In this document: piece by piece, positions 1 through 64,000 of the stretch
Numbering within the stretch: position 1 is the stretch's first letter
How the letters are laid out: every line of letters begins with the position of its first letter
Assembly: GCA_026413765.1 (NCBI GenBank)
Contig: JAOAKI010000001.1
Location: 70,325 to 134,324 of the forward strand
Direction of reading: 5' to 3'
Length of the DNA: 64,000 nucleotides
Origin: Microcaldota archaeon
Lineage (GTDB): Archaea; Micrarchaeota; Micrarchaeia; Anstonellales; Anstonellaceae
Notes under the pieces: generated by a model
Told to the model about the DNA's origin: nothing
Databases searched by the model: none
Seen by the model: only the letters and a program-made list of their open reading frames with translations
Translations under genes and position numbers: made by a program

Positions 1-918
1 CGTGTCAACGCCACCCTTTATCCAGTGTCTTCTTTTGGGAACACGCTGACAATCAGGAAATTCTCACGCAATCCTTGGACTATCCCTTATCTTATCGAGC
101 TGAACTGCATTTCACCACAGGTTGCTGGGCTGATTTGGCTTTGCATCCAAAACGAGCTGTCGCTGCTTGTTTCAGGAGGCACAGGTTCAGGTAAAACTTC
201 ATTCCTGAATGCAATTGCCTGCCTGATACCCCCAAACCAGCGCATCATATCGATTGAGGACACGCGCGAGCTTACTTTGCCCAGCTTTCTTCAATGGGTC
301 CCGCTTGTCACCCGCGAGCCAAATGCAGAAGGTAAAGGCGAAATCACAATGCTCGACTTGCTTGTCAACTCATTGAGAATGAGGCCCGACCGGATAATTT
401 TGGGAGAAGTGCGCAAGCAAAGAGAAGCAGAGATTCTGTTTGAGGCGATGCATACTGGCCATTCAGTCTACGCTACTTTGCATGCCGATAATGCCGCCGA
501 GACCATCACTAGATTAACCACACCACCAATATCCATGCCAAAAGAAAGCCTCTCAGCTCTTTCAGCAATCGTTGTCCAGTTCCGCCACAGGAGGCTCAAC
601 ATAAGAAGGACTCTGGAATTTGCCGAAGTGCAGAAAGGCGGAGAGATAAACACTCTATATCGATGGGATGTCAAAAGCGACAAAACACTTGAAGTCGGGA
701 AAATGATCACTCTTTCGCAGACTCTCTCGCTTTACTCAGGAATGACGCAAAAAGAAATAGAGCAAGACGTAGCAGACAAAGCCAAGATCCTTAGCTGGAT
801 GGTAAAAAGAGGCCTCAAAAGCGTCGAGACAGTCGGTCACATTGTTTCTCAGTATTACATTGACCCAGACGAGATACTCTCGCTTGCAACTAAGAATGCC
901 GAATGGCAAGGGGAGTAA
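1..918 (+). CDS. Type II/IV secretion system ATPase (pilus/archaellum motor), 5' truncated
   Basis: The reading frame is open from the first base of the window (RVNATLYPVSSFGN...), so the gene begins upstream; the internal GTG at 25 is not its start. About 305 C-terminal residues of a GspE/PilB/ArlI-type hexameric ATPase are present. The N-terminal RVN...TIRKF segment, the Walker A motif GGTGSGKT, the Asp box IEDTREL, the LRMRPDRIILGEVR Walker B region and the MHTGHS...TLHA His box appear in the family order. It would power pilin assembly from the cytoplasmic face of the membrane. It leads an operon with two T2SSF-type membrane proteins and a pilin, so a type IV pilus or adhesin motor is the likeliest role. 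Archaellum ATPase is less likely, as no archaellin or other arl gene is nearby. Confidence 0.93.
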   Translation, partial: RVNATLYPVSSFGNTLTIRKFSRNPWTIPYLIELNCISPQVAGLIWLCIQNELSLLVSGGTGSGKTSFLNAIACLIPPNQRIISIEDTRELTLPSFLQWVPLVTREPNAEGKGEITMLDLLVNSLRMRPDRIILGEVRKQREAEILFEAMHTGHSVYATLHADNAAETITRLTTPPISMPKESLSALSAIVVQFRHRRLNIRRTLEFAEVQKGGEINTLYRWDVKSDKTLEVGKMITLSQTLSLYSGMTQKEIEQDVADKAKILSWMVKRGLKSVETVGHIVSQYYIDPDEILSLATKNAEWQGE

Positions 919-936
919 AAGATTCGGCTGAGGATT

Positions 937-2859
937 ATGGCAGAGGACATTTTCCCAACCTTTTCTGAGCTTTCCAAACAAGCCCGCGACGTAGAGCGCA
1001 GGCTTCTCCAGCTTCCACCAGCAACTATTTCCGAATCGATCGACCTTCAAGAGCCAACTATCTTCCCACCAGAATTCGAGCAATACACCATCTCTTATCT
1101 TCTTGCAGAAGCACAGAAAATAGAAAGAAGACTCAAGATAGGTGCAATCCAGCAATCGGTCTCACCTCCTGCACCATCAGAGAAAGAAAAAATCGTTCAA
1201 GAGCTTGCTTCTTTTGCAAAGCAAGAGTTCCCACAAGCTCAGCCTCCAGAGGCACTCTCCGCAAAGCAGCAAGAAGAGCCAGCCGAGACGGCCATCCAAG
1301 AGCCTCCATCCGAGGCTTTGCAGCCTCCAGCAGCAGAAAAGGCAGAAGAAGTGCAGGCAGAAGCACAACAGCCTACCTCTGCTTCCCAGCCAGCTACCCC
1401 GCCAAAGCCACAAAAACAATATTCGTTTGTCTCCTCTTCAAAAATCTCGCCTCGGCTTCGCGCAATCATCGAGGAGAAAATTAGAAAAGAAGAAGAAAAA
1501 GAGGCAGAAATCGAAAAACAAGCTGAACCTTCGCAAGCCGCTCCTCCAAAAGCTGAAAAACCACAAGAACCCCCTGAAGAAGGCTTGCAAGATGCAGAAG
1601 GCGCAATGGAAGAGCCATCCATCCAACCAATTCCCAAGCAGCCGCAGCAGCCTGAAAAATCAAACAAGCAGGAAGCCTTGCAAAAAGAAGAGGCGCCGCC
1701 ACAGGAGGCTGAACCGCCTCAGCCTCGCCCCTCTTATGCACCTCCGATTTCAAGCTCGCTTTTAATCAAACCAATCTTTCCTGACCAAAAAGCCCAAGCG
1801 GACTCCTCTGAACCACAAAATCGGATTGAAAAAATTTCTAAAATAATCGAAGAACTCTCTTCCGACAAATACAAGGCAAAAGCAATCCCGCAAGAAGGGC
1901 AAGCCCAAAAGCCATCCATCAGCAAGCCACCGTCCGCAAAACAAAAAGAGAAAAAATCAAAGCCGCCTGCTTTTGCCACACAAGAAGACAGCATTTCAGA
2001 ATTGATTCAAGACATCAAAAGAGCCTCTCTGAATATCGAAAAGCAGCCTGTAAAAGCTAAGCTCCAACCCAAGCAAAAAGCAGAAAAAGAGCCCGCAGCA
2101 GCCCCTCAACTTTCTCAATCAAAAGCAAAAGAAAGAAAGATTCCAAAGCAGTCCCCTGCTCCCTCTTCTTATCCTCCAAAAAAACAACTCAAGCAGCCTA
2201 TCGTCCCACCACAGCAGCAAGAAACCTTCAAGCCAACCTCTCCCTCTCCTGCTCCTTCAGCATTGCGCAAGCCACGCGTGCTTCCTGGGGGAATCGTCAC
2301 CGAGGCAACAAGAACTTACATTCCTCCAGCGCGCCCAGCGCAGCAGAAACGCGAGATCCAGCCTTCGGTTGCGCCGCTCAAAAGAGAGCTCATACGAAGA
2401 CCAGCTGCTCCAGCGTCCCAAAAGCAGGAGGAAGAATCAGAAACAAAGCAGCCTGCCCAGCAGACAAAATACCCACGGGAAATTTCAGCCGAAGCCCAAT
2501 TGCCTGCAGAAGAAGATGATTTGGAGATACCTCGTCCGCCGCCCGAAGACCAAGAGCCTTCAGCTGAAAGCTACCAAGCTGCAAAAGAGGATTTCAGGCA
2601 GCGGATGGAAAGCCAAGCCATAAAAGAAAAAACAAAAGAAGAATATGAGGCGATGCTTGAGTCTTACGCAAAAGAAAACATGATTTGGCTTTATGAGATT
2701 TACAAGATGGGGGGGATCCCCAGAGAGGACTTTTTGCAAAAAGTAAAAGAGAAGCTAGAGCAAGAGAAGGCAACTCAAAGTCAGGCAGAATCCGCCTCGC
2801 CTTTCAACCCGGCATTTGCAAATTTGAACAAAGAGATAGACAAGAGATATAAAAAGTAG
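937..2859 (+). CDS. Pro/Gln/Lys/Ala-rich, mostly disordered protein of the pilus operon
   Basis: I do not recognise this 640-residue protein. A short helical N-terminal region (about residues 1-70, with two similar motifs around VERRLLQ and IERRLK) is followed by roughly 450 residues of low complexity dominated by P, Q, K, E, A and S. A helical charged C-terminal segment (about 545-640, including ENMIWLYEIYKMGGIPREDF) ends it. There is no signal peptide or membrane segment, so it should be cytoplasmic. It sits 18 bases after the ATPase and 26 bases before the first platform protein, which suggests a linker or scaffold between motor and membrane platform. The frame is trustworthy because the ATG has a purine-rich leader and both ends have ordinary composition. 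Confidence 0.8.
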   Translation: MAEDIFPTFSELSKQARDVERRLLQLPPATISESIDLQEPTIFPPEFEQYTISYLLAEAQKIERRLKIGAIQQSVSPPAPSEKEKIVQELASFAKQEFPQAQPPEALSAKQQEEPAETAIQEPPSEALQPPAAEKAEEVQAEAQQPTSASQPATPPKPQKQYSFVSSSKISPRLRAIIEEKIRKEEEKEAEIEKQAEPSQAAPPKAEKPQEPPEEGLQDAEGAMEEPSIQPIPKQPQQPEKSNKQEALQKEEAPPQEAEPPQPRPSYAPPISSSLLIKPIFPDQKAQADSSEPQNRIEKISKIIEELSSDKYKAKAIPQEGQAQKPSISKPPSAKQKEKKSKPPAFATQEDSISELIQDIKRASLNIEKQPVKAKLQPKQKAEKEPAAAPQLSQSKAKERKIPKQSPAPSSYPPKKQLKQPIVPPQQQETFKPTSPSPAPSALRKPRVLPGGIVTEATRTYIPPARPAQQKREIQPSVAPLKRELIRRPAAPASQKQEEESETKQPAQQTKYPREISAEAQLPAEEDDLEIPRPPPEDQEPSAESYQAAKEDFRQRMESQAIKEKTKEEYEAMLESYAKENMIWLYEIYKMGGIPREDFLQKVKEKLEQEKATQSQAESASPFNPAFANLNKEIDKRYKK

Positions 2860-2885
2860 TGTTTTACAATATTGTGAGGTAGTGC

Positions 2886-3806
2886 ATGGCGCAGCCAAAA
2901 TATGACGCAAAGGCAAAAAAAGTACACCAGCCACTCATCTCGCAGCCGTTGCGTGAATCAGAAGGGCCTCAAGACCCAGTGCAGTTCCGGAACCTTTTCA
3001 TTTCAATTGCGTCGTATTTTCCTGACTTAAGAAAAGATCTGATTCGCGCAGATATGAACTATACTCCGGCAGGATTCGTTCGGACTGCTTTGCTGAATGC
3101 ATTTGGGATTACTGCAGTTCTTTTGCTGATTGTGTATTTGCTACTTCGCAATAGCGACTTTTTGCTTTTGGCGTTAATTTTGGCCTTTCCAATCTTATTT
3201 TTGTTGTCATTTTTTTATGTCATGTATTTTCCGAAAGCCAAAGCTTCTATCAGGGCAAAAAAAATAGAGCAGGAGCTTGTTTTTGCAGGCAGGCACATGC
3301 TCATTGAGCTGAAAAGCGGTGTTCCTCTTTTCGATGCTATGCTGGGCATTTCTCAAGACTACGGCGAAGTTTCTGTCGAATTCAACAAAATCGTTGAGAA
3401 AGTCACGCTTGGAGTGCCCATGGGGGTAGCACTCCACGAAGTTGCTGAAAATAATCCTTCCGCTTACTTTAAGCGAGTCGTCTTGCAAATAGCAAACTCG
3501 CTTTCTTCTGGAGCAGACGTGGCAGTTGCGCTTGAAGCAGTTTTGGACCAAATCTCAAAAGAGCAGATTATCGAGCTTAAGGCATATGGGCAGAAACTCA
3601 ACCCTCTTGTGATGTTTTACATGATTTTTGGAATCATTCTCCCTTCGCTTGGGATCGCATTTCTCATAATCCTGGTGTCGTTTTTGGGGTCAGCAATCTC
3701 TTTTGGCCCCTCTGCGCTGTTCAGCTTTCTTCTTGCTCTTGCGCTAATCCAGTTCATCTTCCTTACTATGGTGGAATCCTCAAGACCAAAATTTGATATG
3801 GGGTAG
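2886..3806 (+). CDS. Type II secretion F-domain membrane protein (pilus platform, TadC/PilC-like), copy 1
   Basis: The 306-residue protein has two transmembrane segments near residues 76-120, a cytoplasmic helical T2SSF domain (about 130-235, with ELVFAGRHMLIELKSGVPLFDAM and NSLSSGADVAVALEAV) and C-terminal membrane helices from about 245 to 300. This is the layout of archaeal TadC/ArlJ proteins, which form the inner-membrane platform contacted by the secretion ATPase. The start ATG follows GAGGTAGTGC, a good ribosome binding site. Only 3 bases separate it from the second platform gene, so the two probably form a heteromeric platform as in other archaeal type IV pili. Confidence 0.88.
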   Translation: MAQPKYDAKAKKVHQPLISQPLRESEGPQDPVQFRNLFISIASYFPDLRKDLIRADMNYTPAGFVRTALLNAFGITAVLLLIVYLLLRNSDFLLLALILAFPILFLLSFFYVMYFPKAKASIRAKKIEQELVFAGRHMLIELKSGVPLFDAMLGISQDYGEVSVEFNKIVEKVTLGVPMGVALHEVAENNPSAYFKRVVLQIANSLSSGADVAVALEAVLDQISKEQIIELKAYGQKLNPLVMFYMIFGIILPSLGIAFLIILVSFLGSAISFGPSALFSFLLALALIQFIFLTMVESSRPKFDMG

Positions 3807-3809
3807 TCT

Positions 3810-4877
3810 ATGTCCAGCATGCTTTACGAGATGATAGGAAGAATCTTTTCGAGGGCGCAGATGAAAAGATTAGGCGCGCTACTTGAATCAGCAGGCTTAA
3901 ACTTTATTCCTGAAGCCTTTGCAGGCTTTCTTGTGGTCCTTTCATTCATCCTTTCTTTGCTAAGCTACATCTTGCTCATCTCATTTCCCCCAACAAAAGG
4001 CTTCCTTTTCAAATTGTCGTTCTTTATCTCTTATGACCTTGCAGTGCAGTCGCAATTGTTCGTCAACATTGTGTCAGCGATTTTCTCAACCACTCTCTCA
4101 GTTGGTCTTTTGCTTTTGTTTGTCTATGTTTTTCTCTTGTTGCGCGCAGAAAAAAGGAAGAGGGAAGTGGAAAGCGTGTTGCCAGAGTTTCTTTCACTTG
4201 CCGCTTCTAACGTTCGTGCTGGGATGACAGTTGATCAAGCCCTATGGTATGCGGCAAAGCCAGAGTTCGGAATCCTCTCGCAGGAAGTTTCAATCCTTGC
4301 CAAAAAAACATTTGGCGGGATGCCATTCAACCAGTCGATTGACTATCTTTCGGAAAGGTTCAATTCAAAATCGATAAGGCGCGTTGTAGCTCTGATCAAG
4401 CAAGGCATAGCATCTGGCGGCCAGATGGCAGAGATTCTGGAAAGAACCGCGGAAGATTCCAGGCAAATGCAAGTCATTCAAAAAGAGATTGCCGCTTCAT
4501 TGCTCATGTACACTATTTTCATACTTTTTGCCGGTGCGCTGGGTGCCCCATTTCTTTTTGCGGTGGCAGGAAAGCTGATAGGCATCTTGGAAGGGGTGTT
4601 TGCTGTCTTGCCTTCTTCCTCTTCAGTTACCAATCTGGTGCGCACTCCATTCTTTGTCGTTTCGCCCTCATCAATCTCTTCCTCTGACTTTTTTGTTTTT
4701 GCTATTCTTTCCTGCGCAATAACTTCGGTTTTTTCCTCACTTATAATTGGCGTAATCTCCAAAGGAAGCAAGAAGGAGGGAATCTCATATATTCCATTTA
4801 TATTGTTTGTCTCGCTAACAGTCTTTTATATAGTCAGCGGGGCGCTTGATAGCGTCCTTTCAAACTTGTATCTATGA
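3810..4877 (+). CDS. Type II secretion F-domain membrane protein (pilus platform), copy 2
   Basis: The 355-residue protein has N-terminal hydrophobic segments (about 30-60 and 75-110), a cytoplasmic T2SSF domain (about 115-225, with LPEFLSLAASNVRAGMTVDQAL and IKQGIASGGQMAEIL), then further membrane helices to the end. The motif LxxAxxNVRAGMxxDxAL is typical of archaeal TadB/TadC-like proteins. It follows the first platform gene by 3 bases and precedes the pilin by 9 bases. Together with the ATPase it should assemble or retract the pilus. Confidence 0.88.
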   Translation: MSSMLYEMIGRIFSRAQMKRLGALLESAGLNFIPEAFAGFLVVLSFILSLLSYILLISFPPTKGFLFKLSFFISYDLAVQSQLFVNIVSAIFSTTLSVGLLLLFVYVFLLLRAEKRKREVESVLPEFLSLAASNVRAGMTVDQALWYAAKPEFGILSQEVSILAKKTFGGMPFNQSIDYLSERFNSKSIRRVVALIKQGIASGGQMAEILERTAEDSRQMQVIQKEIAASLLMYTIFILFAGALGAPFLFAVAGKLIGILEGVFAVLPSSSSVTNLVRTPFFVVSPSSISSSDFFVFAILSCAITSVFSSLIIGVISKGSKKEGISYIPFILFVSLTVFYIVSGALDSVLSNLYL

Positions 4878-4886
4878 GGTGGTGCA

Positions 4887-5420
4887 ATGAAAAAGAGCAA
4901 AGGCCAAGCGGCGATGGAATATTTGATGACTTATGGATGGGCGCTGTTAGTGATTGTAGTTGTTATCGCAATCCTGCTCATTATAAATCCTCTTCAGCCT
5001 CCAACAGGCTGCAGGTTTGATAGCCTTGGGTTTCTTTGCAGCGAACCGCTTGTCACTTCAAGCGGCAAGCTTTACCTGAAAATCACAAACGCAAACCAAA
5101 ACAATATCTTGATTTATGGAATGAATTGCACCACTAACCGCGCGCCTTCTCCACCTTCATTTTCTCCACCTTCCAGCCCGATCAGGACTCTCCAAAGGCA
5201 AGAGCAGTATGAGTTCAACATCACATGCGTGGATGCAAACGGTGTTGCAGTCACTCCTTCTGCGGGCTCGGATTTTGCAGCAAAACTGTGGATATTCTAC
5301 AAAAACCAAGAGGACGGAGCGTCATACCCCGTGCGCTCAATCAGCGCAAACATAGTCTCAAAAGTTGTCTCAGCCCCTGGCAGCAGCACTTCCTCTCCCT
5401 CGCCAACGCAAACGTCCTGA
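4887..5420 (+). CDS. Class III signal peptide pilin-like protein
   Basis: The 177-residue protein begins MKKSKGQAAMEYLMTYGWALL: a short basic leader, a KGQ processing site and AxxE at the mature N-terminus, then one hydrophobic helix. This is the archaeal class III signal peptide cut by EppA-type prepilin peptidase. The rest is a predicted extracellular domain with three cysteines early on and a Ser/Pro/Thr-rich tail (SSTSSPSPTQTS) like a glycosylated stalk. It ends the pilus operon, with GAGGTGGTGCA before the ATG. It is probably a pilin subunit; a minor or tip pilin is possible. Confidence 0.88.
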   Translation: MKKSKGQAAMEYLMTYGWALLVIVVVIAILLIINPLQPPTGCRFDSLGFLCSEPLVTSSGKLYLKITNANQNNILIYGMNCTTNRAPSPPSFSPPSSPIRTLQRQEQYEFNITCVDANGVAVTPSAGSDFAAKLWIFYKNQEDGASYPVRSISANIVSKVVSAPGSSTSSPSPTQTS

Positions 5421-5453
5421 AAACAGTCCTGATCTGAATTTTTTGTGGTGCGC

Positions 5454-6863
5454 ATGCGGATAGAAGAGGACTTCATAGGCAAAGTCGAGGTTCCAGAAGA
5501 TGCCTATTTTGGGATTTTCACTGTCCGGGCAGCAGAGAATTTCAGGATTTCGCAATCAAAACCGCATCCAGACTTTATCAGAATGCTTGCGCTGGTCAAA
5601 AAAAGCTGTGCGCAGGCAAATGTCAAATTGGGGCAGCTGGATGCCAAAATTGGAAATGCAATCATCCAGGCTTCAGACGAAGTTGCGCAAGGAAAGCACG
5701 ACAACCAGTTCATCCTTGACTCATATACGGCAGGGGCAGGCACTCCCTTCAACATGAATATGAATGAGGTCATTGCAAATAGGGCAGAAGAGTTGCTTGG
5801 AGGCAAAAAGGGTCAATACAAATTAGTGCATCCGAACAACCACGTCAACATGTCGCAGTCTTCAAATGACGTCATCCCAACCGCTATCCGCCTTGTCCTT
5901 TTGCATCAGTCAGCCCAACTGCTTTCTGCGGCAACTCGCCTTGCGGATGCACTGGAATCAAAAGAAAAAGAATTCTCAAAAATCGTGAAAGTCGGAAGAA
6001 CCCATCTTATGGATGCGGTGCCGCTTACAGTGGCAGATGAGCTTTCTGCCTTTTCCTCTTCAGTCAAAAAAGACATTTTGCATATCGGCCGCGCCCGGTC
6101 GCTGCTTTCAGAGCTTCCTATAGGCGCAACCGCGCTTGGCTCGGGCATCAATACCCACCCTGCCTACAAAAGGACAGTGGTTGCTCAGATAAGGAAGAAT
6201 ACCGGCTTGAAAGTCAAAGAAGGGAGGAATCTTTTCAGGCTAGTTTCTTCTGCGTCTGATTTTTTTGCCTATTCTTGCGCTCTCTCAAGCCTTGCACTTT
6301 CCATCCACAAACTCTCATCCGACTTGAAACTTCTTTCTTCAGGCCCAAACACGATGGTAGGGGAGTATGTCTTGCCTGAAGTTGAGCCAGGCTCTTCAAT
6401 CATGCCAGGCAAAATCAATCCTTCTATACCAGAATGCGCAGAAATGATTGCCAACAGGGTTTTTGGCTTGCACCATTCAGTCCAGCTTGCTTGCGCTGGA
6501 GGGCAGCTGCAGCTGAACGTCCAGACTCCGCTGATTCTGCATTGCCTTTCAGAGGCAACTCTTATTCTTAGCACAGGCTGCAGCATGCTTTCTGAGAAAT
6601 GCATAATTGGCATGAAACTGAACACCGAAAGAATAAGGCAGCACCTTGATGCCTCGCTTATCACGATAACTGCCCTCTCACCTTATTTTGGTTACTCTCT
6701 GCTCAGCAACTTGGTCAAAAAAGCGCAAAACGAAGGCAAGAGCTTAAAAGAGATCGTCATTCAGGAAGGCTTGCTTTCTGAAGCAGAATTTGAGAAGCTT
6801 CTTGCGCCATCAAGGTTAGTGAGGCCTTCGCTTAAGCTCAGGCTCAAAAGAGACAAAAAATGA
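5454..6863 (+). CDS. Fumarase/aspartase superfamily lyase (class II fumarate hydratase or aspartate ammonia-lyase)
   Basis: The 469-residue protein carries the superfamily signature GSSIMPGKINP, the QSSND loop, the KVGRTHLMDAVP helix and GAGTPFNMNMNEVIANRA. These enzymes reversibly eliminate a group from fumarate precursors: water from malate, or ammonia from aspartate. The signals are mixed. The signature continues IPE and the GAGT segment looks aspartase-like, whereas QSSND is fumarase-like (aspartases usually have QSTND). The length fits either. I chose the ATG at 5454 because GTGGTG just upstream serves as ribosome binding site; two in-frame GTG codons at 5445 and 5448 lie inside that site. 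Confidence 0.85.
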   Translation: MRIEEDFIGKVEVPEDAYFGIFTVRAAENFRISQSKPHPDFIRMLALVKKSCAQANVKLGQLDAKIGNAIIQASDEVAQGKHDNQFILDSYTAGAGTPFNMNMNEVIANRAEELLGGKKGQYKLVHPNNHVNMSQSSNDVIPTAIRLVLLHQSAQLLSAATRLADALESKEKEFSKIVKVGRTHLMDAVPLTVADELSAFSSSVKKDILHIGRARSLLSELPIGATALGSGINTHPAYKRTVVAQIRKNTGLKVKEGRNLFRLVSSASDFFAYSCALSSLALSIHKLSSDLKLLSSGPNTMVGEYVLPEVEPGSSIMPGKINPSIPECAEMIANRVFGLHHSVQLACAGGQLQLNVQTPLILHCLSEATLILSTGCSMLSEKCIIGMKLNTERIRQHLDASLITITALSPYFGYSLLSNLVKKAQNEGKSLKEIVIQEGLLSEAEFEKLLAPSRLVRPSLKLRLKRDKK

Positions 6864-6900
6864 GCTGCCCATTGCATCACCCACTATTCTTTTAAAATCT

Positions 6901-6934
6901 CTCCTTTTCAATAGGTGCGTAAATTGAAAAGGAG
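6901..6934. promoter_or_regulatory. Perfect 12-bp inverted repeat upstream of psmA
   Basis: CTCCTTTTCAAT and its exact reverse complement ATTGAAAAGGAG flank a 10-base spacer. The repeat lies 31 bases before the psmA ATG and just after a TATA-like TTTTAAAAT at about 6890. It could be an operator over the start site or a leader hairpin for the whole proteasome-exosome operon. Confidence 0.6.
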
Positions 6935-6965
6935 ACTTCTTTGTCTTCTGATAAGAGGTGGATGA

Positions 6966-7673
6966 ATGTATCCTCCACAACAGCAGGCATATGACCGGGC
7001 AATTACAGTTTTTTCACCTGATGGGAGGCTCTTCCAGGTAGAATACGCAAAAGAAGCAGTCAAAAGGGGAGCTACTGCAATCGGCATGATTTTTGATGGC
7101 GGAGTTTTGCTTGTCGCATACAAGAACGCGCCCTCCAAGCTTTTAGTTCCAGAATCAATGAAAAAAATATTCGAGATTGACCGTCACATAGCAGCAACTG
7201 CCTCGGGCTTGATTGCGGACGCAAGGCGTCTGGTGGATATTGCCCGCCTTGAAGCGCAAAGGCATCGCCTGGCTTACTCTGAGCCCGCCTCAGTCGAAAC
7301 AATCGCAAAAGAGCTTTGCGACCTCATGCAGGTATATACGCAGTATGGCGGAATTCGCCCATTTGGCGTTTCGCTTCTGATAGCAGGAATTGACAGCGCG
7401 CCGCGGCTGTATGAAGCAGAGCCTTCAGGCGCGCTGACTGGGTATCTTGCAGACGCGGTCGGGGCAGGCAAGAAAGAAGTCGAGGAGTTTTTTGAGAAAG
7501 AATACAGGGAAAACCTCTCTCAGGATGAGGCAATCTCCCTTGCGATAAAAGCCCTCAAAAAGTCCGGAGACCTTTCGATAAAGCCTGAGACAGTCGAAAT
7601 AGCGCTGGCTACAGTCAAAAAGAAAGATTTCGTTCTCCTGTCGCAAAAGGAAGTCGAGAAATATCTCAAATGA
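6966..7673 (+). CDS. psmA: Proteasome subunit alpha
   Basis: The 235-residue protein has the alpha-subunit N-terminal signature AYDRAITVFSPDGRLFQVEYA, which forms the gate and H0 helix. It then has the Ntn-hydrolase fold with GILIADAR-like (SGLIADARRLVD) and the RPFGVSLLIAGID strand. Alpha subunits form the outer heptameric rings of the 20S proteasome and lack the catalytic threonine. It opens the conserved archaeal superoperon and is followed 9 bases later by the SBDS gene. The ATG is preceded by AGAGGTGGATGA. No beta subunit gene is in this window. Confidence 0.97.
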   Translation: MYPPQQQAYDRAITVFSPDGRLFQVEYAKEAVKRGATAIGMIFDGGVLLVAYKNAPSKLLVPESMKKIFEIDRHIAATASGLIADARRLVDIARLEAQRHRLAYSEPASVETIAKELCDLMQVYTQYGGIRPFGVSLLIAGIDSAPRLYEAEPSGALTGYLADAVGAGKKEVEEFFEKEYRENLSQDEAISLAIKALKKSGDLSIKPETVEIALATVKKKDFVLLSQKEVEKYLK

Positions 7674-7682
7674 GGAAGGAAG

Positions 7683-8375
7683 ATGTCCAGCCTGGATAAA
7701 TCTGTTCTTGCCCATATCGATATAGGCGGCGAAAGGTACGAAATTGTCGTAGACCCTGATTTGGCTTACCTTTACAAGGTCGGGCAAAAAAAAGAGCTAG
7801 CCAATGTCTTGACGGTCGAGGAGGTGTTCAAAAATTTCAGGAAAGGCGAGCGGCACACTTCTTCAGCTTTGCAGAAAGCTTTTGGCACCACCGACCTTTA
7901 TCAGATTGCAGACAGGATACTAAAAAATGGCGAAATCCAGCTTACCGTGGAGCAGCGCCGCAAAATGCTTGAGGAAAAGAAAAAGCAAATCATAGCTATC
8001 ATCGCCCGCCAAGCGATTGACCCGCGAACAGGCGCTCCGCATACTCAACTTCGCATCCAGCAGGCGTTGGAGGAGGCGAAAGTCCATATTGACGCTTTCA
8101 AAGACGCAACCGAGCAGATAGATGAGGTAATAAAGGCATTGAGGCCAATTATCCCGCTTAAGTTTGAGCAAGTCAAAATCGCAGTCAAAGTCCCGCCCCA
8201 ATTTTCCCAAAAAATTTACGGAACACTTAAAAGCTATGGGATTCAAAAAGAAGAATGGGCAAATGATGGGAGCCTAATTGTCGTAATTGAGATGCCTGCA
8301 GGTATGCAAGGAGAGTTTTACGAACGCCTCAATAGACTGACTGCAGGCAGCGCGGAAACAAAACTGATAAAGTGA
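7683..8375 (+). CDS. SBDS/SDO1-family ribosome maturation protein
   Basis: The 230-residue protein has the three-domain SBDS layout: N-terminal FYSH domain (about 1-90, [22 protein letters not shown]), central helical domain ([16 protein letters not shown]) and a C-terminal ferredoxin-like domain (about 160-230). SBDS releases the anti-association factor from the large ribosomal subunit. It sits between psmA and rrp4, the standard archaeal order. The stop overlaps the upstream GTG-containing leader of rrp4. Confidence 0.96.
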
Positions 8376-8380
8376 AATTT

Positions 8381-8983
8381 ATGGTAGAAGGGAAAATTGT
8401 CATGCCCGGTGAGCTCATTTCTGAACGAGAGGAGCACATAAGCTATGCTTATGTTGAAAAAGGCAAAACCTATTCAACGGTGGTCGGGCTCTATTCAAAC
8501 GGAAAAATTGTCCCTCTTGAAGGGCCCTATGACCCTCTGGCCGAAGATACAGTCGTAGGGGTCATAACTGAAATCAAGTTCGCAGGCTACAGCGTGGATA
8601 TCAATTATGCCTTCCCTGCTTTTCTTTCTAACCGAGAATCGAAAGAAAAGCTTGCGCTGGGCGATGCGATCATTGCGAAAGTGCTTTCGGTCAATGAAGT
8701 CAAGGATGTCGAGCTGTTTGAGGCAAAAAGGCTTCCAGCTGGCAGCCTAGTGCGCGTCTCCCCAGTCAAGGTACCTCGCATCATAGGAAAAAGGAATTCG
8801 ATGATCGACATGCTCCAGTCATCAACTGGCTGCCAAATCTTCGTAGGTAGGAACGGCTATGTTTGGATAAGCGGGAAAGGCAATGACATTCTTGCAGAGA
8901 AGGCTCTGCGCATAATTGAAGTGCAAGCACACACACAAGGGCTTACCGATAGGGTGGCTGCATTTTTGAGAGAACACAGGTGA
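8381..8983 (+). CDS. rrp4: Exosome complex RNA-binding protein Rrp4
   Basis: The 200-residue protein has an N-terminal domain (VMPGELI, a hallmark of Rrp4/Csl4), an S1 domain (about 60-130, VVGVITEIKFAGYSVDIN) and a KH domain (about 135-200, PRIIGKRNSMIDML and IWISGKG-like VWISGKGND). It caps the archaeal exosome ring and feeds RNA to the Rrp41-Rrp42 chamber. The GTG at 8372 overlaps the SBDS stop; the in-frame ATG at 8381 is the more probable start. Confidence 0.95.
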   Translation: MVEGKIVMPGELISEREEHISYAYVEKGKTYSTVVGLYSNGKIVPLEGPYDPLAEDTVVGVITEIKFAGYSVDINYAFPAFLSNRESKEKLALGDAIIAKVLSVNEVKDVELFEAKRLPAGSLVRVSPVKVPRIIGKRNSMIDMLQSSTGCQIFVGRNGYVWISGKGNDILAEKALRIIEVQAHTQGLTDRVAAFLREHR

Positions 8984-8994
8984 GTGGTGGTATC

Positions 8995-9741
8995 ATGGCA
9001 GATTCTGCTCCGAAATTGCTTGTTGATGGAAAGCGTATTGACGGCAGGGCGTTGGACGAGCTGCGGCCTATTAAGATAGTTGCAAGAGTCTTAAATGATG
9101 CAGAAGGCTCTGCTTACATTGAATGGGGAAAGAACAAAATATTGGCAGGGGTTTATGGTCCTTCTGAGTGCATTCCAAAGCACGACCAATCGCTCTATCG
9201 CTCAATCATCAAATTCCGCTACAACATGGCGCCTTTCTCTGGGCTTGAAGAGCACGGCAAAAGCGGACCAAGCAGAAGAAGCAGGGAGCTTTCAAAAGTT
9301 CTCAAGGAAGCATTCGAAAACATCATCATCTCTGAAAGCTTCCCAAAGACGCAGATAGAAATTTACGTTGAAGTCCTGCAGTCTGATGGAGGGACAAGAT
9401 GCGCCGCATTGACTGCTGCGGCGGTGGCTCTTGCAGACGCAGGAATACCTATGAAAGATCTCCCTTGCGCGGTTGCAATATGCAAAATCGACGGCCATAT
9501 GGCAATAGACCCGGGGAAAGAAGAGGACAATTATGGGGAATCAGACATGCCAGTTGCCTTCGCAATGAGGAATGGCGACATACTGCTTTTCCAGATGGAC
9601 GGTATGCTCACTCACGAGGAGTTAGTACAAGGGCTGCAGATGGCCAAAAAGGCAGCTGAAAAAATACACAAAATCCAGATAGACGCAATCCGCAAAGTGT
9701 ATGATGAGCCCAAAGAAGAAAGATTATTGCTAATCAAGTGA
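8995..9741 (+). CDS. rrp41: Exosome complex exonuclease Rrp41
   Basis: The 248-residue RNase PH-fold protein is the catalytic exosome subunit, degrading RNA 3' to 5' with phosphate. Seen are RIDGRALDELRPI, an Arg-rich RNA/phosphate loop (KSGPSRRSREL), SDGGTRCAALTAAAVALADAG and DPGKEEDNYGESDMPVAF, with the acidic active-site residues in place. The ATG at 8995 follows GAGTGGTGGT; the GTG at 8980 overlaps the rrp4 stop and is probably part of the coupling region. Rrp42 follows at 4 bases. Confidence 0.96.
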   Translation: MADSAPKLLVDGKRIDGRALDELRPIKIVARVLNDAEGSAYIEWGKNKILAGVYGPSECIPKHDQSLYRSIIKFRYNMAPFSGLEEHGKSGPSRRSRELSKVLKEAFENIIISESFPKTQIEIYVEVLQSDGGTRCAALTAAAVALADAGIPMKDLPCAVAICKIDGHMAIDPGKEEDNYGESDMPVAFAMRNGDILLFQMDGMLTHEELVQGLQMAKKAAEKIHKIQIDAIRKVYDEPKEERLLLIK

Positions 9742-9745
9742 TTTT

Positions 9746-10522
9746 ATGGAAATAATAGATGAAATAAAAAAAGACATGCTCTTTTCTTTCTTGAGCAAGG
9801 GCAGGAGAGCAGACGGCAGAGGAATGATGGACTTCCGCAAGATCGTTGTGCAGCCCTCTCCTTTGCAGAACGCAGAAGGGTCCTCGCTTGTTGCAATTGG
9901 CAAAACGCAAGTAATAGTCGGCATAAAATTTGACATTGCTGCGCCATTTCCAGACAAGCCAGATGAAGGGATACTTTCCACCTCTGCAGATCTTCTTCCG
10001 CTTGCATCTTCTATGTTTGAGGCAGGTCCGCCCTCTGACGAGTCCATAGAGCTTGCAAGGGTTGTGGACAGAGGAATCCGCAGCGCAAACACGATCGACC
10101 TGAAGTCATTCTTCATTGAGGAAGGAAAAGTGCTTGCGCTCTATATCGACATCTATGTTTTGGACCACGATGGGAACATGTTTGATGCCTCTGCCCTTGC
10201 TGCCATGCAGGCGCTTCTTTGCACTCGCCTACCAAAGATTGAGGACGGCAAAATCGTTCGAGGCGAGTATGCTGGCAAGCTGCCGACAAAGGACAAGGTC
10301 GTCAGCTGCACTTTCGGAAAGCTTGGCGATAAGGTTTTTATAGATCCTTCTTTAGATGAGGAGCGCGGAATGGACTGCAGAATAACTTTCGCAACCACTC
10401 CTACCCATATTTGCGCAGGGCAAAAAGGCGGGTGGGGGGCATTCTCTTATAAAGATATTGTTGAACTTTCAGAGCTTGCGATAAAAAAAGGAGACGAGCT
10501 TCGTTCGTTGCTTCGTGATTAG
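9746..10522 (+). CDS. rrp42: Exosome complex component Rrp42
   Basis: The 258-residue protein is the non-catalytic RNase PH-fold partner of Rrp41 in the hexameric ring. It has GRRADGRGMMDFRKI, NAEGSSLVAIGKTQVIVGIK, ELARVVDRGIR and DPSLDEERGMDCRITFA. As expected for Rrp42 it has no acidic catalytic pair corresponding to the GESDMP segment of Rrp41. Rrp41 ends 4 bases upstream and eL43 starts 11 bases downstream, all in one transcript. Confidence 0.96.
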   Translation: MEIIDEIKKDMLFSFLSKGRRADGRGMMDFRKIVVQPSPLQNAEGSSLVAIGKTQVIVGIKFDIAAPFPDKPDEGILSTSADLLPLASSMFEAGPPSDESIELARVVDRGIRSANTIDLKSFFIEEGKVLALYIDIYVLDHDGNMFDASALAAMQALLCTRLPKIEDGKIVRGEYAGKLPTKDKVVSCTFGKLGDKVFIDPSLDEERGMDCRITFATTPTHICAGQKGGWGAFSYKDIVELSELAIKKGDELRSLLRD

Positions 10523-10533
10523 TTGGTGGTTGA

Positions 10534-10773
10534 ATGGCAGACAAAAACGTCCGCTATGGGGCTGAGATAAGGAAGCAAGCAGCCAAAATCGATGCACTAA
10601 AATCGTCCTCTTTCATCTGCCCCAAATGCGGCAAAAAAAAGGTAAAACGCAAAGGCAATTCCTTATGGGCTTGCCGCTCTTGCAACGCAGTTTTTGCAGG
10701 AGGGACCTATTCGCTTTCAACTCCTGCTGGAGAAGTCGCGATGCGTCTGATAGAAGAATACAAAAAGAGGTAA
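10534..10773 (+). CDS. rpl37ae: Ribosomal protein eL43 (L37ae)
   Basis: The 79-residue zinc-ribbon protein has CPKCGKKKVKR and WACRSCNAVFAGG, a CxxC-x(n)-CxxC zinc site, and the C-terminal GGTYSLSTPAG segment diagnostic of eL43. It binds 23S rRNA in the large subunit. The start has TTGGTGGTTGA ahead of it. It lies between rrp42 and rpoP as in most archaea. Confidence 0.97.
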   Translation: MADKNVRYGAEIRKQAAKIDALKSSSFICPKCGKKKVKRKGNSLWACRSCNAVFAGGTYSLSTPAGEVAMRLIEEYKKR

Positions 10774-10778
10774 TTTGA

Positions 10779-10910
10779 ATGTACGTTTGTCCAAAATGCA
10801 ACAAAAAAATAGCCTCTCTTGACACCAAATTCACGAGGTGCCCATATTGCGGGCATCGCGTGCTCTATAAAGACCGGCAGCCAGTTGCAAGGGAAGTGTC
10901 CACTGATTAG
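10779..10910 (+). CDS. rpoP: DNA-directed RNA polymerase subunit P (Rpb12-like)
   Basis: This 43-residue ORF reads MYVCPKCNKKI, then TRCPYCGHRVLYKDR and ends in VSTD. The CxxC...CxxC zinc ribbon followed by a basic RVLYK motif is the signature of archaeal RpoP/eukaryotic Rpb12, a small zinc subunit at the Rpo3-Rpo10 assembly platform. It begins 6 bases after eL43 and precedes the Brix gene, the usual archaeal order. Confidence 0.94.
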   Translation: MYVCPKCNKKIASLDTKFTRCPYCGHRVLYKDRQPVAREVSTD

Positions 10911-10917
10911 TGGTGGG

Positions 10918-11370
10918 ATGCTTTTTACGACCTCCAAGGCCAAGTCATTGCTTGCAAGGCAGATTGCATTGGCTTTTGCATGCGCAACTCCGAATGCAAA
11001 ATTTTTTGGGAGAGGCAAAAGGTCGCTTGAGAGGCTTGCAAAGCATGCCTCCAAAAGAGGAATCGAAAGAATCTGTGTGGTTTCCCCAGCTGCGCTTATC
11101 TTCTTTGCGATAAAGGATAAATTGCCTGTTATGCTGCTTCCAAGAATCCTTATCAAAAAAATAACTGTCCGTCCACCGCATTTTCGCAAGCTTGCGCAAG
11201 CCTCAAGGCTTTCTTTCTCAGGAAAGAATGCCGCAATTTTTCGAAGACTTTTTGGGAAGGTTCTGCCTTCCGAGAGCGGCTGGCGTTATATTCTTTGCGC
11301 AAGCAATCGCCTCTGCCTGAAATTGAATGGCAAAAAAGTCATGGAGCTGGTGGTTGGGTATGAAAAGTAA
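10918..11370 (+). CDS. Brix-domain ribosome biogenesis protein (IMP4-like)
   Basis: I take the ATG at 10918, just after TTAGTGGTGGG, giving 150 residues; an upstream ATG at 10819 would overlap rpoP entirely. The N-terminal LFTTSKAKSLLARQIALAFA, a KFFGRGKRSLERL segment and SKRGIERICVV match the short archaeal Brix proteins related to Imp4/Rpf1. They act in pre-rRNA processing. It is at the short end of the family. The position after rpoP and before Pcc1 is the standard one. Confidence 0.88.
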   Translation: MLFTTSKAKSLLARQIALAFACATPNAKFFGRGKRSLERLAKHASKRGIERICVVSPAALIFFAIKDKLPVMLLPRILIKKITVRPPHFRKLAQASRLSFSGKNAAIFRRLFGKVLPSESGWRYILCASNRLCLKLNGKKVMELVVGYEK

Positions 11371-11611
11371 AAATTATAGCTGCACTGCCAGGCTTACATT
11401 CCTTTTCGGCACGCAGCGCTTGCTGAAGGCAGCATACGACAGCCTCAGCGCAGAAGCAAGCTATTCTCACCGTGGAAAGTCCAAAATTTCTGCCAAGGAC
11501 GGAAAGCTTGTCATAACTATATTTGCTGAAGACCCAACAAGCCTAAAAGCCTCGCTAAACTCTTATCTTCGCCTCATGCAAATGATTAAAACACTTCAGC
11601 AAGAAGTTTAG
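11360..11611 (+). CDS. pcc1: KEOPS complex subunit Pcc1
   Basis: The 83-residue protein starts at the ATG at 11360, overlapping the last 11 bases of the Brix gene, with GGTGGTTGGGT ahead of it. It ends DPTSLKASLNSYLRLMQMI, the characteristic C-terminal helix of Pcc1 (D-x-T-x-L-R/K-A-S-L-N-S). Pcc1 dimerises the KEOPS complex that makes t6A37 in ANN-decoding tRNAs. Kae1 and Bud32 are not in this window. Confidence 0.9.
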   Translation: MKSKNYSCTARLTFLFGTQRLLKAAYDSLSAEASYSHRGKSKISAKDGKLVITIFAEDPTSLKASLNSYLRLMQMIKTLQQEV

Positions 11612-11631
11612 TTGTTAGGAGGGAGAGGTAT

Positions 11632-11991
11632 ATGGCACAACCGCTTAGAAACCCTGAAGAATTACAAAAAAACTTGGAAGAATTCCAAGAGCTTTCAAGG
11701 CAAGTCCAAGTGATGGCTGCCCAAAGGCAACAGCTTTCCTTCCAAGTCGAAGAGCTCAAAATAGCAGAAGAGATCATCTCAAAATCAACAAAAGAGACAA
11801 TCTACCGAGCCATTGGGCCTATTTTGATTGAGACCTCCAAGTCAGATGCGCTTGCGGATATCAATGAGAGAAAAGAGCTCTATGACCTTCGCATAGGGAT
11901 GCTGCTTAAGCAAGAAGAAAAGCTGCGCCCGCGCATCGAGGAGCTTCGCAGCGAGCTTGAGAAAGCCCTCAAGGAATCTCGCCAAAAGTGA
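11632..11991 (+). CDS. pfdB: Prefoldin subunit beta
   Basis: The 119-residue protein is a coiled coil, a beta-hairpin region (AIGPILIETSKSDALADINERKE) and a second coiled coil. That is the layout of prefoldin beta, which pairs with alpha in an (alpha)2(beta)4 chaperone handing unfolded proteins to the thermosome. A strong ribosome binding site AGGAGGGAGAGGT precedes the ATG. It is the usual partner downstream of Pcc1 and is followed immediately by the DHH gene. Confidence 0.95.
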   Translation: MAQPLRNPEELQKNLEEFQELSRQVQVMAAQRQQLSFQVEELKIAEEIISKSTKETIYRAIGPILIETSKSDALADINERKELYDLRIGMLLKQEEKLRPRIEELRSELEKALKESRQK

Positions 11992-11996
11992 AAGCG

Positions 11997-12968
11997 ATGC
12001 AGCCGCGCGCTTTTTCCAGACTGCTTGCACCATTCAAAAGAAGCAGAACGATCATTACTTTTCATTCTTTAGGCGATTTGGATGCGGTGGGGGCGGCAAT
12101 CGCGCTTTCAAGGTTTCTGGGAAAAAGCTCGATAATTGCGCCGCCTGATGCTCCTTCTTCTTCAGCCCGTCGCCTTATTGACTATCTGCAGCTGCAATAT
12201 GTCTTTTTCGACCAGCTTAGTCTGACCCCCAAAGACAAGATTATCGTGTTGGATAGTGCTTCTTTATCAATCGCCCCGCATCTTAAAGACAAAACAGTGG
12301 ATCTGTCAATCGACCATCATTCCTCTTCTGGCATTCGTGCCAAAAAAAGAATTAGCGACCCCTCAGCCTCTTCAACATGCGAGCTTCTCTACTTTCTTTT
12401 GAAACCAACAGACAAAGTTTCAGCTCTCGCATTGCTTTTGGGAATAATATCTGACAGCGCAGGATTCCAGAATGCCAGCAGCAAAACATTCGAAGCAGTC
12501 TCCTGCCTAGTGGCAAGCTGTGGACTTTCTTATTCAGTAGTCCAGCAGCTTGCGCATGCCCCACAATCATTCTCTGAAAGAATCGAAGCCCTTCGCTCTT
12601 GCCAGACAGTTTCGGCAGACAAAATAGGCCAGCATATAATTGCCACTGCAGTGGCAAAAAGCCATGAGGCGCACTTTGCAGACCTTTTGGTGAGTATGGG
12701 TGCAGATTTGGCGTTTGTTGGATGTATTGGACATGATGGCAGAATATGCGCAAGAATGCGCGACTCGCTCAAAGGCAAAATTCACCTCGGCCAGCTCATG
12801 GCGGAAGCTGCAAAAGTCCTGGAAGGCTCAAGTGGCGGGCATGAGTTTGCGGCAGCAGCTTCAGGAAAAAGGGAGAATGTGAAAGATGCCCTCAGCGTCT
12901 GCTTGAAGCTGGCAGAACAGCAGCTGCTTTCTTTTGAGGATGCAAAAATAAAGAAAATCGAGTGGTAG
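11997..12968 (+). CDS. DHH/DHHA1-family phosphoesterase
   Basis: The 323-residue protein has the DHH-family motifs HSLGDLDAVGAA, IIVLDSAS and SIDHHSSS in the N-terminal domain (with an aspartate-poor first motif), and a C-terminal DHHA1 domain with SSGGHEFAAAAS. Such proteins hydrolyse short oligonucleotides, pAp or cyclic dinucleotides using Mn2+. Its place after prefoldin beta and the exosome genes suggests RNA or nucleotide recycling. The start at 11997 is preferred to a GTG at 11988 that overlaps the pfdB stop. Confidence 0.88.
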   Translation: MQPRAFSRLLAPFKRSRTIITFHSLGDLDAVGAAIALSRFLGKSSIIAPPDAPSSSARRLIDYLQLQYVFFDQLSLTPKDKIIVLDSASLSIAPHLKDKTVDLSIDHHSSSGIRAKKRISDPSASSTCELLYFLLKPTDKVSALALLLGIISDSAGFQNASSKTFEAVSCLVASCGLSYSVVQQLAHAPQSFSERIEALRSCQTVSADKIGQHIIATAVAKSHEAHFADLLVSMGADLAFVGCIGHDGRICARMRDSLKGKIHLGQLMAEAAKVLEGSSGGHEFAAAASGKRENVKDALSVCLKLAEQQLLSFEDAKIKKIEW

Positions 12969-12995
12969 GCTGCGGAATGCTGGAAAAGCAATTTT

Positions 12996-13017
12996 AAGCT
13001 TCGTTGGGATGAAGCTT
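12996..13017. promoter_or_regulatory. 7-bp inverted repeat in the purA leader
   Basis: AAGCTTC and GAAGCTT flank an 8-base spacer, ending 11 bases before the purA ATG. An AT-rich stretch (CAATTTTAAG) overlaps its left arm. It may be a leader hairpin or a repressor site; nothing in the sequence decides which. Confidence 0.45.
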
Positions 13018-13028
13018 GGGGGGTTTGA

Positions 13029-14339
<1,311 letters not shown>

Positions 14340-14346
14340 GTTATTT

Positions 14347-14418
14347 GCCCCTGTAGCTCAGTGGTAGAGCGCGTGCATGGTAAGCACGAGGTCGCGAGTT
14401 CAATCCTCGCCGGGGGCT
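14347..14418 (+). tRNA. tRNA-Thr (GGT)
   Basis: All arms can be folded: acceptor GCCCCTG/CGGGGGC, D-stem GCTC/GAGC, anticodon stem CGTGC/GCACG with loop ATGGTAA (anticodon GGT), variable AGGTC, T-stem GCGAG/CTCGC with loop TTCAATC. No intron and no encoded CCA. It lies 7 bases after purA and converges with the next gene. Confidence 0.93.
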
Positions 14419-14448
14419 TCATTCTTCCGAAAGACTTCTTTCATTGCC

Positions 14449-15885
14449 TTAAGCCCGTCTGCTTTCTGTGTAGTCAAGAATGTGCTCTATTGTTTGCGAA
14501 TCGAAAAAATAAAGCGCAAAGCCGCCCTTTATCGGCGCAGCCATGAAACCGATGTGGTTCTTGAGCCGCGCATATTCAATATCCATATTCATGTGCACTC
14601 TTGCCTCTCTGAGGCTTCTTGGGGCAAGGGGATGCGTATGGATCAAAATAGAGCTTTGGTTTATCTTTTCTGCCAACGGCTGTAAGCATTCTGCTTCAGC
14701 CATCATAAAAGCCAAGTTCGTCAGCCTATAATCTTTTTGCACGGATGTTCCGCGTATCTTATTGACTAACTCTACAATTGATCTGCTGAATACTCTCCTT
14801 CTGCTTTCTTCTAGAGGGACTCGCATTTTTTCTACCATCTCCTCCATTATCTTTTTTCTTTCTTTTGCAGTGGCTCTTTTGAGTCTCTCTTCTGTTTCGT
14901 TCAATAAATTTTCGATGTTTTCCATGTTCGTGATGCCCAGCGAAATTGAGATTTCACGCCACATTTCTCTGATGGTATGCATTGCGCCAACAAAATTTTC
15001 TTTTTCTATCTGCTCAAGCAACAGCATTCGCATCTCGTCTAAAAACTCTGCTGCAACATTTCGCAGCGGTATGAATTCGCTTCCTTTTTGGCTAAAGAAT
15101 ATTACTGCCCCCTGCTCTGTGCCTTCTGTGCTCTGCTTTCTGATGAGGTCCATGATTTCTTGGGAATACATCTTGCCTATCTCTTTTAGGAATCTGCGCC
15201 TTTTTTGCGGCGTGCTTGAAAGCATCGTAGATCGGATTTCTGAGGAATAGCTTTTTATCTCTCCCAGCGCATTTTTGACTTCTTGTCTCATTTTTTCGTT
15301 TGCAGCTTCGGCTTCCTCTTCCTTCTTTCTTTCAAGGAAAGCGATTTTCCTCATCACTCTCCTGTGCATGAAATAGCGGTATCCTGCATATCCAATCGCT
15401 GCGACGCCTGCAGCTTGGATAGGCGGCACGAACAGCATCAGAGTGCATGCAGCAATCAAGGTAGCAGTCATTGCTTTGGTGTTGTTGCTGTTGCTGGCAT
15501 TTTTCTGCTGGCTTATTTCCAAGTCAATTTCTTCCAGTCTCTTTTGCTCATTTTGGATTATTTCTCTCAACTTTGCATGCAGTTTTGCAAGAGTAGAGGT
15601 GAGAAAGAGCCCAGCATAAATCTTTTGGCTTTTTTCCAATTTCTGGTAAAACGAGCGAAGATGTATGCGCATTTTTTCTGCGCCGCGGTGCTCTACTTTT
15701 GTACTGCTGCTTGGCTGATGGTCTGCTGAGATTGCTTTGCTTACCGCGCTGATTATCAACTGCTGTGCTATTTGATCGTTTTCAGCAAAAAACGGGCTGT
15801 TGCATGGCAATTCGTGTGGTGGAAGGATGGGGTCTTGAAAAGCCGGCATTTCGATGGCTAGTTGGCTTGCTTTCCACTCATCCAT
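14449..15885 (-). CDS. Membrane-anchored helical protein with a possible JAMM/MPN-like C-terminal domain
   Basis: This 478-residue protein is not a family I know outright. It has an N-terminal helical region, a coiled coil (about 100-128), a hydrophobic double segment (about 138-170) and long charged helices (175-250 and 320-375). Two separated segments resemble a JAMM metalloprotease. TEQGAVIFF...SEFIPLRNVA (about 256-278) looks like the first strands with a catalytic Glu. SSILIHTHP (411-419) followed by D435 and NHIGFMAAPIKGGFALYFFD looks like the zinc motif and last strands. The spacing to Asp is longer than usual and about 130 helical residues are inserted. A proteolytic role is therefore only a suggestion. 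Confidence 0.6.
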   Translation of the reverse strand: MDEWKASQLAIEMPAFQDPILPPHELPCNSPFFAENDQIAQQLIISAVSKAISADHQPSSSTKVEHRGAEKMRIHLRSFYQKLEKSQKIYAGLFLTSTLAKLHAKLREIIQNEQKRLEEIDLEISQQKNASNSNNTKAMTATLIAACTLMLFVPPIQAAGVAAIGYAGYRYFMHRRVMRKIAFLERKKEEEAEAANEKMRQEVKNALGEIKSYSSEIRSTMLSSTPQKRRRFLKEIGKMYSQEIMDLIRKQSTEGTEQGAVIFFSQKGSEFIPLRNVAAEFLDEMRMLLLEQIEKENFVGAMHTIREMWREISISLGITNMENIENLLNETEERLKRATAKERKKIMEEMVEKMRVPLEESRRRVFSRSIVELVNKIRGTSVQKDYRLTNLAFMMAEAECLQPLAEKINQSSILIHTHPLAPRSLREARVHMNMDIEYARLKNHIGFMAAPIKGGFALYFFDSQTIEHILDYTESRRA

Positions 15886-15942
15886 TTTTCTATCACCGTA
15901 TTGGCAGAGTGTTCCTTATTTTTTTAAGGGCTTTTGCGCCTC

Positions 15943-17184
15943 TCATTCCACCTCTACCGTCTCGCCCAAAACCGGTGCATATGCATCAAACCCCTCAAGC
16001 TTCAGCTCTTCCGCAAATTCCTGGCATTTGTCGCCATGGACACAGAATATCCTTTGCGGGCGGAGTTTTTCGCACATTTCAAAAAGCTCCCTTCTTCCGG
16101 CATGCGCAGAAAAATCAAGATAAGCGTATTGGGCTTTTGGCTTCAGCTTCACGCCATCATACTCAACAAAGCCAAAATTGAGCAGGTTGTGTCCGTTTGT
16201 CCCTTCGACGCAATATCCAGTAAATATTGCCATTGATTGCGGGCTGAGCTGCAAAAGATAAGAAAGCGCGGGCCCGCCCTGCAGCATTCCAGCAGTTGCG
16301 ATGATTATGCAAGGCTTGCGAAGCACCTTCCTTCGCTCCCTTTTGTGCATAATTGGTATGCAAGTCTGCAGGTCTTCTCTAAATTTTTTGAAGTCTTTCA
16401 CATAGGCAGAATACCGCGAAAGCTCCTGTGAGACTCTCCAACCCATGCCATCCACATATACTTCGACATCTTTGTTTATGCTCCTTATTATCCTCACAAG
16501 CTCCTGCGTCCTTCCAATCGCAAACGCAGGGAATAGGATATTCCCGCCGTTTTCAAGGACCGACTCTATATTTTCTGCAAGCTGCTTTTCGAGTTCTTTT
16601 CTTGGCGGATGATCTCGATCCGAATAGGTGCTTTCTATTATCAGCACATCTGGCTCTTTTGGCGGCAGCTCGCACGGATAGGTTGTCCTTGTTGCTTCCC
16701 CCTTGAAGTCGCCAGTATAAACAATCCTCTTTCCATCGATTTCCACATCGATAATCGCAGCCCCGGGGATATGGCCCGCATCGTAAAATATCACTGTAGC
16801 GTCATTGCAGCTGTATCTTTTTTTGTAGGAAAGCTTGGTGGCGTTTTGCTCCATCTTTTTCAGGTGGCTTGGCTTGAACGGGAATTCCCCTCTTTTTGCC
16901 ATTATGTTGATTGAATCCTCAATTATTATCTTGCCCAGTGCAAGTGTCGGCGGGGTGCAGAGAAACTCTGGTGCCCCTCTTTTGTAGAGCGCAGGCAAAA
17001 AGCCAGTATGGTCAAGATGGGCATGCGAGGCGATGACAAAATCTGGCTCTTCTGCAGCGGCAAGAGGATAGGCTTCTTCTGAATGTATCTTCAAGCCGCA
17101 GTCAAGCATGATGTTTTGGCTGCCTCTAAGCAAGATGCTGCTCCTTCCTACTTCCTGAGCTGAACCAAGAAAATCAATTTGCAT
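15943..17184 (-). CDS. Beta-CASP metallo-beta-lactamase ribonuclease (aCPSF2/RNase J-like)
   Basis: The 413-residue protein has the MBL motifs SHAHLDHTG (motif 2), GHIPGAA (motif 3) and YTGDFKGE (motif 4). The beta-CASP motifs follow: ESTYSDRDHPPR (A region), a His or equivalent in FSAHAGRRELF (C region) and the FAIGRTQELVR helix. It lacks N-terminal KH domains, so it is the shorter archaeal aCPSF2-like type rather than aCPSF1. It should be a zinc-dependent endo- or 5'-3' exoribonuclease in mRNA decay or 3'-end processing. It is transcribed alone on the minus strand. Confidence 0.92.
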   Translation of the reverse strand: MQIDFLGSAQEVGRSSILLRGSQNIMLDCGLKIHSEEAYPLAAAEEPDFVIASHAHLDHTGFLPALYKRGAPEFLCTPPTLALGKIIIEDSINIMAKRGEFPFKPSHLKKMEQNATKLSYKKRYSCNDATVIFYDAGHIPGAAIIDVEIDGKRIVYTGDFKGEATRTTYPCELPPKEPDVLIIESTYSDRDHPPRKELEKQLAENIESVLENGGNILFPAFAIGRTQELVRIIRSINKDVEVYVDGMGWRVSQELSRYSAYVKDFKKFREDLQTCIPIMHKRERRKVLRKPCIIIATAGMLQGGPALSYLLQLSPQSMAIFTGYCVEGTNGHNLLNFGFVEYDGVKLKPKAQYAYLDFSAHAGRRELFEMCEKLRPQRIFCVHGDKCQEFAEELKLEGFDAYAPVLGETVEVE

Positions 17185-17276
17185 GCCAAAACCAATACAA
17201 GCAATCCTATAAAGATTGACTCTCTCTGATGGTTTATGAGTTAAGCTATTAAAATTTAGCGTATAATTTTGTTGTG

Positions 17277-18065
17277 ATGTCTGATTTGAATTTCTTGGAT
17301 CTTGTTGTGCTGAAAAAAATCGATGCTGATTCGACAGTTGAGAAATTTGGAAGCCTTATTAACACTTCTTTCTTTGAAACCGCCAACCTCTTAGGGACAA
17401 TCAAGCTCAAAGGCTATATCAATATCGAGTCTTCAATCGGCGGGGCGTCTGCCGTCTCTTTGACTGATGAAGGCAAGAAGGTTTTGGAGCTTGCTTCCCA
17501 GAAGTCAAAAGAGCCAATCGGCCCTCTTGATAATGCCATTTTGCTTACTCTTGCTTCTGGAGCAAGAGATTTGGATGCCATCCAGGACACTCTCAACATC
17601 AGAAGCAGCGACCTTGCCTACCATATCAACAAGCTCGTTGAGCAAGGCTTCATGGATTTTGAAGTCCGCTCCGCCAAAGTGCACTTTCTTCTTACCGAGG
17701 CGGGGTTCAATGCCACTGGCGGCATTAGAGCAGCAACACCTCATTTGGCGCAAAAGCAAGCATTGCAAAAAGAGGAACCAATAGCGCCACCATGGGTCAA
17801 CCCAGAAGATGTCAAGGCAAAAGAAGAAAAGCCAAAGCAAGACGTTGCCCATATCCTTGGACATGAGCCTGCCGCGCCAACCAATGAAACGCAGGAAAAG
17901 CCGCCTGCCAAGCAAGAAGACCAAATGAAAAACATCAAGATGCAAAGGATGCTTTCGAAGCTCCAATATTACTTAGTTGAGTATGCGCCCTATCTTCTGC
18001 TAATAGTTGCCCTGCTTTCGATTTTTGGAGGGGCAATCCTCCTTTCTCTTACAAAATTCTCATGA
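17277..18065 (+). CDS. Membrane-anchored tandem winged-helix protein
   Basis: The 262-residue protein has two winged-helix-like units: about residues 5-75 (ending VSLTDEGKKVLELA) and about 85-150 (LNIRSSDLAYHINKLVEQGF...LLTEAGFNAT). A Pro/Lys/Glu/Gln-rich linker and one C-terminal hydrophobic segment (about 238-258) follow. This would put a DNA-binding head in the cytoplasm tied to the membrane. The stop overlaps the start of the acyl-CoA synthetase beta gene (ATGA), so the two are co-translated. Target and signal are unknown. The ATG at 17277 is preferred over the GTG at 17274. Confidence 0.75.
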   Translation: MSDLNFLDLVVLKKIDADSTVEKFGSLINTSFFETANLLGTIKLKGYINIESSIGGASAVSLTDEGKKVLELASQKSKEPIGPLDNAILLTLASGARDLDAIQDTLNIRSSDLAYHINKLVEQGFMDFEVRSAKVHFLLTEAGFNATGGIRAATPHLAQKQALQKEEPIAPPWVNPEDVKAKEEKPKQDVAHILGHEPAAPTNETQEKPPAKQEDQMKNIKMQRMLSKLQYYLVEYAPYLLLIVALLSIFGGAILLSLTKFS

Positions 18066-18691
18066 GGGATAGTTTGGATTTCTCTTTGCTTTCTAAATAT
18101 AAGATTCCGCACCCAAAATATGCAATCTGCAATTCTGCAGAGGATGCGGCAAAATCCGCGGCGAAGATAGGCTTTCCGGTCGTCTTAAAAGTCAATTCAA
18201 AAACAATAGTGCACAAATCTGACAAGGGAGGCGTGCTACTCAATATCGCAAATCAACAGCAGCTCAAGGCAGGCTACTCATTGCTACTGCAAAGGTTTCC
18301 AGAAATCCAGCAGGAAGGGGTGCTGGTTCAGAAAATGGTGAAAAGCCAAGATGCCGTCGAGCTGATTGTAGGAGGAAAAAAAGACAAGCAGTTTGGCCAG
18401 CTGATTATGGTCGGCCTTGGAGGAATATTTGTAGAGACCTTCCACGACGTGAGTTTCAGAATCTGCCCAATTTCGCGCTCGGATGCTGAAGAGATGCTCA
18501 AGGAGCTGAAAGCTTATCCATTGCTTTTAGGTGCGCGCGGAAGAAAGCCTGCAAATATCTCAGCAGTGATCTCAACAATGCTGAGGGTATCAGATTTGCT
18601 TCTGGCAGAGGACCCCCTGGAGTTTGACCTCAATCCAGTGATTGCAGACGATAAAGGCTGTGTTGCAGTCGATGTAAGGCTGTTGAAGTGA
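18062..18691 (+). CDS. Acyl-/acetyl-CoA synthetase (ADP-forming), beta subunit (ATP-grasp)
   Basis: The 209-residue protein is the ATP-grasp subunit. FPVVLKVNSKTIVHKSDKGGVLLNI, VQKMVKSQDAVELIVGGKKDKQFG, IMVGLGGIFVETFHDV and EFDLNPVI are family motifs for ATP binding and phosphotransfer. With the alpha subunit it converts acyl-CoA, ADP and phosphate to acid, CoA and ATP, which is substrate-level phosphorylation in fermenting archaea. It overlaps the winged-helix gene upstream and nearly abuts the alpha gene downstream. Confidence 0.95.
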   Translation: MRDSLDFSLLSKYKIPHPKYAICNSAEDAAKSAAKIGFPVVLKVNSKTIVHKSDKGGVLLNIANQQQLKAGYSLLLQRFPEIQQEGVLVQKMVKSQDAVELIVGGKKDKQFGQLIMVGLGGIFVETFHDVSFRICPISRSDAEEMLKELKAYPLLLGARGRKPANISAVISTMLRVSDLLLAEDPLEFDLNPVIADDKGCVAVDVRLLK

Positions 18692-18696
18692 TTGAG

Positions 18697-20121
18697 ATGG
18701 TTTCTGCAAAAGTAAAGAGGCTTGATGCTGTTTTCAACCCAAGCAGCATCGCAGTCATCGGAGCAAGCAGGGAGCCAAACAAGATAGGGCATGTGATATT
18801 GAAAAATTTTGTAGATGGCGGATTTGCAGGAAAGATATATCCAATCAACCCAAACGCAGAAGAAATCATCGGCCTGAAGACTTACCGCTCAGTTCTGGAC
18901 GTAAAAGAGAATATAGATTCAGCAGTAATTGCCGTCCCAGCAGCGGCAGTCCCCCAAGTGCTTGAGGAATGCGGCAAGAAAGGAATCAAGGGAGTCGTGC
19001 TTATCACTGGCGGCTTTTCTGAAGTCGGGAATGTCGAGGGGGAAGCGCAGATTGTGCAGGTCGCAAACAAGTACGGAATTGCGCTCATAGGGCCAAATTG
19101 CATGGGCGTCATTACCCCCGCAAGCAGGGTAGATAGCGTTTTTCTCCCCATCTACAAGCTTGGCAGGCCTCGCGTAGGCGGCATTTCTTTCATCTCCCAG
19201 TCAGGCGCGGTTGGCGGCTGCATTGTCGATCTTGCCGCCCGAGCAGGAATAGGGATGAGCAAGTTCGTTTCATATGGAAATGCGGCAGTGATTGACGAAT
19301 GCGACTTGCTTGAATATCTTGCGTCAGATAAGCAAACCGAAATCATTGTTGCATATCTTGAAGGAGTCAAAGACGGCCGCAAGTTCCTGAGGACTGCAAA
19401 GAAAATAACTTGCAAAAAGCCAATTGTCGTACTCAAGGCAGGAAAAAGCCGGGCAGGCGCAGAAGCAGCGCAATCGCATACTGGCTCGCTTGCAGGCTCG
19501 GCAGAGGCATACAAGGCGGCTTTCAAGCAGGCAGGCATCATCGAGGCAGACACACTAGAGCAGCTGTTTGACTTTGCCAAAATCTTCGACCAAGTTTTGC
19601 CATGCGGCAACCGAGTTGGGATAATCACAAACGGCGGAGGGATGGGTGTCCTTGCGACAGATTCGCTTGAAGAAGAAGGCCTTGCTCTTGCAGAATTTTC
19701 GGAAGACACAAAAAAGCTTTTGCGCAACTCTCTTCCTCCTTACGCAAACGTGCGCAATCCGCTCGACTTGGTCGGTGACGCGGATTCGCACCGCTATGAG
19801 ATAGCCTTGAACGCCTTGCTGAAAGATGAGAATGTGGACATTATCTTGCTAATCATTCTCTTCCAGACGGTAGGAATAGACAGCTCGGTGGTCAACATAG
19901 CGATTCGCGCTTCTGACCAAAAGAAAAAGCCGATAATCGCAGTATGCACCGGCGGAGAATACACTGAGATGCACAAGAGGATATTGGAAAGCTATGGGGT
20001 ACCTACCTATTCTTCCCCCTCTTCTGCCATGAAAGCGATAGCGCGCTTTCTCTCCTATGCAAACCACTATTCAAAGTACAACGAGATGGTCTGCCCGCAC
20101 TTGATCAAAAAATCAAAATGA
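18697..20121 (+). CDS. Acyl-/acetyl-CoA synthetase (ADP-forming), alpha subunit (CoA-binding)
   Basis: The 474-residue protein starts with a CoA-binding Rossmann domain (SSIAVIGASREPNKIGH, YPINPN, YRSVLDVKENIDSAVIAVPA). Ligase-CoA domains follow, including SQSGAVGGCIVD and the QSHTGSLAGS phosphohistidine loop, whose His257-type residue carries the phosphate. It works with the beta subunit just upstream. The ATG at 18697 is preferred; a GTG at 18688 overlaps the beta stop. Its 3' end overlaps the convergent SdpI-like gene by 17 bases. Confidence 0.95.
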   Translation: MVSAKVKRLDAVFNPSSIAVIGASREPNKIGHVILKNFVDGGFAGKIYPINPNAEEIIGLKTYRSVLDVKENIDSAVIAVPAAAVPQVLEECGKKGIKGVVLITGGFSEVGNVEGEAQIVQVANKYGIALIGPNCMGVITPASRVDSVFLPIYKLGRPRVGGISFISQSGAVGGCIVDLAARAGIGMSKFVSYGNAAVIDECDLLEYLASDKQTEIIVAYLEGVKDGRKFLRTAKKITCKKPIVVLKAGKSRAGAEAAQSHTGSLAGSAEAYKAAFKQAGIIEADTLEQLFDFAKIFDQVLPCGNRVGIITNGGGMGVLATDSLEEEGLALAEFSEDTKKLLRNSLPPYANVRNPLDLVGDADSHRYEIALNALLKDENVDIILLIILFQTVGIDSSVVNIAIRASDQKKKPIIAVCTGGEYTEMHKRILESYGVPTYSSPSSAMKAIARFLSYANHYSKYNEMVCPHLIKKSK

Positions 20122-20800
20122 CTTTCCTTTTTCTTCTTTTTTCGTATTGCCTTTTTGTTTTGAGATACTCATAAAGGGAATAGAGCCCTGCGATTATCGC
20201 GCTGACTATCGCAGGAATTATGAGCAGCCAAAGCCTCAAGTCTCCTTGCACAACCAACCCAACTAAGGCAAACACTCCGCATATCCAAAATAGCTTTGCT
20301 GCAAGCCGATTAGTCTTTTCCCATATTTTTTCATCAGCAAGCGTCCAAGGAGTCCTGACTCCTATAAAGTAGTTCCTTTTTGTGAAATTCAGCATGTAGC
20401 CGACATAAAAGAACAAAATCGCCACCGAGAAAATTATTATCAGGCTGGTGTCTACATGCCTCCAATAGCCAAGGTTGGGCAAAAGCATTGATATGTAAAT
20501 GACGCACATTATGAATACAAACAAGATTTTGAATCCCAAAAACTGCTCATAGAAATTCTCCAGATTTTTCTGGTAGATCTCTATCTTAGGAATGATCGAA
20601 AATCCGACATAAAGAACAAGAGTCATGAAAGGCACAAGGTACAGTATCACGCTTTTGTGCGCAAATATCGTGTTTCGCCCATCAAATCCGAATGTTACTG
20701 TCACCTCCTCTTTCTCGTTTGTGTGGACAAGAGGGTCTGCATAAACCGCAATCGCAAACATCAGCACTAGCATCAAAACAGGAAGAATCTCCTTGTGCAT
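20105..20800 (-). CDS. SdpI/DUF1648-family membrane protein
   Basis: From the ATG at 20800 (preceded by GGTGGGAGG) the product has 231 residues. It has a hydrophobic N-terminus and about five to six membrane helices. The SdpI hallmark IGVRTPWTLADEKIWEKTNRLAAKLFW lies between helices. In Bacillus SdpI gives immunity to a toxin, but archaeal relatives have no assigned role. An extra ATG at 20854 would add a poor leader. It is divergent from the VTT-family gene with 63 bases between them. Confidence 0.85.
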   Translation of the reverse strand: MHKEILPVLMLVLMFAIAVYADPLVHTNEKEEVTVTFGFDGRNTIFAHKSVILYLVPFMTLVLYVGFSIIPKIEIYQKNLENFYEQFLGFKILFVFIMCVIYISMLLPNLGYWRHVDTSLIIIFSVAILFFYVGYMLNFTKRNYFIGVRTPWTLADEKIWEKTNRLAAKLFWICGVFALVGLVVQGDLRLWLLIIPAIVSAIIAGLYSLYEYLKTKRQYEKRRKRKVILIF

Positions 20801-20863
20801 CCTCCCACCCGAAGCCTCTTTGGAAGAGAAAAAATATAAACAGAAAGTAGGCATTCCTAAGCT

Positions 20864-21391
20864 ATGCTGGTCAGGTTTGGCAAGAGCGAGATTGTTGCAT
20901 TCCTAGCCGCGGTTGTGATTGCAGTTTCTGCAATGCTTGCTTTCCGCCATATTTCTTTTTTGAGGCAGCTGGGATATTTGGAGATATTGGCAGTCTCTTT
21001 TGTTTCTTCTGCTACAGTATTGCTGCCTTTGCCTGGATTTGCAGTTGTCTTTGCGGCAGCCCAGTACCTCAATCCGTTCTTGCTTGGGCTTTCGGCAGGC
21101 ATCGGCTCAGGACTTGGAGAAATTTCTGGATATCTTGCAGGTACTGTCGGACACCGTACTCTCACAACCACTACTTTTTTTGAAAAGCACAAATTGCAGC
21201 TTCAAAAATACGGATGGCCTGTCGTTTTTCTCCTTGCTGTGATTCCAAATCCTGCTTTTGATGTCGTCGGCCTTGCAGCAGGCGCAATAAAAATGGAATG
21301 GTGGAAATTCCTGTCTGCGGCCATCTTGGGCAAATCAACACGCTATATTGCTCTGGCATTGCTGGGCGAATTTTCTGCCGGCTGGATCTAA
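20864..21391 (+). CDS. DedA/VTT-domain membrane protein
   Basis: The 175-residue polytopic protein has the SNARE-associated/VTT layout: LLPLPGFAVVFAAAQYLNP re-entrant segment, GSGLGEISGYLAGTVGH, and LLAVIPNPAFDVVGLAAGAIKM with the conserved proline-flanked motif, then a final helix. VTT proteins act as lipid scramblases or flippases. It stands alone between a divergent SdpI-like gene and a convergent tRNA. Confidence 0.9.
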   Translation: MLVRFGKSEIVAFLAAVVIAVSAMLAFRHISFLRQLGYLEILAVSFVSSATVLLPLPGFAVVFAAAQYLNPFLLGLSAGIGSGLGEISGYLAGTVGHRTLTTTTFFEKHKLQLQKYGWPVVFLLAVIPNPAFDVVGLAAGAIKMEWWKFLSAAILGKSTRYIALALLGEFSAGWI

Positions 21392-21399
21392 GCAGTCAG

Positions 21400-21490
21400 T
21401 GGGCCGGAAGAGATTTGAACTCTTGACCTTTCGATTTCAAAGCATATTGCATATCAGTCGAACGCTCCAACCAGGCTAAGCTACCGGCCC
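21400..21490 (-). tRNA. tRNA-Ile (GAT) with a 16-base intron
   Basis: Read on the minus strand: acceptor GGGCCGG/CCGGCCC, D-arm GCTT/GAGC, anticodon stem TTCGA/TCGAA, variable AGGTC, T-stem AGAGT-type arm with loop TTCAAAT. The anticodon loop CTGATA is interrupted after position 37 by an intron at 21436-21451 and resumes with A38. The intron holds a GCA-ATA-TGC mini-hairpin. Three-base bulges TA|T and AA|A fit a relaxed bulge-helix-bulge. Archaeal-type identity (GGGCC...CTGATA) supports Ile. Confidence 0.88.
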
Positions 21491-21555
21491 ACTTGCTAAG
21501 TTAATCGATGATAGATTTTAAAAAGAGCAGTTTGGTCAGCCCTGCTTGCAGCCTG

Positions 21556-22446
21556 TCATTGTGGTTTTTGCTTCGTGTAGACTTTTGCAGTCTTTTCAGC
21601 GTCAAAATCAGGCACAAGCTGGCTCCTTTTTTTCAGCGCTTCCAAATAGTCTTTCTGTATCTTTTCGAAGTAGACGCTTTCCTCCTCACTTAATTCCCGC
21701 GCCTGCTTTTCTGCAGCCTTTGCCTGTATTTTTGCAAGAAGCTCTCCAATCAATTTTTCGTTCGCGTCAAATTCTCCTGCCTTTGATGCTTCAACCCACA
21801 CTATCTTGCCGCCTATATTCCTTTGCACTTCATCTGTCGGCCTCAATTCTGCAAAATCAGCTTTTTTTTTATCCAAGCTGAAGCTGCCCGAGACGATCAT
21901 GCAATTTCTGCCCAGCCTTGCCGCAAGATTGACAAGCTCCTGCTGCTTTTCTTTCGGCAGAAACGACACGTCTACATCCGGGCCTTCGTTTTCCTCTATT
22001 ATCTGCCTGAGTGCCTCTGCTTCTTTGCGCGGGATTGTGTTCAAAAAAATTGTAAGCCTTGCTATCTCTTCTCTTTTTTCATAGTTTCTCTTGACTATCT
22101 CTGCCCTTTTTTTCATCAACTCGTAAAGCGAGCCGCTCTTTGTCCGCACTGCCTGCTCAAGCTCTGCCCTCGAATGGCTATTTATCTGCCTGGTATATTC
22201 TTCTATCTCCTTTCTATTTGGGACGAGTGTGACCATATCGGCAATCTCAAGTTTCTCTGCTATTGGAGCAAGCTTCTCTTCGACTGACTTGAGCTCTTCT
22301 TGGATTGTTTTGAGGTGCAAGTCCCCTTCCTTTGCACCCGAGCGCATAAGCAAATCTTTTTTGAAAAGCAGCTCGTTTTTTTTCCTACTCAACACTGTAT
22401 AGTCTACCAATTCTCTGCTTGAGATTATTATTGTCCTTTCCTGCAT
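21556..22446 (-). CDS. Conserved-looking coiled-coil protein, function unknown
   Basis: I do not recognise this 296-residue protein. It is soluble and strongly helical, with heptad-like stretches at about 20-70, 85-130 and 230-280. A small globular portion is suggested at about 140-225 by RNCMIVSGSFSLDKK and IGGKIVWVEA. The C-terminal segment is charged (KKRSQLVPDFDAEK). No membrane segment. Its frame is confident from length and composition. It may share a transcript with the HTH gene upstream, but 156 bases with two stem-loops separate them. Confidence 0.75.
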   Translation of the reverse strand: MQERTIIISSRELVDYTVLSRKKNELLFKKDLLMRSGAKEGDLHLKTIQEELKSVEEKLAPIAEKLEIADMVTLVPNRKEIEEYTRQINSHSRAELEQAVRTKSGSLYELMKKRAEIVKRNYEKREEIARLTIFLNTIPRKEAEALRQIIEENEGPDVDVSFLPKEKQQELVNLAARLGRNCMIVSGSFSLDKKKADFAELRPTDEVQRNIGGKIVWVEASKAGEFDANEKLIGELLAKIQAKAAEKQARELSEEESVYFEKIQKDYLEALKKRSQLVPDFDAEKTAKVYTKQKPQ

Positions 22447-22501
22447 ATGCTAAACTTTGGCGGCAACATTTATATTATTCTTTTTTTGCTGCCTGCTTTT
22501 T

Positions 22502-22564
22502 GGGGAGGGGGGCGCAACAAAAGTAGGGGTGTGGGAGGTGAATAACAGGCGCCCCCGTTTCCCC
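22502..22564. other. GC-rich stem-loop between two minus-strand genes
   Basis: GGGGGCGC (22508-22515) and GCGCCCCC (22549-22556) can pair with a 33-base loop. The outer GGGGA/TTCCCC adds more pairs. It stands out in an otherwise AT-rich gap and could be a structured leader or terminator of the downstream coiled-coil gene. Confidence 0.5.
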
Positions 22565-22581
22565 AAAAATATCTTGGTCGC

Positions 22582-22600
22582 CTTGCAATTTAGTTGCAAG
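22582..22600. terminator. Hairpin just after the HTH gene
   Basis: CTTGCAA and TTGCAAG flank a 5-base loop. On the minus strand the hairpin starts 2-3 bases after the HTH stop, and ATATTTTT follows about a dozen bases later. It may terminate or stabilise that transcript. Confidence 0.45.
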
Positions 22601-22602
22601 CA

Positions 22603-23073
22603 TCATCTTGCGCTGTACAGCACCGCCCTCCCAACTTGCTTTTTTGAAAGCAAGCCCATCTCATACATGCGGTTGAGGCGTGAGCTGGCAGCGTTTTTCC
22701 CTTTGTATCCAAACCTCCTGCGGACATCTTCCGCAGATACATAACCTTTCTCTTTGACGAACTTGAATATCTCCTCATCCACTTGCGGCAAAAGCACTTC
22801 TTCTGGCTCTTTTTTGATGGATGCTTCCAGTGCATCAAGCCTTGCTTCTATTTTTGCGAATTTCTCTTCAATTTGCGCAACAAGCGTCTTGAGGATTCGA
22901 TTGGTGTTCTCTTTTTCTGTTGCCGCGGTATGCATAATTGCGGCAATCACAAGCGGGTCTCTCAGCTTTTGTATCTCATTTTCCAATGGGGAAATAATTT
23001 CGTTTTTCAGCTCTTCGATTGCTTCTTTTCCTGAGCCTTCGCCAATAGGTTTATAATTTTCATTTTTCTTCAT
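22603..23073 (-). CDS. Coiled-coil plus winged-helix DNA-binding protein
   Basis: The 156-residue product (ATG at 23073; a GTG at 23082 is possible) has an N-terminal helical region and a coiled coil at about 55-90 (RILKTLVAQIEEKFAKIEARLDALE). A C-terminal winged-helix domain follows (VKEKGYVSAEDVRRRFGYKGKNAASSRLNRMYEMGLL...AVLYSA). The HTH type suggests a transcription regulator that dimerises through its coiled coil. An imperfect inverted repeat with TGTCA half-sites lies 48 bases upstream and may be its own operator. Confidence 0.75.
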   Translation of the reverse strand: MKKNENYKPIGEGSGKEAIEELKNEIISPLENEIQKLRDPLVIAAIMHTAATEKENTNRILKTLVAQIEEKFAKIEARLDALEASIKKEPEEVLLPQVDEEIFKFVKEKGYVSAEDVRRRFGYKGKNAASSRLNRMYEMGLLSKKQVGRAVLYSAR

Positions 23074-23120
23074 TCCTATCACGCTGGCAGCTTGTTGGCG
23101 TCATGTGGTGATTGTGATTT

Positions 23121-23141
23121 TGTCACGATTTAGTCATGACA
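23121..23141. promoter_or_regulatory. TGTCA-type inverted repeat beside a TATA-like element
   Basis: TGTCACGA and TCATGACA are reverse complements with one mismatch, separated by five bases, directly next to AATATATATAAATATT (23141-23156). A further TTTGTCATTCG lies at 23161. The position fits an operator over the minus-strand start site of the HTH gene. Confidence 0.45.
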
Positions 23142-23324
23142 ATATATATAAATATTTAGGTTTGTCATTCGTAAAAAGCATAAAAAATTTTTACATTTCT
23201 TGCCTTTTTTAATAACAAAAATGTAGGCCCTCTTGCAATGCCGGCTGACCTTCTTGTTCCAAAAATCTTGCGCAGGCACAGCAAAACCAATTTATTTTCT
23301 TCTTCCTTTTAAAATCGTGGAAAA

Positions 23325-23972
23325 ATGGTAAATGAAGCCCCAAAGATTCTTGTTGACAGCCGCGAACCAGCTGAAATATCTGACTGGCTTGAGGCAGCTG
23401 GGGCAGAAATAGAGATCACTAATCTGCCAATAGGCGACTATCAGCTTTCTTCACGCCTGATTGTCGAAAGAAAGACGAGGCAAGATTTCGAGTCCTCAAT
23501 AATTGATGGCAGGCTATTTTCGCAGGCAGAATTGCTTGCTAGCGCAATCCCAAGGACAGTCATAATCGTGGAAGGGCAAGCCGAGCAGCAGAGAGTCTCA
23601 AGAAATGCGCTTTTGGGGGCATACGCTTCGCTTATTTCAGATTTCGGATTTTCTCTGTTTTTTACGTCTTCACTCTCCTCAACCGCCGAGCTGATCTTTG
23701 CATTAGCCTGCCATGAGCAACTGTCGAAAAATCATCCGCGCCCAATTCTTCCAAAAAGAAAAGCCCGCACGCTTGCTGAGCAGCAGCTTGCAGTTGTCGA
23801 GTCTCTGCCCGGAGTCGGTCCAAAGCTTGCCAGGCAGCTTCTTTTGTACTTTGACAATATTGAAAACATTGTGACTGCTCCAGAGGCAGAACTTGTTCAG
23901 GCAGGAAAAATTGGGCAAAAAAAGGCAAAAAGGTTGCGCCAGCTTTTTTCCTTGAGATTCAAAGAAGAGTAA
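23325..23972 (+). CDS. ERCC4-domain nuclease with C-terminal HhH (XPF/Hef-like, helicase-less)
   Basis: The 215-residue protein has the XPF nuclease motif, seen as IGDYQLSSRLIVERKTRQDF, preceded by ILVDSRE with its acidic residues. It ends in a helix-hairpin-helix tandem (about 150-205, VESLPGVGPKLARQLLLYFDNIENIVTAPEAELVQAGKIGQKKAKRL). This is the minimal archaeal XPF architecture that cuts branched or flapped DNA near junctions, usually with PCNA. No Hef helicase domain is fused. It stands alone with AT-rich flanks on both sides. Confidence 0.93.
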   Translation: MVNEAPKILVDSREPAEISDWLEAAGAEIEITNLPIGDYQLSSRLIVERKTRQDFESSIIDGRLFSQAELLASAIPRTVIIVEGQAEQQRVSRNALLGAYASLISDFGFSLFFTSSLSSTAELIFALACHEQLSKNHPRPILPKRKARTLAEQQLAVVESLPGVGPKLARQLLLYFDNIENIVTAPEAELVQAGKIGQKKAKRLRQLFSLRFKEE

Positions 23973-24120
23973 AAACCAGCCAACTCTGCCTTACATCTCT
24001 TGTCGAATATACATTCGTCATGCATTTAATTTGGGCATGAGATTGTTGAACTGCTTAGTGCAATTTTATAACTATTTATGCTTACATATATAGGCTTTGC
24101 ATTCGCATCAAGGTGGTCCT

Positions 24121-24603
24121 ATGGATGAAAAAATACTCAAAATTGTTGCAAGAAAGCTCAAACAATACGAAGGACAGCCGATTACGCAAGAAAAGCTGAC
24201 AGAGATTCGGCAAGCAGTCTATTCTGCGACCAAGACAAACAAATTTGCTTCTTTTGCGAATGTGAAAAAGTGGGTCAAGGCGGCACGGTCTATGCTAAAA
24301 TCGCAGCAAAAGAAAGAGGCAAGTCCTCCTCAAAAGGCAAAAGAGCCCGAAAAATCAGGCAGCAGCGAGTTTGCAGATTTTGAGGTTCCGCGCAAAGTCG
24401 AAGAGACCGTCAATATGATAAAAGACGAGCTTGCGTCGCCTCCTAAAGAAGTTGCGCTTCCAAAGCCGCAAATCGTTTTTGACAAAGTCTATCTGCAAAG
24501 CATCAAGTTTGAGATAGCCAGCATCCGCCAGACAATGGAGCGCGTAAGCAGGCAGCTTGACAAGCTTGAAAAAGAGCTCTCTAGCCACGCAAGCGAAGAA
24601 TAA
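24121..24603 (+). CDS. Hypothetical helical protein
   Basis: The product from the ATG at 24121 (AGGTGGTCCT ahead) has 160 residues. An N-terminal helical domain (about 1-60, EKILKIVARKLKQYEG...FASFANVKKWVKAARSML) is joined by a Lys/Pro/Glu-rich linker to a C-terminal coiled coil (about 120-155, SIRQTMERVSRQLDKLEKEL). I do not recognise the family. A TATA-like ACATATATAGG lies at about 24084. It precedes the MBL gene by 36 bases. Confidence 0.7.
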   Translation: MDEKILKIVARKLKQYEGQPITQEKLTEIRQAVYSATKTNKFASFANVKKWVKAARSMLKSQQKKEASPPQKAKEPEKSGSSEFADFEVPRKVEETVNMIKDELASPPKEVALPKPQIVFDKVYLQSIKFEIASIRQTMERVSRQLDKLEKELSSHASEE

Positions 24604-24639
24604 TCGCGCTTTTATTTTTTTCACTCGTTTTTTAGTTTG

Positions 24640-25599
24640 ATGGGCGTCCTGGACAGCTTCGGATTGCAGATAGCTCTTGATGACTATGACGCAGAAGTCT
24701 GTTTTGTTTCGCATGCACACACCGATCATACGAAAGCATTCTCCAAAAACCGCAAAATCATTGCTTCGGATGAGACGTTCTTGCTTTTGGGCAAGTCCCC
24801 CTCTTGCCATCCTCTTCCTCAAGGGACATCACTGCACCAAGCAGGGCACATGCTTGGCGCAGTCCAGCTGAGGGCAGAGCTTGATGGGCAAGTTTTCGTC
24901 TACACTGGCGACTTTTCATTGCACCAGGGGTACACCACCTTGCCTGCCAAGATTTTGGAATGCGACACTTTGATGATAGATTCTACCTATGCCCTTCCTC
25001 ACTTGCGGCTGCCAAGCCGCGCAGATACAATCCGCAAAATAGCAAAGTTTGTCAGGCAAAATGAAAATAAGATCGTCTTGCTTGGCGCATACCTTCGCGG
25101 CAAGACCCAAGAGCTCATTCGCCTCCTCAATGAGGAATGCGGCATTGCACCGATCGTATCCAGCAAAGCGGACTATTTTTGCAAAGTCTACAGACAATCA
25201 GGTATAAAGCTTGACTGGATTGCCGCTGGCACTCCTGAAGCGCAAGAAGCGATGAAGTCTGCATTTGTTGCAATCGTTCCGCTTAGCCAGGCCAATTTTT
25301 CTTTCGGCGCCAAGCTTTCAGAGGCTTTTGGGCTTGAGGTCAAGACTGCGGTCGTCACCGGCTGGGCAGCCTTTCATCGTTTTCCAGCAGACGAAGGTTT
25401 CCCGCTTTCCGACCATGCAGATTTTCGAGACACAATGCGCTATATCCACGAATCAAACGCAAAGAAAGTCATATGCGCAAATGCGTCCGACAGAGAGGCG
25501 GCAGCTCATCTGCGAAGAATCGGGATAGATGCCGTCGCAAAATCATCGCTTTCTGGCAGCCACCAATGCAGCCTTCTGGAATGCATGCACAACAAATAA
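24640..25599 (+). CDS. MBL-fold exonuclease-like protein
   Basis: The 319-residue protein has FVSHAHTDHTKAF (HxHxDH), an AGHMLGAVQ motif, YTGDFSLH and DSTYALP, plus a C-terminal LSDHADFRDTM that resembles the beta-CASP or Artemis/SNM1 Asp-His motif. Members of this archaeal group are predicted exonucleases acting on DNA or RNA ends. It is smaller than the beta-CASP enzyme at 15943 and lacks a clear full cap domain. The ATG at 24640 follows an in-frame TTG. Confidence 0.85.
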   Translation: MGVLDSFGLQIALDDYDAEVCFVSHAHTDHTKAFSKNRKIIASDETFLLLGKSPSCHPLPQGTSLHQAGHMLGAVQLRAELDGQVFVYTGDFSLHQGYTTLPAKILECDTLMIDSTYALPHLRLPSRADTIRKIAKFVRQNENKIVLLGAYLRGKTQELIRLLNEECGIAPIVSSKADYFCKVYRQSGIKLDWIAAGTPEAQEAMKSAFVAIVPLSQANFSFGAKLSEAFGLEVKTAVVTGWAAFHRFPADEGFPLSDHADFRDTMRYIHESNAKKVICANASDREAAAHLRRIGIDAVAKSSLSGSHQCSLLECMHNK

Positions 25600-25645
25600 G
25601 CAGCCATTTAAATCTTATTTCAAAAATTTCAAATGGGCTGGTTTT

Positions 25646-25951
25646 ATGCCATCTGCAAAAAAAGACGATATGCTTGGCGAAATCAAAGGAAGAATACCTC
25701 TCTACTCCAATGGGATAGACAATGCTGGCCAAATTATCCTGTGCGAAAGCGGCATCATACTGGAAGCGGAAGGCAACACTCTGAAGGTGCCGTTCCGATA
25801 TATTACTATGCTTGAAAAAAGCGGGGAGCTGCCACTTGGCAAAGTCAGCGTAGAAATCGAGGTTTTCGATCCTGCTGGCAACAAATACTATTACCAGTTT
25901 GGAATGGCTGACACACATTTCCTCATGCTCAAGCGTGCATGCTCCAAATAA
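25646..25951 (+). CDS. Small hypothetical protein, PH/GRAM-like beta fold suspected
   Basis: The 101-residue product has alternating hydrophobic strands (GQIILCESGIILEAEG, LKVPFRYITMLEK, VSVEIEVFDPAGNKYYYQFGM) and one C-terminal helix, as in PH-like domains. I cannot name a family. It starts with ATG at 25646 after GGCTGGTTTT. A pilin gene follows 39 bases later, so a role with cell-surface assembly is possible but unproven. Confidence 0.65.
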   Translation: MPSAKKDDMLGEIKGRIPLYSNGIDNAGQIILCESGIILEAEGNTLKVPFRYITMLEKSGELPLGKVSVEIEVFDPAGNKYYYQFGMADTHFLMLKRACSK

Positions 25952-25990
25952 AGCTTTTAAGCACTGCAGCCTAAAGGCCTGTTGGTTTAT

Positions 25991-26500
25991 ATGGGCTCGC
26001 AAAAAGGCCAAGCCATGATGGAATATCTGGTTAGTTATGGCTGGGCGCTTCTTGCGCTTTTGCTTGTTCTGGCGGTTCTTGTTTCTTCCGGCATTTTTTC
26101 TCCCTCCAGCTTTACTTCCCAAGAATGCGTCTTCCAGCCGGGCTTGCCTTGCAACTCATTCATTCTCTACAAGGACAGCTCTTCAGGCCAGACTTACTTG
26201 AAATTCAGTCTCTCTAACGGCCTTGGCTTCCCCATCAATATAACCGAGGTCAACTACACTGTGATAGATATTGGAGTCCAAGGCAGAAGAGAAGTTGTTG
26301 GCAACATTCCTGTCCCAAGCGCAATCCAGCCAGGCGCATCTACGAATTTTTCCCAGAACTTTTCTGGGCCTTTTCAGCCTCAGCCAAAATCGTTCCGCAC
26401 TGTTTTTGTCCACCTGTCTTATTTGAATTGCAAAAATGCGGCTTGCAGCGGCCCATATGAAGTGTCAGGAAAGATAAGCTCGCTTGTGGAAGGCGGCTGA
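25991..26500 (+). CDS. Class III signal peptide pilin-like protein, second locus
   Basis: The 169-residue protein starts MGSQKGQAMMEYLVSYGWALLA, with the KGQ/AxxE class III signal and one hydrophobic helix. It then has an extracellular domain with Cys pairs (ECVFQPGLPCN, LNCKNAACSG). It parallels the pilin at 4887 in layout (TYGWALL versus SYGWALL after MEYL) but is not next to the pilus motor genes. It may be a minor pilin of the same system. The ATG at 25991 is chosen over an upstream TTG at 25982. Confidence 0.85.
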   Translation: MGSQKGQAMMEYLVSYGWALLALLLVLAVLVSSGIFSPSSFTSQECVFQPGLPCNSFILYKDSSSGQTYLKFSLSNGLGFPINITEVNYTVIDIGVQGRREVVGNIPVPSAIQPGASTNFSQNFSGPFQPQPKSFRTVFVHLSYLNCKNAACSGPYEVSGKISSLVEGG

Positions 26501-26587
26501 TCAGCATACTTTTAAATCCTAATGCTGTATTTTTTTTACGGCATAAACCTCAAAGGCGACCAAATTTGCCGCCGGAAAGGCAAGTCT

Positions 26588-29500
26588 ATGGTTTACATAA
26601 AGGCTTTGAAGTTCAGAGGGTTCAAGTCTTTCCGCCGCGCCGAGGCTTCTTTTCCAAAAGGGTTTGTCTGCCTTGCAGGTCCGAACGGAAGCGGCAAGAG
26701 CAACATTACTGATGGCATAAGGTTTGCGTTGGGGGAAAGCAGCCTGAAAGCCTTGAGGGCAAAGAGAGTTTCCGACTTGATCAATTCCTCTTGCAGTTTT
26801 GGAGAGGTTGTTCTCTATATAGATGGCGAAAAACAGTATGAAGTCAAAAGAGCAATCAAAGTGGACGGGAAAGACGTCAAGACGCTATACAAAATAAATG
26901 GTCGGCGCTCCACAAGGACGCTTGTGCTGGAAGAGCTTCGCCAATACGGTCTTGAAAGCGGCTCTCACAATATCATTGCGCAAGGGCAAGTTGAGCGCAT
27001 AGTTGAGATGTCCTCTAAGGAGAGGAGGCAAATCATTGACAACATCGCAGGCATTTCTGAATACGATGCAAAAAAAGAAGAAGCGCTTTCAGAGCTTGCG
27101 CGCGTTGACGCAAAAATAAATGAGGCGAACCTGGTCTTGGGTGAGCGGCAGATTGCGCTTTCTGAGCTGGAGCGCCAAAAAGCAGAAGCGCTTGCTTTCC
27201 TTGAGGCTCAGGAAAATTTCAAGAAAGCCAAAGCATCTCTCATTTCTTCAGAATATTCCAAGCTTAATCGCCAGCATTCCGAGATAGTCCAAAGATATTC
27301 CGAGCTTTCAAGCCAAGCAAGCGAGCTTGGGCACCAGGTTTCAGTCCTCTCCTCCAGGCTAGAAGAGCTGAATGGTCAAAAAAAGGCAATCGCAGAAAAG
27401 ATTGCTGCCTCCGCCTCGCGCGAAGCAACTATTCAAGACATCTCCCTTCTGAAAGAAAAAATAGGCTCACTTTCCGCAACTCATTCTGCACAGCAAAAAG
27501 ACCTCCAACGGCTGCAAGCTGAGCTGAAAGAAATCTCTGCTGAGATTAGCCAGGCAAGAAAGACGCAAGATGAAATAGCTGCTTCGATAAAAAAGCTGAA
27601 CGAAAGCTTATTGGGCATCAAGTCTATGCTAAGCCAAGCTGAATCGAAAGATTCCGGCAGCGAAAACAATGCCAAAAGAATCGCACAGCAAATTGAATCC
27701 TTGTCTTTGCAAATCATATCGCTTAAGGAGCAAAAAGCGGCTGCAGAGGCGGCAAAAGCAAGCGCAGAAAAAATATTGCGCATAAAGAGGCAGGAAAAAG
27801 AACGCATATCTGCCGCGCTAGGCTCATTTTCGGAGCACAAGCTCTCCGGAGAAGCTGAGCTTTACAAAAAAGAGATTTTGGCACTGCAGCAGAAGTTGGA
27901 CAGCCTTTTTGAGTCTGAAAGAGAGATCAACAGAAAGCTCCCCGAAGTTGAAAAGCAGCTTTTTGCGGCAAAAGACAAGGCTGCAAATTTGCGCGCTTCG
28001 ATTTCGCCTGCGCAAAGCGGGCTTGCCCTCAAAACGGTTGAGGAGCTGAAGCCGAAAATCAAAGGTATTTTTGGCCAAGTCTCCTCTCTCATTTCATGCG
28101 ACCAGAAGTTCATGCTTGCGCTTGAAGCAGCTGCTGGGCAGAGGTTGTCCTATGTAGTTGTGGACAATTCTTCCACTGCAATAAAGGTGATCGAAAAGCT
28201 CAAAGAGACTAAGGCAGGCAGGTGCACATTCATTCCTCTTGACATTCCGGTGCGCCAGCAGGATGATGCACCAAAAATGGCAGGCTTCCTTGGCAGACTC
28301 ATTGATTTTGTGAAGTACGACAGGCTATTTGAGCCTGCGATGAACTATGTTTTTGGGGACACGCTGCTTTTTGACAATGCGGAGAACGCAAAAAAAGGCG
28401 GCTATGGGAAATACAGAATGGTCACTTTGGATGGAGAGCTGTTTGAGAAGTCTGGGGCTATTACTGGCGGATTCTTGCGGACTTCGCTTCTCTCCAAAGC
28501 GGCGCTTGATAAGGCAGAAGCAGAAGCAGAGGAGCTCAAAAAGCAAAAGGATGACCTTTTTGCGCAGCTTTACAGCATAAGAGAAGAGATGAGCCTGCTA
28601 AGAAAGCAAAAGGCAGAGGCGGAAGTCAAGCTGAAAGGAATAGAACTCGAGCTTAAATCTGCGCAAGAAAAGCAAGCAAGCAAAAAAGCTCTGTCTGATG
28701 CGCTTGCGCAAATCGATGCCGAAATTCAGTCTGCAGAAAAAGAGATAGCTAATGCATCCTCTTTAGTGCAGTCGTTAGAACAAAAGCTTACGCAAGCAAT
28801 CAGCCAGTTTGAGCTGCTCAAAAGGCAGCTGGACGAAGAAAACGAGAAGATCAAGAAATCAAATCTGGACGCAAACGTGCGGCTCCAGCAGCTGCATGCA
28901 GAGCGGTCAAGGCTCGAGGCGCAGCTCCAAGCCAAAAACGAAGAGCTGGAAAAGACGACATCTTCGCTTTCTCTTCTTGTTTCCAAGAAAGAAACAATCC
29001 AAGCCCAGCTTTCCGAATGCAAAAAGACCATCTCAGATCTGCAGGCCCAAATTGACGAAAACAGCAAACTCCTGAAAGAAAAAGAAGCAAAACTTTCTGA
29101 GCTGAGCGCAACCAACAGCAAGCTCATGTCAAAGCTTAAAGAAATTGAAGACCAAGCAGCGGAAGTTGCTCAGCAGGCAGGCAAGCTGAAGGCGGAGCTT
29201 GACCGGTGCTCAAAAGAAATGATGGAGACGGAAATCCGCAGGCAAACAATAGAGACTCGCCTTGCTGACCTAAAAGCTTCGCTTGAAGAATTTTCTGGAA
29301 TTCAGATAATCGATGCGTCGAAGCAAGAGCTTGAGGAGCTGATGAAAAAAAGCGAGGCAATAATGAATTCTCTTTCTTCAGTGAACCTCAAAGCGCCACA
29401 GCAGTATGAGCAAAAGAAAGCAGAGATAGACGAGATCAAGTCGAGAGTCGAGTCGTTAGACGCAGAAAAAAAGGCTGTCTTTCATATGATCGACGAGATA

Positions 29501-29989
29501 GAGGCAAAGAAGCGGTCGATATTTCTCTCTACTTTTTCTTCAATCAACAGCAACTTCAAAAAACTGTTTTCCTACATTTTCAAAGGCGAAGGGACTCTTC
29601 TTCTGGAAAACACCTCAAACCCATTCGAGTCAGGCCTATTCATCAAGGTCAAGGAAGGCGGGCACGAAAAATACCTCGATTCAATGTCTGGAGGTGAAAA
29701 ATCGCTGCTTGCGCTTCTTTTCATATTCTCCATCCAGATGTATAAGGCGGCCCCATTCTACATTCTTGATGAGGCGGATGCTGCTTTGGATAAAGAAAAT
29801 TCAAGGAAACTTGCCGAATTGTTGCGCCAGCTTTCCTCAACTACCCAATTTATCGTTGTTACGCACAATGACACGCTCCTTTCCTATGCCGATGTGGTGC
29901 TCGGAGTTACGCGAACCGATGAGGGCTCAAAAATCGTTGGCGTTCAGCTCACCTCTTCTGCATCAGTTGCTCACGCCAAAAAAGCCTAA
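26588..29989 (+). CDS. smc: Chromosome segregation protein SMC
   Basis: The 1133-residue protein has the SMC layout: N-terminal Walker A (GPNGSGKSNITD) with the R-loop region, two long coiled coils and a hinge at about 500-640 (LIDFVKYDRLF, NGAITGGF-type KSGAITGGF). The C-terminal head has signature SMSGGEKSLLALLF, Walker B FYILDEADAALD and a TH switch (VVTHND). It compacts and segregates the chromosome as a dimer with kleisin ScpA, which is not adjacent here. The ATG at 26588 (GGCAAGTCT before it) fits the family N-terminus VYIKALKFRGFKSF. Confidence 0.97.
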   Translation: MVYIKALKFRGFKSFRRAEASFPKGFVCLAGPNGSGKSNITDGIRFALGESSLKALRAKRVSDLINSSCSFGEVVLYIDGEKQYEVKRAIKVDGKDVKTLYKINGRRSTRTLVLEELRQYGLESGSHNIIAQGQVERIVEMSSKERRQIIDNIAGISEYDAKKEEALSELARVDAKINEANLVLGERQIALSELERQKAEALAFLEAQENFKKAKASLISSEYSKLNRQHSEIVQRYSELSSQASELGHQVSVLSSRLEELNGQKKAIAEKIAASASREATIQDISLLKEKIGSLSATHSAQQKDLQRLQAELKEISAEISQARKTQDEIAASIKKLNESLLGIKSMLSQAESKDSGSENNAKRIAQQIESLSLQIISLKEQKAAAEAAKASAEKILRIKRQEKERISAALGSFSEHKLSGEAELYKKEILALQQKLDSLFESEREINRKLPEVEKQLFAAKDKAANLRASISPAQSGLALKTVEELKPKIKGIFGQVSSLISCDQKFMLALEAAAGQRLSYVVVDNSSTAIKVIEKLKETKAGRCTFIPLDIPVRQQDDAPKMAGFLGRLIDFVKYDRLFEPAMNYVFGDTLLFDNAENAKKGGYGKYRMVTLDGELFEKSGAITGGFLRTSLLSKAALDKAEAEAEELKKQKDDLFAQLYSIREEMSLLRKQKAEAEVKLKGIELELKSAQEKQASKKALSDALAQIDAEIQSAEKEIANASSLVQSLEQKLTQAISQFELLKRQLDEENEKIKKSNLDANVRLQQLHAERSRLEAQLQAKNEELEKTTSSLSLLVSKKETIQAQLSECKKTISDLQAQIDENSKLLKEKEAKLSELSATNSKLMSKLKEIEDQAAEVAQQAGKLKAELDRCSKEMMETEIRRQTIETRLADLKASLEEFSGIQIIDASKQELEELMKKSEAIMNSLSSVNLKAPQQYEQKKAEIDEIKSRVESLDAEKKAVFHMIDEIEAKKRSIFLSTFSSINSNFKKLFSYIFKGEGTLLLENTSNPFESGLFIKVKEGGHEKYLDSMSGGEKSLLALLFIFSIQMYKAAPFYILDEADAALDKENSRKLAELLRQLSSTTQFIVVTHNDTLLSYADVVLGVTRTDEGSKIVGVQLTSSASVAHAKKA

Positions 29990-31080
29990 TTTGAAGTGCG
30001 ATTTCCGAATTGCATTATTTCATACGGCATGTAGCCGTCGCTGTAAATCCTGATCGTCCCATCAACATCGGTCCGCCACACCTTTATTTTTTTCATCAAA
30101 AGCCTTTCTATGGTGGTTGGGGAGGGCAATCCGCTCATTTCTTTCCCAACCGAAATTATCGCATGCTCAGGCGGATACCTCTCAACCAGCAGCGAAGGCA
30201 ACGGCCGCCCTTCGCCATGCTTGAAATATGTGATGACAGGGCACCCAAGCTCACTGTCTGCTCCCATCAGGATGCTTTCGATATCCTGCACAGTTGGGTG
30301 CAACAAAAGCATGCAGAAGTTGTTGAATGACAGCTTGAGCACGATCGCATCAACATCTGGGTTGCCTTTGAATCTTGTTGCTTGTGGATTGAGGACTTTG
30401 ATCTCCATGCCACTAACCACGATGCTGTCCCCTGCCTGCGGGCGCTTGATTGCAATGCCCATGTCCTTTGCTTTCTCAATAATTTCTGCATATCTGTCTT
30501 CTTCTGCTGTCAATGAGACCAAGTTTCTGCCTGGAGTAGCGTTATTTTCCCAAATCTCACCTACTTCTATTCTTTCCAATACTTCTGCAGCACCATTTAT
30601 CGCTTCTGGCGCATTCCTCGTTATGACCAAGACATTCAGGTTCTTAATTTGCATTTTCTCAAGAAAGCTCAATATTTTTTCAGCATTTCCCGCATCCACA
30701 AGCATGTAGAAGTTGCCTTTTATGACCAAAACAGCATCGCCTTCACCTGCGTCTATCACATAGATATTCAAAGGCGCGCCAGGCATGTCATAGATTCGGA
30801 ATTGGCCATCTGCTATTCTGTCTGAGATATTTCTTGGGATAAACGAAGCAAAAGGATCTGGCGGCAATTCGACAGGTCTGCTAGCAGCGGAAGTCTTATT
30901 CTTTTTCACAACTGTTTCGGCAACCGTCTGGTTTTCCTGTGAAGCATTTTCCTGCCTTGGTGGGGCTTGCTTTTCTACTTCTGCAGCAGGAGCCTCCTGG
31001 ACCGCTTTTTTTTGTTCCCAGGGCATGCTACATCCTAAAAGGATAATTAAGATTGCCAAAAGCACTAAAGCTGAGCGCAT
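29986..31080 (-). CDS. Lipoprotein with a degenerate ComEC-type MBL domain
   Basis: The 364-residue protein begins with a signal peptide and lipobox (LLGCSMP), then a Glu/Gln/Lys-rich spacer to about residue 75, and a ComEC-like metallo-beta-lactamase fold (IYVIDAGEGDAVLVIKGN, LVDAGN). The position of the metal motif, normally HxHxDH after a hydrophobic strand, reads VLVITRNAPEAINGA. The zinc ligands are lost and it is probably not a nuclease. It would sit on the outer membrane face. It overlaps the convergent smc gene by 4 bases. Confidence 0.75.
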   Translation of the reverse strand: MRSALVLLAILIILLGCSMPWEQKKAVQEAPAAEVEKQAPPRQENASQENQTVAETVVKKNKTSAASRPVELPPDPFASFIPRNISDRIADGQFRIYDMPGAPLNIYVIDAGEGDAVLVIKGNFYMLVDAGNAEKILSFLEKMQIKNLNVLVITRNAPEAINGAAEVLERIEVGEIWENNATPGRNLVSLTAEEDRYAEIIEKAKDMGIAIKRPQAGDSIVVSGMEIKVLNPQATRFKGNPDVDAIVLKLSFNNFCMLLLHPTVQDIESILMGADSELGCPVITYFKHGEGRPLPSLLVERYPPEHAIISVGKEMSGLPSPTTIERLLMKKIKVWRTDVDGTIRIYSDGYMPYEIMQFGNRTSN

Positions 31081-31115
31081 GTATAACTTTCTTCATGTTT
31101 CTTTTAATAACTTTT

Positions 31116-32468
31116 TCACAGAACCCCGAAATACCTTTTCTTTTCCCATTCGGTCACTTGCGCCTTATATTCATCCCAGTCTTTCTTTTGTATTTTCATC
31201 AAGTATTGCGTCACGTGCGGCCCCATTGCATCAACTAGAACGCTGTCGGCTGCGAACTCCTCGCTTGCCTGCGCAAGCGAGCCTGGCAAGGTGCCTATCC
31301 CAAGACTTTTCCTTTTTTCATCCTCGTAGCCGTATACTTTTTCTTCGACCGGAGCGGGCGGCTGCAATCTGCGTTTGATTCCGTCAAGCCCAGCCGCAAG
31401 CATTGCTGCAAATGCAAGATATGGGTTGCATGAAGGGTCTGGGAATCTGCATTCAATCCTTGCCCCCTTCTCCTTTCCTTTCAAATTCCTTGGTATTCGG
31501 ATAAGAGCAGATCGGTTTATCCTGCCCCAACAGATATAGACTGGCGCTTCATAGCCAGGGACAAGTCTTTTGTAAGAATTAATCGTTGGGTTGGTTATCG
31601 CAGTCAGTGCCCTTGCATGCTCGATTATTCCGCCTATGAAGTTCATTGCTATTTTTGAAAGGCCATATTCGTTTGTCCCATCGAAGAATGCGTTTTCACC
31701 GCCCTTCCATAAAGACTGATGCACATGCATGCCCGAGCCATTTATCCCATAGACAGGCTTTGGCATGAATGATGCAAAGAGGCCATATTTTTTTGCCAAA
31801 CTCTTTACTGCGGTTTTGTATGTCATCACCGAGTCGGCAATTTCAAGTGCGCCGCCGTATTTGAATCCTATTTCATGCTGGCCCTGCGCTACTTCATGGT
31901 GGGACCTTTCAATTATCATCCCCATTTTTTCCAACGCAGGCACAATCTCTTGCTTCAATGCGAATGCCTCGTCTCTTGTGGCCAAATCAAAATAGCCCGC
32001 ATTGTCATGCACTTGCATCATTTGAGGGTCATTCTGTCCGTTTGAGCTTTTGAAAAGGAAGAATTCCAGCTCTGGCCCAACTTTGTATTCAAACCCCATC
32101 TGGGCAGCAATGCCAAGCTGCCTTTTGAGGACTCTCCTTGGATCCCCTTCGAAAGGGGTTTTTTCGTCAAGATAAACATCGCAGATCATCCGCGCAGTTT
32201 TGTTTGGGCCCCAAGGGATTATTGCCCATGTTTTAGCGTCTGGGACAAGAAACATGTCGGATTCAGCAATCCTTGCGAACCCTTCGATTGACGAGCCATC
32301 GAACCATATCCCCTCTTTAAGCACATCTTCAAGCCGATTTACAGTTATCTCGCACATCTTTGGTGTCCCCAAGATGTCCACAAACTCCAAATCCACGAAT
32401 TTGACCTCATTTTTTTTCGCATCAGAAAGGATTCGGTCTATCTCTTCTTTTTTTATGTCTGATAACAT
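31116..32468 (-). CDS. glnA: Glutamine synthetase (type I)
   Basis: The 450-residue enzyme makes glutamine from glutamate, ammonia and ATP. It shows DGSSIEGF, FFLFKSSNGQ..., GSGMHVHQSL and NPTINSYKRLVPGYEAPVYICWG, with EFRFPDPSCNPYLAFAAML-type C-terminal motif (ECRFPDPSCN). The ATG at 32468 fits the family start; an upstream TTG-style start would only add an odd leader. It is divergent from an Lrp regulator with palindromes between, suggesting nitrogen or amino-acid control. Confidence 0.96.
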   Translation of the reverse strand: MLSDIKKEEIDRILSDAKKNEVKFVDLEFVDILGTPKMCEITVNRLEDVLKEGIWFDGSSIEGFARIAESDMFLVPDAKTWAIIPWGPNKTARMICDVYLDEKTPFEGDPRRVLKRQLGIAAQMGFEYKVGPELEFFLFKSSNGQNDPQMMQVHDNAGYFDLATRDEAFALKQEIVPALEKMGMIIERSHHEVAQGQHEIGFKYGGALEIADSVMTYKTAVKSLAKKYGLFASFMPKPVYGINGSGMHVHQSLWKGGENAFFDGTNEYGLSKIAMNFIGGIIEHARALTAITNPTINSYKRLVPGYEAPVYICWGRINRSALIRIPRNLKGKEKGARIECRFPDPSCNPYLAFAAMLAAGLDGIKRRLQPPAPVEEKVYGYEDEKRKSLGIGTLPGSLAQASEEFAADSVLVDAMGPHVTQYLMKIQKKDWDEYKAQVTEWEKKRYFGVL

Positions 32469-32494
32469 GTTTTCACCCTTGGCGCAAATAGCAG

Positions 32495-32552
32495 TATATG
32501 TCATATATATATTTTTTCAGAATTTTAATAGACAAAAATATGATATATTTTT
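32495..32552. promoter_or_regulatory. Two AT-rich palindromes between glnA and lrp
   Basis: TATATG-T-CATATA (32495-32507) and AAAAATAT-GAT-ATATTTTT (32534-32552) are perfect palindromes in the 141-base divergent gap. Lrp-family proteins often bind AT-rich palindromes, so these are candidate operators. TATA-like elements overlap both, and part of the symmetry may simply reflect AT richness. Confidence 0.5.
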
Positions 32553-32609
32553 TAAACTATTTATTCAAATATCTATTAATTTGTTCTCTCATATATAAAA
32601 GGTGTACAA

Positions 32610-33056
32610 ATGTTGGACAAAATCGACATGGAAATCCTTTCCATCCTCAAGAAAAACTCTCGGCTTTCTTACCGCCAAATAGCAAAGCAATTGCACCTTC
32701 ATCCGACAACAGTCATAATGCGGGTGTCCAAACTGGAGCGCTTGGGCATCATCAGAGGATATGGGGCATATCTTGACCTATCCAAGCTTGGCTATGAGTT
32801 TATGGGGGTGGTCCAGGTCAAAATTGCAAAAGGCAAGCTTGTGGAAACCCAGGAGAAAATAGCCAAGATGCAAGGGGTTGTCGCAGTCTACGACGTGACA
32901 GGCGAATACGACAGCGTAGTTTTAATTGCTGCAAAGACGAGGGAGTCGTTCTCGCGTCTGATCAAGTCATTCTTGCACCTGCCTTTTGTTGAGCATACAA
33001 ATACGCAGGTAATCCTTACAGTGGTAAAGCCAAGCTGGGCTTTTGAGCCAGTCTAA
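32610..33056 (+). CDS. Lrp/AsnC-family transcriptional regulator
   Basis: The 148-residue protein has an N-terminal HTH (about 1-50, MLDKIDMEILSILKKNSRLSYRQIAKQL) and a C-terminal RAM ligand-binding domain (about 60-145, with GVVAVYDVTGEYDSVVLIA). Lrp proteins sense amino acids and work as dimers or octamers. Its divergent partner is glutamine synthetase, making glnA a likely target. It overlaps the convergent translin-like gene by 4 bases. Confidence 0.93.
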   Translation: MLDKIDMEILSILKKNSRLSYRQIAKQLHLHPTTVIMRVSKLERLGIIRGYGAYLDLSKLGYEFMGVVQVKIAKGKLVETQEKIAKMQGVVAVYDVTGEYDSVVLIAAKTRESFSRLIKSFLHLPFVEHTNTQVILTVVKPSWAFEPV

Positions 33057-33649
33057 TCAGGTGAGCTTCTTTTTCTCAGCTGCATTTTAGCCATAACAAG
33101 CTCGCTTCTTGCCTGCTCTGTCTGCAGCCGCACGACGTCCTGCTTCTTTTTGAAATTTGGCAAAAGCGAATTGGAGAAGCGGACAGTCTGCAGCTGCTCG
33201 TGTATCTCGCTCATCAGAGAAAAATAGCGTTCAGCTTCTGGCAGATTTCCTGCTTTGAGCATCTCAAGCATTTGCCGCCGCAGCTCCCCCACTAAGTCGC
33301 AAAGGCCAAGCAGATAAGGCTCAAACGGCATGTCAAGCTCGCGCCAGCCAGGCAAAGGGTTGTTTTCCACTGCGGCAAGCAATAGTTTTGCCTCGGCTAT
33401 CTCCTGGTAAGGCTGCAAAAGCAGGTATTCGAATTTTTTTGTGTGGGAGAATTTTTTTACCATCTCCTCTGCCTTCTTTATCTCTGCCTTGGCCTTTTTT
33501 GCATCCAAAGCATGGAGAAGCCTTATTGCATTTGCGCAATGCCTGACAATCTGCCTCACAGATGCCAATATTTTGTCTTGCTCTTTTTCTTGCTTGCTTA
33601 GCTCCTCTACAATCAGGCGTATGCTTTCTGAAGGTTCCTTTCTTGCCAC
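33053..33649 (-). CDS. Translin-family RNA-binding protein
   Basis: The protein is 198 residues from the GTG at 33649. The ribosome binding site GAGGTGA itself contains an upstream in-frame GTG at 33658, so the later start is better placed. DMPFEPYLLGLCDLVGELRR and VRFSNSLLPNFKKKQDVVR are typical translin-family stretches, joined by helices. Archaeal translins form oligomeric barrels that bind single-stranded RNA or DNA. They are sometimes mislabelled as HAD-like, but no HAD motif is present. Confidence 0.88.
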   Translation of the reverse strand: MARKEPSESIRLIVEELSKQEKEQDKILASVRQIVRHCANAIRLLHALDAKKAKAEIKKAEEMVKKFSHTKKFEYLLLQPYQEIAEAKLLLAAVENNPLPGWRELDMPFEPYLLGLCDLVGELRRQMLEMLKAGNLPEAERYFSLMSEIHEQLQTVRFSNSLLPNFKKKQDVVRLQTEQARSELVMAKMQLRKRSSPD

Positions 33650-33713
33650 TATTTTCACCTCTAATATTGCAGATGAATAGAGGCTTTAAAAATATGGGCG
33701 CCGAACCAAATCT

Positions 33714-34397
33714 ATGGCCCAGACAGTTGTCCTTTCGCTTGGCGGCTCCCTTGTCAATCCAGGAAAGCCCGACAGAAAATATGTTCGCCGGCTTGTAGAG
33801 CTTTTGAAAGCCACCGATTACAAATTCGGAATCGTTGTTGGCGGTGGGAAACTTGCAAGGACGCTGGCAGAAGCAGTTCGCAAAAAGGGCGCAGGAGAGT
33901 TTGAGGCAGATGAGGCAGCAATATGGGCAACCAAAAAGAATGCAAAATTCGTAATCAGCGCGCTTGGACGCAGCCAGACGCACGCATCGCCCTGCGAGAG
34001 TTTCGCGCAAGCAAGGCAATATGCAAAAAAATACCGCTTTGTGGTGATGGGCGGAACAATCCCAGGAATTACCACCGATTCTGATGCTGCTCTTCTTGCA
34101 GAATGCCTGCATGCAAAAAGGCTGGTCAATCTTTCAAATGTTGATGGCATTTATTCTTCCAATCCTTATTTGGAGCCAAATGCAAAAAAATTCAAAAGAA
34201 TCTCTTACCAGAAGCTCATCAATCTTGCAGGCAGATATGATTTAAGAAAAGCAGGAACACATTTCATTTTCGACTTTCTTGCATGCAAGCTTATCGCAAG
34301 AAGCAAAATAGAAACGCACTTTGTGCATGGCAAAAACTTTTCAGACGTGCGGAATGCGATTGAAGGAAAGCCGCATGGCGGCACTGTTGTAAAGTAG
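33714..34397 (+). CDS. pyrH: UMP kinase (archaeal type)
   Basis: The 227-residue amino-acid-kinase-fold protein has SLGGSLVNPGK, VGGGKLARTLAEAVRKKG, VMGGTIPGITTDSDAALLAE and NLSNVDGIYSSNP. It phosphorylates UMP to UDP in pyrimidine nucleotide synthesis. The start ATG has no strong ribosome binding site. It diverges from the translin gene with 64 bases between, which contain AT-rich promoter-like sequence. Confidence 0.94.
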   Translation: MAQTVVLSLGGSLVNPGKPDRKYVRRLVELLKATDYKFGIVVGGGKLARTLAEAVRKKGAGEFEADEAAIWATKKNAKFVISALGRSQTHASPCESFAQARQYAKKYRFVVMGGTIPGITTDSDAALLAECLHAKRLVNLSNVDGIYSSNPYLEPNAKKFKRISYQKLINLAGRYDLRKAGTHFIFDFLACKLIARSKIETHFVHGKNFSDVRNAIEGKPHGGTVVK

Positions 34398-34417
34398 AAA
34401 ATCCGCAATCCAATCTC

Positions 34418-35434
34418 TTATTTTTCGAGGCTGATTTTCCTTACTGTTATCCCTGCCTCTTTGAGGAGCTTAAGTGGGGCTTCGCCGAGAGGATAGTCTG
34501 CATTATATATTACTTCGCTGATGCCAGCGTTTATTATCATCTTTGTGCAAATCAGGCACGGCGAGAATGTGCTGTAGAGGGTTGCGCCTTTTATTGAAAT
34601 CCCGTGATAGGCTGCCTGCACAATTGCATTCTCTTCTGCATGGGAGCAGACGCATTCCTCAAGCTTTGTTCCTGAGTCAGCAAATGAGCTGCACCTTGGG
34701 CAGCCTCCTTCGTTGCAATTCCTAATCCCTCTTGGCGTGCCATTATACCCTGTTGAAATTATTCGTTTGTCCTTCACAATCACCGCCGCAACGTGCCGCT
34801 TTAGGCAGTTGCTCCTGCTTGCCACAACTTTTGCTATATTCATGAAATAGACATCCCAGCTTGGCCTTTCAATCTTGAATTCGGCAGAAATTTCGCTCAG
34901 CATCGCGTCTATCGCATCATAAAGCTCCCGAAAACCAGAATCATTCGTTATTTTTTTTGTCGCAAGAGCAAATACTTCCGAGAGCCTTTGCCCAAACTCA
35001 TCTGAAGAATTCAGCTCAAGCTGGTCAATTATTTTGAAAGCCTCAAAGCTTTTTGGATCCCCTTCGCGCTTTCTTGCCTTCATTCTTTCGAAGCGATTTT
35101 CTGGCGAGGCAGTGACATAGACAAGCGTCATTCTACCTGTGGCAAGCAATGTTTTTGCTTCAGCAGGATTCCTTATCGAATCGATGACATAATTCCTGTC
35201 TGGCTGAAGCTTTGCAACAATCCTCTTGGCAAGCACATCTGCGCCAAACATCCTGCGCAGCTCGGTTCCTTTTGCGATCAGCGCCTCCCGAGTTATCTCT
35301 TTTCCTTCTTTTGCAAGTTCTTCCCTTATCACATCCGAAAGCGAATAATAGTAAAATCCTTTTTTCACAAGGTATTCTGCCACTGTGCCTTTGCCTGCGC
35401 AATTCTCACCAGTCAGTCCGATGATTATTGCCAT
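34418..35434 (-). CDS. Fused nucleotide kinase-like domain and dCMP/cytidine deaminase
   Basis: From ATG at 35434 (GGGGGTGCAAG ahead) the protein has 338 residues. Residues 1-190 form a P-loop kinase domain (LTGENCAGKGTVAEYL, DSIRNPAEAK) resembling AAA_18/dephospho-CoA kinase-like proteins. Residues 195-338 form a deoxycytidylate deaminase. The zinc site is CSHAEENAI (His265 and catalytic Glu) with PCLIC (Cys293, Cys296). A second structural cysteine cluster is CNEGGCPRC. It should deaminate dCMP to dUMP; what the kinase half phosphorylates or senses is unknown. Confidence 0.88.
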   Translation of the reverse strand: MAIIIGLTGENCAGKGTVAEYLVKKGFYYYSLSDVIREELAKEGKEITREALIAKGTELRRMFGADVLAKRIVAKLQPDRNYVIDSIRNPAEAKTLLATGRMTLVYVTASPENRFERMKARKREGDPKSFEAFKIIDQLELNSSDEFGQRLSEVFALATKKITNDSGFRELYDAIDAMLSEISAEFKIERPSWDVYFMNIAKVVASRSNCLKRHVAAVIVKDKRIISTGYNGTPRGIRNCNEGGCPRCSSFADSGTKLEECVCSHAEENAIVQAAYHGISIKGATLYSTFSPCLICTKMIINAGISEVIYNADYPLGEAPLKLLKEAGITVRKISLEK

Positions 35435-35496
35435 CTTGCACCCCCACTTTGAAGTGAAAAGGAACCAATAAAATACCAACGGGCTAACGCTTTGGC

Positions 35497-36405
35497 CTAT
35501 GACATCAATTCAAGCAGCTTTTTTAGGTCTGACACGTTCACAATCGGCTTGCCATAAGCTTCAGTGTCTTCATCTATCCTTGGGCATGCAGTGTTGATGT
35601 AAGCTTCGAAACTCATGAAATTGGCAAGCGATATCGGTGAAAATTCGTTTGCCACCAAAAGGACAGCGGTCCTGCCTTTTTTCTCAAGCATTCTTTTTGC
35701 CAGCACTGCTGCGGCCAAGTTCATCTGCCCGCTTTTTGTCGATATCAATACTCCAAATGTTTTTGCTTGCGAGGCTGCAATCAGAGCCGCCTTCTTCTTC
35801 CTCTCCAGCCTCTCTATTTCGCCTGTTATATCATATGCGTCATTCAGATGAGGATCTAGGCAAATCACTCTTTTGCCGACTATTCCGGTTGGGTGAAATT
35901 TTCCACCACCAAAATATATTACTGTGTCAACGCCTTCCACCATAGCCGCTTGTGTGTCGCATCCAAGAATTTGACCTGGCTGCTTTACATGCGGGCCACC
36001 TTTTTTCATGACCACCTGGATGCCCTCTACCTCTAGCTTCTTTTTGAGCACTTTTGCGTTGTTTAAGTGCTGTATAGGAAACACAAGTGCAACTTTCTTT
36101 GCGCCAACTTTTGCCAGCAACTCTAAAGCCTTTGCGATTGCCTTCTGAAACTTCACCCAATCAATGTCCAAAAAATAAGGGCGGTATTCGATTTGGATGC
36201 TTGTCTTGACTTTAGAAAATTCAGCATGCCCAAAATGGATTATTTTGTCTGCTTTTATGTGCCTGGCTTCATCTACGCAAACATCGCATCCTCCAAAACA
36301 GGCAGATGCAGAAACGAAAACCTCGTGCCCTTCCATCGAAAGCTTTTTTGCCTCCTCAATTGCTTTTGCCTTTAATCCTTCTGGAAATTGGAGGATGATT
36401 CGCAT
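35497..36405 (-). CDS. dph2: Diphthamide biosynthesis protein Dph2 (Dph1/Dph2 family)
   Basis: The 302-residue protein has the cysteines that bind a [4Fe-4S] cluster for non-classical radical SAM chemistry: SACFGGCDVC, QILGCDTQAA and NTACPRIDED. It transfers a 3-amino-3-carboxypropyl group to the histidine of elongation factor 2. The archaeal enzyme works as a homodimer. The start is preceded by GAGATGA. FKBP and PEP synthase genes lie upstream on the same strand, so an operon is possible. Confidence 0.94.
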   Translation of the reverse strand: MRIILQFPEGLKAKAIEEAKKLSMEGHEVFVSASACFGGCDVCVDEARHIKADKIIHFGHAEFSKVKTSIQIEYRPYFLDIDWVKFQKAIAKALELLAKVGAKKVALVFPIQHLNNAKVLKKKLEVEGIQVVMKKGGPHVKQPGQILGCDTQAAMVEGVDTVIYFGGGKFHPTGIVGKRVICLDPHLNDAYDITGEIERLERKKKAALIAASQAKTFGVLISTKSGQMNLAAAVLAKRMLEKKGRTAVLLVANEFSPISLANFMSFEAYINTACPRIDEDTEAYGKPIVNVSDLKKLLELMS

Positions 36406-36411
36406 AGCATT

Positions 36412-36969
36412 TCATCTCTTGTCAACCCTCACGAGCTTTATCGTGTAGACAAGTGTCTTGCCTGCAAGCTCGTGGTTGAAGTCTACTGTGACTTTCCCAT
36501 CCTGGATAGCTGTTACGATGCCGGGCGCCCCACTGGCGGAATAGACGAAGCCGCCAACTTTTATGTCTTCTGCGTTTTCAAAGTTGTCTATCGGCAGTGT
36601 GGCAACAAGGCGCGGGTCCCACTCCCCATAGGCATCCTTTGGCTCTATTTTTACTGTCTTCACCTCTCCCTCTCTCATCCCAACCACTGCGTCTTCAAAC
36701 CCCTTTATTATCTGTCCGTCGCCTATCCGGAAAACAAGCTGCTCATATCTTTTTTGGGGAAGGCCAGCCTTTTGCGCTTCTGATGCGATGCTTGTGTCAA
36801 ATACTGTCCCATTTTCGAACATGCCTATGTAATCGACATGCACAATGTCCCCTCTGAGGGCTGTTTGGGCACCACTCAACACATCGCTTCTCATTACCTC
36901 GGTAGTAACTGGCAAATTTTGGCTCGAAGGGAGGCTAATGCATCCAAAGCCAAGCAGCAAAGTTGCCAT
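36412..36969 (-). CDS. FKBP-type peptidyl-prolyl isomerase, lipoprotein form
   Basis: The 185-residue protein has an FKBP domain with an inserted IF segment (SlyD-like). DIVHVDYIGMFENGTVFDTS, FRIGDGQIIKGFEDAVVGM and GEVKTVKIEPKDAYGEWDP are seen. The N-terminal MATLLLGFGCIS looks like a short lipoprotein signal with a Cys lipobox, so this isomerase is probably secreted and anchored outside. It sits 11 bases after ppsA and 6 bases before dph2. Confidence 0.88.
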   Translation of the reverse strand: MATLLLGFGCISLPSSQNLPVTTEVMRSDVLSGAQTALRGDIVHVDYIGMFENGTVFDTSIASEAQKAGLPQKRYEQLVFRIGDGQIIKGFEDAVVGMREGEVKTVKIEPKDAYGEWDPRLVATLPIDNFENAEDIKVGGFVYSASGAPGIVTAIQDGKVTVDFNHELAGKTLVYTIKLVRVDKR

Positions 36970-36980
36970 CAGCCAAAGGC

Positions 36981-39317
36981 TTATCCTCGCTCTTTCATTT
37001 CGGCCAATCTGCGCAGCATGACTTTCATTTCTGCGGATGCAACCACCCTCCTCGTCCTCTCAACAGCATCTGGATTGACAGAAATGGATGTTATTCCATA
37101 TTCTACCAATTTTTCCGCGAATTCTGGATAAACCGACGGCGCTTGGCCGCACAAAGAAACAGTGACATTCTTCTGATTGCACACCTTTATGACCCTCTCA
37201 ATCGCTCTCAATACAGCATCGTTGCGCTCGTCAAATCCTTCTGCAAGGGTAGCGTTGTCTCTGTCTATTCCCAATATCAGCTGCGTCAAATCGTTTGTGC
37301 CGATTGACACGCCGTCTATACCTTCGTCGCAGAATTTATCTATCAAAAACACAGTAGAAGGAACTTCAACCATTATCCAAAGCTTAAAGTCTCTTGTGTG
37401 ATGTATGCCATGCGCTTTCAGCATCTCTTTTATCGCACGCAGCTCCCCTATCCTCCTTACGAAAGGAAGCATCAGCCAAAGATTCTTCATTCCGAATTCA
37501 TCCCTGACTTTCTTTATCGCCTTCAGCTCAAGCGAAAAAACCTCGGGCTCTGCGATATATCTTGCGCAGCCTCTATATCCCATCATCGGATTAGCCTCAA
37601 TCGGCTCGAAATCCTCTCCCCCTTTCAAGTTCCGGTATTCATTCGTCTTGAAATCAGTGGCGCGATAGACAACCGGGCGCGGATAAAAGGCGGCAGCAAA
37701 AATTCTCAGGCTTTCTGCAAGCTTATCGATGAATTCCTGCTCTCTTTTTTCTTTTATCATTTTCTTTGGATGCTCTCCTATCTGACTTATCATGAATTCT
37801 GCCCGCAGCAGTCCCACCCCATCGCAAGGCAGCTTTGAGACCTTTTCAGCCAGCTCAACTTCGGCTAGATTCACATAAATCTTTGTGCCAGTCACAGGGA
37901 CTGACAGGCTTGGTGGCGAAGCCTCAAATCTTTCTGGCGCCTCTTCAGCCCCTATCTTCCTTTCAATTTCAACTTCGCCCTCATAAATTATCCCTCTTGT
38001 CGCGTCCACTGTCACCAGCTGGCCTTCCTTCAGCACTGTCGTTGCGTTTTTTGTGCCCACAATGCAGGGTATCCCCATCTCGCGCGATACAATTGCCGCA
38101 TGGCACGTCATTCCGCCAGAGTTCGTCACAATCGCCGCAGCCTTTTTCATGGCAGGCACAAAATCAGGAGTAGTCATTTCGGTGACCAGCACATCTCCCT
38201 TTTGCACGCGGCCAATTTCTTTAGGGCTTGCAAGAATCACTACTCTTCCCTTGCCTACACCGGGAGAGGCGCCAAGCCCTTTTGCCAAAATTTTTTTCTC
38301 AGCAACGCTTCCTTCTTCTGCTTTTCTCTGCGCTGGCTTTTCTTCAGCCAAAGCTGGGGACTTCACTTTCAGAGTAGTGATCGGCCGAGACTGCACTATA
38401 TATGTCTTCCCTTCTGCAATTGCCCATTCTATGTCCTGTGGCTTTCCATAGTGCTGCTCAATCTTTTTTGCAAGCGAGGCAAGCTCAATTATCTGCATGT
38501 CCGTTATCTTTTGTTTTTCCTGCATCTCTTCGCGGACATCCACTTTCGTGTTTTGGTCATTTACTTTCGCAATCATCCATGTCTGCTTTGCAATTTCTTT
38601 TCTTTTTATCTCCAAATTCCTCTTATCGACAATGTACCTGTCGGGCGTGACCGAGCCGGAAACTACTATTTCTCCTAGGCCGTATGCCGCCTCAATCGCA
38701 ATCTCGTTCCAATCCTGGCTTACAGGGTCAACGCTGAACATCACTCCTGCCTTTTCAGATTGCACCATCAGCTGCACGACAGCAGCAAGCCCAACTTTCA
38801 AATGGTCGAATTTGTTTGTAGTTCTGTAATAGATTGAGCGTGGCTCAAACAAGCTTGCCCAGCATTCTTTTACCATTTGCACGCAATCTTCCGCTCCCTT
38901 TACGTTCAAGAATGAAGACTGCTGCCCTGCAAAAGACGCCTCTGGCAGATCCTCTGCTGTTGCAGAGCTTCTGACTGCCACAAAAGGCTCTTTGCCTGGC
39001 TGGAGGCTTCGGTATGCATTTATTATCTCGTTCCTTATGTTCTGCGGGATTTCTCCTCCCAATATGCTGCTTTTGATCATCTGTGAAGCCTTTGCAAGCT
39101 GCTCACTGTTTTCCACATCCAAATCGGTGGTAACCTCCTTTATCACCTGGTCAATCTTGTTGTGCCTAATGAATGAGAAGTATGCAGCCGAAGTCACTAC
39201 AAAGCCGTTTGGCACAGGGAACCCAGCAAAAGTCATCTCTCCGAGGTTTGCTCCCTTCCCTCCGACTTCTGCCAGATTCTCCTTCCTTATTTCCGAAAAC
39301 CACATTATGTTTTTCAT
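36981..39317 (-). CDS. ppsA: Phosphoenolpyruvate synthase (pyruvate, water dikinase)
   Basis: The 778-residue enzyme makes PEP from pyruvate using both high-energy bonds of ATP. It has an N-terminal PPDK ATP-binding domain (EVGGKGANLGEM, VAVRSSATAEDLPEASFAGQ), a swivelling His domain (GGMTCHAAIVSREMGIPCIVG, with phospho-histidine) and a C-terminal barrel with SLCGQAPS and IGTNDLTQLILGIDRD. Start: ATG at 39317 with GGGGTGGGCAAA before it; a GTG at 39326 lies in that binding site. It leads a likely ppsA-FKBP-dph2 operon. Confidence 0.96.
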   Translation of the reverse strand: MKNIMWFSEIRKENLAEVGGKGANLGEMTFAGFPVPNGFVVTSAAYFSFIRHNKIDQVIKEVTTDLDVENSEQLAKASQMIKSSILGGEIPQNIRNEIINAYRSLQPGKEPFVAVRSSATAEDLPEASFAGQQSSFLNVKGAEDCVQMVKECWASLFEPRSIYYRTTNKFDHLKVGLAAVVQLMVQSEKAGVMFSVDPVSQDWNEIAIEAAYGLGEIVVSGSVTPDRYIVDKRNLEIKRKEIAKQTWMIAKVNDQNTKVDVREEMQEKQKITDMQIIELASLAKKIEQHYGKPQDIEWAIAEGKTYIVQSRPITTLKVKSPALAEEKPAQRKAEEGSVAEKKILAKGLGASPGVGKGRVVILASPKEIGRVQKGDVLVTEMTTPDFVPAMKKAAAIVTNSGGMTCHAAIVSREMGIPCIVGTKNATTVLKEGQLVTVDATRGIIYEGEVEIERKIGAEEAPERFEASPPSLSVPVTGTKIYVNLAEVELAEKVSKLPCDGVGLLRAEFMISQIGEHPKKMIKEKREQEFIDKLAESLRIFAAAFYPRPVVYRATDFKTNEYRNLKGGEDFEPIEANPMMGYRGCARYIAEPEVFSLELKAIKKVRDEFGMKNLWLMLPFVRRIGELRAIKEMLKAHGIHHTRDFKLWIMVEVPSTVFLIDKFCDEGIDGVSIGTNDLTQLILGIDRDNATLAEGFDERNDAVLRAIERVIKVCNQKNVTVSLCGQAPSVYPEFAEKLVEYGITSISVNPDAVERTRRVVASAEMKVMLRRLAEMKERG

Positions 39318-39400
39318 TTTGCCCACCCCAATGCTTGGCAGCTACGCATTTACCACTCGCTATAAGTATTAAAAGGTTATGAAGTTGAAAATAAAGTGAA

Positions 39401-39532
39401 GGGCCCGTAACTCAGCTTGGCCTAGAGTGTCTGGCTTTTATGCCAAATCTTTCCAGGCGCAAAGGCACCAGAAAGTCGTGGGTTCTGAAAAATCAGTTTA
39501 AGGTTTTTCGCCCAAAAATCCCACCGGGCCCG
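39401..39532 (+). tRNA. tRNA-Lys (TTT) with two introns
   Basis: Exons fold as acceptor GGGCCCG/CGGGCCC, D-stem ACTC/GAGT, anticodon stem TCTGG/CCAGA, variable AAGTC, T-stem GTGGG/CCCAC. Intron 1 (39441-39466, 26 bases) splits the anticodon loop after position 37 (CTTTTA|...|A). Intron 2 (39486-39515, 30 bases) splits the T-loop between positions 56 and 57 (TTC|...|AAAT). In both, cleavage after the second base of a three-base bulge restores the tRNA. Intron 1 has helix CTTT/AAAG. Intron 2 has helix GGGT/GCCC and an 8-pair hairpin. TTTTTT follows the gene. Confidence 0.9.
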
Positions 39533-39552
39533 TTTTTTGAAAGAGGGTGGCA

Positions 39553-40335
39553 ATGGTATCTCGGTTGGCGCAGCTTTTTGTTGAGGCAGTGAAAAACAAC
39601 TGTCAAGGCGAAATTGCTATCTTGTTTTCTGGCGGCCTTGACAGCACTTCAATCGCAACTGTTGCAAAGCAATTCACTACTCCGCTTTTGGTGACTGCTG
39701 GCCTGGAAGGCAGCCAAGATCTGGAGGCAGCCAAGGCTATCGCCAATGAGCTGGGCCTTCCGCACAAAGCGGTTGTGCTCTCTGAAGAAGAAATAATCAA
39801 GGTGTATAAAAAGTGCTACAAAATAAGGAAAGGGAACCTTCTGGAAGTGGAGCTGATGGTTCCTGTTTACTCTTGCTGTCGCGAGGCGGCTCGCGCCGGA
39901 AAATGGAAGATATTGTCAGGGTCTGGCGCAGAAGAGCTCTTTATAGGATACAACAGGTATTTCAAATATCGTCCATCAGAGTTGCAAAAAATTTTGGAAG
40001 AAGAGCTCAAAAACCTGCCTCTCAAAGATTGTGAATCACAAAATTTGATAGCCAAGCATTTTGGCATGTCTGCAGCTTTTCCTTTTCTTTATCCTCCATT
40101 TGTGGATGAGGTGCTCAAAACTCCAATATCTGAGAGGCTTGGGACGCTTGCCAACAAAAAGCCCCTTCTTCGCAAAATTGCAGCCGAGCTTGGTGTGCCG
40201 CAAGCGGCAATCGATCGCAAGAAGAAAGCAATGCAATATGGATCTGGAGTGCACAAAATCCTTCTCAAAAATATCGAAAAGATAGAAGAAGAGCTTAAGA
40301 TAGACGAAGAACTGAAAAAAAGGAGAAAAAGGTAA
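39553..40335 (+). CDS. Asparagine synthase-like PP-loop ATPase without glutaminase domain
   Basis: The 260-residue protein is an N-type ATP pyrophosphatase domain (ILFSGGLDSTSIAT, SGSGAEELFIGYNRYF, FPFLYPPFVDEVL) like the C-terminal half of AsnB. It lacks the N-terminal Cys2 glutamine amidotransferase. It may use free ammonia or a partner amidase, or may ligate another substrate. ATG at 39553 is preceded by GAGGGTGGCA. It begins about 20 bases after tRNA-Lys, and may be transcribed with it unless the T-run stops it. Confidence 0.85.
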   Translation: MVSRLAQLFVEAVKNNCQGEIAILFSGGLDSTSIATVAKQFTTPLLVTAGLEGSQDLEAAKAIANELGLPHKAVVLSEEEIIKVYKKCYKIRKGNLLEVELMVPVYSCCREAARAGKWKILSGSGAEELFIGYNRYFKYRPSELQKILEEELKNLPLKDCESQNLIAKHFGMSAAFPFLYPPFVDEVLKTPISERLGTLANKKPLLRKIAAELGVPQAAIDRKKKAMQYGSGVHKILLKNIEKIEEELKIDEELKKRRKR

Positions 40336-40350
40336 GGCTGCCGCCTTTTT
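40326..40350. terminator. Hairpin at the 3' end of the asparagine-synthase-like gene
   Basis: AAAAAGG and CCTTTTT flank an 11-base loop that covers the stop codon region. On the plus strand the stem ends in five T residues, fitting a termination signal. Confidence 0.5.
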
Positions 40351-40393
40351 CAGCTCTCCACACAGCGCCTGCGGCTTTTCCGGATTTTTTTCT

Positions 40394-41192
40394 TCACAAA
40401 ACTACCTCTTTGCAGAACTCATTTATGAAAGGAAGGCAGCCCAAAAAGCCTCTTGAAGCATCCACCATTATGGTCCTGATACCTGCTTTATCTCCTGCCA
40501 TGCGGTCGGATTCTTTGTCGCCCACGAAGACCGCTTGATCGGGAAGGCACCTGCAGCTTTTGGATGGCAAACAGAAGCATCTGCGGAGAAGGCTTGGGCT
40601 CAGCGTCATCCAAGCTCATTATCACTGAGATGTGCTGCAAAGCGCCAATCGCCTCCAAGATGGCCATGGCTGCGGATTTTACGCGGCTGGTCGCCACTCC
40701 CAATCTGAACCTTTTCGCTAGAATTGGAATTGCCCCGGATATTACGGTTGGCTCCACTTGATGAAGGGTGGCATTTGTGGCACTTATAAAGCTGCTGTAA
40801 AGATCCAAAAGCAAGTCTGGCTTGTGGCTCAAATCTGGGCAAGCAGCAAGCAGGATGCTTCTTAGATCGTGCCCATTCAAAACTGCTATTCTTGCTTGGA
40901 TATCTGTTATCGCAATTCTCTTGCTCTCGAGCGTTTTTTTCAAGGCATTTGCAGTAAGCGCGCTAGTATTCACAAGCACTCCGTCAATGTCAAATATTAT
41001 CGCCTCGATGTTATTTTTTTGTGAGATGACGTTTATGCCATGGCTGTTTTGTAGGGTCACCTCTATGTTATGGCTGTTTTGTGGGGAGCGAAGCAGTACT
41101 ATCCCTTCTACCATTGGTGGAAGAGTGTGTCTCCAAGCTTTTTTGAGATGTCTGTGGGGAGCTGCCTGGCGGATGAGGGCTGCATCAGCCAT
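40394..41192 (-). pseudogene. HAD-family hydrolase with a single-base frameshift
   Basis: An HAD phosphatase is read in two frames. The 5' frame carries IEAIIFDIDGVLVNTS, GVATSR and EPKPSPQMLLFAIQKLQV. The remainder, PDQAVFVGDKESDRMAGDKAGIRTIMVDA, lies in another frame from about 40547 to 40394. One extra base in GGGAAGG (40541-40547) explains it. Restoring it would give a normal PGMB-like or glycolate-phosphatase-type enzyme. The N-terminal 50 residues before the DIDGVL motif are unlike HAD proteins and include two 19-base direct repeats. It may be an assembly error or a decaying gene. The start overlaps the HTH gene. Confidence 0.75.
41034..41082. repeat. Two 19-base direct repeats with 30-base spacing
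   Basis: The units at 41034-41052 and 41064-41082 read TATGCCATGGCTGTTTTGT and TATGTTATGGCTGTTTTGT, 17 of 19 identical. They lie in the odd N-terminal extension of the HAD gene. Confidence 0.7.
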
Positions 41193-41385
41193 TTGCATCT
41201 CCTCCCCTAATCTGCCTGCAAAGGGCTCGCCACACAGTCATATGGGAAACGCCGATTAAGCGGGCAACTTCCCTTATTGGAATTCCTTCTGTCAGATGCA
41301 GCCGGACTACTTCATCCAGCTGATTTTGAGAAAGCTTTAGCGGTCTTCCGCGCAAAGCCTTGCGTACACAACCTGATTTATCCAT
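41185..41385 (-). CDS. Small HTH protein (resolvase-type helix-turn-helix)
   Basis: From the ATG at 41385, just after an excellent GAGGTGAGAAT ribosome binding site, the product has 66 residues. The core GRPLKLSQNQLDEVVRLH...IREVARLIGVSHMTVWRAL is a helix-turn-helix like those of Hin/resolvase DNA-binding domains. No catalytic domain follows, so it is a stand-alone DNA-binding protein. Its stop overlaps the start of the HAD gene. Confidence 0.75.
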   Translation of the reverse strand: MDKSGCVRKALRGRPLKLSQNQLDEVVRLHLTEGIPIREVARLIGVSHMTVWRALCRQIRGGDANG

Positions 41386-41660
41386 ATTCTCACCTCTATG
41401 TTTGTTCACCCAAGCATTGCGGAAAAAAAGAGGCAAGCTAAGGGTATTGTCAGGGAGCATGCGCAACTTGCCAAATCACGCAGGCTCGGGCTTTAGCGCC
41501 AATAAAAAGCAAAAGAAGAAGCTAGGCTAGCATGCAGAAGACACTGTCTATTTTTGTTGCCAGCCAATATGCCAACACCTTTGATTGCGCAAATATGCCC
41601 AAAGCTGTATTTATTTGTATGTAACAATTTTCCAATTAAGCTGACTGCTGACGCTTTGCT

Positions 41661-41912
41661 TTACCCCCATCCCCGCAGGTAGTATTTATCCTCTGCAGTA
41701 AGCTCCCAGTCTTCCTTTTCCTTGGGGCTTTTCTTGGCATGCTTTTCATCCTGCTGGCTTTTCTTTTCCGCAAGCACCAAGCTGTCAAGCATCGGGGCTT
41801 TGGAAAGCAAGCCATTATTTTTGCATCCGGGCTGCTGGTTTTCATGCTGCCCGTTTTGCACAACATTCTTTTCCTGTACTCCGCATCTGACAACATTTTT
41901 TTGGACGCTCAT
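41661..41912 (-). CDS. Small hydrophilic hypothetical protein
   Basis: The 83-residue ORF has a good GAGGTGTTTT before the ATG, the only reason to prefer it over the ORF on the other strand. The protein is charged and Gln/Lys-rich with a short internal repeat (VQKNVV and VQEKNVV) and ends WELTAEDKYYLRGWG. No family is recognised. Around it, 41386-41660 and 41913-42167 hold no gene that I can support. Confidence 0.5.
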   Translation of the reverse strand: MSVQKNVVRCGVQEKNVVQNGQHENQQPGCKNNGLLSKAPMLDSLVLAEKKSQQDEKHAKKSPKEKEDWELTAEDKYYLRGWG

Positions 41913-42167
41913 AAAACACCTCTTTTATCTCTTTTCATTTTGATTTCTCAAAGCGCAAAAAACAAAGGAAACTTCTGCTCCTTTGATTTTCAGGCCCCTC
42001 AAGCCACTTGCCAGGCAACCCAAGGGGGAAAATCAGCTAAAAGCAAAAAAGTCAAAAAAGTAGCCAAAATCGAAGGAAGAAAGCAACTGCAGATTTATCG
42101 AAGGTCTGTGCATATCAATTACTGTTTATTCATGAAATAGTTTTTAAACTCATAGCTTATTTTCGTT

Positions 42168-42830
42168 TCACTTTCTTTTTGCGCAGACAAACAAGTGCTC
42201 AAGATCATAGGGCGCCAAATCAATTTTCTCCTCGACCTCAAGCTCTTGTGATATCTTGCCTACAAATTCGTCAAAAATTCTTTTCGGGTCCTTGGAAATA
42301 TCTATGCTTTGGGACTTTATTGCAACCATCACCCAGCCTTCTTTTCTCAGAAATCGCCTGACATTTTTCAAAAGTATCTCGTCTTGGTCGGGTTGTGCGA
42401 CATCCTGATAAATCACATCTACTTGCTGCGCAATCTGCATCGCATACTCCCCTGGCTGCCTTGCATCACCCATGATTGGGAGCATATTTTCGCGCTGTTC
42501 GCAAACACCTATCAATTGGCGCATTGGGCGCTGGGCAAATTCAACGCAATACACTGTCCCTTCTTTTCCTACTATATCCGAGACATGCGACGCGGTCGTC
42601 CCAGTTGATGCTCCCAAATAAAGGACAGAAACGCCTGGCTTTATGGGCATGAACCTCAACCCCTTGTGTATAGCTGCCCCAAGCTTGCTCCTATAAATGT
42701 CCCACAGCCTATATTCCTGCCCCCCAAAGCTGACAAGCTTTTCATCATAGACCTTTGCGCCTGGCACGAGATTCTTAGTTGCAAGCCTGCCGTCTATTTT
42801 GTATACTCCAGGGAATTTTTCCTCTATCAT
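42168..42830 (-). CDS. flpA: Fibrillarin-like rRNA/tRNA 2'-O-methyltransferase
   Basis: The 220-residue protein has the SAM-binding motif VLYLGASTGTTASHVSDIV, then VYCVEFAQRPMRQL, MGDARQP, and VDVIYQDVAQPDQ, WVMVAIKSQSID with the catalytic Lys. With Nop5 and L7Ae it forms the C/D box sRNP. Nop5 is not adjacent here. The ATG follows AGAGGAGTCACAA. tRNA-Arg lies 18 bases upstream on the same strand. Confidence 0.97.
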   Translation of the reverse strand: MIEEKFPGVYKIDGRLATKNLVPGAKVYDEKLVSFGGQEYRLWDIYRSKLGAAIHKGLRFMPIKPGVSVLYLGASTGTTASHVSDIVGKEGTVYCVEFAQRPMRQLIGVCEQRENMLPIMGDARQPGEYAMQIAQQVDVIYQDVAQPDQDEILLKNVRRFLRKEGWVMVAIKSQSIDISKDPKRIFDEFVGKISQELEVEEKIDLAPYDLEHLFVCAKRK

Positions 42831-42848
42831 TTGTGACTCCTCTAAAAG

Positions 42849-42936
42849 CGGGACCGGTGAGATTTGAACTCACGACCTTCACCTTCCCCCTTTTCATTAG
42901 GAGAGTGCCGCTCTATCCAAACTGAGCTACGGTCCC
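42849..42936 (-). tRNA. tRNA-Arg (CCT) with a 13-base intron
   Basis: On the minus strand: acceptor GGGACCG/CGGTCCC, D-stem GCTC/GAGC, T-stem GTGAG/CTCAC, T-loop TTCAAAT. The anticodon loop is CTCCTA then A38, with the anticodon CCT, split by ATGAAAAGGGGGA at 42885-42897. CTCC can pair with GGGG of the intron. The anticodon stem GCACT/GGTGA has one mismatch at 27-43 and a T-G pair. A class II reading without intron does not give a foldable arm. Confidence 0.75.
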
Positions 42937-42991
42937 CTCATTTCACCTTTTCATCCAAACCATCTTTAAATGTATTGCAAGATAGCTATTT

Positions 42992-43579
42992 ATGATGCCA
43001 AAGCTGCCATATTTTCTTTTGCTTTTTGCTCTGATAGGGCTTAATGCCCTGATTTTTCTTACTGCTTTTCTTGCAGCGCAAGGCAATGACCTTGCGCACC
43101 ATCTCTATTTTCTCTTTTCTCCCAGTTGCCATCAGCTTACAAGCCGCTCGCTTTGCCTTTTCAAGTACGATGCAAGCGAAAGATGGGAGCTTGCAGACTG
43201 CCTACCAGTCAGCAGATTCTCCCCATCAAAGGCAAATGTTGTTTTTTACCCAGAAAAAACCGGCTTCAAGCTTCCAGTTTGCAGCAGGGATGCCGCAATA
43301 TACCTTTTCATGCTTGTTGGGGCGCTGCTGCTTCCTTTTTTCCGAAGCATTGAAAGCAAAGCCTGGCCAAACAAATTGATATTGCTTGCCGCCGCCATCC
43401 CAATAGGAATAGATGGCACAGGCCAGTTTCTTGGGCTGTGGGAAAGCACAAATGCGGTCCGTATTGCCACAGGAGCGCTTATAGGATTCGTCTTGCCATT
43501 TTTTATACTGCCGATACTGAACGCTTTATTTTCGGACTTTCTTTTTTCTAGGAAAAAACACGAAAAGAAAAGGCACTAA
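42992..43579 (+). CDS. DUF2085-family membrane protein
   Basis: The 195-residue protein has about four membrane segments and the family motifs SCHQLTSRSLCLF, LPVCSRDAAIYLFMLVGALLLPF and PIGIDGTGQFLGLWESTNAVRIATGALIGF. The Cys-His-Gln and Cys-Ser-Arg motifs could bind a metal or take part in disulfides. Function is unknown. An alternative ATG is 3 bases in. It converges on secD with a gap of 2 bases. Confidence 0.88.
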   Translation: MMPKLPYFLLLFALIGLNALIFLTAFLAAQGNDLAHHLYFLFSPSCHQLTSRSLCLFKYDASERWELADCLPVSRFSPSKANVVFYPEKTGFKLPVCSRDAAIYLFMLVGALLLPFFRSIESKAWPNKLILLAAAIPIGIDGTGQFLGLWESTNAVRIATGALIGFVLPFFILPILNALFSDFLFSRKKHEKKRH

Positions 43580-43581
43580 CC

Positions 43582-45285
43582 TTATTCGAATATATGCTCT
43601 ATGATTGCTCCGTATGCTGGCCTTGATATGAACAGGCCAAGCAGCGGGCCAAGCACAGTCGCAGTAGCAAAGCCGATTATCTCAACCAACCCCGAAAACA
43701 GCAACAGAGGCAGCATCGCAACCACTGCAACAAGAACCGAAGTGCTGATAATTCCAAATGCTTTTTCAAGCTTCTTCCTTGCAATTTCTTCCTTTTTGAG
43801 CAACTCGTCAGTGACGATAATCTGCGCATCAACCGACACCCCTATTGCCGCAAGCATGCCTGCCATTGTCGATAGGTCTATGGTAAATGAACCCAATATT
43901 GCCATCATGATGATTATCTCTGCGCAGCTGATTGTTATCATTGGCGCTATGATTCTCAAATGGCGATATCTGAATGCGACCATCAAGGACACAACAAATA
44001 GGGCAACAACAACTCCAATTAAGCTCAGCCTCAGGAATTCCTCTCCGAGTGCAGCAGGAACCACTGTTTTGCTCCCCAGAGTTATTTGGACTGGCAACGC
44101 GCCACCTTTTAAGAGAGACTCCAGCTCCTTTTCCTTTTTGAGAGCGTCTTGCGCTCTTTCTTGCGGGCTATTTCCCTCCGCAAATCCTGTGATGCTGTAG
44201 GCAAAACTTGGTATGCCCTCAGTGACTCCCGGAACCAGCCTTGGCGCAGAAATAAGCCCTACCGCTTTCCAGCTGACCACCGCATCCGAGACAGAGCTTT
44301 CAGCTCCATAAGAAAATTGTGGCGTCATTTCCTCTCTTGTCTTTTGCAACAAAATAAAGCCGCTCTCCCTGAGTCTGTTTTCCAGTGCGCTTCCATTCTC
44401 GATTATTATTTTTGTTATGTTGTGCTTTGCCAGGATGCTCAGATTGCCTTCCACTTCGCTTTCAAGGTATAGCGGAATATCCTGACCTTCAAGTTTCAAG
44501 GCGTTTCTTGCAATCTGTAGTGCTCTCTCTTTTTTAAGCGGGAACTGCTTTCCTGTCGCTTCAAGAAGCCTGCTGTCATTGATTATTACTATCACGTCGC
44601 TTGGCCTGTCCAAAAACATGTAAAGGGGGTAGTTTGCCTTCCCTTTTGCTGCAGCCGCAAACCTCTGGGCGCCGCTTTGCGTAACGGTGAAACTTATCCC
44701 CCAATCTGCATTATGCAAATAAGCAGGCGGAATCCGGACAATATTGTCTGTATAAATGTCATCTCCGCTTATGGCAAGCTTTCCATCCACGATTCCCTGA
44801 TATACTCCTTGCTGCGAAAGCAGATTTTCTATCTGGCTCACCAATTGCGGGCTGCTTTGCGGCACTTCAACATAAATTTCAGAGTCGCCAATTGGCCTTA
44901 CTCTCACTTCAGTAAGCCCAAACGCCGCAGACCTCTTCTTTATCGTGGTTACCATCTCGTCCATTGTTGCGCTGTCCACCGCTTTTTCAAGAAGTATTGG
45001 GATGCGCACGCCCCCAGAAAAGTCGATTCCAAATTTTATGCCATTGAATGCGATCGAGCATATCGACAGGATTACGATTGCAAAAAGGCCTGCCACCCTC
45101 ACATTGTCTTTTTTTAGGAAGGTTATGATTGCGCCTATCAGAACAATAGAAAATATGTAGATCGGCACGCCGTGCTGCCTGTCTATCGCTATTCCAATGC
45201 ACGCAAGAATGGCGAACGCTAATACCAGCAGCACTTCCCGTGCTTGCGCACCTTTTACTATCTGCTCTCTTGAAATCATACTCAT
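43582..45285 (-). CDS. secD: Preprotein translocase subunit SecD
   Basis: The 567-residue membrane protein has an N-terminal helix, the periplasmic-type P1 domain with FGIDFSGGVRIPI (substrate-binding groove) and a C-terminal RND helix bundle including TIDLSTMAGMLAAIGVSVDAQIIVTDELLKK. With SecF it uses the proton gradient to help release proteins on the outer side. Its ATG overlaps the secF stop (ATGA), so the two are co-translated. Confidence 0.94.
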   Translation of the reverse strand: MSMISREQIVKGAQAREVLLVLAFAILACIGIAIDRQHGVPIYIFSIVLIGAIITFLKKDNVRVAGLFAIVILSICSIAFNGIKFGIDFSGGVRIPILLEKAVDSATMDEMVTTIKKRSAAFGLTEVRVRPIGDSEIYVEVPQSSPQLVSQIENLLSQQGVYQGIVDGKLAISGDDIYTDNIVRIPPAYLHNADWGISFTVTQSGAQRFAAAAKGKANYPLYMFLDRPSDVIVIINDSRLLEATGKQFPLKKERALQIARNALKLEGQDIPLYLESEVEGNLSILAKHNITKIIIENGSALENRLRESGFILLQKTREEMTPQFSYGAESSVSDAVVSWKAVGLISAPRLVPGVTEGIPSFAYSITGFAEGNSPQERAQDALKKEKELESLLKGGALPVQITLGSKTVVPAALGEEFLRLSLIGVVVALFVVSLMVAFRYRHLRIIAPMITISCAEIIIMMAILGSFTIDLSTMAGMLAAIGVSVDAQIIVTDELLKKEEIARKKLEKAFGIISTSVLVAVVAMLPLLLFSGLVEIIGFATATVLGPLLGLFISRPAYGAIIEHIFE

Positions 45286-46436
45286 CCCTGGTCCGAAAAC
45301 AAAAGCGCGCTTAAAGGCTTCTTTTCTTCTCCTCTGCTTCCTCCGCCTTCCAAATAGGCTATCACAATCACCGCATTGAGCATCCAGGTGGCTATCAAAT
45401 CCCCAACCAAGCCTGCAAGCGCGACAGCAGAAATCTCAAAATAAGTGTTGATATGTGTGATTGATGCAAGAGCAAAAAGGCAAAGGAACGAAAGCATCAA
45501 AGCAGCACTCATGGTCGTGCCTGTTTTCATCGCCTCATATGCCCTCTCTCTTGGTGTGCCTTCGTGCCTCTTGATGACACGCATTGTCAGCAAAACGTCG
45601 GTGTCCAATGAGAAGCCAATCAGCATCAAAAGTGCGGCAAATGAAGCAAGAGTAAGCGGTATGCCGAAAAAGCCCATTGCGCCCATCGCAATAAGCACGT
45701 CGCACAATGCTCCGATCAACACAGCTGCCGACGGAATGGCAGTCCTAAAGATGAGGAAGACCACAATGCTTACAAAAATTGTAGAGTAAATCACTACATT
45801 TACTGCCTTTTCAAGAAATTTTGCAGAAAGCGATGCTGAAACTTCGTTAAATTGTGCGCTTTCGTATGCCACTAACTGCGACAGCGTTGCCGCCAATTTA
45901 CTGGAATAGCTGTCTAAAATCATCCTGTACGCCGCACTAACAGCTTTCTTCAATTCGTTTGCATTCGCATAGCCAGAGGCATTTTTCTCCAGCCCCGCTA
46001 TCTCAAAAAGCGCATCTGCTTTCTTGTCCAACTCTTTCCTTTCTTGCATGTATTTTTCCAACGCTTCTGCGCTTTGGTTGGTTATGCCAACATCTGCTTC
46101 AAGCTGCGCCACCCTTTCAATTTTTTCAAAAAAAGCGGATTTCAGCTCTTCTGCTTGAGTCAATTTTTCGTCCCTTTCAACTTCAACTTCGACTTTGTAT
46201 CCAGCCGGATTCTTAAGCGACTTTGCAGAAGAAATGGCATAGCCTTTCTGCTCCAGTGCCTCTTTGAGTTTTTCAATATCGACTCCTTCTTTTGTTTGCA
46301 TCGTCACCAATGTTCCGCCTTTGAAATCGACTCCCTTTTTTATTTGCGGGATATAAAAAAGCGAAATCAGAACCAGCACTATCGGCACTAGCGCAAGCAG
46401 CTTGTAATTCCCCCTGTAAATGTTTGGCAATTGCAT
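45282..46436 (-). CDS. secF: Preprotein translocase subunit SecF
   Basis: The 384-residue protein has an N-terminal helix, GVDFKGGTLVTM, and a six-helix RND bundle with LASFAALLMLIGFSLDTDVLLTMRVIKRHEG. A long helical insertion of about 110 residues (roughly 90-200, with QMERKELDKKADALFEIAGL-like charged helices) sits in the external domain. GAGAGGTTATTTTT precedes the ATG. It is the promoter-proximal gene of the secFD operon. Confidence 0.94.
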   Translation of the reverse strand: MQLPNIYRGNYKLLALVPIVLVLISLFYIPQIKKGVDFKGGTLVTMQTKEGVDIEKLKEALEQKGYAISSAKSLKNPAGYKVEVEVERDEKLTQAEELKSAFFEKIERVAQLEADVGITNQSAEALEKYMQERKELDKKADALFEIAGLEKNASGYANANELKKAVSAAYRMILDSYSSKLAATLSQLVAYESAQFNEVSASLSAKFLEKAVNVVIYSTIFVSIVVFLIFRTAIPSAAVLIGALCDVLIAMGAMGFFGIPLTLASFAALLMLIGFSLDTDVLLTMRVIKRHEGTPRERAYEAMKTGTTMSAALMLSFLCLFALASITHINTYFEISAVALAGLVGDLIATWMLNAVIVIAYLEGGGSRGEEKKPLSALLFSDQG

Positions 46437-46491
46437 AAAAATAACCTCTCTACTCTTTAAATGAATGGTTTTTAAATTGTGCCACTGCCGC

Positions 46492-47517
46492 TTAAATTAT
46501 CTTAATCAACCCTCTGCCTATCTCTGCCAAATCTGCGCCAAGCAGAGAGCTTGTCTGCCTTATGAATGTGAAAGTGATTATAAGAGACACAAGCGGGTAA
46601 AACATTGCCTGAAGAAATATTATCCCCACCGAGGCAATAATATAGTCGATCTGATCCGAAATCCACGTCACCAACCCTGCGCCTTCTGCGCTGCTTTGTG
46701 TGGCTTTGCTGTTCAATTTATAGTATATCTCAAATTGATTGCCAGCATCGGTAAAGCAGGGCTCCTCTGAGCTTAGTTGCTGGATTGTCTGGGATGCTTG
46801 TATGTTCTCAATCTCTCTGCACATGTCAGATGAGGAAGGCATTATTGAGATTATCATCACATAGCTTAGCGGAAAGACAAACGCAAATCCAAGCGCAAAA
46901 GCCGTTACGAATCCCCCAATTCCGCGTGTAAGTGGGAAAGAGCGAAGTACCAATCCGATTGGCAAGAATGGGTAAAGCATGGTGTAGTGGGCAAAATGCA
47001 AAAGGTAATATTGGATATAGTGAAATAAGATCAAATATATCATGTTATTTGCAATATAGTGAAATACTGCGACATATCCTGTCAGTGCGAATCCTCCTGA
47101 TATTGGCTCGAGCCCACGGATATCATAAGTAAGAGTGCTCCACGGTTCAACCCACGCATTTAGTGTGTATGCAAGAGTATACACATTGATTTGGCATCTA
47201 ATGACCACAAGAATATATGCTTTTCCTATCTCGCTTGGCGGAAGAAGCGTGTTTGGCGGGACAGTTGAAGCCAGATGAAGGTTCCCTGAAGCTGCCGCAA
47301 TACTTGTTGCAAGAGGCGCAAAAAGGTTAGTGTTCAGTAGCTGAATCGTGGCTGCAACCATGATTATAAGGAAAGTAACAAACACTTGGACATACTCTCC
47401 TTTAACCCACATTCTCAGGTTCTGCAGATTAAAGGCGTTCGCAACCATGTGCAAAATAATTGCTATGAAAAGGGAAATGAACCCAACAATCAAAGAAATT
47501 TCCACCCACATGTCCAT
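46492..47517 (-). CDS. Polytopic membrane protein of the six-paralogue array, copy 6
   Basis: The 341-residue protein (ATG at 47517, after GAGGCTGATTTGAAG) has about six to seven membrane helices. It contains the array motif LPIGLVLRSFPLTRGIGG and a C-terminus ending in LLGADLAEIGRGLIKII. A luminal or external loop with Cys residues (DMCREIENIQ, EEPCFTD) lies between. It is the last of the array, following copy 5 within 2 bases. No known family could be assigned; a VirB6/TrbL-like channel is a guess. Confidence 0.8.
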   Translation of the reverse strand: MDMWVEISLIVGFISLFIAIILHMVANAFNLQNLRMWVKGEYVQVFVTFLIIMVAATIQLLNTNLFAPLATSIAAASGNLHLASTVPPNTLLPPSEIGKAYILVVIRCQINVYTLAYTLNAWVEPWSTLTYDIRGLEPISGGFALTGYVAVFHYIANNMIYLILFHYIQYYLLHFAHYTMLYPFLPIGLVLRSFPLTRGIGGFVTAFALGFAFVFPLSYVMIISIMPSSSDMCREIENIQASQTIQQLSSEEPCFTDAGNQFEIYYKLNSKATQSSAEGAGLVTWISDQIDYIIASVGIIFLQAMFYPLVSLIITFTFIRQTSSLLGADLAEIGRGLIKII

Positions 47518-47519
47518 CT

Positions 47520-48590
47520 TCAAATCAGCCTCGTAAGGTTTGTCACATCTATTTCTTCTCCTAAGAAATGCGTAATGCCTCTTGTCAATTCTACCAACAC
47601 TATGAAATTAATCACAGGCAGAGCCACTGCTGCAATCATATACACCAAAACTGGCTGCAGTAAAATAAATACCCCGCTGGTTGCATTCTCCACAAGTTTA
47701 TTGCGAGTCTGTAAAGTTGCCGGATCTGAAGGGTCCAGCTCCTTTATATTCCGCTGAAAATCGTTTGGAGTCGGAAGCTGGTAGTTGTTCGGATCGGCTT
47801 TGCTGTTCGCAGCGCCAACTTGCTGCGTTATTTCTTGCTCAGCTGCCTCAACTCTGTGCCATACTATATAGTCATTAAATACTATCATTAACGGATAAAA
47901 GAAAAACAAAGCAATAGTAAGTCCGATCAATGTTCCGCCAAGCGGCCTTGTCGGCTCAAATGCCCTAAGAAATATTCCGAAAGGATAAAGGAAAAACAGC
48001 CCAGCAATCGCCATGTATTCCACTATCCTCATTTGCAGCTGCAGCATAAGAAATGAGGTGACATAGCCGCCAAGCATCAAAAACATCAAACCTGTTATTT
48101 GGCTAAATGTCTGCAATGGAGTGCTAGTTGAGCCAACCGCAAGTGGATTGGATGCCCAAGTGGAATTTGCTATTAAATTGACGATTTTTACCACAAAATT
48201 CATATAATAGAATATCAAATAACCCAACTCCTCAATCTGCTTGAAATACCTGTCAACTATGGCCTCCATTTTCATTCCCTGCGGATATCTTGCAGAGTCA
48301 AGAAAACTCATGTCGAAATTGCAAAAGCCATAAATCCAGATTATGCTGAAGCCAATAATTATCGTCGTTCCAAAAATCTGAAAAAGTTCGAATTTTGTCC
48401 ATGCTTCAAGCATCTGGTTGCGCAACGCTTGGGAAACCATATACAAAAACACAAGAATAAACAAAGATGCAAACAATGCTGCGAAAGTAAGCTCTAGCCA
48501 TCCACTCCCAAGAATCCCAAACGAGACTGGTACAACGGGTGCGCTTCCACCCATGCCTAGTGCATTGCACACAGCTTCTCCAAATGTCAT
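47520..48590 (-). CDS. Polytopic membrane protein of the six-paralogue array, copy 5
   Basis: The 356-residue protein has membrane helices at about 20-55, 72-90 and several after 130. Its core FLYPFGIFLRAFEPTRPLGGTLIG is the clearest example of the array signature. It ends GITHFLGEEIDVTNLTRLI, which also recurs in copies 3, 4 and 6. The start ATG overlaps the copy 4 stop (TGATG). It shares no known fold that I can name. Confidence 0.82.
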   Translation of the reverse strand: MTFGEAVCNALGMGGSAPVVPVSFGILGSGWLELTFAALFASLFILVFLYMVSQALRNQMLEAWTKFELFQIFGTTIIIGFSIIWIYGFCNFDMSFLDSARYPQGMKMEAIVDRYFKQIEELGYLIFYYMNFVVKIVNLIANSTWASNPLAVGSTSTPLQTFSQITGLMFLMLGGYVTSFLMLQLQMRIVEYMAIAGLFFLYPFGIFLRAFEPTRPLGGTLIGLTIALFFFYPLMIVFNDYIVWHRVEAAEQEITQQVGAANSKADPNNYQLPTPNDFQRNIKELDPSDPATLQTRNKLVENATSGVFILLQPVLVYMIAAVALPVINFIVLVELTRGITHFLGEEIDVTNLTRLI

Positions 48591-49930
48591 CAAATCAACT
48601 TCTCAAGCGAGCTTAAGTCTATTTCTGTTCCAAGCACTTTGGCAATCTCTTTCGCAAAAGTGATCGTTATGAAGACATTGAATATCGGAAGCAGAATGCT
48701 TACTATAAATACAAAATATATCGTCTGATATAAAGCGTGCATTGCAAACGAAGTGGCAGGGATTATGAATACGACTGCCAACAGGTTGAGGTTGAGGAAC
48801 TTGAGGATAAAGTATGTTGCAACAGTTATCCCGATTGTTTTTGCAACCGACCAAAACTCCCCAGTCGCAGGCCCTGTCAATGCATTGACAAATTGGGCAT
48901 ATACTTTTCCTAGCACAGTGTTGAATATGCAGCTTGCGCCAGTACTTATAGTGGGGTTTGAAAATATCCTGACAACCAGTGGCCCCTTGTTTATTTCCTC
49001 AACCAAAAGCCTCCCTTCTATTGTCGATGTATCGCCATTTGGAATGTATGGCCGAGGATCATCCAAACTTGCAGGGTATGCGTTTCCAAGGCAGCAAATC
49101 GGCCGGTCTAAGCAGTTGATCCAAAGCCCGGAAGAGCTTGTTCCGCTGACAGTCTTGATTTCTCCCTCTATATAGCGGGAAATGATTTCACCACCTTGCA
49201 CGATCAAAAACGGGTAGACAAAATAAAGAGAAAGCGAAACGCCTATCAGGGCGTTGCCTCCACCTTTTATCCCTAGCGCTCTAAGAAAGAGGCCAGCGTT
49301 GAGCAATATCGGCAAAGCACTATCTGCAATAAAGCAAAGCATATACTCATGGGCAAACCAGCTTATTATCGCAGTCGTAATCAATTGCATCAAGAGCCCC
49401 AAAGTGTCATATATCGGCTTGAATGCTGGCGCAACTTGGAAAGTGACATAGATTCCCAGTTGTTTTCCAAATAGCCTTGCATAGGGGGTTACGCTTGTGT
49501 GCAGAGAAAGCAAAGTTGTTGCCCCAAGCATCATTCCAAAATCAGCAATCATTGTGTTCCTGATTATCACCGCATATGCTCTTGCGGTTTCCAAGTTCGT
49601 CTGAGCAAATGGCTGGAAAATGGCAACAATTAAAACAAAGATCCCAACAAGAAGCGCGTTTTCGGCAAGCTCCCAAACTCCTGCCTTTGCAAAATCGCGT
49701 ACTTTCTGCCCTAAAAGGCCACCCAAAATATGCGTCAAGCTATTTATTGACACGCCAAGCGCGATTGCTGCAACCGAAAGCGCCGCCCATCCAAGGTCTT
49801 GCGCTGGACGTCTATTGCACATTACTACTTTCAGGTCAGAATCTACAAACAGTGGATTTTGCCATATCCAGGCAAATCCTTTTTCCATCAAAAACAACAA
49901 TATTAACGCAGCGATTATTTTTTTCATCAT
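48590..49930 (-). CDS. Polytopic membrane protein of the six-paralogue array, copy 4
   Basis: The 446-residue protein starts with a signal-like segment (MMKKIIAALILLFLMEKGFA), then an external part with Cys residues, about seven helices and the variant signature LLNAGLFLRALGIKGGGNALIG. A large loop contains several cysteines (WINCLDRPICCLGNAYP). It ends VLGTEIDLSSLEKLI. It is preceded by copy 3 with an ATGA overlap, indicating translational coupling. Confidence 0.82.
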   Translation of the reverse strand: MMKKIIAALILLFLMEKGFAWIWQNPLFVDSDLKVVMCNRRPAQDLGWAALSVAAIALGVSINSLTHILGGLLGQKVRDFAKAGVWELAENALLVGIFVLIVAIFQPFAQTNLETARAYAVIIRNTMIADFGMMLGATTLLSLHTSVTPYARLFGKQLGIYVTFQVAPAFKPIYDTLGLLMQLITTAIISWFAHEYMLCFIADSALPILLNAGLFLRALGIKGGGNALIGVSLSLYFVYPFLIVQGGEIISRYIEGEIKTVSGTSSSGLWINCLDRPICCLGNAYPASLDDPRPYIPNGDTSTIEGRLLVEEINKGPLVVRIFSNPTISTGASCIFNTVLGKVYAQFVNALTGPATGEFWSVAKTIGITVATYFILKFLNLNLLAVVFIIPATSFAMHALYQTIYFVFIVSILLPIFNVFITITFAKEIAKVLGTEIDLSSLEKLI

Positions 49931-51219
49931 ATCAACCTTGACAGAACAGAAATTTCAACATCTCCTCCTATTAGCGGAGAAAAATACTTCACACTTGCAA
50001 GCATCGTCATAAGACCCAAAAACGGAACCACAAGAGAAAATATTAGCAACGAAGCAAGCATACCTATTGGCCCTTTTGGTCCAAATCCGCTTGATGGTGC
50101 CCCACTGCTAATATAGCCCAAAAAGTCTTTGTACCATGAAGTCCCTTCATACTTTTTCCATATCGCAATGAATGCGCTTCCTAAATTCTCCATCTCATTA
50201 ATCTGGCTTTGAGAGCGCGTATCATTGCACACATCTATCTGAAGCTTTTTTGCAGGATTAAACACCTCTTTTGCATCGCTTGATGAGCCGTAGTCCACGC
50301 TTCCGCCGCTGAAAGGCAAGGTCGCACCCTTGCTTTCGTCATATTTGAACCCAAAGACTCTTCCTCCGGTGTTCCAATTTGCGCCATCCATAAACCCAAA
50401 AAGTATTGCATTGGCAGCGACATAAAACATTGGCATTACTATATAAGCCGAAAGCGCAAGGGCAATAAGCAGGCCGCCAAGTTTTCTCGTGAAATACAAT
50501 ATCCTTAATATCAATCCCATCGAAATCATAACCGGAAATAGCGCGTACCATAAGTAATCCAAAAATATTTGCTGAGCCCTCGCCAACATCATCAATTTCA
50601 CCGAAAGCTCAAAGACAATCGAGAAGAAATCAGCAGCCAGCGCCAAGAAGGCAAAAGGCGACAAATTCAGGTTCCCTTGCCTTTCATCAAACAGTGATGT
50701 CCCGCTAAAAGAAAGATTTGACAAAAATCCATAAAGCCAATAATGCTTCAGGGCAGTTATTGCATTCATTCTTGCTGTCTCGTATAAAGTTTGGAGATAG
50801 TCGGTTGCAAGCTCGATATGGCATGCTCTTCTTTTTGCAAACGGGCAGTTGGCGCCAGTGCAGCAAACAGTGTTTACATAAGTGTTCCACTGACCCGTCC
50901 TGTCATCGCTTAAGTAACTGAGGCTCATAAGCCAAGAGTCTAAAACCTCCACAAGCGCGACAGCAAAGATAAGTATCAGCACAGAAAGGAAAGCCTGCCC
51001 CACTTCCTTCTTTGTCCAGGCTTTCAGCTTCTCGTCGTTTGTCAGAGTAGCCACCATATAAGATATCGACAGCAGAAACACAACTGCCAAAAGCGCCACT
51101 CCAGCAAGCATTTCCCAACCCCATACCCACACGCTTCTTGAGGACGAGGTGCTAGTTGCTCCGCTGCAGCCAAATGCAAGAAAAAGCACGGTTAACAAAA
51201 TCGCACTAGCCGTTTTCAT
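49927..51219 (-). CDS. Polytopic membrane protein of the six-paralogue array, copy 3
   Basis: The 430-residue protein has a signal peptide with a possible lipobox (LFLAFGCSG), then a hydrophobic helix (about 33-60). The signature is SMGLILRILYFTRKLGGLLIAL, and it ends IGGDVEISVLSRLI. An external loop after the first helices holds CCTGANC and RRACH cysteines. It starts 2 bases after copy 2 and overlaps copy 4. Confidence 0.82.
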   Translation of the reverse strand: MKTASAILLTVLFLAFGCSGATSTSSSRSVWVWGWEMLAGVALLAVVFLLSISYMVATLTNDEKLKAWTKKEVGQAFLSVLILIFAVALVEVLDSWLMSLSYLSDDRTGQWNTYVNTVCCTGANCPFAKRRACHIELATDYLQTLYETARMNAITALKHYWLYGFLSNLSFSGTSLFDERQGNLNLSPFAFLALAADFFSIVFELSVKLMMLARAQQIFLDYLWYALFPVMISMGLILRILYFTRKLGGLLIALALSAYIVMPMFYVAANAILFGFMDGANWNTGGRVFGFKYDESKGATLPFSGGSVDYGSSSDAKEVFNPAKKLQIDVCNDTRSQSQINEMENLGSAFIAIWKKYEGTSWYKDFLGYISSGAPSSGFGPKGPIGMLASLLIFSLVVPFLGLMTMLASVKYFSPLIGGDVEISVLSRLI

Positions 51220-51221
51220 AC

Positions 51222-52133
51222 TTACCCCAGCTTTTGTCCAATGAACTTTGTAAAGCTTCTAATGAATGCTATTGTGAGTGTCATTGATAGCGCAGGCAAA
51301 AACAGAGCCTGCAATAGAAGGTAAGATAAAGTAAGCAGCGGGTCAAACAGGATGCTTTCTAGGCTGAAAAATTTCGAGTAGCTAACTTCTGCCATAAAGT
51401 TCGGATATTGTTGTGCGAGTCTTTCTTCGAACTGTTGACTGCTGGCTTGCTTGAATGTTTTTTCCATCATTTTTGGCACGATATAAGCATGCATTGCATA
51501 ACTGTACGGAAAAAGTATTCCAAATCCAATAGCAACTGATATCAGAAATGCGCTTGCATCTCGCAATGGCGGGAATATCCTTGTCAATACCGCAGCAGGC
51601 AGCAGAAACGGAATCAATACTGCCTGAATCGCCTCCAAAATTAGCTGCTGAACCATCAAGCTTGCAGTAAACGGGACAATTATTATCGATAAAAAGTCAA
51701 ATATTCTCTCAAACAATACAGCAGAAGGGAATGTTAGATTTATTGTCCCCCACGCTGCTGGCCCCCATCTCATTGACCAAGCCGCATGGTACTGAAAACG
51801 CAATACTGCTGCTTTCATCGATGCAGCAGTTATCAACATTTTCTGGTTGATAAATGTCAGGTACTCTTTGCCTATTTCGTATGGATCTCTTCCGGTCAAT
51901 AATTCGGTCATTTCAGCTGCAAAACACGTTGCGCCAAATATGCTGATAAACAGGAAAGCAGAAACCGCAAGCTGATAAAGTTCAATCGAGCTGAATGCCT
52001 CATACTCAGGTCTTCTAAAAAAGTTTGCAGCCATGTAAGATATTATCACTACACTTATCATTGTAGCAAGCGCCATGCCCGCGGTAGAATAAATCACATT
52101 GTATAAAAACGCATCATTTGCGCATAATGCCAT
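51222..52133 (-). CDS. Polytopic membrane protein of the six-paralogue array, copy 2
   Basis: The 303-residue protein is the shortest and most diverged copy. Its signature is reduced to VLTRIFPPLRDASAFLISVAIG, with the TR-x-x-G part replaced. It has about six helices and the C-terminal SMTLTIAFIRSFTKFIGQKLG. The ATG at 52133 lies 2 bases after the copy 1 stop, with GGTGTGAAG ahead of it; a GTG at 52139 would overlap that stop. Confidence 0.8.
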   Translation of the reverse strand: MALCANDAFLYNVIYSTAGMALATMISVVIISYMAANFFRRPEYEAFSSIELYQLAVSAFLFISIFGATCFAAEMTELLTGRDPYEIGKEYLTFINQKMLITAASMKAAVLRFQYHAAWSMRWGPAAWGTINLTFPSAVLFERIFDFLSIIIVPFTASLMVQQLILEAIQAVLIPFLLPAAVLTRIFPPLRDASAFLISVAIGFGILFPYSYAMHAYIVPKMMEKTFKQASSQQFEERLAQQYPNFMAEVSYSKFFSLESILFDPLLTLSYLLLQALFLPALSMTLTIAFIRSFTKFIGQKLG

Positions 52134-52135
52134 CT

Positions 52136-53533
52136 TCACACCAGCTTGCTTATTCCAAATACCCTTGGTTCGCCTCCTATCAAAATCGCAAAATCTTTCA
52201 GGAGCGTCATTGTAATGATAATCTCGATTACTAAAAACAACATCGACATAATTGTAAATTGCATTGCATCCATAATTAATATCTCTATCTCCTTGAACAT
52301 TGCCACAGATGCTGCAGGTGGCAGCGGAAATGCAAAAAGCAAGATATTCCTTCCTATACTCTGCATCCTCCTTGCAAGCTCATTTTTTGCATCTTCCATC
52401 ATTTTCTCGGTTTTTGTCCATTTCTCATTGCTGGCGCTTCCACCGCCATAGACCTCCAAGAATACTCTATCATGGGTTTGGGCAGCCTGTTTTAGCGCTT
52501 CGTTGATTTCATCAGCACTCTTTCCATAGCACAAAGAGAAAATAGAAGAGTATTCTCTAAAGTCAGTCAGTGGCGTAGTGCAAACTTTGCTGCCTCCTTG
52601 CTCATACCTGCAATTTCTTGAACAGCACTCATCATCACTTGTGCAAGGCTGGCCATTTGTAAGACAGGCTGGGCCCCCAGGCTGCGGCATCGGATTAGCA
52701 ATCATTTCCCATATTTGTTGATTTATGAGTATGCTGATCGGGTAAATGAAATATCCTGCAAACGCCACCGCAAGTATTGTAGAGCCTGTTTTTCTTGTAA
52801 ATGGGAATGCTCGCAAAATAAGCCCGATCGGCATAAACACAGTAAGAGCGTTCTCCTCAATAAAGGTAAGCAATATTTTTTGTGCCATTATGCTGCCTAG
52901 TGCTGCGCCAACAACATCAACAAGCAGGGTGTGAATGTCGGATATTGGCACCATCGCAATCCAAGGGGCAATACCAAAAGACACATCAATAAAGGGATAA
53001 ATGATAGGCATTCTCAATCCGGTAGAAAGGCCAGAAAGAAGACCAATTACAACCTCAGTCATCATTAGTGACATATAGCCAAATGTCAATTTTCGCATTA
53101 TGACGCCATCAGCCCCAATAATCATGAATGGAGGGGTAGAGGAGGTTATGATGCCTGGTCTGCAGCCAAGAAAATAATCAGCATGGCCATATGCGATGTT
53201 TCCGTTTCTCCATCTTCCATTCTCAAATGGCCCATGCTTTATCTTCCACTCTTCGCAAACTTGAGTTGGCGGAACTCCGCTTAGCATGAAGCCTTCGGCA
53301 ACCTTGTCAAATACGCTTCCAGGAGTGGCCAAGACATAAACTATCAGCAATATGATTGCGCTTACAGCAAGCTCGCCAGTCTCTGCTTTTGCGAACGCCT
53401 TTATTGATGAATTAGACAATGCCTCCCCAACAATAAAAGATAAAGACACAATTGCCACGCCAATAGCAAACGCAATCCCTATCATCTGCCAAGGCCAGCC
53501 AGCAACTACTACTTGAAGCAAATATTCTATCAT
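52136..53533 (-). CDS. Polytopic membrane protein of the six-paralogue array, copy 1, with a knottin-like loop
   Basis: The 465-residue protein has helices at about 15-37, 54-70, 155-195 and 225-272, then a second group near the C-terminus. The signature MPIGLILRAFPFTRKTG is at residues 234-250. After it, residues 290-318 form a cysteine pattern C-x6-C-x5-CC-x3-C-x9-C, as in inhibitor cystine knots. A long helical external segment follows. It is the promoter-proximal copy, with GGTGAAGGCAAA before the ATG, and it has a TATA-like CTATAAAAAT upstream. Confidence 0.85.
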   Translation of the reverse strand: MIEYLLQVVVAGWPWQMIGIAFAIGVAIVSLSFIVGEALSNSSIKAFAKAETGELAVSAIILLIVYVLATPGSVFDKVAEGFMLSGVPPTQVCEEWKIKHGPFENGRWRNGNIAYGHADYFLGCRPGIITSSTPPFMIIGADGVIMRKLTFGYMSLMMTEVVIGLLSGLSTGLRMPIIYPFIDVSFGIAPWIAMVPISDIHTLLVDVVGAALGSIMAQKILLTFIEENALTVFMPIGLILRAFPFTRKTGSTILAVAFAGYFIYPISILINQQIWEMIANPMPQPGGPACLTNGQPCTSDDECCSRNCRYEQGGSKVCTTPLTDFREYSSIFSLCYGKSADEINEALKQAAQTHDRVFLEVYGGGSASNEKWTKTEKMMEDAKNELARRMQSIGRNILLFAFPLPPAASVAMFKEIEILIMDAMQFTIMSMLFLVIEIIITMTLLKDFAILIGGEPRVFGISKLV

Positions 53534-53566
53534 TTTGCCTTCACCGTTTAAAGGCGCCCTATTTGT

Positions 53567-53592
53567 ATTTTTATAGCATAATTTTATATATA
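53567..53592. promoter_or_regulatory. Divergent promoter pair between the array and the giant protein
   Basis: The 80-base gap holds a minus-strand TATA-like TATAAAAAT (53567-53575) and a plus-strand TTTATATATA (53583-53592). The plus one is about 22-31 bases from the ATG at 53614, which lacks a ribosome binding site and would be leaderless. The minus transcript would carry a short leader with GGTGA. Confidence 0.5.
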
Positions 53593-53613
53593 CATTAAAC
53601 CCAAAATTAAATC

Positions 53614-56600
53614 ATGGCGACAAAGAGCACTCATGCATTTCTAATTATAATTTTTATATTGTCTGCCTTTGTTCAATGCTCTTTTTCGTTCGAAGTCGTC
53701 AGCGAAGGCAAAGACAAGACTTTCATTGAGCTTTCAGTTGAAAATAAAACAGTCATCGCAAAGATTTCTTACTACAATCTCAGCTATTACAGCAAGCAAA
53801 TGCCGCAAAACTACCCGAATATAGACCAACGACTTGGGACACTGCCACCCGAATTCTTCCAGCCCCCCTCTCGCCCTTATTCAGAAGAGTTTTTCAGGGT
53901 CAAGAGGGAAAACCTTTCTAATGCTTCCATTTATTTTGTTGTGCTCTACAATGGTCAGCAACTGAATATAACAGACGAAAATGGCAACGAAAAATGCTCC
54001 CCTGCTCCAAAAACAGACGAAGCAGGGAAGACAAACTGCACTGTCACTCACTTCCTTTTTGGTGGTCAGGTTAAGGAGGTTGATTCTGAAAAAAGCTGCA
54101 TACTAGTAAAAGCGTCATTCCTTGGCGAGCAGATAGACAAGAAAACCTATAAGCCAAGCTCTCAGACAGTAATTCTCTGCCCAAAGCCATCTGCCTCTGC
54201 TCTTTCACGATTTGGCAGCAGCTTGGCTCTAATACTTTCATCAAACAATCTCTTCATCAACAGCTTATGCTTCCCATTAGCCTTGCTTTTATCTTTACTG
54301 ATTGCTGCAATGTATTATGCTGGAAGAAACCCGCTTTCTCTTTTCGACTTGACTACTCCAAAACTCCCGCACTTGCGCTCATTCAAGATGAAGTCAAAGG
54401 CTTCTCCTCAGATGATGAGGTCAGTAGCAAGAAAATATGCCCAACTACAAGTGAGGGCAGCAAAAAGCGCATCTAAAGCCTTAGCCGAAGTCATAAGAGT
54501 GAGAGGAAAATATGAAGGCAAAAGAAAAGAAGAGATACTGCTTGAAGTCTTAAAAGCAAAAGCCAAAGTTCACCACCTCTTTCATGACTTGAAGCATTCA
54601 ATAGAGGCTTCAAAGGGCAAAGGCCTTACGGATGCCCAAATTCGCAACTTTGAGAGGCGACTTGCCGCTCTTTTTGGCACAGCTCCAGAAGGAAGAAGGG
54701 CATTCAAAATCTGGAAAAAAAATGTGGAGATGACACTGCCATTCATCCAGCTTTACAACGCTGCATACCAGACCTATTCGATGACTGCAAGCGGTCGTGG
54801 GCTTTCAAATTCACTGGTATCAAGGGCAATTGTTACACCACTTTTCAATAAGTTGACAAAGGTCAGCGTTTACTTGGAGGAATTGAAAGGAATAAGGGCA
54901 ATAGGTAAAATCCCAATAGTCAAGAACGTAATCAACACGCCAACGCGTATATTTGATGCAATTGCCCAGCACCGCTCCTCTCGTTTGGGCGCGCTTAATT
55001 TGAGGAGGGAATTAATAGGTGGCGCGGTTTACACCATCCTCAATAGGCTCAACATGGTGGACAAAGCAAAAAACTTCATGCAAAAGTCAGGAATAGAAGC
55101 GTTCTTCAAATGGACACATAAGTGGAGTTTTGACAGCTTTGTTGCCAAGCACGATTTGTATAACCGAAAATTCAGGGAACTTTACGACCCTGTGGAAAAT
55201 GTCCGAAAGCTCTCAATTGACGCATACAATATTGCATACCACGACCTTCTAAGAAAGCTCACCTTTTCGCTTCCGACTAAAATGACGATGGGCGAGATTC
55301 TTGTTTCCATGCAAAATTCTATAAAAGACAAAAAAAGAAACGATCAACTCAAAGATGATTTTAGAAAATTGATCGATGCTTTGGAGAACAATCGGAATAT
55401 CAACCTTGATACTGTTTTGAAGATCGCGCGTGAGCTTAAACTTTCAGAAAAAGACGTCTCTTTTATAAGGAGAGTAGTTGAGCTGCAAGATCAGTGGGGC
55501 AAGATCCAGCAGGCGCTTGAGGCGATAATGAATAAGCCATACGAAAGCCACTATTACAGATTGAAAGCACTCTATGATTTAGCAGTCAAGTACGGTATTG
55601 ATTTAAAATTGGGTGAGGATCTCAATAAATGGAAGGACTACGAGGAAAATGTGATTAGGAAAATAATGCTTGCCCGGATGGAAAACGGCACCTATAAGCC
55701 AATCACATGGGCTGATGTCCGAAATGAGTTTAGAAGTGGCGCATCGACTCGTGACATTCAAACCAAATTCGGTGGTATTGTCTCAAAAGCAGAATACGAA
55801 AGGAGGATGCTTGAGCTGCGCAACAGGGTTCTCTCCTCCACAGATGCAAAAACCTTAAAGGACAATACAATCGGCACAATCCTCACTATCAGAGACAGCA
55901 TCAATGCCAAAATAAATTCCACAGGTCCAACCACCCTTTTTTCCCATATCTATGCAGATGCGCTAGGCTCAAATCCCACGGCATTCTACTTGAACAGGCG
56001 CCTTGCTGAGTTAGGGCTTGGTGACATCAAAGTCAAGAACTTGGACGAATTTGAGATCTTTTTCTTCCGAGGGACGATGTCAGAGTCATTGCGCAGGCGC
56101 CTTGAGAGGATCGCTGCGGATAATAAGCGAACGGTGGATGACCTGCTTAAGGATATCATGGTTGAGGCCTTAAGGTTCCAAGTCTCTGCAAATATTGCAA
56201 ATATCAGGATTGCTGAGCTGATTTTTGGAGACACAGCTTCCCGCAAGAGCGTCTTTTCGGACATCTTCGGTAGCCGAGCAGAGAAACAGATGAAAGGGAT
56301 GATTAAACTTCACGAGCAACTCGAATATTCATTTCAGAGGATATCGTTCAATTATTCACCTTATGATTTGCAGAAAGAGGCACTGTTCAACCAATTGAGG
56401 GTTTCTGAGCGGTCGGCAGGTTTCTTCATCTGGGGCACCAAACGCGGCGGCAGCAATGCAGACAGCGTGATGTGGCTTTTGGATTCGACCTTCAAGCACA
56501 ATGCTGATGCAGTCGGCATGTTGAGAGCCTTCTACAACAATCTCATCAACCGCGAAAGCAGATTCTATGACGAAAAATTTGCGCAAAAGATAAAAGAAGG

Positions 56601-59217
56601 CGATTTTGTTTCAAACTATGATGCACTTCGCGCAAGGGGATATAACTTTTTGGATGTCCGGAACGGCCTTGGCATCCTGCTGAGAGGCGACAAGAAAGGT
56701 AATCTGCCTTTGTTGGAATATGACCCGACCATACTTTCTCAATATCGTTACAATTCCGAAATCGTAAAGAAAGGCGAAGTGCGAGACCTTGGGGCACTGT
56801 TTGCAAGGATAGCAGACTCTCCTTACGTTTATTTGCCTTCAGGTGTGGTGGTGCTTTCAAAATTCACAGATTCATCTGGCAGGATCAGCTGGTTATACGG
56901 TGCGCCTCTGAAATCCAAAGAAGTGGAAAGAGTGTACAGAGAGGCGCTGCAAGACCCCACTTTCAGCCGAACTTCTGAACTATCCAACAAGCTTGTAGGT
57001 TTTGATAAAGACGGCAACTACCGTCCGTCTACCCAACTTATCAAAGTGATCTACGCAAAAGACTTGCAGGAGATCAAAAACAATCCAGACAATTTCTTTG
57101 GATATGTTTCACCCTTTGAAAAATTCAGGAGCAGGATACGTACTGGGCTTCACAAACTTGGGGAGCTGTTTGGCGAGATGTATTATTCTGCGACCGACTA
57201 CCGTGCATCACAGCTTGAAAAATGGTATGCTGCCCAATATCAGATGCGCATGATTCTTGATTCTTATGAGCGCTCTTTTGCCCGTTACATGACGCCTGGC
57301 ACCAAAAGATATGATCCGTCATCTTATATTGAGGATTTGAAATCAGAGGGCCTCAAAACAAATGACCAGCTGCGCATTCGCGTAGCAAACACAATGGAGA
57401 AATTGAAAAGAGGGGAAGGGGGCTGGCTTGACACATTGCGCGCCACTTTTGATGGCTTTAGAAGAAATCTTGCTGCCAAAATAGTCAACGAAGTTGCCGA
57501 GGCGGAATCTGCCTGGTATGCCGCAAAGCTTGAGCTGAGGGCAATCGAGAAGCTGAAAAATGAAGGGGCAATTACAAAAGATGAATATAAGACTCTAAGA
57601 GAAGAAGCACTCTCTAAGATCAGCGGCCTTAAAGAGTCGTACAAAGAGCTAAAAGAAGAGTACAAGCAATACAACGAACTGGCGCGCTATTGGGCAAGCA
57701 GCCACGACAACACTTACGGAACCGCAAGAAACATTTTCAAGGTTCTGCCCGTCTTTACCTCAATTTTTGACAGCAAATTTGTTCAAGGTGCAAAAATAGA
57801 TTATTATTTCATTACCGAATCAAGCGCAATGAGGGATCCGCGCACAGCGACAGGCGCAGGCGTTGGACTTGACTATTCGTTTTATGTCGGTTACCAAACC
57901 GGTCAGACGGTCTATGAAAGGCCAAGATTCTGGACGACAAACGCATTGTGGGAAGAGCAGCTTCGCCTTCCACTTATGTTGTCTTATGCTGTCCACAAAT
58001 GGTTCTATCCTGCAGTAAGCCAGGCGACACGCGACAGAAGCCACTATCCTTCCTATCTTGAGATGGATGCTTTGTATCCAGGCAGGCCGCATAATGAAAG
58101 CCGACTCGGAAAGCATGATCTGTTCATGCCGATGGTCTTGGCTCCTCTAAGAAGGCATTACAGCTCAGATTATTGGAGAACGCGCTTCCAAGCTCTGCTT
58201 GATTTTTCAGGCGCATCCTCACTAATAGGGGCGTATTTTTCAACCTCTCCTTCTCAGACCGAGGCTTCTTTCTTTAGAAGAACAATGGAAAAAATGTTCT
58301 TGCCAAGTCCGCACTATTCAACTGAAGCGCGATTCTTGCTTTCTCAGAGGACATTAGACCAGTTCAAGATGCTTGATGAAGCAAGAGAAAAATATTCAGA
58401 AGTAAAAGAGGCAATCGATACATACATCAACTCAATTGATGGCTCTGAAGCACAAAGGAAAGCTTTAGAAACCATATCTAAATATGTAGAGATTTCGGAC
58501 CGAAGGCCAATTGGCGTCCAGCGTGGAGTTTCAGGTTCGGATATGGAGGAAGATGGCTCGCGGAATCGTTTCATGAACCTTTATGTTGGCTTCCACCAAA
58601 ACATCTGGAAGCCAACCGTTCCAGGGTTGATGGATACTGATCCGATCAGCGGCAAATGGAGGGCATTCCCGCAGACCGCTATGGAAGTCTACCGGGCTCC
58701 AGAAGAAAGCAAGCTTGACAATCTAAGGCAATTCAACCTGCCAACTTATGATGAAAAGACTGGCCGGTTTGTCTTGACTGAGCAGCTTCACAATTATGAT
58801 GACGCAATGCGGGAGGTATACAAGCGCGAAAGTACTCTTTTGATTCATTTGCTGAAGTACCAGCACGAGCTGCAAAGCTATACAATCCTCAACAGCCCAG
58901 CTGTTCTTGTCGCATCGCCTGGCATTGGTTCAGCTCTTGCATTCAACATTAGCAGATTTTTCCTAAGCAAGACTCGGCTCGGCTCTTCGATTACTGAAGA
59001 GGAAGCTTCATTCTCCGAGCGATTTTTCACCCAGAGTTGGTACAGTTCTATTGCAAAAAGATGGGCATTAGCTAAAAACTCTTGGAATGAATTATTAGAA
59101 AGCACGTTAATCTCTCGTTTATCTGGCGCTTCAAGGAAAAGCAGGCTAGAGGAAGATGCCTTAAAACTTGCTATTTACAGCTATAGCAATCTGTCTTCGA
59201 GAGGGTATCTATTATGA
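53614..59217 (+). CDS. Giant 1867-residue single-pass membrane protein, function unknown
   Basis: The protein starts with a signal peptide (about 8-25) and an external domain of roughly 175 residues (with several NxS/T sites and four cysteines at 128, 142, 162 and 189). One strong membrane segment follows at about 212-236. The remaining 1630 residues are cytoplasmic by the positive-inside pattern (RNPLSLFDLT after the helix) and mostly helical and charged, with Tyr/Trp-rich portions near 1430-1560. I see no known catalytic motif and no obvious internal repeat. It is divergent from the six-paralogue array and is followed by the lipoprotein with an ATGA overlap. Composition and length support a real gene. 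Confidence 0.9.
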   Translation: MATKSTHAFLIIIFILSAFVQCSFSFEVVSEGKDKTFIELSVENKTVIAKISYYNLSYYSKQMPQNYPNIDQRLGTLPPEFFQPPSRPYSEEFFRVKRENLSNASIYFVVLYNGQQLNITDENGNEKCSPAPKTDEAGKTNCTVTHFLFGGQVKEVDSEKSCILVKASFLGEQIDKKTYKPSSQTVILCPKPSASALSRFGSSLALILSSNNLFINSLCFPLALLLSLLIAAMYYAGRNPLSLFDLTTPKLPHLRSFKMKSKASPQMMRSVARKYAQLQVRAAKSASKALAEVIRVRGKYEGKRKEEILLEVLKAKAKVHHLFHDLKHSIEASKGKGLTDAQIRNFERRLAALFGTAPEGRRAFKIWKKNVEMTLPFIQLYNAAYQTYSMTASGRGLSNSLVSRAIVTPLFNKLTKVSVYLEELKGIRAIGKIPIVKNVINTPTRIFDAIAQHRSSRLGALNLRRELIGGAVYTILNRLNMVDKAKNFMQKSGIEAFFKWTHKWSFDSFVAKHDLYNRKFRELYDPVENVRKLSIDAYNIAYHDLLRKLTFSLPTKMTMGEILVSMQNSIKDKKRNDQLKDDFRKLIDALENNRNINLDTVLKIARELKLSEKDVSFIRRVVELQDQWGKIQQALEAIMNKPYESHYYRLKALYDLAVKYGIDLKLGEDLNKWKDYEENVIRKIMLARMENGTYKPITWADVRNEFRSGASTRDIQTKFGGIVSKAEYERRMLELRNRVLSSTDAKTLKDNTIGTILTIRDSINAKINSTGPTTLFSHIYADALGSNPTAFYLNRRLAELGLGDIKVKNLDEFEIFFFRGTMSESLRRRLERIAADNKRTVDDLLKDIMVEALRFQVSANIANIRIAELIFGDTASRKSVFSDIFGSRAEKQMKGMIKLHEQLEYSFQRISFNYSPYDLQKEALFNQLRVSERSAGFFIWGTKRGGSNADSVMWLLDSTFKHNADAVGMLRAFYNNLINRESRFYDEKFAQKIKEGDFVSNYDALRARGYNFLDVRNGLGILLRGDKKGNLPLLEYDPTILSQYRYNSEIVKKGEVRDLGALFARIADSPYVYLPSGVVVLSKFTDSSGRISWLYGAPLKSKEVERVYREALQDPTFSRTSELSNKLVGFDKDGNYRPSTQLIKVIYAKDLQEIKNNPDNFFGYVSPFEKFRSRIRTGLHKLGELFGEMYYSATDYRASQLEKWYAAQYQMRMILDSYERSFARYMTPGTKRYDPSSYIEDLKSEGLKTNDQLRIRVANTMEKLKRGEGGWLDTLRATFDGFRRNLAAKIVNEVAEAESAWYAAKLELRAIEKLKNEGAITKDEYKTLREEALSKISGLKESYKELKEEYKQYNELARYWASSHDNTYGTARNIFKVLPVFTSIFDSKFVQGAKIDYYFITESSAMRDPRTATGAGVGLDYSFYVGYQTGQTVYERPRFWTTNALWEEQLRLPLMLSYAVHKWFYPAVSQATRDRSHYPSYLEMDALYPGRPHNESRLGKHDLFMPMVLAPLRRHYSSDYWRTRFQALLDFSGASSLIGAYFSTSPSQTEASFFRRTMEKMFLPSPHYSTEARFLLSQRTLDQFKMLDEAREKYSEVKEAIDTYINSIDGSEAQRKALETISKYVEISDRRPIGVQRGVSGSDMEEDGSRNRFMNLYVGFHQNIWKPTVPGLMDTDPISGKWRAFPQTAMEVYRAPEESKLDNLRQFNLPTYDEKTGRFVLTEQLHNYDDAMREVYKRESTLLIHLLKYQHELQSYTILNSPAVLVASPGIGSALAFNISRFFLSKTRLGSSITEEEASFSERFFTQSWYSSIAKRWALAKNSWNELLESTLISRLSGASRKSRLEEDALKLAIYSYSNLSSRGYLL

Positions 59218-61421
59218 GGCTACTGCTTGCGATTGCTGTGCTTTTTTTCTTTTTTGGCTGCACTCTCAACGTTCCTGCTTCCGAAAAATTTGCAGCCTCC
59301 ACTCTTGCAGTCGGCAGGTTTTCGCCTGCAGATGAGATGGTCTGTCAGCCACTCAATGACTCAAGGCCTTGCTACTGCATGGTCTGCGAAAACAAGACAA
59401 CTTGGTCATCCATCTTCCCTGAAAAGATGCGCAAGCTTATGGCTTTTTTCGATTCGACTTTGCACAAGGGTAATTGCACCTTTATGCACTGCAATATGAC
59501 TGATTTTGTCAACATCATAAGCGAAAAAGAGCGCTATCAGATGCGCTCATTCATGCTCGGAATCGGTCCCTCCGCAAGCGCGGTTGATAACGCAAATCTT
59601 TTCTGCAATTATTCTCTCCAGCTTTCTTTCAAATGGCTGAAAGGCTCTGTGTTTAATAGCCCAGAGATCCCAAGCCCGCGATCAGCAAAATGCTGGCTCG
59701 AGCGAAATATCCTCCCAGTCTACCTATATTACACCGAAGGCAAAAACATCGACGTATGGAGGACTGCCCAGATTGCGCAAGCATTCAATGATGTTGGGCC
59801 GGTGCTTCTTTCCACCGAAGTCTGGTTCGATCCAAATGATCCTCAAGCAATCGAAGGCATCAAAGGACAAATTGACGCAATAAAAGCAAATTGCAACAGC
59901 TGTCTCGTCGTTCTCATGCTGAACGGATCAATCCAAGATCGAAAGCTTGTCTTAGAGAAAATATTCGGTAGAGGGGACATAAAGACTGGAGCAGGATTCA
60001 GCCCATATTACCAGAAAGTAGATGTTGTCGGATTTGGTTTTCTTGCAAACGATTATCCAACCTGCAATCCAGTTGACGTCATTGGGGAGAACTTTCTTTT
60101 TTCAAGATTTGTTTTGAAAAAATACTCGAAGCCGACTCTTTGGGCGTATGTAGGAGTAAGTAAAGGAAATAATAGTTTTGGCACATGCAGCTGGGATGAA
60201 GAGGCAGTGCATAACTTTTATCAGCAGCTTTTTGCAAGCATCCAAGCAATGTCAAGCTCAGGGATTATTGGCGTCGGCTTCTATGAGTTTTCAGACTATG
60301 CAGGCCCACTTCCTTGCGACAACAAAATTCAGGGATGCGAGTTTGGCCTTTTGGATTCTTTTGGAAACCAAAAGCACCCAGCAATCAACACATGGTCTTC
60401 CCTTTGCCAGTATTTTGGCACTGTGCAGTTCAGAAGCCCGCTTATCTTTTCAAGAAATGGCTACGGCTCGGTTTGCGACCCTATGCAACTGCAGAATAAC
60501 AAGATGTTTACAGCGATTTCTTTTGAACTAAATAGCGGAAAGCCTCTGCCAAATTCTATTGTTCCTACAGCCCCAAAAGAAAAATATCTTCGCTGTAGCG
60601 ACATTTGTGTTTCCGACGTGCCGCTGAATGATTGGCAGATTTTCGACAACACTGGAGACACATTCGATTCTGCCCATTGCGATCTCTACCCATTCATAGA
60701 GGAATTAGCAGAAGAAAAAGAAATCAGCGCCTTGTTTTTCAGAGCAATAGTTGAGCAGGAAAGCAACTTCAACCCATACGCAGTTTCTTGCATAGACCAA
60801 AATTCGCCAAATTGCAATCCTGCAAACCTTTCTATTGCAGAGATTTGCCGGCTGGCAAACCTTTCTGATGACTGCGGCCAAGTGGTAGGCGGAGGCAGCT
60901 CCTGTCCGGCAGGCATGAAGCCGTGTGCATTTGGCATTGCGCAATGCATTGCTTACCCCGGCAAATATTATGTCCAGCGCGGGATTGACCTTCCGCTTGA
61001 AATCCGAAATTGCGGAAAAAGCAAGAAAGGCATAGATTACAATCCATTTGATCCGCAGGATAGTGTTTGCTGCGGAACTTCTGTTTTGAAATATTATCTG
61101 GACATTTCACCATCAGCAGGCAGAAACTTTGTCCAAAACAACTGGAACACGCTTACTTCCTGCCCGCAAGGCATCAAAGATGACAAGGAGTGGGTAGCTT
61201 ATTTCTTGGCTGCTAACACCTATTATGGCTATCCTAATGATTTTTCAGGCTTCCTATCTCAGCTTAACAATTGTCAAGGCCAACAAAATTACATTTCCTA
61301 TCTGAGAAGCAAGGGATACTCCTATGCAGCACGTGTACTTTCCCGCTACCTTGACGCTATAGACAAGTGCGGCTCGGATTGCCCTGGAAAAGCCGTACAG
61401 ATAGCCTCCAATCCTCCTTAA
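59214..61421 (+). CDS. Secreted lipoprotein with a lytic-transglycosylase/lysozyme-like C-terminal domain
   Basis: The 735-residue protein has a lipoprotein signal (FFFFGCTL, Cys16), a Cys-rich segment to about 165, then a possible TIM-barrel-like region (about 165-400, YLYYTEGKN..., VDVVGFGFL, GIIGVGFYEFSDYAGP). An SLT-type domain follows at about 495-720. In it, ALFFRAIVEQESNFNPYAVSC carries the likely catalytic Glu516, CAFGIAQ replaces GxxGLMQ, and long Cys-containing insertions separate motifs. Archaea lack murein, so the substrate may be pseudomurein-like, S-layer glycan or bacterial peptidoglycan. It is translationally coupled to the giant gene. Confidence 0.75.
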   Translation: MRLLLAIAVLFFFFGCTLNVPASEKFAASTLAVGRFSPADEMVCQPLNDSRPCYCMVCENKTTWSSIFPEKMRKLMAFFDSTLHKGNCTFMHCNMTDFVNIISEKERYQMRSFMLGIGPSASAVDNANLFCNYSLQLSFKWLKGSVFNSPEIPSPRSAKCWLERNILPVYLYYTEGKNIDVWRTAQIAQAFNDVGPVLLSTEVWFDPNDPQAIEGIKGQIDAIKANCNSCLVVLMLNGSIQDRKLVLEKIFGRGDIKTGAGFSPYYQKVDVVGFGFLANDYPTCNPVDVIGENFLFSRFVLKKYSKPTLWAYVGVSKGNNSFGTCSWDEEAVHNFYQQLFASIQAMSSSGIIGVGFYEFSDYAGPLPCDNKIQGCEFGLLDSFGNQKHPAINTWSSLCQYFGTVQFRSPLIFSRNGYGSVCDPMQLQNNKMFTAISFELNSGKPLPNSIVPTAPKEKYLRCSDICVSDVPLNDWQIFDNTGDTFDSAHCDLYPFIEELAEEKEISALFFRAIVEQESNFNPYAVSCIDQNSPNCNPANLSIAEICRLANLSDDCGQVVGGGSSCPAGMKPCAFGIAQCIAYPGKYYVQRGIDLPLEIRNCGKSKKGIDYNPFDPQDSVCCGTSVLKYYLDISPSAGRNFVQNNWNTLTSCPQGIKDDKEWVAYFLAANTYYGYPNDFSGFLSQLNNCQGQQNYISYLRSKGYSYAARVLSRYLDAIDKCGSDCPGKAVQIASNPP

Positions 61422-61426
61422 AAAAA

Positions 61427-61858
61427 TCAGTGCTTTATTTTTGTGTTTTCTCTTGCCCTTTCAAGCTCAAGCGTCTGCCTTGTTCTCAGTATGTCTTTCG
61501 GGAAGTGCCTGCCACGCATCATGAAGTTGCGTTCATACGTTTTGGCTTCAAACTTAGAGGCGATTATTTCTGCCCCTGACTCTACATCGAATTCCTTGCA
61601 AGAAAAGATGTCCACGCTTGCAAAGTTTTTTTCAGGAAAAGTATGGATGCTGATGTGCGATTCTGCTATCAAGACTATGCCAGACACCCCCCAATCTTCT
61701 GGCTTGAGGCCGCTGTATGTGAATGTATACGGCGGCATTATTTTGGTCATCCCGATCATTTCGGGCAGCTCGTTCAAAAAATTGTATATAAAATTTACAT
61801 CTTTCAGCTTTTTTTTGTTGCATCCATACATGTCCAAAGTCAGATGCGGTCCAAACAT
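61427..61858 (-). CDS. speH: S-adenosylmethionine decarboxylase proenzyme
   Basis: The 143-residue protein has GIVLIAESHISIHTFPE, the site where a Glu-Ser bond is cut to create the pyruvoyl cofactor, plus SVDIFSCKEFDVESG. It makes decarboxylated SAM for polyamine synthesis. The prokaryotic class 1 length fits. The ATG follows GGGAGGACAAGGCAA. A perfect 15-base palindrome lies upstream. It converges on the lipoprotein gene with a 5-base gap. Confidence 0.96.
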   Translation of the reverse strand: MFGPHLTLDMYGCNKKKLKDVNFIYNFLNELPEMIGMTKIMPPYTFTYSGLKPEDWGVSGIVLIAESHISIHTFPEKNFASVDIFSCKEFDVESGAEIIASKFEAKTYERNFMMRGRHFPKDILRTRQTLELERARENTKIKH

Positions 61859-61885
61859 TTGCCTTGTCCTCCCTTCCCCCCGTCA

Positions 61886-61900
61886 GAAGGTTAAACCTTC
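61886..61900. promoter_or_regulatory. 15-base palindrome upstream of speH
   Basis: GAAGGTT-A-AACCTTC is perfect. It lies 28 bases before the ATG, downstream of a minus-strand TATA-like run near 61934-61944. It could be an operator or leader hairpin. Confidence 0.5.
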
Positions 61901-62224
61901 AATAGAGGAAATGCGTTTTTTATCTAATTAGATAGTATATATAAATCTTTCTATTTTTCATAAAAAAAGGAACTCTTTAATCTTATTTTGCTAAAAAATA
62001 AGCTCTTATAGCACTCTTTTTAAAAAAAATAAATCTAATAACGCTTTTAATTTATTTAAATTTGCTAATAACATTTTTAATTAATTTAAACATATTTTTC
62101 CTCGTTTTTTTCAAAAACAGCAGTCTATTGTCTATTTTAAAAGGATTCTGCCATCTTATATCTTTGTTTCGCTTTGCTTCGTCGTATTTTGATTTTGTTC
62201 CATTTGAAACATTCTGGCTATTGT
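61901..62224. other. AT-rich gene-free stretch with imperfect 30-base repeats
   Basis: No gene is supported here. Two copies of CTAATAACxxTTTTAATT-like sequence begin at 62035 and 62065 with a 30-base period. Runs of A and T dominate. The first part contains the speH promoter. A 68-residue plus-strand ORF at 62062 overlaps the Pop5 gene and looks spurious. Confidence 0.5.
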
Positions 62225-62563
62225 TCAACTTTTGCCCCGCTCCTCCTCTGCCTTCTGCCCGGCTTTAAAGATCGTGCCTGAAGAAACAATCGGTTCCATT
62301 CTTGCTTTTTTGCTGCTCCATTCGGTCAAGCAGGCCATGCAAAAAATCGCTTCAGCATGTCTGTCTTTATGGCAGCGGATGATGCCTCTACCATTTTGGT
62401 AATTTATAATTTTGAAACCCAACCCAGAAAATCCAAGCTCTCCAAAAAAAGAAAGGAAATGCCGATATATCAAATTTTTTGCCGCCTCTTCGGTAGGCGG
62501 CTGACCGTCCACTGACAGCCTGAAAGCAATATACCTTTTCTTGAACGCACCAATCACCTTCAT
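62225..62563 (-). CDS. rnp2: Ribonuclease P protein component 2 (Pop5)
   Basis: From ATG at 62563 the product has 112 residues; the larger upstream frame overlaps Rpp30. RYIAFRLSVDG, FFGELGFSGLGFKIINYQNGRGIIRC match archaeal Pop5. Pop5 with Rpp30 activates the catalytic domain of RNase P RNA for tRNA 5' processing. The start overlaps the Rpp30 stop by 4 bases (ATGA). Confidence 0.93.
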   Translation of the reverse strand: MKVIGAFKKRYIAFRLSVDGQPPTEEAAKNLIYRHFLSFFGELGFSGLGFKIINYQNGRGIIRCHKDRHAEAIFCMACLTEWSSKKARMEPIVSSGTIFKAGQKAEEERGKS

Positions 62564-63015
62564 TTTCTTGCACCGCAAAGCTCCTCTATCGATTTTTTTG
62601 AGGCTTCGATTTCGTTGGGTCTCAACCCAACCACCTTCATGAAAGACTCGATCTCTTTTGCATTTCTGAGCATGTTGGGCTCTTGTGCAAGAGTAGCAAA
62701 CACCATCCTGCAGCCAGTCCTTCTGCACATCTCAACCAAAATCTTCATTTTTGAAAGGACAATCCCGCGCCTTATTCCTTTCTGATATGCTACGTCTGAA
62801 AACGAAAGCAACACCGCACTGCCTAAACTTGCAAGCTTTTTGAGCTCGCCTTCCTTAAATTCGTAGCTCTCCCTATAAAAAATCGCCTTTCTTTTTTTTT
62901 CGATCGCTTGGTTTTTGTCGCAGAAGTTTTTCAAGCGGCTTGATGATATTAGCTGTTTTATGCCTAAAGGCGGCTCTAGCCCATCTGCACAAACAATGTC
63001 AAGCATCCAGTTCAC
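62560..63015 (-). CDS. rnp3: Ribonuclease P protein component 3 (Rpp30), short form
   Basis: The 151-residue protein has the Rpp30 C-terminal part, seen in LLSFSDVAYQKGIRRGIVLSK, MVFATLAQEPNMLRN and NEIEASKKSIEEL. Typical archaeal Rpp30 is about 200-240 residues with a TIM-like fold, so the N-terminal portion is reduced. Its position between eL15 and Pop5 is the conserved one, which supports the assignment. The start overlaps the eL15 stop (ATGA). Confidence 0.85.
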   Translation of the reverse strand: MNWMLDIVCADGLEPPLGIKQLISSSRLKNFCDKNQAIEKKRKAIFYRESYEFKEGELKKLASLGSAVLLSFSDVAYQKGIRRGIVLSKMKILVEMCRRTGCRMVFATLAQEPNMLRNAKEIESFMKVVGLRPNEIEASKKSIEELCGARK

Positions 63016-63512
63016 TTCTGCCTCAGTTTCATTCTGCCTTTCTTGCCTGCAGAGGTCAGTCCTCTGAATGCTCTGCCTTTTTGAGAATTTTGCAAAAGCT
63101 TCCTGTCAACCAAAATCACTTCAAAGTATTTTTTGGTGCCGTCCTGCCCTACCCAATAGGAGTTCAGTACCTCTAAGTTGGAAAATGCTCGCGCAGCTTT
63201 TTCTTCTGCTATTCTCTGGAGCGATTTGCCTGGCGAAAGATAGGCTATATTTTTGGCAGGTTTTCTGCCTCCTCTTGGGTGCCTTCTCTTTCTTGACCCC
63301 CTCCCTACTGCAACACGCGCCATCACATAGCCTTCTTTTGCTTTATAGCCTAGCGTCCTTGCTCTCGCAAGATTTGTAGGCTTGTCGATTCTTACAACTG
63401 TCCCAAGCTTTCTCCATTCTTGGAGCCTCTTTCGGTATATCAAAGACCGATTCTTGTACTCCTCCTGAAACGCCTTTTGTATGTATTTGTATATGCCCAC
63501 ACGAACCACCAT
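63012..63512 (-). CDS. rpl15e: Ribosomal protein eL15
   Basis: The 166-residue protein has RLQEWRKLGTVVRIDKPTNLARARTLGYKAKEGY, VAVGRGSRKRRHPRGGRKP and LEVLNSYWVGQDGTKKYFEVILVD, all typical of eL15 of the large subunit. It is about 25 residues shorter than the usual archaeal protein, mainly toward the C-terminus. It leads the eL15-Rpp30-Pop5 operon, with overlapping starts and stops. Confidence 0.95.
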   Translation of the reverse strand: MVVRVGIYKYIQKAFQEEYKNRSLIYRKRLQEWRKLGTVVRIDKPTNLARARTLGYKAKEGYVMARVAVGRGSRKRRHPRGGRKPAKNIAYLSPGKSLQRIAEEKAARAFSNLEVLNSYWVGQDGTKKYFEVILVDRKLLQNSQKGRAFRGLTSAGKKGRMKLRQK

Positions 63513-63597
63513 CTCTCTTGATCTGCTTTTAGGCGCTTTAATGTAGGCTTAAAGCAAGCCAAGCGCAAGAAGGGTTGTGCCACAAAACTTATATTAA

Positions 63598-64000
63598 TCA
63601 TTGCCCTGGTGGCAACACAAACTGCTGCTGACGATAGACTATCGCATCGCCAGCTGCTGTTCGCTCGCCTAACATTAGTATTATCCTGTTTGAAGCGCCG
63701 TCCGCCCTGTATCTTCCAATTATGATTGCCTCTCCTTTTGCGGCTTTCTCCACAAGCTTTTCTATCCCAGGCGCAAGCTCGCAGAATGCAAATGCGGCGG
63801 CGTCAGTCAGAGGTAAACGCAGGTTGGTACCATCTGCAGTTATTGTCAAATTCTTGAAATCAAGAACTACTTTTCCACCCTTCGTCTGCAACATCGTCTC
63901 CATGATTTTCTGGTGCATATATGCTATTTGCTTTGAAAGCCTCTTTTTTGCGATTTGCCGCACTATCTTGCCGATGTTGGATTTGAGGCTATAAAGCCGA
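63598..64000 (-). CDS. Hypothetical protein, possibly continuing beyond the right edge
   Basis: The frame is open to the end of the window on the minus strand. A GTG at 63963 (121 residues) or a start outside is possible. The protein has an N-terminal basic helix (KKRLSKQIAYMHQKI) and beta-rich sequence (GGKVVLDFKNLTITADG, AIIIGRYRADGASNRIILMLGE). No family is recognised. The C-terminus is QQQFVLPPGQ. Confidence 0.5.
   Translation of the reverse strand, partial: RLYSLKSNIGKIVRQIAKKRLSKQIAYMHQKIMETMLQTKGGKVVLDFKNLTITADGTNLRLPLTDAAAFAFCELAPGIEKLVEKAAKGEAIIIGRYRADGASNRIILMLGERTAAGDAIVYRQQQFVLPPGQ

What the first reader, a model, noticed from the sequence alone, without database searches (positions are those of the whole stretch)
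52580..52666. Inhibitor-cystine-knot pattern in an external loop of array copy 1
Residues 290-318 have C-x6-C-x5-CC-x3-C-x9-C with G, D and S at positions common in knottins. Such small disulfide modules occur in toxins and extracellular adhesion domains. In a membrane protein loop of an archaeon it would be unusual, and could form a recognition tip.
Basis: partly seen in the sequence, partly recalled or inferred. Interest (0 to 1): 0.62.

Follow-up and report, generated by a model that had tools for sequence, protein, structure and literature searches.

The report
Archaeal knottin module on membrane protein
A mini-domain with the same six-cysteine design as spider and cone-snail toxins sits in an outward-facing loop of a membrane protein in a tiny archaeon, and the same genome strings the module into long tandem arrays on a pilus-like surface protein, so what looked like a curiosity belongs to a surface-display toolkit that I could not find described in archaea.

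Summary
Residues 290-318 of the 465-aa ORF 52136-53533 (-) read C-x6-C-x5-CC-x3-C-x9-C, at window 52580-52666. It is not chance: a much looser version occurs in 1 of 300,000 cysteine placements, and every copy-1 ortholog found in the genus (seven genomes besides the window) plus one further public MAG carries the module at this spot. Seven of the nine sequences keep six cysteines; orthologs in other genera lack the insert. Archaeal module profiles match solved ICK peptides (omega-conotoxin 5e-6, omega-atracotoxin 1.4e-4), and the predicted module's best structural hit is omega-atracotoxin-Hv1a. C1 and C4, the expected disulfide partners, are gained and lost together across modules (odds ratio 18-22). 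Topology evidence puts the loop outside. Best reading: a disulfide-locked surface-display module, probably for contact or adhesion. Fold well supported, function inferred. New variant of a known kind.

The parts
52580..52666 (-). six-cysteine ICK-type module, residues 290-318 of array copy 1
   Evidence: exact spacing, profile and fold matches to solved ICK peptides, kept in orthologs
52136..53533 (-). array copy 1, 465-aa multi-TM membrane protein carrying the module in the loop after TM6
   Evidence: ORF, orthologs 36-47% identical, hydropathy and loop charge, predicted helices
53162..53164 (-). Cys124, invariant in the genus, predicted outside loop 1, possible partner of Cys93 (inferred)
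53255..53257 (-). Cys93, invariant in the genus, predicted outside loop 1
52529..52531 (-). Cys335, invariant in the genus, just after the module
51222..52139 (-). array copy 2
   Evidence: paralog by alignment and blast
49927..51219 (-). array copy 3
   Evidence: paralog
48590..49930 (-). array copy 4
   Evidence: paralog
47520..48593 (-). array copy 5
   Evidence: paralog
46492..47523 (-). array copy 6
   Evidence: paralog
43582..46436 (-). SecD/SecF pair downstream of the array (conserved neighbour)
   Evidence: PF02355 5e-10 and 4e-24; neighbourhood
53614..59217 (+). 1867-aa divergent neighbour with N-terminal signal, function unknown; large protein kept at this place in the genus
   Evidence: ORF, neighbourhood, no family above cut-off
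59214..61421 (+). 735-aa lipoprotein-like protein with SLT domain (conserved neighbour)
   Evidence: PF01464 24.5 bits, cut-off 21.3; neighbourhood

Best explanation
Shown: a compact six-cysteine module of inhibitor-cystine-knot type was inserted, probably once at the base of this genus, into the loop after TM6 of a multi-TM membrane protein, the first of a conserved six-gene array. It is one instance of a module that the same genome also uses in tandem on a pilin-signal surface protein and on subunits of a second array. Inferred: the loop is extracellular; exported membrane-anchored thiol oxidoreductases oxidise the module to C1-C4, C2-C5, C3-C6; the fold is a rigid, protease-resistant scaffold whose inter-cysteine loops vary freely. 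On array copy 1 it most likely acts as a surface-exposed contact or recognition knob of an envelope complex built from the array proteins, and the tandem arrays act as the shaft or adhesive part of pilus-like fibres, plausibly for cell-to-cell contact. It is not proposed to be a toxin.
For: Exact pattern and presence in all 9 copy-1 orthologs of the group. The 23-module profile finds solved ICK peptides: omega-conotoxin Bu8 5.3e-6, SO3 1.4e-5, omega-atracotoxin 1.4e-4. The model of the module (pLDDT 83-85 over its core) has omega-atracotoxin-Hv1a as best PDB hit, probability 0.99. C1 and C4 co-vary: 100+31 concordant against 24 discordant, odds ratio 22; a stricter parse gives 18. Topology: loops predicted inside carry 14-25 K+R per 100 residues, the module loop 9.8 and loop 1 5.8; array-2 copies 4 and 5 carry modules behind N-terminal signal peptides, ahead of the TM domain. 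The 853-aa protein L070:3490-6051 has a KGQASPEY class III signal and about 25 modules, with Dickkopf_N 6.7e-21 and Toxin_12 1e-7 above cut-off. In the same genus, module proteins also carry LamG domains, in G009 next to a T2SSE-type pilus ATPase. Candidate exported thiol oxidoreductases: a membrane-anchored WCPHC thioredoxin-fold protein and a GILT-like one.
Against: No experiment on disulfides, location or binding. The Foldseek E-value for the 57-residue model is only 0.022. Classical VKOR and Thioredoxin_4 were not found in this genome. The class III signal of the 853-aa protein scores below the Pfam cut-off. Non-Cys positions of the module are about as variable as the neighbouring linker (0.21 against 0.19 mean identity), so there is no specific sign of diversifying selection. 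Two of nine orthologs have degraded or altered cysteine sets.
Confidence: 0.55

Rival explanations
1. Structural brace: the knottin only stiffens and protects a long exposed loop (or caps the complex) and contacts nothing outside the array proteins.
For: Non-Cys residues of the module are as free to vary as linker; the insert sits in a loop whose length and sequence vary between genera; two orthologs survive with reduced or altered cysteine sets.
Against: The same module is used in long tandem arrays on a pilin-type protein and on other array subunits, and with lectin-like LamG domains, which suggests display.
Confidence: 0.3
2. Selfish or near-neutral domain spread: a module copied from tandem-array genes landed in a permissive loop and is slowly degrading.
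For: Restricted to one genus; cysteine loss in L005 and L006.
Against: Four cysteines are invariant in the eight aligned genus members at 36-47% overall identity to the window protein; C1 and C4 change together rather than at random.
Confidence: 0.1
3. Secreted-toxin or inhibitor activity: the module acts on a channel or protease of a neighbour like animal and plant knottins do.
For: Best fold and profile matches are venom peptides and a trypsin inhibitor.
Against: It is tethered in a membrane-protein loop with no peptide precursor; knottin fold does not predict activity; loops share little sequence between orthologs.
Confidence: 0.04
4. Cytoplasmic metal-binding cysteine cluster.
For: Cysteine-rich motifs in archaea often bind zinc or iron-sulfur clusters (general knowledge).
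Against: Predicted outside; adjacent CC and ICK spacing; the profile finds disulfide peptides, not metal sites.
Confidence: 0.03

Closest known systems
Inhibitor cystine knot / knottin mini-proteins (omega-conotoxins, omega-atracotoxin-Hv1a, SOTI-III)
   Same: cysteine order and spacing; profile and fold matches
   Different: not a free secreted peptide; embedded in a membrane-protein loop or in tandem arrays in an archaeon; disulfides not measured
Dickkopf_N (PF04706) cysteine-rich region
   Same: tandem modules of the same genome exceed the Pfam cut-off, 74.8 against 25 bits
   Different: the single module in array copy 1 gave no Dickkopf_N match at E<=1
SCREPs, secreted cysteine-rich repeat proteins (PMC6262176)
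   Same: secreted proteins made of repeated disulfide-rich domains
   Different: in the passages found, members are bacterial and eukaryotic; here the modules sit on pilin-type and multi-TM archaeal proteins
Disulfide-directed hairpin (DDH) and LEAP-2 two-disulfide cores
   Same: four-cysteine modules and the L006 module keep C2, C3, C5, C6; the eight-ortholog profile's best PDB match is LEAP-2, 1.9e-6
   Different: here they occur beside full six-cysteine modules in the same tandem proteins
Archaeal type IV pilins (class III signal)
   Same: the 853-aa and related tandem proteins start with a [KR]GQxxxEY-type motif plus hydrophobic stretch
   Different: the rest is a long chain of knottin modules; Pfam signal score below cut-off
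VirB6/TrbL channel proteins of type IV secretion
   Same: polytopic membrane proteins, near an SLT-domain gene
   Different: no TrbL match in this genome at E<=10; no PDB sequence or fold match

Membership tests
ICK / knottin fold | six cysteines with CX3-7CX3-8CX0-7CX1-4CX4-13C spacing (PMC4942781) | tested here: met
   spacing 6, 5, 0, 3, 9; definition read
ICK / knottin fold | connectivity C1-C4, C2-C5, C3-C6 | tested here: inconclusive
   C1/C4 co-loss supports the first pair; the other pairs were not tested by covariation; no disulfide measured
ICK / knottin fold | small beta-hairpin fold like solved knottins | tested here: met
   predicted strands 30-32 and 38-40 of the 57-residue model; top Foldseek hits are ICK peptides, best E 0.022, probability 0.99
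Dickkopf_N (PF04706) | score above curated cut-off | tested here: not met
   array copy 1: no Dickkopf_N match at E<=1; the 853-aa tandem protein of the same genome does meet it
SCREPs | secreted protein with repeated disulfide-rich domains | tested here: not met
   array copy 1 has a single module; the tandem proteins would fit
VirB6/TrbL | match to PF04610 or to a solved VirB6 | tested here: not met
Archaeal type IV pilin (the 853-aa tandem protein only) | class III signal peptide | tested here: inconclusive
   KGQASPEY plus hydrophobic stretch by motif; Pfam PF04021 score 15.5 under cut-off 23.7
Archaeal type IV pilin (the 853-aa tandem protein only) | assembly into a pilus | not testable with these tools
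   needs microscopy or proteomics

The most novel reading that the evidence does not exclude
These archaea display chains of cystine knots on pilus fibres and on a heteromeric envelope machine built from six distinct multi-TM paralogs, a knottin-based contact apparatus, with six-cysteine (knotted) and four-cysteine (unknotted) modules side by side in the same proteins.
Probability: 0.3. Interest if true: 0.82.

Novelty: new variant of a known kind. Interest (0 to 1): 0.62.

Why it matters
Knottins are studied almost entirely in eukaryotes; a PDB survey (PMC4491269) predicted none among archaeal chains. Here the fold appears as a routine surface building block in a reduced DPANN-type archaeon, which gives a possible molecular handle on how such cells touch others. 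Mixed six- and four-cysteine modules inside one protein also give a natural test of how knotted and unknotted disulfide folds interconvert, a relationship that PMC4942781 calls controversial.

Tried and rejected
VirB6/TrbL identity of the array: no TrbL match in the genome, no PDB match by sequence or fold (the full-length model has mean pLDDT 66.5, so this is weak). VKOR and Thioredoxin_4 as the disulfide source: not found in this genome; VKOR-like hits are rare in the order (6 of 84) though they include the module-rich G012, G013 and G069. A LamG-knottin protein next to the window's own pilus ATPase, as in G009: not there. NCBIfam gave nothing useful. Paper searches for knottins with archaea, or with archaeal pilins, found no report. 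One Pfam call failed on wrong coordinates.

Full report
Observation. The ORF at 52136-53533 (-) encodes 465 aa. Residues 290-318 fall at window 52580-52666 exactly, and the cysteine spacing is as stated: C-x6-C-x5-CC-x3-C-x9-C. A looser version of the pattern appears in 1 of 300,000 random placements of ten cysteines; the protein has nine.

Conservation. The window is a stretch of an 840-kb genome; related public contigs are mostly titled Candidatus Micrarchaeota. Eight of ten genomes in the genus, this one included, have a clear copy-1 ortholog, and all eight carry the cysteine module at the same position, followed in most by a conserved TDFxxY segment. A further public MAG (L031) also has it: CKALGETCSADYDCCSDDCRYSQKSAERKC. 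Seven of these nine sequences have six cysteines; in three of them (L004, L007, L008) the first is displaced upstream by four to five residues. L006 lacks C1 and C4, and L005 lacks C4 but has two upstream cysteines. The 22 loci from other genera in the alignment lack the insert. A single insertion near the base of the genus is the simplest reading.

Fold. Pfam gives sub-threshold hits of copy 1 to omega-atracotoxin and PhTx toxin families. A profile of the eight orthologous modules finds, among PDB chains, LEAP-2 (1.9e-6) and omega-atracotoxin (4e-4). A profile of 23 archaeal modules finds omega-conotoxin Bu8 (5.3e-6), SO3 (1.4e-5) and omega-atracotoxin (1.4e-4). The predicted module (pLDDT 83-85 over its core) has omega-atracotoxin-Hv1a as best Foldseek hit, E 0.022, probability 0.99, followed by others such as SOTI-III and Aps III. 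Such short matches show the fold class, not common descent.

Disulfide logic. In an ICK, C1 pairs with C4. Across tandem modules of several genera, C1 and C4 were both present in 100 and both absent in 31, and discordant in 24 (odds ratio 22). A stricter parse of 202 candidates gave an odds ratio of 18; only four modules with C4 had no C1 in range, and three of those have it slightly further upstream. Modules within one protein are not independent, so the p-values (1e-13, 4e-8) overstate the certainty, but the direction is clear. Four-cysteine modules keep C2, C3, C5, C6, the set that pairs as C2-C5 and C3-C6 in the DDH fold (PMC4942781).

Topology. Loops predicted inside have 14-25 K+R per 100 residues, against 5.8 (loop 1) and 9.8 (module loop) predicted outside. 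Array-2 copies 4 and 5 have signal peptides and N-terminal modules before their TM domain, and array-2 copy 3 has a large cysteine-rich region in what appears to be the same loop as the module here (by inspection). The predicted helices fit about seven TM segments with N outside and C inside (inference).

The wider system. Searching the order with the module profile led to an 853-aa protein of the same genome (L070:3490-6051) with a KGQASPEY pilin-type signal followed by about 25 modules, 22 of them perfect by pattern. Dickkopf_N (74.8 bits, cut-off 25) and Toxin_12 (32.9, cut-off 21) both exceed their thresholds there. Similar tandem proteins occur in G012 and G013, several with a class III signal motif. 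In the genus, G002 and G009 encode proteins combining modules with LamG domains; in G009 the gene precedes a T2SSE ATPase gene. In the phylum, 18 of 295 genomes pass E 1e-5, so the distribution is patchy. Dickkopf_N was found in none of 14 control genomes.

The array. Six membrane paralogs (46492-53533) lie between SecD/SecF genes and a divergent pair, a very large protein and a lipoprotein-like SLT protein; this layout recurs in relatives where the contigs are long enough. A second six-gene array on contig C14 corresponds copy for copy: from array 1, each copy's best match is its positional partner, apart from a tie for copy 1; from array 2, five of six. Two arrays with six retained, ordered subunits suggest a heteromeric complex (inference). 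TrbL, PDB sequence and fold searches gave no known relative.

Oxidation. No VKOR or Thioredoxin_4 was found, but contig C11 has two adjacent membrane-anchored thioredoxin-fold proteins, one with WCPHC and one GILT-like with CPYG, which could oxidise exported cysteines (inference).

Literature. PMC4491269 predicted no archaeal PDB chain to be of this type. PMC6262176 describes repeat proteins of bacteria and eukaryotes. PMC4858521 discusses cysteines in archaeal pilus systems, with no mention of knots. A search combining archaeal pilins with knottins found nothing. Most subscription papers were not searchable, so 'unreported' is limited to this library.

Verdict. The module in copy 1 is one example of a surface-display module that this lineage uses repeatedly.

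Noticed in passing
L070:3490-6051 (G000:C3): 853-aa protein of the same genome with a pilin-type signal and about 25 tandem knottin modules; Dickkopf_N 6.7e-21.
   Followed up: yes
L091:505-10750 (G000:C14): Second six-gene array matching the window array copy for copy; three subunits carry N-terminal cysteine modules.
   Followed up: partly
L091:2691-6122: Array-2 copy 3 has a very long cysteine-rich repeat (CxxCPxxCR type) apparently in the same loop where window copy 1 has the knottin; no Pfam match.
   Followed up: no
59214-61421: SLT (lysozyme-like) domain in a lipoprotein-like protein of an archaeon, with a large unassigned region before it; substrate unclear.
   Followed up: no
L109:48-1818 (G000:C11): Two adjacent membrane-anchored thioredoxin-fold proteins (WCPHC; GILT-like CPYG), possible exported disulfide catalysts.
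   Followed up: partly
L074:728-4591; L073:579-3074: Proteins combining knottin modules with LamG domains; the first sits beside a pilus ATPase gene.
   Followed up: partly
L072 (G013:C22): Several consecutive tandem-module genes in one 10-kb stretch, three with a class III signal motif: an expanded knottin-repeat cluster.
   Followed up: no
L031: Public contig titled Woesearchaeota encodes a close ortholog (48% identical) of this protein, while the other close relatives are titled Micrarchaeota; the label may be wrong.
   Followed up: no
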